Shown here: positions 1-24,184 of the stretch, one piece after another
How positions within the stretch are numbered: the first letter of the stretch is position 1
How the letters are laid out: every line of letters starts with the position of its first letter
Assembly: GCA_000467715.1 (NCBI GenBank)
Contig: AJFK01000569.1
Coordinates: 1 to 24,184, forward strand
DNA length: 24,184 nt
Reading direction: 5' to 3'
Source of the DNA: Hysterium pulicare CBS 123377
Taxonomy: Eukaryota > Ascomycota > Dothideomycetes > Hysteriales > Hysteriaceae
Position numbers and translations under genes: made by a program
Notes under the pieces: model-generated
Database searches by the model: none
Told to the model about the DNA's origin: nothing
What the model saw: only the letters and a program-made list of their open reading frames with translations

Positions 1-531
1 GAAAGGAGCGCAAGTAGAAGAAAGGACCAATTTTAATTTAGAGCAGGTGAGTCTTAATAAGGTGTCAATCCTGTATTGGATTTAAACGTAAAGATGGCAC
101 CAAGTATAATTAAGGGCTCGGGGCTTCTTCTACTGAAATAATGTCACTTTGCCCTCCCGTTGCTTTGAAATTGGACGTTGCAGGAATTTAGTAACAAGGA
201 GTTTGATTGCTCTATAGCATCATGACATGGTGGAAGAGAGAGGTTAGCAATATGACATCAAACACTTGGATGGAGGTCTCTGCATAGAGAACTAAAAGGC
301 CAATGAAAGCGCGGCTTGTGCGATGTCGCCTTCGTGAAAAGAGCTTCAGGGTTGAGCTAATGGAGTGTGGAGCCAGTTCGATAGGTAATTTGTACGGATC
401 ACCTGCAGGGCGGTTGCGATATCACTCTGGGGGTTTGACAGCATCCTGCATGATACGGAGGGTGTGTAAGTGTAACGTTTCCTGCCTTTCTGCTGCATTT
501 TTATTCTAAACTTGCGCATTTCCCCTCCCAA
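1..531. other. Left flank, no gene seen
   Basis: Open frames here are short, lie on both strands, and show no family signature or splice-linked extension. The right end is presumably the upstream region of the gene that starts at 700. I see nothing else in it. Confidence 0.5.
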
Positions 532-579
532 ATGCGAACCAGCACTAGCCGTTCACCCTTTCGCATTTCGGGTTTCTCT

Positions 580-587
580 GATTGGTC
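580..587 (-). promoter_or_regulatory. Possible CCAAT box upstream of the 700-2161 gene
   Basis: GATTGGTC is a CCAAT box in inverted orientation, about 113 bp before the proposed start codon. CCAAT boxes are common in fungal promoters and work in either orientation. The motif is short enough to occur by chance, and it would lie inside the coding region if translation began at the upstream in-frame ATG at 532. Confidence 0.25.
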
Positions 588-682
588 GGCTAAGCGATGG
601 TCCGTGCACCGAGACGCAACAGTAAGTCTTTTAAGAGTTGCTTCCAAGGTTCGTCGTCCTTTCTTGTTACCAATCCACCCCA

Positions 683-703
683 ATGACTTTTTCATTCAAA
701 TGA
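683..703 (+). promoter_or_regulatory. Six-codon upstream ORF overlapping the main start
   Basis: An ATG at 683 opens a six-codon frame (MTFSFK) whose TGA (701-703) overlaps the main ATG (700-702) as ATGA. If the transcript begins upstream of 683, ribosomes using this start would terminate exactly at the main start codon. This arrangement can favour reinitiation or dampen translation. Whether it lies in the mRNA is unknown. Confidence 0.3.
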
Positions 704-2161
704 ATCGCAACGATCTGGCTGACAGAGCTACCGGCGGTATGATTCCACATTTGCCACTTTTAACATGTTATTCACGCACTAACTACAAGTAATATAGCTG
801 CGACTGCCGCAGGCCCAAACCACAATGAAGCGAACACGGGTGCGAAGCGCACACCACAAGCCCCTTCAGGTCGGATTGTTCGGCTAGATTCTCTGTCCAC
901 ACGACGCCAACCACCTATTGCGCTCAGCGCCACCAGCGTCGGCGCTCAGACTCAGAGAGCCATGAATGCGACAGCTGGTACTAGCGAAGAAGAAGGCGAC
1001 GGTAATAATGATGATGAAGTTGGAGATGGCGGGGATGGCTTTGGCGTGGTCTCTCAGAGCGCAATAGCCAACACATTTTACTACTACGACGACGACGATT
1101 GGTTCTTTGACCGTATGTCCGACTATGAATACGACGGTGGCCAAGAAGTACAGAGCAGGGACGAAGCTCAATCACCTAACAACTAGGAAGAAGGATACTT
1201 CTGTAACCCATGTGTTACGTGTTTCGGAAAGCTCAAAGATGTTCTCCAGAACGGCCGTGAGCCCTGCAACTTTGTGCAGGTAACCTTTGGTCCGAAACAA
1301 AACAGAGGCGAGCCTGGCACATCTCGCAGATGTAATCATTGCCAGACCAAGAGTCGAATCTGCTATCAGGTAATTCATTCTGTATCTGCGGCAAGCATTT
1401 TGTGTTTATATTTTACCACAGCTTCCGTCAAAATTCTAAGCCTAGGTTGAGTCAGTTCTAGAAGACGCATCGGCGATACGGAGAAATGATGCGGAGGCGC
1501 CTTCAGTAAGGAAAGTTCTACGGGCCTTCGAATCATTGTGGGAAGATTTCAAGAGGTAAAATCATTCATCAACCTTGGGCTAACAATGGCTAGTGTACAT
1601 TGACAAATGCTGACGTACTGCAGCGAACACAGGTCCTATGAAACTTTGAGCCGCCATCTTGGGAATGCAGAGTGGAATGAGCCGTCCCCCACTGTGGATT
1701 TAACGACGCCGCCCCCTTCCAGGAAGAAGATGAGGAAGGCTTACGATGACGATGACGAAGATGGTTTCTCACCATCTCCTACACCAACCGTGAGTTAACC
1801 TGCACTACCGCTATTATTTCGCTCACACCTTATGCAGCGCATACAACCCAGTATCCTGGAGGGTGTAGAAGGTACGCTTCGTGAGATCAGAAATTCTCTA
1901 AAGAAAACCAATCGTCGCTTAACCGCCTTGGAGGAAAGTTCAGGATCCTGCGAATCCCCCATCGGTCGTCGGGTCATATCCTCATCGCCGATCGTCGGTG
2001 TCACTCCTCGAAGCGGCCATCGTACAGGTCTCTATCGCTCGTACAGCGAGTCTCGCTCGTCTTCGCAGTCAGTCACCACATCTAGGAGTACCCCTAGCCG
2101 TAACCGCGTTGTCACAACTCGGGAAGTGAAGCAAGAGATTGAGATTGTAGATCTCACCTGA
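700..2161 (+). CDS. Six-exon gene: Cys-cluster, coiled-coil, SUMO-motif protein of unknown function
   Basis: The proposed exons are 700-736, 798-1112, 1191-1369, 1446-1555, 1624-1789 and 1838-2161. They total 1131 nt, encode 376 aa, and all five junctions are in phase. Introns of 61, 78, 76, 68 and 48 nt carry donors such as GTATGA, GTATGT and GTGAGT, and branch-like CTAAC or CTGAC. The N-terminal half is acidic (EEEGDG near 76-81, DDDDW near 110-114). Cysteines 122, 125, 128, 143, 165, 168 and 175 include CNHCQTKSRIC, which matches the C-x2-C-x6-C half of a Zn2Cys6 cluster. Residues 237-241 read TVDLT, 247-252 are basic (RKKMRK), about 272-302 look like a coiled coil, and about 305-360 are Ser/Arg-rich. 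The last eleven residues are VKQEIEIVDLT: a psi-K-x-E sumoylation consensus next to a SUMO-interaction-like motif. A nuclear role is inferred. I do not recognise the family. An in-frame ATG at 532 could add 56 residues. The intron 2 acceptor (GAAG, 1190) is the weakest junction. Confidence 0.72.
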
Positions 2162-3860
2162 GGCTTCACATAGACCTGCGGTTCATGGCGCTTAAGCAAG
2201 AGGTTACTCATTTTAGAGTTAAATACTTCTTTGGCTGGGCATATAATCGTGATTGGCGGAAAGCCATCATTCATAGAATTGAATGGTGTTTCTGAATGCC
2301 CAAACGGGCCTTGTGCTTTCATTTGTGTTATGGCACTGATCAATAGCTAGGCCGCCTAATACGAGAAAGAATGTAAATGGTTTTGATCACGTGTCTGCAA
2401 TGAGTTTCCTTTCCAATCAAGTCCTCCCTAACCTGAATGCATCCGCCAATCTGTTAACCCACATCGAGCTCTGAGCTTGGTGCTCAACGTTCATATTCAG
2501 CTTGCCTACTTACAACATTCCCTTACGCGAAAGTTCTCGACTGGGCCGGTTGATAACGCCAGTAGAGCTGGACTGGGCCCATCAATTAGAGCAATTGTCG
2601 CTTCAACAACATTAAATAGCTATTCTTACTGTTTATACCCATTGGTGTATGTTTCTTTGTAGCAGGTTTTGATATTCTCTGCTAGAATAATTCCTTCTCA
2701 GAAGCGTTGCTTTCGAGAGCGATTTCAAAAAGTCGCGTAATTGTAAGAGAAGCGAATCTTCCAAGAAGCTTAGGTTCCCTAACAAACTTTAAGAAAAAGT
2801 GAAAAGTGGAGAGAAATAGTAGCATTAAGTAGCAATCCTTCTACTTCATAACTTAAAAAGTTTTATTAATTTACTCTATAGAATTTTTTTTTAGAAAGAA
2901 TACTTGCTGTCTTAATTTTGAGATGTTACGTAGATTAAGGGGAGAATAGCTTACAAGAAGCTTAGATTCTCCAGCTACTCTCAGGAAGTTTCCAACTGTC
3001 ACTAAAAGTGCTTAGAGTTAGAAGCAATGCTAGAGAAGCATCAGAAAACTTTTATTTGCCGTCTAATGCCTCTGCAGAGCTATACCTCACATGTGCTTTC
3101 CTTTCAGTTCTACTTAGGCTTAGCGTCACCTTCACACTCTCCATTATAGTGGAAAATCACGTCCGAGAAGAAGGAAGCTAATACGTGTACGTCATCATGT
3201 CCCTCATCTATTGCGTAACCCACTGCTAACTTCTCAGGCTAACTTGTACCAAGGTCGACTACTGAGTTTGAGGTATGTGCTGCGTTGCATAGCATCTCTC
3301 AGAATATTGTCAAAGAACGTACAGAAATCGTAGAGATGCCTACCAACAAGTATAATCATACGCACTAAGCGGTTCCGCATTGCATCTAAAATCTTGCTAT
3401 AGATAAGGTATCTGGAGCCACAGCGACGTGACCAAAGAAGCCTTGTTACAAAATATAAGAGAGAACAGCTGAGTTGATCTTAATCAAGAAGTTACAATGT
3501 GAAGAGCCAGCGGAGGGAACCTCCTGGTGATGAGATGCGATTCTTGGCCGGTTGGGGACTATCTGCCAATGGCGAGCGATACTGGCGAAGAGATGTTGGA
3601 AAGATCATAACCGGATTTTCAGCATACATTGGTATAATTGTTGAGATATATTTGAAAGCGAAGCGGTTGATACAGGCCAAGACCAACCACGAAGAGATTT
3701 CAAGAACTGCGCCAGACGCGATTCATGGAAAGTTTTATCTGTATCAATATTACTGTATCGCAAGGATAACTATAGTTTCCAACATTATAACTTTAGCTGT
3801 TCATACGTTCACTGTCTGTATAGACTTTAGAATGGGGGGTAATGCTACCACAAACTCTAT
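2162..3860. other. Intergenic stretch, AT-rich in the middle, no convincing gene
   Basis: From about 2640 to 3060 the sequence is AT-rich with many stops in all frames. The 12-mer CAAGAAGCTTAG occurs at 2762-2773 and again at 2954-2965. A frame at 3535-3864 could encode about 109 residues from an internal ATG, with two hydrophobic stretches (IITGFSAYIGIIVEIYL and a later one). It has no family signature I recognise and no splice support, so I do not call it a gene. Confidence 0.4.
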
Positions 3861-3878
3861 ATAACGTATAGACTTTAG
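3818..3878. repeat. 13-bp direct repeat, 48-bp period
   Basis: GTATAGACTTTAG occurs at 3818-3830 and again, exactly, at 3866-3878. Both copies are followed by a G-rich run. It may be the trace of a small local duplication. Confidence 0.6.
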
Positions 3879-4399
3879 TGAGGGTTGACTTGCAAGGCTT
3901 TCTTGCTGGGGGAGATTTGATTACTTAATTAATCGCGATCGCTTAATGAAGAACTAGTTAGGATTGATTAGTTGCGCAATCAACCGATCGGAGCCCTCGT
4001 TCCTCGAGCGATTACTTGCTGAACTCCCTGCTCTTAGGCGTAAGAATTCGCTCTTACTGCGTTTGGTCAATATTCAAACCGGGGACTTGGTTGGGATGAA
4101 CGAAGAAGGGCAGGCGACGGCTCTCTGTTGGAGCAATGGAGAAGCTGCTCACGCTTCAGTCAGCCTCGTGGGGCTTTTGAATTCGTGCTCATCGGTGTTT
4201 TCGCCATTTCAGGTACAGGTATGCTTGCTGCGGAGGCAAGGAGTTGCCGATCTCTGCTGCCACTGGCTCTGGATGGAAGTATTCTAACTTCCTCAATGTT
4301 GTACCGTGACCTTTCGACCATGACAGCATACTATGCCCCTACATTTCTGAAGTCATGCTACATTATCATACTGCTTCCAGCCACGAAGCTTTTAATGCC

Positions 4400-5090
4400 C
4401 TCACGAGAATATAACCTCATATGGAAGTCCCGACGATGCTCGCCAAGGAAAATATACCGCCAGACTGGTTTGGCTCCGGAAGTCAGGACTTACGGTGTCT
4501 CTGTGAGTCATGCTCGTAGTCTGGACTCGTCCTGCAAGAGACTTCCTTTGTCATCGATCCGACGAAGGGATTGGCATCTGGCCTCGCGGGAGTCGGTAAG
4601 TCAAGCCTTGGACTGCCGCTGTAGTGTGGCTTGGAGATTGCAGGAGGGTGCAGCTATATCGACGGCATAGACGTACAAAGTAGAAGATGTAGGTTTAAGG
4701 GACCTGCATCCACGGTACTTCATGGTGCCACAAGATCCGATGCTATGCGCCGGCAGTTTCCATTACAACCTAGATCCTTCCAATAACTAACATTATACTC
4801 GATGCGTTCGATGTTGTTGACTTACTGGACTCGTCAAATTGCGAGGAGCGTCATCGTGCGCAACCGTCACCACCACGTTCATTTCATGCCAGCACCAAGC
4901 ATTCCATTCATAGCAGCAGGAACTTTCTCGACTCGCCTTTTGCTCTTGGAAAATTGGGTCACATACGTCTGCCAAGCACTTGCCACCTTCTTCATGTTGC
5001 ATGCGCTGTGACCTTCGAAGCTCCCAGAATCATAAATTTAGATGGAGCCATTACGATGGAACCAAATCTTCAGGTACAGCCGTGAATATT
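4400..5090 (+). pseudogene. Relic of an ABCC (MRP-type) transporter, linker and second nucleotide-binding domain
   Basis: Pieces in different + frames match the C-terminal half of fungal ABCC full transporters in the right order. First comes a linker-like ENIPPDWFGSGSQD (about 4448-4490). Then LVLQETSFVIDP and a degenerate Walker A, AGVGKSSLG, near 4590. Next are YIDGIDVQ (about 4652-4675) and VGLRDLHPRYFMVPQDPM (about 4690-4745), followed by NLDPSNN. A faint Walker B-like RIINLDGAIT lies near 5030-5060. In a working pump this domain would bind and hydrolyse ATP for drug or conjugate export. Here the reading frame is broken by in-frame stops and by at least one frame change between YIDGIDVQ and VGLRDL, and the signature region is barely recognisable. 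The upstream part (about 3960-4390) may hold decayed membrane-domain sequence, but I cannot align it by eye. Confidence 0.7.
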
Positions 5091-5099
5091 GAGATCCAT

Positions 5100-5480
5100 C
5101 CCAAGATGAAAGGATGTTATTAGACACACACACGGACTCGGGCGGTTATGGATTACGATATCATCGTTGTTCTGGACGATAGCCAAGCACTGGGAGCCGA
5201 CCATCCTTGGAAGCGTATGGAAATATAGAGTATAGTATCCAAAAGCATAGGTAGCGGGCTGCTGACAACGCGAATGGCCGGGACTGACAATAACCCCATG
5301 GGGTTGGAGGAAGAGGAGGACAGGGGGGTCTCACATATATTATTCTCCCTTTTCCCGGTAGGCTCAATAGCCAGGTACCAACTTTACAGCCAGAAAATTG
5401 AAAACGACTCGAAAACAATCAACCATTCGGCGTTCCGGGAAGTCCCCAAAGCGGTAATGGGTTCAATATCTGTTCCTGCC
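5100..5480. other. Spacer before the first DUF1996 gene
   Basis: A short (AC)n run occurs near 5126-5134. Frames on both strands are short and unconvincing. The right part presumably contains distal promoter sequence of the gene starting at 5715. Confidence 0.4.
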
Positions 5481-5487
5481 CAACCAC

Positions 5488-5495
5488 TATAAAAA
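5488..5495 (+). promoter_or_regulatory. TATA-like element, distal
   Basis: TATAAAAA lies about 220 bp before the DUF1996 start codon. If it is the real core promoter, the leader would include a 43-codon upstream frame (5578-5709) that stops five bases before the main ATG. The TATAAG at 5589 is an alternative. Confidence 0.3.
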
Positions 5496-5588
5496 TTATA
5501 TGAGGCACACATAACAGGAATCCATCGAACAAGTTCTCCGGCTTCGGCAGTTCAGTTTTGCGGGGTGGCGACTGGGCATGGCAGGACG

Positions 5589-5594
5589 TATAAG
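5589..5594 (+). promoter_or_regulatory. TATA-like element, proximal
   Basis: TATAAG lies about 121 bp before the start codon at 5715 and is followed by a pyrimidine-rich stretch (about 5610-5655) of the kind often seen around fungal transcription starts. It is the more natural core promoter for the 5715 gene. Confidence 0.35.
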
Positions 5595-5714
5595 GATCAT
5601 ACCACACATGTCTTGCTGCACTTTCTTGCGCCTCATTCCTTCGCTATCCCAACAGTCAACCGTCGTCGTCGTTAACCACCAAGGCCCAGACAAACATCAA
5701 GTTTGCTAGTCAAG

Positions 5715-6864
5715 ATGCAGTGGGTTTCTCTCGCCGCTTTGGCGCTGCTTTCGCAGCAAGCCGCCGCCCAAGGCAACATGCTTCGTTTCGCATGTTCGCA
5801 GCTCGTCGTCGACCGTGTGGACCCCCTGGTGAACCCCGGAATTCGATACACCCCACATCTTCATCAGATCGTCGGAGGAAACTCGTTCAACATCACCATG
5901 GACCCAGCCAATCACGACCCAGCCACCCTATCCACCTGCACATCTTGCAACTTCAAGCAGGACAAGTCCAACTACTGGACCGCTGTGATGTTCTTCAAAG
6001 CGAAGAATGGAACCTACAAGCGTGTTCCTCAGACTGGAAACGGAGGTCCACAGGGTAAGCTTGTGAACAAGGGCGGTCTCGACGTTTACTATATCCCCAG
6101 CGGCAAGACTACCGCATTTAAGCCAGTAAGTGTTCTTGAAAGGGCATCGAACGGGCAGTTCTAACGAGACCCAGGGTTTCCGTATGCTTGCTGGAAATGC
6201 CGCAAACACAGATCCCAAGAAGGTCTCCTCCGGTAACATCTGCCATCGCTGCTGGACGTCCACAACCGACACTCCCTTCGTCGGTGGTGCGCCCTGCTCC
6301 GGCAGTGACACCGTGGATATTCCCATGGACACAAAATGCAAGATGATCCGACAGACCATTATCTTCCCTACGTAAGTCCATACGGCTATTTCGCCCTCGT
6401 TTATCTAGATTGCTTACGAGATTAGATGCTGGGATGGCAAGAACCTCGACTCTCCAGACCACAAGAGCCACGTTGCCTACTCAGGAAGCGGAGCCTCGGG
6501 AGGTGGAGCCTGCCCATCTGCTTTCCCCGTCAAGCTTCCCCAAGTCATGTACGAGCTCATGTGGGATGTTTCTCAATTCATGGACAAGAGCATCTTCCCC
6601 GCCGACGGCTCCAACCCATTCATGTACAGCATGAACCTCGGTGGCGCTGCTGCTCACGGTGATTACGTCTTCGGATGGGAGGGAGACTCTCTCCAGAAGG
6701 CCATGGACAACAACTGCAACCTCAACAAGGATTGCCCCAAGGCCGGACTTGTCGCCCAATCGTCCGACGCATACAGCGCATGCACAATGAAGCAACAAGC
6801 ACCAGAAGATGTTGATGGATGGCTCACCGCTCTCCCCATGGGCGCCATGGCCGAGAAGGCATAG
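5715..6864 (+). CDS. Secreted DUF1996 family protein (paralogue 1)
   Basis: The exons are 5715-6125, 6175-6371 and 6426-6864 (1047 nt, 348 aa), with introns of 49 and 54 nt, both with GTAAGT donors. The first intron has a CTAAC branch and a CAG acceptor. A signal peptide covers about residues 1-18 (MQWVSLAALALLSQQAAA). The DUF1996 hallmark follows: FACSQLVVDRVDPLVNPG, then HLHQIVGGNSFN (about 48-59). Further conserved blocks are CTSC, SNYWTA, GFRMLAGN, CHRCW, CWDGKNLDSPDHKSH, QVMYELMWDVS and HGDYVFGWEGDSLQ. The family is secreted, widespread in filamentous fungi and of unknown biochemical function. The start is set by the signal peptide and the TCAAGATG context. A second copy lies at 13972-15257. 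Only the intron before GFRM is shared between the two; the intron inside the PTCWDGK block is unique to this copy. Confidence 0.93.
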
Positions 6865-7420
6865 AGAAGATGTATGCAGCCAAGATGGCGGTTTCCTCAC
6901 GATCGCTCCACTGTCAAGCTTGTAGGGAGTGGTCGGTCAAGGCTCTTCGGAAGTAGTGAGGGAAATTGATGGGCCATACTTGGACCGTTTTCTTTGTTTA
7001 CCTTTCGCCGGCATTTCGTTAGTTAGACGCTGTATTTTCGAAGCATTATCCGTTGTAGCTAGCTAGTCTATCTTCTCAATGATAGTAGTTATTCTCTTAA
7101 CTTTGCGCTTCTTGCCCGGTGCTCGAATCTTGACACTTTGGGGATCATGATGTCACTCACCTCTTGCTTGCAGCTGAAATAGATTAACATCGGTATCGCC
7201 GATGCGACGGTCGAGAGATCCAATCTTGTCATGCGATCTTTGACTTCGATTCGATGTGTTGTTCCACCCAGAATCCTTGCAAGTGATCAGCCAGCGAGGC
7301 AATGGAAGCGCTGGACGAACATGGTGGGAAATGAGATGTTGCGATGGCGAACGATGCTCCCCAGTAACACGCATGCGCATGAATCCTTGAACCTCCCGCA
7401 CAATCCTGTGAGTGGACAAA
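6865..7420. other. 3' flank of the DUF1996 gene and spacer
   Basis: The stretch begins with the presumed 3' untranslated region of the 5715-6864 gene. Frames at 7153-7432 on both strands have no recognisable content. I see no further gene. Confidence 0.4.
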
Positions 7421-7424
7421 GTTA

Positions 7425-7476
7425 GTCGTCAACGATAATTGCGTCCAGGCGCTAGACTAAAGGCATCGTTGACGAC
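7425..7476. repeat. 12-bp perfect inverted repeat, 28-bp loop
   Basis: GTCGTCAACGAT at 7425-7436 is exactly complementary to ATCGTTGACGAC at 7465-7476. It could form a hairpin in RNA, be a protein-binding palindrome, or be the remnant of a small inverted-repeat element. No target-site duplication is obvious. Confidence 0.6.
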
Positions 7477-7723
7477 GCCTCTGGCTCTGGACATGTTGAT
7501 TCCAAGCGATGCGAATGGAGGCATCGAGGCGTCGAAGGATTTGATGGACATTTGTAAGCCCCCGTTCTGGCTGTTGACGTGAAACAGGGCGATATTCACC
7601 CCATGGGCATCCACGATAGCCCCACCAATGGCGTGGCGGCTAATGGTAAGACCAGGTGCCCGGCCTTCGTCATAGCCTCCGCCCTGGCCCAGTCGCGTGC
7701 CACCACCCCAGCTGTCGCAACAA

Positions 7724-7730
7724 TATAAAT
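7724..7730 (+). promoter_or_regulatory. TATA box-like element before a pyrimidine-rich tract
   Basis: TATAAAT is followed by a C/T-rich stretch (about 7735-7770). The first ATG after it (7825) has a strong context, GACCATGG, and opens a 21-codon frame. The TGA of that frame (7888-7890) overlaps, as ATGA, a second ATG (7887) of a 39-codon frame ending at 8006. It may drive a short transcript, a noncoding RNA, or a long leader of the 8603 gene. Confidence 0.35.
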
Positions 7731-8400
7731 TAATCCCGTTGCTCGCCCTCACTCGCACCCTCATCTTCCCCCAAGCCGCTATCCACCACTCCGACAAGCC
7801 TTGTTTATTGCGGTGTGCTAGACCATGGCGACTCTCTGCCGGCTATTTGCTGCCCCCATCATTAAAATGGTCGATTTACCCTTCCTATGATGAAGCCCAA
7901 TCAACACACGGCTAAATGGGTTTACCACGTGCCATACAACCTCATACAACTGTCATCTCTCTCAGCCCTCCCGTTCAATCTTCTCGGTGGCGTGCCTTGC
8001 AGTTGATTTTTGAACTTGACGCACGCCTATTCAAATCTTTCAAAGGGGTGTAGCGTCTACTTCTATGGGTTAACCGTTTGCCTACCCAGGCTTTCCGTCC
8101 GCTTCAATTCCAAATTTAGTGCAGCCGAGTCCACGCCTTTTAGATGAACTGGGACGATTTAGATGACCTGGATGTATACACCACATAGAAAAGTTAAATC
8201 ATCCGCTCCCGCTTTCCGCAAATGTTCGTTTGGCGACGCGGAGGTTTACCTCTTTCCAGAACATTGCTATTCTAGGCCAGGAGGATGAAGGTACACTCCG
8301 GAGCAGAGTGGCGCATCAAGGTTCGCTTCTAGTGTGTCGCTGCACTTCCCTCTACTCATATATCTCCACCCGCTTCCCTCCTCTCGACCCGGTACAGACT

Positions 8401-8406
8401 ATGTAG
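8401..8406 (+). promoter_or_regulatory. Start-stop upstream ORF before the AA8 gene
   Basis: ATG followed directly by TAG lies about 200 nt before the AA8 start, and no other ATG occurs between it and 8603. Such minimal upstream frames can hold ribosomes and lower translation. Whether transcription begins upstream of 8401 is unknown; the C/T-rich tract at about 8340-8400 may itself be the start region. Confidence 0.25.
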
Positions 8407-8602
8407 TACGACCTTCAAACCTATATTCATTTACCGGGTGACTACGTTACATTGCTTGCTTGGCAACTGAAACTTCTCTTGCGGCTCCAACACCTGCCTC
8501 CTTTCTTTGTTTCAACCACCCTTCAGACCGTGGATCTACTCTCTCTCTCTACGTTACGAGTTTACTGCACTCCATCTTACCTTTCGGGGGCCCAAGCTCA
8601 GC

Positions 8603-9402
8603 ATGTATTTGACTTCTGTGCTCACGAGTGCAGCGGCTCTAGTGGGTATCGGTGCGTCATCGCTCACAAATCCTCTTCGGAAAACCGCTTTCCACTGACA
8701 ACCCCCTCAGCATCCGGCCTCAAAGGACGAAACCCCGCCTCCAACATTCAAGCCGCCGACTCGGTCGTCTACAAAGATAGCGAGACTGGCTTCACCTTCT
8801 CCCAATACAATGCGCAGTATGTATTCGGCAAATACATCACCTTCCGCATCGCCATCCCTTCGCCCGTCTCCGCAAACACACCCTACGACGCCGTAGTCCA
8901 AGTCGCCGCCCCCAACGATGTCGGATGGGCTGGCTTATCATGGGGAGGGAGTATGATCAACAGCCCGCTAAGTGTAGGGTGGGCGAATGGCAACAGTGCC
9001 ATGGTCTCTTCCCGTCACGCGACGTAAGTATGCGAATGGAAAAAGAGTTCAGCTTTTCTTCTTCGAAGGCTGACAATTGACTTTGCCAGCGACCATACCT
9101 ACCCATCCTCCTACTCCGGCGCCTCTTATTCCCTCCTCAAAAAGGGCACCCACACCAACGGCACCCACTGGCAATACACAGCCAAGTGCTCCGGCTGCAC
9201 CACCATTTCCAGCGGTCGCATCCTCGACCCTCACGGCTCTAACCGTCTCGCGTTCGCCTACTCGGCTGCTCGACCCTCCTCTCCGTCCTCCAACACGTCC
9301 AGCTTCTCGGTTCACGATGTCACGAATTATTGGAACCATGACTTTTCGGCGGCGGGGAATACGGCTTTCACAAGCCTTGTGGCGACGAATGGGGGAAGTT
9401 AG
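8603..9402 (+). CDS. Secreted stand-alone AA8-type cytochrome b domain protein
   Basis: The exons are 8603-8651, 8711-9023 and 9090-9402 (675 nt, 224 aa), with introns of 59 nt (GTGCGT donor, CTGAC branch) and 66 nt (GTAAGT donor). A signal peptide covers about residues 1-19 (MYLTSVLTSAAALVGIASG). The rest aligns with the N-terminal haem domain of cellobiose dehydrogenase. GWAGLSWGGSM carries Met98, and SSFSVHD carries His196; these match axial ligands Met65 and His163 of the Phanerochaete chrysosporium enzyme. The VGWANGN block, a CSGC cysteine pair (154/157) and the glycosylation sequon NGT-HW are also conserved. The protein stops after the domain, with no flavin dehydrogenase, cellulose-binding module or membrane anchor. 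The expected role is extracellular electron transfer, for example to a lytic polysaccharide monooxygenase or a quinone; the partner is unknown. The start is the first ATG after 8403 and gives the signal peptide. A donor at 8646 is also in phase and would delete two residues. Confidence 0.9.
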
Positions 9403-9939
9403 ATTGGGGGATGGGATTGGAGTGCATGTAGAAAGATTGATGGGAGATTTCGCTTGTGTATATATATCTATGGTTCTATCTAGGTGTTATGTTTAGTATC
9501 ATGTTCCAATGAGCGGCCTTGAGCGTGAATCTGCGTATCACATATCTTACGGACTGATGGTGGAAAGTTAGGATGTATAGTCACTGGCACCGACGCCGGC
9601 GCATTACCTCGAAAACTTGGAACTTCTCTCCCCTTTCCTTACTCGCGTCTTACTCAGGTCTCAAGTTGAACTAGTTTAGGGCGGGAAGTCGCTATCTCCT
9701 TCAGATGTACGAGCCCAGAAACTTCTCAATGGCACAGATGGCACATCTCGGAGCCTGACACCGAGGCAGTTGACGAGACTGGGCAAAGTAGTGACGTGGA
9801 GGATTAGGCGGTCCCAAGGATCTCTCCTCACCGGGAGCATGCATAAAGGCAGTATCAAACATATGTATGTCAAAAGGCATGCAAGGATCCCTATTACCTA
9901 CGAACATTTCGACTCTGCGTCGAACTCTCTTCTCCGGTT
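9403..9939. other. 3' flank of the AA8 gene and spacer
   Basis: The stretch opens with presumed 3' untranslated sequence containing TATATATCTATG-type AT-rich text. Short frames on both strands at 9676-9979 look like chance. I see no gene. Confidence 0.4.
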
Positions 9940-10510
9940 GATGATATTTTCCAACTTAGTCTCAAACGGAGTATTCTAAGAACGCAATCTTCTTTGTCGA
10001 GTATCGAATATTCCGAATTTTGAAGTGGATGCTTGGCGTCTCGGATGGAAATCGTCCTTTCCGATTATCGGAATTAACGAATTTCGATTTAGACGCCTAG
10101 CGTCTTAGAGTGAAATCCCCTATACTAGAGATTCAATACTACCAAGTCCAACTTAGAGCCTTGGCTTCTAAAGAGAAATACTCTTTTCTGATTGCTGGAA
10201 TTAATAAAGCTTGACTTGGAGGCTTAGCCTCTAAGATGACAACGTTTATACGATTATCAATATGAACAAAACTAAACATAAAGGCTAAGCCATCACGACA
10301 GCACCCCTCTACTATAATACCTGAGATTGAGGAACTCAGGTAAGATGATTAGCTTTTAAAGAGAGCTCCTTTGGTGTAATGATCGGAATTAACGCCCTTT
10401 GAGTTAAAGGCTTAGCCTCTGAGGCAAGGTCCTTCTGGTACGATTCTTGGAATGGACGAAGTTTAACCTAGGGGCTTAGCCTCCAGCAGGCAAGCCTTTG
10501 GTACGATAAC
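9940..10510. repeat. Degenerate tandem array of ~63-bp units with a palindromic core
   Basis: A 13-bp core recurs at 10028, 10092, 10156, 10219, 10281, 10344, 10407 and 10471, in steps of 64, 64, 63, 62, 63, 63 and 64. A ninth, weaker unit lies at about 9964. A typical unit starts GGAATTAACGAA, has the core GAGGC-TTA-GCCTC about 22 bp in, continues CTAAGAGGAAATCCTTT and ends ACGATTATC. The core is a palindrome with five-base arms. At 10092 it reads GACGC-CTA-GCGTC, with both arms changed but still paired. The copies at 9964 and 10344 have lost most of the pairing. Units differ a lot, so the array is old. It has no coding frame of its own. Confidence 0.85.
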
Positions 10511-12549
10511 CTTATCTTAGTGATTTCGTCTTAATTGACAGCAAAATAGAGTCTTCTTCTCCCTCCGCCTCTGTGTGCTATTCATATTCCAAAGGCAAAG
10601 CTGGTACGTTCCCTATAAGAGCCCATCGTAGCATCCCATCAACCTTACCATTTCTGCCTGCGTATCATTCACCTCACAGACGCCAAACGGTGCTCCAGAG
10701 CAAACCAGGCATTCACTCGTCCATCGCATTGAATCCTCCCAGCCTGCTTATGGGTCGATAGAGCACTATTTCCTTCTGCTTTCTGACGCGAATTGACTTG
10801 AAAAGTGGAGCGTGAAGGCATTGGGAAGATGTTCGATGAGGTTTCATAGACATAGTGCGAAGACTAGAAGAGATGGTGCTCAGCGGGTGGTGGTGGGTTT
10901 GTGCGAGATAGGGATAGTGAGGAAGTGAGTGGAGGGGATGTCGAGATTACGAGGGCAGGGAGGTTTGGGAAACGAAGAGACGCAGAGATGCAGAAAAGAT
11001 GGGAGAGGATGGGGGTGGGTTTGGATGAAACATGGTCTTAGAAGTGGAGGAATGCTTTTTATGAGCACCGATCTAAAGAAGAGCGCGTTGAGTTTTAGAG
11101 TAGATTTGGCCCATCAATGGAACTTGGATCTTTTCCAGACGCGTCGTCGTGGTTAACACAAGTTTGAATCCATTCATCGTACCCGTGGCTGGGTGGTCGA
11201 TCTCAGTTGCGATAAAGCTTGTTGGGCATTTCCCGTGACGACAAAGTCCTTGCCACACTGTGATAATGATAAAGTTCGGAAGCTCGTCGCACACATACGA
11301 CATGATAAAGATGATCTCACCAATATGTCGATGGATAGAACTTTTCTATCTTCAAACATATCAATAATTGCATGTATAGGAGGGGAACCTACCAATAGGA
11401 CCGGATCCAACCGCCTCGTAGTCAACTGAAATTACCTCACTAGTCGGGTTTCCAAACAAACCCAATCCAAGAATATCCAAATACGTGATACGCTTGTTGC
11501 AATGCGTCGAGCTTCATGTTCGTGCGCGGGATTGTATATGTTAGGTCAGATCTTCCATCTCCTCACAGACCGGCAAGATATCTTGTAGCTTCCAACGCAG
11601 AACGTGCTTTGCCAAGTCTGTTACTTATAGGTTGGGCGTTTGAGGAGAATAAGAGGGGGATTTTTATGAAACTCGCAACCTAGTTATAATTAGATCATGC
11701 GAGATACTTCCCTTTTAAACTCTGTGGAGGCACACTTTAGGCGCTCATTCACGCTTGGTGGTATAGACTCACTTCTATACTAGTTCTGCAAGAGCGAAGT
11801 AGAGAATATGGTGAGCTGCGCCTCTCTTCTGTATATGATAGTGGTATAACCTAATACCGGTCTGGAATGGGAAGCTGTTGATGATCAGATGGAAGCCAAC
11901 TTCTCCATTTGTACCTTACTTGCCCACTACATGCTTGTATATGGCGTACGGCATGGCAGCGAAGCATCCCTAGATGCCGTCAGATGCTGCAGTAGATGCA
12001 ATATTTGTACAAAATTGCTGCTAAATATCTCGCCAAGTTACCATTCTGAGCTACTCTAACTTTATCGGTATCTTACACGATGCAGGACTAATCCAAAGTA
12101 ATCGAAGGTAACAATGGTAGTGACATCTTCAAAACTTTTGCCTAGGGAGTGCGGTATAATACTGTTTCTTATAATAATACTATCTAAAGCTTATACTTGA
12201 AATAAGAGTTATTTAAAATAAGTACTGCTTTAAGTAAGTACTACTAGAATAAATGTTACCAAAAATAAATGTTACTTGGAGTAATAGAGCCTTAAAGCAG
12301 TGGGTGCATCTTATTCATTGTCCCTCTCATATAGTCAACACTCTCGTCTGAGCTGCAGCGTTCAATACTCGGGAGATAAAAACACATTTGTGGATAGTTG
12401 CTATGAGGACAACTTTCAGGGCACTGCAAAGGATATATGGTGCAACCTGAAGAGTAGTAATGAGTTCTGCACGAGAGGAGTAACACCCGCTTAGATGCTT
12501 TTTCGATAGATGCTTCGAATCTGTATGAGTTTCTAAGAGCTGTACTTAC
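10511..12549. other. Long stretch without a supported gene
   Basis: A purine-rich tract (about 10870-11030) would be pyrimidine-rich on the minus strand, like fungal promoters. It precedes a minus-strand frame from ATG at 10853 to a stop at 10713 (46 codons, MSMKPHRTSSQCLH...), which I cannot assign. Frames at 11073-11429 on both strands have no family signature. About 12150-12290 is AT-rich and has AATAAATGTTAC twice. The frame at 12292-12624 on the minus strand begins with GTG and is Cys-rich toward its end, but has no ATG-based or signal-peptide support. Confidence 0.4.
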
Positions 12550-12992
12550 ATAATCGCATATCCCCAATACCGTTCTTCGAAGCGCCATGTCCTGGGATTT
12601 AGTGGGATTCCGTCGACAGCCCACATACTAATGATAGGTTGGACCCGATCTTTTTCAGACACAATTCGGCTCTACGAGAGTATAGGCCGTTGTAGACGTC
12701 GATACACGACAAGTCCTTAACACAGCATTATTGTCGTAATCTTCCCCGCCATTTTCTAGCACCCAGTAGACCTCATAGGTGTCCTGTTCTTGGCACTCTC
12801 AAGCTCCGGTATGCCCACCAATTCCCACACATATTCCCCCAATCTACATGCAATGTGTCATGCCCGTTGATGTGTCTCTAGCCAGTCCAGAGATCAGTTC
12901 ATTCTTCATGCCTATCTGGTATCGCAAATATGCAGTTCTGAACCACGTCCAATCTCCGGCGCCAATGACCCTCCTTTTTTTCTTGGTGGACG
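12550..12992 (-). pseudogene. Decayed minus-strand coding remnant, family unknown
   Basis: Minus-strand frames contain protein-like text that differs from the random look of the neighbouring frames: GDWTWFRTAYLRYQIG near 12900-12950, TYEVYWVLENGGEDYD near 12740-12790, and MWAVDGIPLNPRTWRFEERY near 12560-12620 in another frame. The pieces lie in the same orientation and in sequence, which suggests one decayed gene. It is clearly broken. I do not recognise the family and make no functional claim. Confidence 0.45.
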
Positions 12993-13971
12993 TCAAGGAA
13001 AATGGCTTGGACACTAACGATGTTTGAGGCGAGAAATCAAGGCGGCGTTTGGACGAGGAAGCTTTTTAAAGGTAGCTGAGAAAGGTTCCCAAGGAGACAC
13101 GAGCTCTAGACTCGCTCTCGACCTAGTTGTTAGCGTTGCTTGCGAAGGTATGTAACCTGGTTGGTATTCCAGCATTCTGGATGATAGTAGTCGGAAAGGG
13201 AGCGCTGAGATAAGATTCTCATCAAGCTCGACAATGTAAAGAGAGCAACTGCAGTTCCAAAGGGCGAGCTTGGAAGGAGATATTTTCTGTGTACCTTCAG
13301 AACAAGGTTTCAACGTTTCAATATGTTGTTCTACTTCTCATTGATCGCTCGATACAGCCTCATTTCAGGAGAGTAGGCTGACTGCTATGCACTCCACTGC
13401 CGCCGAGATTAAAGAGTTGTGACGTGGGCATTTCCGCCAGTTGAATAATGGCCACACACACACTCTCTCTGGGTTTCGCGTACAAGGTCGCACAGCCGGG
13501 TGTTATGTTGCATTTCCGGAGCCAGACAACTTGCGCACGAATGCATTCGCGACGAACTTCATCGATCTGAATGCGAACTCATGGATTTTAAAGTTCCACA
13601 ACCCCAATCTCAATTTCATCCACTCAGATGCGGTCAAGATAGAGTTTGCCCGCTGGATATCGTTACTCGGCAGTTGATGGCTAGTGGTGCAAGAGTAATA
13701 TCCGGCAAAGTGCATAGGACGGTGCTTATTTGTTTCTAACACGCTCATTGGCCTCGTCAAGAGGGAAGACAACCAACGCCAAGGGGACAGACTGGAGTCG
13801 TTATTGCAGCCATCTAGCAATTAATCTATCTTATCGAGATGCCTAGGATTGAAAAACAGCAAAGTTCGGGAGTTCTTCTTTGTAGGCAGCACACGGCGTC
13901 TAAAAGAAGCCGCTCTTCCCAACCTAGAGTAGGCTCGAACTCACTCAGGTCAACTGCGACATCCACAAACC
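12993..13971. other. Spacer before the second DUF1996 gene
   Basis: Open frames include 13014-13313 on the minus strand and 13441-13677 on the plus strand. The plus frame reads NLRTNAFATNFIDLNANSW in its middle and looks somewhat protein-like, but it begins with TTG, has no clear splice partner and matches nothing I know. The right end is presumably the promoter of the 13972 gene; no clear TATA box is visible. Confidence 0.35.
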
Positions 13972-15257
13972 ATGTTTTGGCAGTCTCTCGCACTTGTTGC
14001 GTTACTTGCGCAAGATGTTTGTGCCGAAGGAAATGCGGGTTTTCTACGATTCGGCTGCTCTCAGCTCGTCGTTGAGCGTACAGACCCACTTGTCTCCCCT
14101 GGAATGAATCCGTCTCCACATATGCATCAGGTCGTTGGAGGGAATTCGTTCAACATTACGGTATAGTAATGACCCGACTCTCTGACAAAGGCATGTAACT
14201 AACTATGGTCCAGATGGACCCCAGCAGCCATGATCCCCCAGCGCAATCTACTTGCACGTCTTGCATCTATACCGAGGACACTAGCAACTATTGGACAGCC
14301 TCTATTTACTTCCAATCCCCCGAGAATGGCACGTTCAGACGAGTCCCGCAGATGGCGAACGGCCGCTTGAACAGAACTTTACTCGAGCAGGACGGAGGCC
14401 TTACCGTGTATTATATGCGACCATTTAGTGGCGGTAAGAACACAACTGCTTTCAAGCCTGTAAGTAGAACTCCCGCACACATGTTTCTCCATTAGATCAA
14501 CATGACGAAGGGTTTTCGAATGCTTGCGGGGAATCCAATGCTCCGCAGCAAGGATGGCACATCCCCAGGCATCTGTCACCGCTGCCTTAAGGCAAGTGAT
14601 CGCATGATGGGAGGCAATGGCGCCCCTTGTAGTTCCGGTGACACGTCCACCTTCCCCACTACGCCGTGCGCGGGTGGTATTCGCGCAACAATCATCTTCC
14701 CGTCATGCTGGGATGGGAAGAACTTGGACAGCCCAGATCATAAAAGCCACGTGACATATGCGCCTGGCGCTGCGCTTGCAGGCGATAAGTGTCCAAGCAC
14801 ACACCCTGTTCGAATTCCTCAAGTCATGTACGAGATCATGTTCGACACATCGGGGTTCGCTAATCCGGACTACTATAAAAATGGCAAGCAGCCACTCGTC
14901 TATAGCTTCGGTGATCCGTTAGTCCTCATTCCCATCTGCTATCAGGTTACTTTCTGACTCTAAATGTAGAACTGGATACGGGGCGCACGGCGACTACCTC
15001 TTTGGCTGGAAAGGCGATGCCCTTCAACGCGGCATGAACGCTCTCGACGGTGATAACTGCGGCAGCGAGGGATGCGAGAAATTTCTGAAGATTCAAGCCG
15101 GCAAGGATGCCATTGCATGCACCAAGGCGCAGCAAGCCAAGGAAGATGCCGGGTCAACCACTTGTACGTATAACCCCTCCATTGCTAGTACCCATTCTTA
15201 ACACTTGTTTTAGGGCTTAAGGAACTCCCCGGCGGGGTGAAGATTACCACTTCGTGA
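13972..15257 (+). CDS. Secreted DUF1996 family protein (paralogue 2)
   Basis: The exons are 13972-14160, 14214-14459, 14511-14917, 14970-15163 and 15214-15257 (1080 nt, 359 aa), all in phase, with introns of 50-53 nt. A signal peptide covers about residues 1-18 (MFWQSLALVALLAQDVCA). The family blocks are FGCSQLVVERTDPLVSPG, HMHQVVGGNSFN, CTSC, SNYWTA, GFRMLAGN, CHRCL, CWDGKNLDSPDHKSH, QVMYEIMFDTS, DPTGYGAHGDYLFGWKGD and ALQRGM. Intron 1 has a weak GTATAG donor but a good CTAAC branch. For intron 2 an alternative TAG acceptor at 14495 is also in frame and would add INMTK, but that intron would be only 36 nt, so 14510 is preferred. The gene is close in sequence to the 5715-6864 copy but has three introns that copy lacks and lacks one that copy has. 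The function of the family is unknown. Confidence 0.92.
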
Positions 15258-16624
15258 TTCATATGGACGAAGAAAGTGGACTAGGTCAGCTTATTGACGG
15301 TCTTCAAGACTTACAGTCACTACTTACCAACGCAACATTCATTGGGTTTATATAGCCGACTTCATGCGATAAGTTTTTGAGAGGGGGATTAGGTCTCACT
15401 CGGTTCTATAATTACTTATCAATGACTACAATATCGTGGTCGGCAACCTTTAACGCCACTTGTTTTGGGTTTTTTAGATGACATGTATGTCCCCACTAAC
15501 CCTTTTTCGTGACTACATTACTATTATGGTTCAGCACTGATGCTCGAGCAACTCGAATGGCTAGTTTGATAGCCTACTTAGAGTTGCGGCTTGCTAGTTG
15601 GATCTAAATAGGTGGAAGAAAGCAACGATGGGAAGCAGGTGACTGTCTAGGATCTAGTCATTACATTGCACAAGTTTAATGGTCCACCATAAGGCACCTC
15701 GTAATACCAAGCTCGCAATAACCAGACATGGTATGAGATGTCAGAGTACTAAAATATGTTGACAAGGAACTGAAAGATAGAAGCAACAAGTGCCTTGCGC
15801 CATAGGCCCCAGATCACATAAGAAACGGTTTCTGCCCGATTACACCCGTCCCCTCATTTCAAACCGCATTTACACACAAGTGGTCGCGGCAGCATCCATC
15901 CTAATTGCATCTATATTATGTGAACATCCCGCCGAGGCTTGAGTACCCTCACGGCTGGGTTAAAAAAATGACAGATAGCTTTGCGTGTAAATATGCTAAT
16001 CACATCAAATGAGATTCAGCTTGCCAATCTTCTAAGTCATAGTAATATCCAGCTTTTAGGGTGAAAATGTTACGAAGTTAGAAGAAATACTCCGCTGGCT
16101 AAACTATTCCCCATCACAATGATCATGCCAGGCGCGGAATGATAGCGATACTATCAGTGCTACCATACCAGCTCATACCGCGCTCGTTCCCAAAATCATG
16201 ATGTCAGGGAGTTTAACGCCACAACCCAGCCTCTCTCAGCCAAACAACGCTATTTCCTTCAGCGAATGGTTAACAGATCGAGTCCGGCCATTACGAGCAT
16301 GGGCGTTTATCCAGATAGTGATACTGCCTGCAGGGATCTGAGAGATTTTGCAGAATCATTTTCTTCCTTGAATCGCTTTTGGACTTGCTGAAAGCTTGAT
16401 GTCGGCTGCAGGTGACGAACATATTCTCTGTACACTTTGCCGATACTGAAAACCCACACAATCCCGTTTCTTCGTCCCTAAATATTAGAAGGCCCCAAGA
16501 GTACCGCTAGTCTTTGTTACCTAAGATTATCTTAAGCGCAAAAACCACAACGTTGACGCTACTTGAATATATTTCTAACTACTGCGAACTTTATAGTATA
16601 GACTGCGTATATGCTAGAATTTTA
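15258..16624. other. Stretch without a supported gene
   Basis: Most of this is stop-rich in all frames. One short + frame, 16198-16341 (47 codons from MMSGSLTPQP), contains protein-like text (NAISFSEWLTDRVRPLRAWA) and extends upstream without a stop to about 16144, so it could be a surviving exon of a lost gene. No splice partner or family was found. Confidence 0.35.
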
Positions 16625-16766
16625 TTAATTCCCTCAATTATTAATTCCCTCAATTATTAATTCCCTTAATTATTAATTCCCTTAATTATTAATTCCCTTA
16701 ATTATTAATTCTATTAATTATTAATTCCCTCTATTATTAATTGCTACTATTATTAATTCCCCCTAT
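16625..16766. repeat. Tandem array of a 16-bp AT-rich unit, about nine copies
   Basis: The unit TTAATTCCCTTAATTA repeats head to tail from 16625. Units 1 and 2 carry CTC in place of CTT, units 3-5 are identical to the consensus, and units 6-9 are progressively diverged. Adjacent units form TAATTATTAATTA-type near-palindromes. It is a simple minisatellite with no coding content. Confidence 0.93.
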
Positions 16767-18393
16767 CGTAGTATCATTATCTGCTCTTATGGCCTTGCCA
16801 GAAGATACGGAAAGCGATCCATAGACATCTCGGTGCGACAGACGAAGTGCCCAAAGTCAGCATTAATATATATGACGGGGAAGAAGATGCTAGGAAGAAG
16901 ATACTAGGAAGAAGGCAACGAGCCTCAACGTTGGTGAGGAAGAAGCAAGGTAAAACGAAGCAAGAATTTGCAAAGACTGCCGTCTGGGCCGCTAACCTAG
17001 AAGTGGAACGGAAAGCTATGTTCCCCTACTTTATCTCCTGCTACTTTATCTTCTCCTCACCTTACATCTAGTATTTATACTGTTCTAGAGTTTCAAATTG
17101 GGCAAGGCAAATCAGAGACGAGCTGTTTTATGATGAGATGTGAAAAGGCTTGGAAGTGATGTTATTGTAGTTGAAAGGTAAGCAAGGTAAGGTTTCGTTT
17201 CACCTTCTTGGATATGTTCCCTTCGCCGATGTTCTACTTTTAAAATATCTTGCTCTCACCTGGAACCAGCTTTCCGTACTGGTGCTTTCCCTCTATAGCT
17301 CTCCGAACGCTGAGATTTCCACGGGTACGAAAACTTAATACATAGGTAGTATATGAGCGCTTACTTACCTTCAAATACTTTTCAAATACCGCATTTTCAG
17401 CTCCAAGTAGAAGGATCAAAGGTTATGACTCCTTCAAGACATTGAATCTATTGATGACAAAGGTGAAAGTAATATTGCAAGGTATAGGACAGACTGCCTT
17501 CTTTTGCCCTGCTCAATTGCGCCCCATGGCACAAAAGAGCGCCACATTTCAACTATTAAGTACTGTAATGGGGGTGGAGGAGCGGGGGAGGTTGTTGAGA
17601 GAGAAGGAAAAGAATCTAAGAGAAGATCATAGTTCGTTTTGAAATATATCAAGAACGGCGACGAGGATGTTAACGTACTCCGTGGTGCCGAGGCATTGCA
17701 ATTCGGAGCCAAGGTTGCAATATCTCGAGAGTGATCGATAAGTTGGGACATTTTCGGGGAGGAAGTTATCGCGAATCCTTAGGACGTGGGCAGATGCGGA
17801 AGAGTGGCGTGAATTTAACGACGTAGGTAGTTATACGCTTCAAAAATCTCAGAAGTCGGCTCCGGAGGGTAATGTCTATAAAACTTCTCCCGGGGGTTTC
17901 TATCCAGGGGTGTGATGGCTATTCTTGCTGCCTAGGCCACTCGGCCAAAGCAATGCAATAAGCTAAGCTGAGGAGCATCTACGAAACTTGTCGAGACCTT
18001 AGAGTGATTCAAGGTGAAAGGCGGCTGTTAAAAGTGGAAGAGTATTCGGCAAGTTCTGCGTAGCAATCATAGTTAGACTATTCCTCAAACCCACAAACGC
18101 AGAAGTACTCGGCGCTTCCAGCAGCAAGTGTCGTAGGTGGAGGGTATAGCGGTGCGGCGGTCTAGGAAATGTAATATGCGTGAAAATACAAGCCCAACCA
18201 GGGAGAGTAAACTCTCTGGCCTAAGAGACGGCCCCAAAGCCCCTCCTTCGAGGCAAACGATACGGCTTATAGACAAGCAAGATAGTTCCTGCTTTGCAAC
18301 ACTCCTTCTCCAATGGTACAAGGTTTAATAGAGCCCTATCTTCTTGAGTTGCGAAAAGAGTTCGATCGCACGGTGCCGAGAACGTGAAGACTT
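16767..18393. other. Stretch without a supported gene
   Basis: A + frame at about 16847-17071 (open, but with no ATG at its start) is Lys/Arg/Glu-rich (TKQEFAKTAVWAANLEVERK) and may be a coding remnant. A minus frame at 17434-17751 begins with a true ATG, but the opposite strand in the same place (YIKNGDEDVNVLRGAEALQF, about 17645-17705) looks equally protein-like, so neither is called. The frames at 18085-18328 overlap on both strands and match nothing I know. Confidence 0.35.
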
Positions 18394-18759
18394 CTAAGCC
18401 TCATCCTCAAAAGAATATGGCTGGAAGTCCAGCCCTTCATCAGCAATTTGTTTCAACTTCGACCCCCAACCCCCCTTTCCGCCCTTCCCTTCAGCATACA
18501 ACTCACCTATTTGGTCTTGAAAACATCGAACACCCATTTCGCTTTTGAGAACAACGCTGGACCTGATTGGCATCAGCCTGCACAATGTTCAGAATTGCAA
18601 TAGAATTGTCAAGGATACGGAGCGGCCTGGTTGGCTTTTGCTCTTGACAGACAGTCACTGCGGTAAATACTTATAGGGATTATAGAGGACTTCTTCGACG
18701 ACCGCGAGAAATTACTCTACAGTGTTTTTTTTGGCGTATTCACGAGCAAATTCTAACAT
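18394..18759 (-). pseudogene. Decayed minus-strand gene end, family unknown
   Basis: The minus strand holds a protein-like C-terminus, GELYAEGKGGKGGWGSKLKQ then LDFQPYSFEDEA, ending at 18394. Upstream on the same strand are MLEFAREYAKKNTVE (from 18759) and FLAVVEEVLYNPYKYLPQ. The order and strand agree with one gene, but the pieces are in different frames with interruptions that I cannot resolve as introns. I do not recognise the family. Confidence 0.4.
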
Positions 18760-19386
18760 TCAACGCACGAATTGGAGAGTTTCCAGACTCACGTGAGCCA
18801 TAACTGGATGTATTTGGATTTGTTCGAAGTAATTTTACCATATATATCGGCTTCAGCTGCGCAAGAGCGCGCTAATCAGGACCTTCCAGCTCATTTACTG
18901 CGGACCCTAAGCAGAGTCCGGACGATGTCACCGACACAGGGAGGTGAAAGCCCCGGCCATCCTATGCTTCTACACCAGACGAATCCGGCGCCATCCATTT
19001 CCTCGTACAATTGGCTCCACATAGTATGGAATTCAACAGCCCACAAGCTTTCACTCTCCTACCCCGCTACACCGCCGAGAAATGAGCTCTCCGTAGTCCC
19101 TGCCACAAACATAATGACCTTACTCCCTCACTTCCTTTATCCTTCCAGAACGCCTACGTCATCGAGATATTTTCTTCCACCATTCGGACGGGTAAATCGG
19201 AAAGGGCTACTGTAAGTTGCTCGAGCTATATAATGAAGGGAAGGAGCGAACCTTCAACCCGCCAGAGCATATTTTACTACGCCTGCTAAGAGGTGTTCAA
19301 CGGTGGACTCGGATCGAGTGGTGGATACAGAGGATATGGAGGAAACAGCGGAATAGTCAATACAGCAACGGGCTGATCATTCATCG
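18760..19386. other. Stretch without a supported gene
   Basis: A long + frame (18772-19215) begins with TTG and shows no family signature. An overlapping + frame has MEFNSPQAFTLLPRYTAEK near 19027, and a Gly-rich stretch (GLGSSGGYRGYGGNSG) is readable near 19307-19355. These may be traces of decayed genes. I cannot call any of them. Confidence 0.35.
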
Positions 19387-19438
19387 TAAGGTGTCTATCG
19401 GGCTGGGGTGGAGTTTTCACTAGCCGATAGGCACCTTA
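19387..19438. repeat. Strong hairpin, 17-bp arms, 17-nt loop
   Basis: TAAGGTGTCTATCGGGCT (19387-19404) pairs with AGCCGATAGGCACCTTA (19422-19438), with one G.U-type mismatch and one extra base in the left arm. The loop is 19405-19421. It could be an RNA hairpin or a remnant of a small inverted-repeat element. The decayed surroundings give no host gene. Confidence 0.7.
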
Positions 19439-21091
19439 GAGCTCGGGAAATCGGAGACCAAAGCTAAGTGAGGATCCTTCATTGCGATTGTTGTCCGTCC
19501 TCTAGCAAAGATGAATCCGCCTTCCCAGCCATATACCCACCATTTTCTTCGACAAGAATGCTGCACAAGGTCGCAATTCGACTTTCTTCAGTAATCCCCA
19601 AGCAGCCGTGAAGATCCTAAGGAAGGTTCTCTTCAAGTAAGTATATTAGACTATTCTAATTGTTTGCTCCCCTCTGCTATAGTAGACTTTGTATCAAAAT
19701 TTCGAAGATAGGCTATTTTCCCCCACTAGTTTAAGGTATAAGGACGCAGATATGTTTTCTCGGTGCACAATTACGTGTTACGCTGCTTAGGTATCCCACG
19801 GCTCTCCTAAGTCTCAAAGATTCTGGATGTTATCTCAAATCCAACATAATTGCTGTTAGAGAAGTCTCAGCCGGCCTCTACAAGCGAAGATATACTAATT
19901 CAGACATACTCACCATCACTTTAGCCATAAAATCTATCTAACCAAAACATTTCTGAAAGCAAACATCTAGCTTGCGATACATTTATCCCCTTTCGCGTTA
20001 AGCTTCCTAAACACTTCTAGTCCAAATTAAGCTTTGCAGAAAGGTACCCAAAGACGCAAGCCTTAAATCCCCACTTATAACGACGCAGAACGAGATATAA
20101 ATCTGTACTTTGGAGATCTGACTGTATCTGTGAGAACTATATATCTCACCCACAATGCGAACATTACGGCACACAACGTTCTGGCCGATTTGATGGATAA
20201 TTAGAGCTAAGCATGCTCCCAAATCACTATCTTCCACCATTACCTCGAGCATACTGGTCATCCGTAACCGTGCCCAGACTCTTCGTCCTACCGTGCCGCC
20301 AAACACGATGAAATATCCCGCCCACAACCTTCACGCGCGGCAGCTTGACTAACCTAGCCTCAAATGCCCTCTGGCATAAGTTCTGTGCCAGCACGATTAT
20401 TTCGGTCAGTGACTTAATAAACCTCATCCACATTACTGAAGTAGTTATTCAGAACCGTTGCATTCCGAGCCCTTCTAGCATTAGATGGGCTTTTTCTCTT
20501 AATGTTATCTTCTCTCACTTCGTATCCTCAGCCTCCCTCTTGCTATTCACAGCAAGATTCGAAAAGTCAGTCGAAGATACTCCCTTCAGTAAGCTTGTGC
20601 TCTACTAGAGCGGTGGCTTCAAGACCTGCTTTTAACTAAGCAATGCCTTCTTTGGTCTAGGACCTTGCCATCTGGCTACAATTCGACCGCGAGCGAAGAA
20701 ATTCAGTTTGACCACCCACAACATGCGGTTGGAAATTCTCGGCGAACCTCTTCGCTGGAGTAGGAGTTTGTGAACTGTTGGATGCGAAGGGAGTGTCTAT
20801 GAGGAGAGCGAGGAGAATATTGAGAGAAGATAGGTTGGCAGATGAGTCGTAAGAAGAGTTGTTGGAGGGCGAGGAGCTGTAAGCTGGAGGAAGACAGCTA
20901 GCCGGTAAAGGTTTGGGTTTCTAAGTGTAAAGGAATCGGCAGCGTTGATGCCTAGTCTAAAAGGACAACATCATCCTTGATTATAAAGACTCAAGCGGGT
21001 TTATTATGGGTTTTCTTACAGCTCCAATTTCTTCCGCCTCTTCTAAGCTTTGAATTCTAGGTTTTGAGAAGTATATAGCCAACCTGAAAAT
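19439..21091. other. Stretch without a supported gene
   Basis: One exon-like + piece at about 19535-19640 reads PTIFFDKNAAQGRNSTFF then NPQAAVKILRKVLFK and ends at a GTAAGT donor-like site, but it has no ATG and no downstream partner. From about 19640 to 20200 the sequence is AT-rich. Frames at 20007-20608 on both strands are unassigned. Confidence 0.35.
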
Positions 21092-21133
21092 AATATGGCC
21101 GGCCAGAAGAACAATATGACCGGCAAGTAAGAC
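21092..21133. repeat. Two tandem 21-bp units
   Basis: AATATGGCCGGCCAGAAGAAC is followed directly by a second 21-bp copy that begins AATATGACCGGC and ends AAGAC. The copies share about three quarters of their bases by eye. It is a minor local duplication. Confidence 0.5.
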
Positions 21134-23169
21134 AATCTACCTCCTACCAAAAGCGACACTAATAGTACAGGCCGGGCAACTTTCTTTTTATTCGCATTTC
21201 CCATACACCAACGCATTGAACAGCACACAGCTCAAGTTATTTTCAATCATATAGGTAGGTAACTAATAAGGTAAGGCCAACCAATTCCCCAAATAGCATT
21301 TTCCGAATGCTGACATTCGGATTCTTACTCTTAACCTTCTTCTTGCTCTCTGAAAGCTTTCTAATACTCACGTCTGCCGATCTAAGACCTCCTCAGACTT
21401 ACTTCTTTACCTCTAGTGGCTTCGAGGTTCGAATACATCAAACCGCTTCGCAACGCAGATCTCGCCACAGTTCTAAAAATGATATGCGGAACCAAATCTA
21501 GAACTATGGCAACTGCATGCTGCATGCATCCACATATTCATGGATGCCTGGGTCTGAATGTTCAACAAGGGTGGGAGACAAAGAACGATGCTTCGCTCCT
21601 GGCGACGCCATTTGCGGACCACCTAGGCAGGTGTATCGTCCATCTCGACGAGGCAATACACATGGCATAGACTTGAAACTTCAGCATATGCCTATGGCTC
21701 TTTGGCAGTTGTGCTAAAGGAGATCGAAGACTATACGGTGTAAGGTAAGTAAATGCGCAGACTTCCCTTCCCCAGTTTTCGCAATTTCTCGTCCCTTTCG
21801 ACACTGAAGAGCAATCCACTCGGGAACGCGGTCATTCTAACTACCTCTGCAGCGGCAATGGTCCTTCGCTGACCATGCATACCTCAGTGTGTCATCTCCT
21901 GGCTCATAAGCAATGCTATCACGCTAACAACGATTTAAAGCGCGTGTACTTTGCTAGAAGCGTCGAGTTTTGTTGATGGACCGACGCGGAGTGGCGCCGC
22001 CATGACTTTCTCAGCGATGCTACCGCGCGCAACTCCTCGACGTCTTACGGCAACCGGAATGCAGACACTAGAGCTGGTAGTGGTAATCGCCACGCTCTTC
22101 CAGATAGGCGCGTTGGAGCATGCGGCGTCCGACCGCGTGCCATCTGCTTCGAGCACGCACTTGCATATATAAAGCGATCAAGCATCCGGAGGGAGCATGG
22201 CGTGCGCAAAACATGTTTTAGACTGTTCGTCCCAAAAGACTTTGGGAAGGCGTCAAGTTTTGAGATGAGGTAACGGAACATTTTCTTGGTAAGTGTTATG
22301 CACGGCTACCATTAGAATCTAACCGTGATCGCTTAGCAGATTGCTATGGAATGAATCCTCTGGAGTGTCTCGACCCAGGCCAATATCATTATCTATACTG
22401 AAGAGGCTGAGCTACTAATTCTAGAGCTCCGTTTTGCGGCTGTCCATCTGACCGCCTCCGCCGCATCCATGAAGTCGTTCCATCTCTTACAGTGCTACAG
22501 TCTAGCGTTGTTACTGACAGAATACGGTTTTCCTGAGTCATCTACAACTCAAAGCGCTCATCTCTTTCACACCAAACAGGAGAATCAATGATAAGAGAAA
22601 AGACCTATGGTTTCTTTAAGATCATGTGGTGGAACCTAGAGCCCTATATCTAAGGTTATTGGGCGTGTAGTTCCGGGAGATTCTCAGTTCACTTACCAAG
22701 ACAGTATTCTGATGCGTTTAAAGGCGACGGGGAGGTCTCTCGGTAGGCCGTTAACCCTTCAACTTCAGCCTGATCAGTGAGTTGATCGATCTGACGGACC
22801 TAGCAGCCTTGCACCCATGCTAGGCCACCAACCACGCCGATCATTTAGGATTATGGAAGCTCATCAAAGACATCCAAAGTGAACGCTCATTTATACCCCT
22901 ACGGGAAGACGGGTATACCTACTCTGAGATCGAATATTTTGCGTCGGCTACGTTATGCGAGGAGGTGAATCTTTCGAAGAAGTGGAACGATGCTTCAACA
23001 TTCGGGGGTTCTCGCACAATTTTACCCTACAAAAAATTGGATCGGTATGCTTGTTCGTTACAGCGACTACCATCGTGAATGCCCACTGAGCGTCGTAGGC
23101 GGGATCTGCACCCGCAAATGGTGGAACTTGGGCTAACAAGTAAAAATTAACCTAACCTAACCTAAGACC
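21134..23169. other. Stretch without a supported gene
   Basis: About 21940-22170 is less AT-rich and open on both strands (73 codons each way), but neither product is recognisable. About 22850-23030 on the + strand reads ERSFIPLREDGYTYSEIEYF then ASATLCEEVNLSKKW, a protein-like fragment with no start or splice partner. CCTAA occurs three times in a row at 23151-23165. Confidence 0.35.
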
Positions 23170-23600
23170 CCAGGCACGTGCTGCTTTTCGAAGGCTGGAA
23201 AGACCTTATCAAGCACGTTTATAAGATCTTTATGTGCGGATTAGACCGCTTCCTGAACTCGAACACCTTCTTGTGAATAATGCGCTATAGTGGCCTCTAT
23301 TAAGAGGTCTCTTGAGTCGTGGATATCTTTGATATACGATCCGAAGCTATTATCATCAATATTGAATACTGTCACCTAGAACAATGTCTCCCCCGTGAGC
23401 CTCGATTTCTTCTTTGATGTCGTGTTATTTTGTGAAAGCCACCTGGACACAGACATCATTGCTTTCACCACTGCCGCCCGCATTTGGCTATCAGCCATGG
23501 TAGTAACCTCGGTGGCGACGTGGGAGATTATGCGTGTCAACTATGCTGCTTGGACAGATACTTCTCTAGAAGACGAACCTGAGAGGTTGTGGTCGGAAAG
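23170..23600 (-). pseudogene. Decayed minus-strand coding remnant, family unknown
   Basis: One minus-strand frame carries long protein-like text: MADSQMRAAVVKAMMSVSRW near 23440-23500, NIDDNSFGSYIKDIHDSRDL near 23310-23370, and HKDLINVLDKVFPAFEKQHV near 23180-23250. Blocks in a single frame and order suggest one decayed gene or element. It is interrupted. I cannot assign a family and do not know whether it is host-derived or mobile. Confidence 0.5.
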
Positions 23601-24053
23601 TCCGATATCAACTAACGGTATCATGCGTAGATAACCACCCATTAGCAACACAGGTTGTCTTCTACCTTACTGTAGCTCTAGTCGAACATGGCAGGAAGTA
23701 TGAGGCCGCATTGTCTGGCTAAGATGTTTTTGATGTGATAGATTTTTCTGATAGCTTTTTTCCATACTTTTTATTGACAGCTTTTTTCGTAATCCTTACC
23801 TACCGCCGAACCCAACTAGATAAAACTTCAACCGCAACGGGCGACTTTACTTATTGTTCCAGAGACTACACGAACTGTGCTGTGCTAGGCAATAATTTAG
23901 AAGACGAGCTGATGCTCGCGTGCGACGCAAACAAGACTCATCTGTTACAGGGCCCAAGGTGCCTCACTTGGCGATCATAACACATCGCCGACATTCTACA
24001 ATAACGAAGGGCGTAATGTGGTGGCGTAACGTTCCACCCGAGTAGATATAATA
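23601..24053. other. Right flank without a supported gene
   Basis: An open frame at 23735-23980 on the + strand lacks an ATG start and has no recognisable content apart from a hydrophobic first part. I see nothing else. Confidence 0.35.
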
Positions 24054-24184
24054 GAAAAGGGGGGGTGTATGTTGTTGAAAGGGTGGTGGATGTAGTGGAA
24101 GAGGGAGGTGGCTAGAGTAGAAAGGGGGGTGCATGTAGTGAAAGAGCCCTCTTCCGCTACATACACCTCCCTTTTCACTATGTA
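24054..24184. repeat. G-rich minisatellite ending in an inverted copy at the window edge
   Basis: About four units of 20-23 bp run from 24054 to about 24140, built on a theme like AAAGGGGGGTGCATGTAGTG. After a short centre (AAAGAGCCCTCTT, near 24140-24153) the same theme returns on the other strand (CTACATACACCTCCCTTTTC, about 24156-24175). The arms differ mainly by C/T and G/A changes. The window ends here, so the full structure is unknown. Confidence 0.65.

Follow-up and report, generated by a model that had tools for sequence, protein, structure and literature searches.

A gene of Hysterium pulicare modelled in six exons, its open paralogue, and a possible turning of damaged exon pieces into intron

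Comparison with a paralogue in the same genome confirmed that the split gene at positions 700-2161 of the window (the whole of contig C417, 24,184 bases, in a host genome of 37.2 Mb and 596 contigs) is a real multi-exon protein gene with fungal-type introns. The window copy would yield the full protein only with intron 2 and the tail of intron 3 spliced out. We put forward, as a possible and still doubtful account, that the gene survived nonsense mutations by turning damaged exon pieces into intron, that a DUF3716-like, SUMO-binding zinc-cluster protein may still be made, and that the open paralogue would represent the earlier state.

Gene model and paralogue

The model lies on the plus strand and joins exon 1 (700-736, 37 nt, ending at phase 1), exon 2 (798-1112, S/T-rich and then acidic), exon 3 (1191-1369), exon 4 (1446-1555), exon 5 (1624-1789) and exon 6 (1838-2161) into 1131 nt, an open frame of 376 codons and a stop with all five junctions in phase. 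Each of the five stretches removed starts with GT and ends with AG. The six exons joining in phase to 376 residues, as given by the initial annotation, were reproduced. In a branch-point survey of 22 exon pairs, whose scoring itself favoured introns with the motif, the top intron candidate scored at least 7 in 15 pairs and carried a branch motif in 14 of these; a single motif was present in 11, with 10-23 nt separating it from the acceptor. The window as a whole contained neither a tRNA nor an Rfam family at its gathering score.

A genome search with the window protein (E up to 10) returned seven matching stretches on two contigs only, the window itself and C296 (63.8-65.1 kb, minus strand), and a search with the paralogue protein returned nine stretches on the same two contigs. 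The single diverged paralogue (C296:63781-65182, minus strand) encodes 395 aa as modelled in five exons, with splice sites fitted by hand using the window protein as guide. A two-sequence comparison aligned the window protein with it from residue 15 through to the C-terminus (190 bits, E 2e-61). Each of the four modelled paralogue introns coincides, in alignment column and in phase, with one of the window introns 1 (737-797), 3 (1370-1445), 4 (1556-1623, phase 2) and 5 (1790-1837, phase 0, 48 nt in both copies), and exon 1 is 37 nt in both genes. The earlier argument that such junctions are unlikely by chance is upheld by this matching exon length and these four introns. Introns 2 to 4 are needed in the paralogue model, since two of them (62 and 50 nt) would otherwise change the frame and the third (48 nt) would bring in a stop; intron 1 of the paralogue (54 nt, open) is not needed for either reason. 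The two copies also share the well conserved exon-4 stretch (SAIR..D..APSV.KVLR.F...W.DF), whereas the paralogue differs in having no intron 2 and in carrying eight extra codons at the opening of the exon after its intron-3 match.

Between the copies, 144 of the 354 aligned residues are identical. Over the same 354 codons, synonymous sites are near saturation (pS 0.718, where unrelated bases would give 0.75) and non-synonymous sites are not (pN 0.404; NG86 dN 0.58, dS 2.8); with the paralogue codons shuffled, the mean rose to 0.739 against the observed pN. Identity at codon positions 1, 2 and 3 is 56, 62 and 37%. Judged by this pattern of substitution, the window gene and the C296 gene are old duplicates kept as protein genes under purifying selection. 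When 30 kb of C296 was searched for synteny, there was no blastn hit; of 528 open frames of the window compared by tblastn (E 1e-3), only those of the gene itself matched, in sense and antisense frames. Outside this genome, 36 pattern matches in a bacterial and archaeal contig collection contained no relative at E 1e-3, and 117 pattern matches in a viral contig collection likewise contained none; neither collection bears on orthologues in fungi.

Introns with coding-like sequence and in-frame stops

Four of the five introns initially proposed are thus supported by the paralogue, and the support does not extend to intron 2 or to the exact 3' end of intron 3. The description of the gene as intact is accordingly not established: three in-frame stops (TAG 1184-1186, TAA 1437-1439 and TAG 1443-1445) lie where the paralogue is open coding sequence, and because intron 2 and the intron 3 tail carry them, intactness depends on presumed splicing. 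Across the other 376 codons the window copy has no frameshift with respect to the paralogue, and no stop by construction of the model.

The proposed intron 2 (1113-1190) has no counterpart in the paralogue, where exon 2 is 560 nt long and open, with no frame-keeping candidate intron even by loose criteria. Translated unspliced, this stretch of the window yields 26 codons, acidic in character and interrupted by a single stop, the TAG at 1184-1186. Its composition sets it apart from the other eight introns of the two genes, with T at 0.15 (against 0.26-0.38) and G at 0.27 (against 0.11-0.21). The low T and high G suggest that intron 2 is probably derived from exon. This origin is not proven, given that A stands at 0.36, above every exon (0.19-0.30), that a T content as low as this occurs in only 7% of exonic 78-nt windows, and that 499 of 500 shuffles of the intron-2 peptide alone reach its score against the paralogue. 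The putative homology of the acidic stretch rests on its colinearity, on its composition and on a global alignment score that is slightly better with intron 2 read through (505 against 495).

The splicing signals of intron 2 are strong, with a GTATGT donor, a CTAAC motif at 1176-1180 and frame-keeping acceptors 11 and 14 nt past the branch A (1190 and 1193). The acceptor would be AAG; an earlier TAG (1186) ends 7 nt past the branch A and would break the frame if used. In 23 long open frames of 8197 codons (the two genes and the longest open frames of other loci, not all of them proven genes), stretches that keep the frame and carry signals of this kind span 250, 76 or 20 codons (3%, 0.9% and 0.2%) as the strictness rises. 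The length of intron 2, 78 nt, is divisible by 3, and the same held for all five introns newly made from exons in a Cryptococcus study (PMC2740785). That study counts, among 28,256 introns, five intronisations and at most 10 clear boundary moves, both rare, and four of the five exon-made introns were also seen unspliced.

Intron 3 (1370-1445) shares its donor position with the paralogue, and its last 24 nt (1422-1445) resemble paralogue coding sequence, with 14 of 24 positions identical; 15 of the 24160 24-mers in the window, that site included, match the paralogue stretch equally well. The paralogue exon after the intron-3 match starts FPVKYQGK-V. In that register the window reads LPSKF*A*-V, which falls within the proposed intron, the two asterisks being the TAA and the second TAG given above. 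When the genome was searched with the paralogue protein, the match in the window started at 1419, just ahead of this stretch. The 24-nt match and this start suggest that the intron 3 acceptor has shifted from 1421 to 1445 and now lies beyond two stops.

Intron 1 is T-rich in both copies. Its early codons (739-762) read MIPHLPLL in the window and MIPRLPLL in the paralogue; of the five codons that differ, four encode the same residue. When the eight differences were placed at random, at least seven of the eight residues were kept in 0.0003 of 20,000 trials, for a stretch that was picked after it had been seen. The frame of intron 1 is open in the paralogue and meets a stop in the window copy. 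The start of intron 1 looks like former or optional coding sequence, which the gene model does not explain.

The predicted protein and DUF3716

Exon 3 carries six conserved cysteines (C-x2-C-x14-C-x21-C-x2-C-x6-C), with identical spacing in the paralogue, and 33 of its 59 alignment columns are identical; a seventh cysteine, the first in the window, is not conserved. The layout initially proposed for the protein holds in part, since the acidic region, the Cys cluster and the C-terminal SUMO-type motif are also present in the paralogue, whereas the basic patch of exon 5 (SRKKMRK) and a psi-K-x-E site are found in the window copy only. Exon 6 encodes a coiled-coil-like stretch (by eye), which is shorter in the paralogue. 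In both copies the exon-4 stretch is followed by a divergent S/R-rich tail that ends in EIE[IM][VI]DLT (EIEIVDLT in the window, EIEMIDLT in the paralogue), and the last 10 columns are identical at seven positions, against one to five of 10 in the six preceding blocks. The extreme C-termini IVDLT (window) and MIDLT (paralogue) contain the sequence (I/V)DLT, which is named as the core of SUMO-interacting motifs in an earlier paper (PMC4907222), and we consider this ending a conserved, putative motif of the SUMO-interaction type. It shares the core of the PIAS1-type motif (VIDLT), and differs in its setting, as Pfam finds no SP-RING or other PIAS domain in either copy.

No Pfam family reached its cut-off for the window protein, its Cys domain, that of the paralogue or the paralogue itself. 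The window protein scored 11.5 bits (E 0.23) against HAUS4 (PF14735), where the gathering score is 25 bits and where the paralogue gave no match, and A1_Propeptide reached 12.1 bits against a cut-off of 20.5. The Zn2Cys6 (GAL4-type) zinc cluster had no Pfam match in either copy; its first half is C-x2-C-x6-C, and the corresponding half here is C-x2-C-x14-C. A profile search of the PDB (E up to 10) returned nothing, and predicting a structure for the Cys domain from a two-row alignment was unsuccessful (mean pLDDT 39.8).

A link to DUF3716 (PF12511) was at first a guess based on the cysteine pattern of that family. In Pfam searches, neither the window protein (E up to 1) nor the Cys domains and paralogue (E up to 10) gave a match to it, the gathering score being 22 bits, though the HMMER filters drop most matches above about 0.1; as positive controls, domains of the same genome scored 65.9 and 62.9 bits, and a domain on C226 scored 19.4. 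At E up to 1, DUF3716 matches six places in the genome. Two lie above the Pfam cut-off (C296:59037-59198, minus strand, 4.6 kb from the paralogue, and C135:3555-3716, minus strand) and four below it, namely a whole domain just under the cut-off (C226:3360-3521, Pfam E 0.001) and three weaker partial matches, one to profile positions 1-26 of 59 (C374:680-763) and the others on C449 and C113.

The window protein has the same six-Cys order with two C-x2-C knuckles as the two clear domains. The DUF3716 proteins of this genome share with it the P-C-x2-C opening, the order C-x2-C-x(n)-C-x(n)-C-x2-C-x(n)-C and, around the cysteines, acidic, basic and coiled-coil-like stretches (by eye, in unspliced open frames). 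The spacing is not the same: the window copy and the paralogue have 2-14-21-2-6, the two clear domains have 2-9-10-2-8 and the C226 domain has 2-6-22-2-7. In a low-power test with a profile of the two clear domains, 21 of 300 full shuffles of the window sequence and 12 of 300 of the paralogue reached the true score, rising to 33 and 23 of 300 when the cysteines were kept fixed; the C226 domain did no better in this test (29 and 38 of 300). With a three-domain profile, equally of low power, the counts for window and paralogue were 152 and 124 of 300 for full shuffles and 171 and 190 of 300 with fixed cysteines. Alignment to DUF3716 by hhalign, from two or three rows only, gave probabilities of 1.1 and 0.7% and no usable alignment.

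These likenesses point to a possible relation, in which the window protein may work like the six-Cys proteins of the DUF3716 type while falling outside Pfam membership. The earlier statement that no named family has such a layout is weakened by the comparable proteins in the same genome, but the window protein itself has no DUF3716 score. Among the papers searched in full text, none contained the word DUF3716 and one, on a strain-specific Colletotrichum gene (PMC5225507), contained PF12511.

Competing readings and the neighbourhood of the gene

The reading that we favour, and to which we give an even chance as a whole, is that of a real gene with an intronised exon piece, a moved acceptor and a zinc-cluster, SUMO-binding product. 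An acidic part of exon 2 would have become intron 2 in the window copy and the acceptor of intron 3 would have shifted 24 nt downstream, so that the three in-frame stops, in what is coding sequence in the paralogue, would be spliced out of the mRNA and the 376-residue protein made. In that protein the six conserved cysteines may bind zinc, the C-terminal coiled-coil-like part may self-associate and the extreme C-terminal (I/V)DLT may dock on SUMO, which would make the product a nuclear, SUMO-binding zinc-cluster adaptor or regulator. Rescue by splicing is favoured because the rest of the gene has no frameshift, the signals are better than usual chance and the length is a multiple of 3. The reading needs one intronisation and one boundary shift; because such events are rare and mostly alternatively spliced in the fungal study cited above (PMC2740785), we raise our confidence no further.

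An unlikely alternative is a recent pseudogene, in which the paralogue keeps the ancestral frame, the window copy has gained in-frame stops (a TAG in the acidic region, and a TAA and a TAG where the following exon begins), its product ends before the Cys cluster, and intron 2 and the long form of intron 3 are artefacts of picking GT-AG pairs by which stops are bypassed. All three stops do sit opposite open sequence that belongs to the coding part of the paralogue model, the composition of intron 2 is not intron-like, a change of splice boundary was rare in that one fungal study (PMC2740785), and the coding-like start of intron 1 too runs into a stop in the window copy and stays open in the paralogue. 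Yet elsewhere the copy has no frameshift, splice signals as good as those of intron 2 cover just 0.2-3% of codons, and neutral decay should, we infer, scatter lesions and add indels. Nor is there a RIP signature by either index in window 1-2000, and RIP as the cause of the stops is unsupported: by the usual cut-offs, neither TpA/ApT (0.82 and 0.75) nor (CA+TG)/(AC+GT) (1.27 and 1.12) is indicative in 1-1000 and 1001-2000. In 2001-3000, which holds the last 161 bases of the gene, one of the two indices is raised (TpA/ApT 1.03; the other is 1.16).

We consider it quite unlikely that intron 2 is an alternative splicing switch, sometimes removed to give the full protein and sometimes retained to give a product ending at the TAG before the Cys cluster, or a destroyed mRNA. 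Such a switch would fit the four of five exon-made Cryptococcus introns also seen unspliced (PMC2740785), the closeness of the frame-keeping acceptors (1190, 1193) to the frame-breaking one (1186), and the open 54-nt intron 1 of the paralogue, which could be optional too, but it overlaps with the favoured reading. That the model is not a gene at all, being a chance in-phase assembly of open stretches, would agree with a protein below the cut-off of every Pfam family; it is, in our view, refuted by the paralogue, with its matching introns and an alignment that runs from residue 15 to the C-terminus, and by near-saturated synonymous beside constrained non-synonymous sites, and we hold it to be extremely improbable.

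The initial annotation placed the gene beside decayed sequence. Downstream of the gene, a comparison of window 2170-5600 with the rest of the genome (E 1e-5, in a search that skips very common words) found only a short dispersed repeat, about 80 bases at 2685-2778 with 78-79% identity on four other contigs (C456, C11, C161 and C66). Further along, the window contains two DUF1996 genes (5820-6678 and 14083-14918), members of a large family with 52 exon-level matches across the genome. It also contains two matches to the cellobiose dehydrogenase cytochrome domain (CDH-cyt; 8770-9024 and 9076-9372) in the same frame with a stop (9025-9027) between them, which are probably exons around an intron. 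The DUF1996 and CDH-cyt domains, together with the short GT-AG introns, point to fungal DNA.

In conclusion, we regard this as an ordinary gene whose splicing history may be its interesting part. Calling a gene intact from a GT-AG model that was picked to bypass stops calls for prior comparison with a paralogue. The two genes represent a fungal protein family that is uncharacterised, is likely linked to SUMO and may be related to DUF3716. As a pair within one genome, they would also allow tests of how exons turn into introns and of whether stop codons can be hidden in this way.
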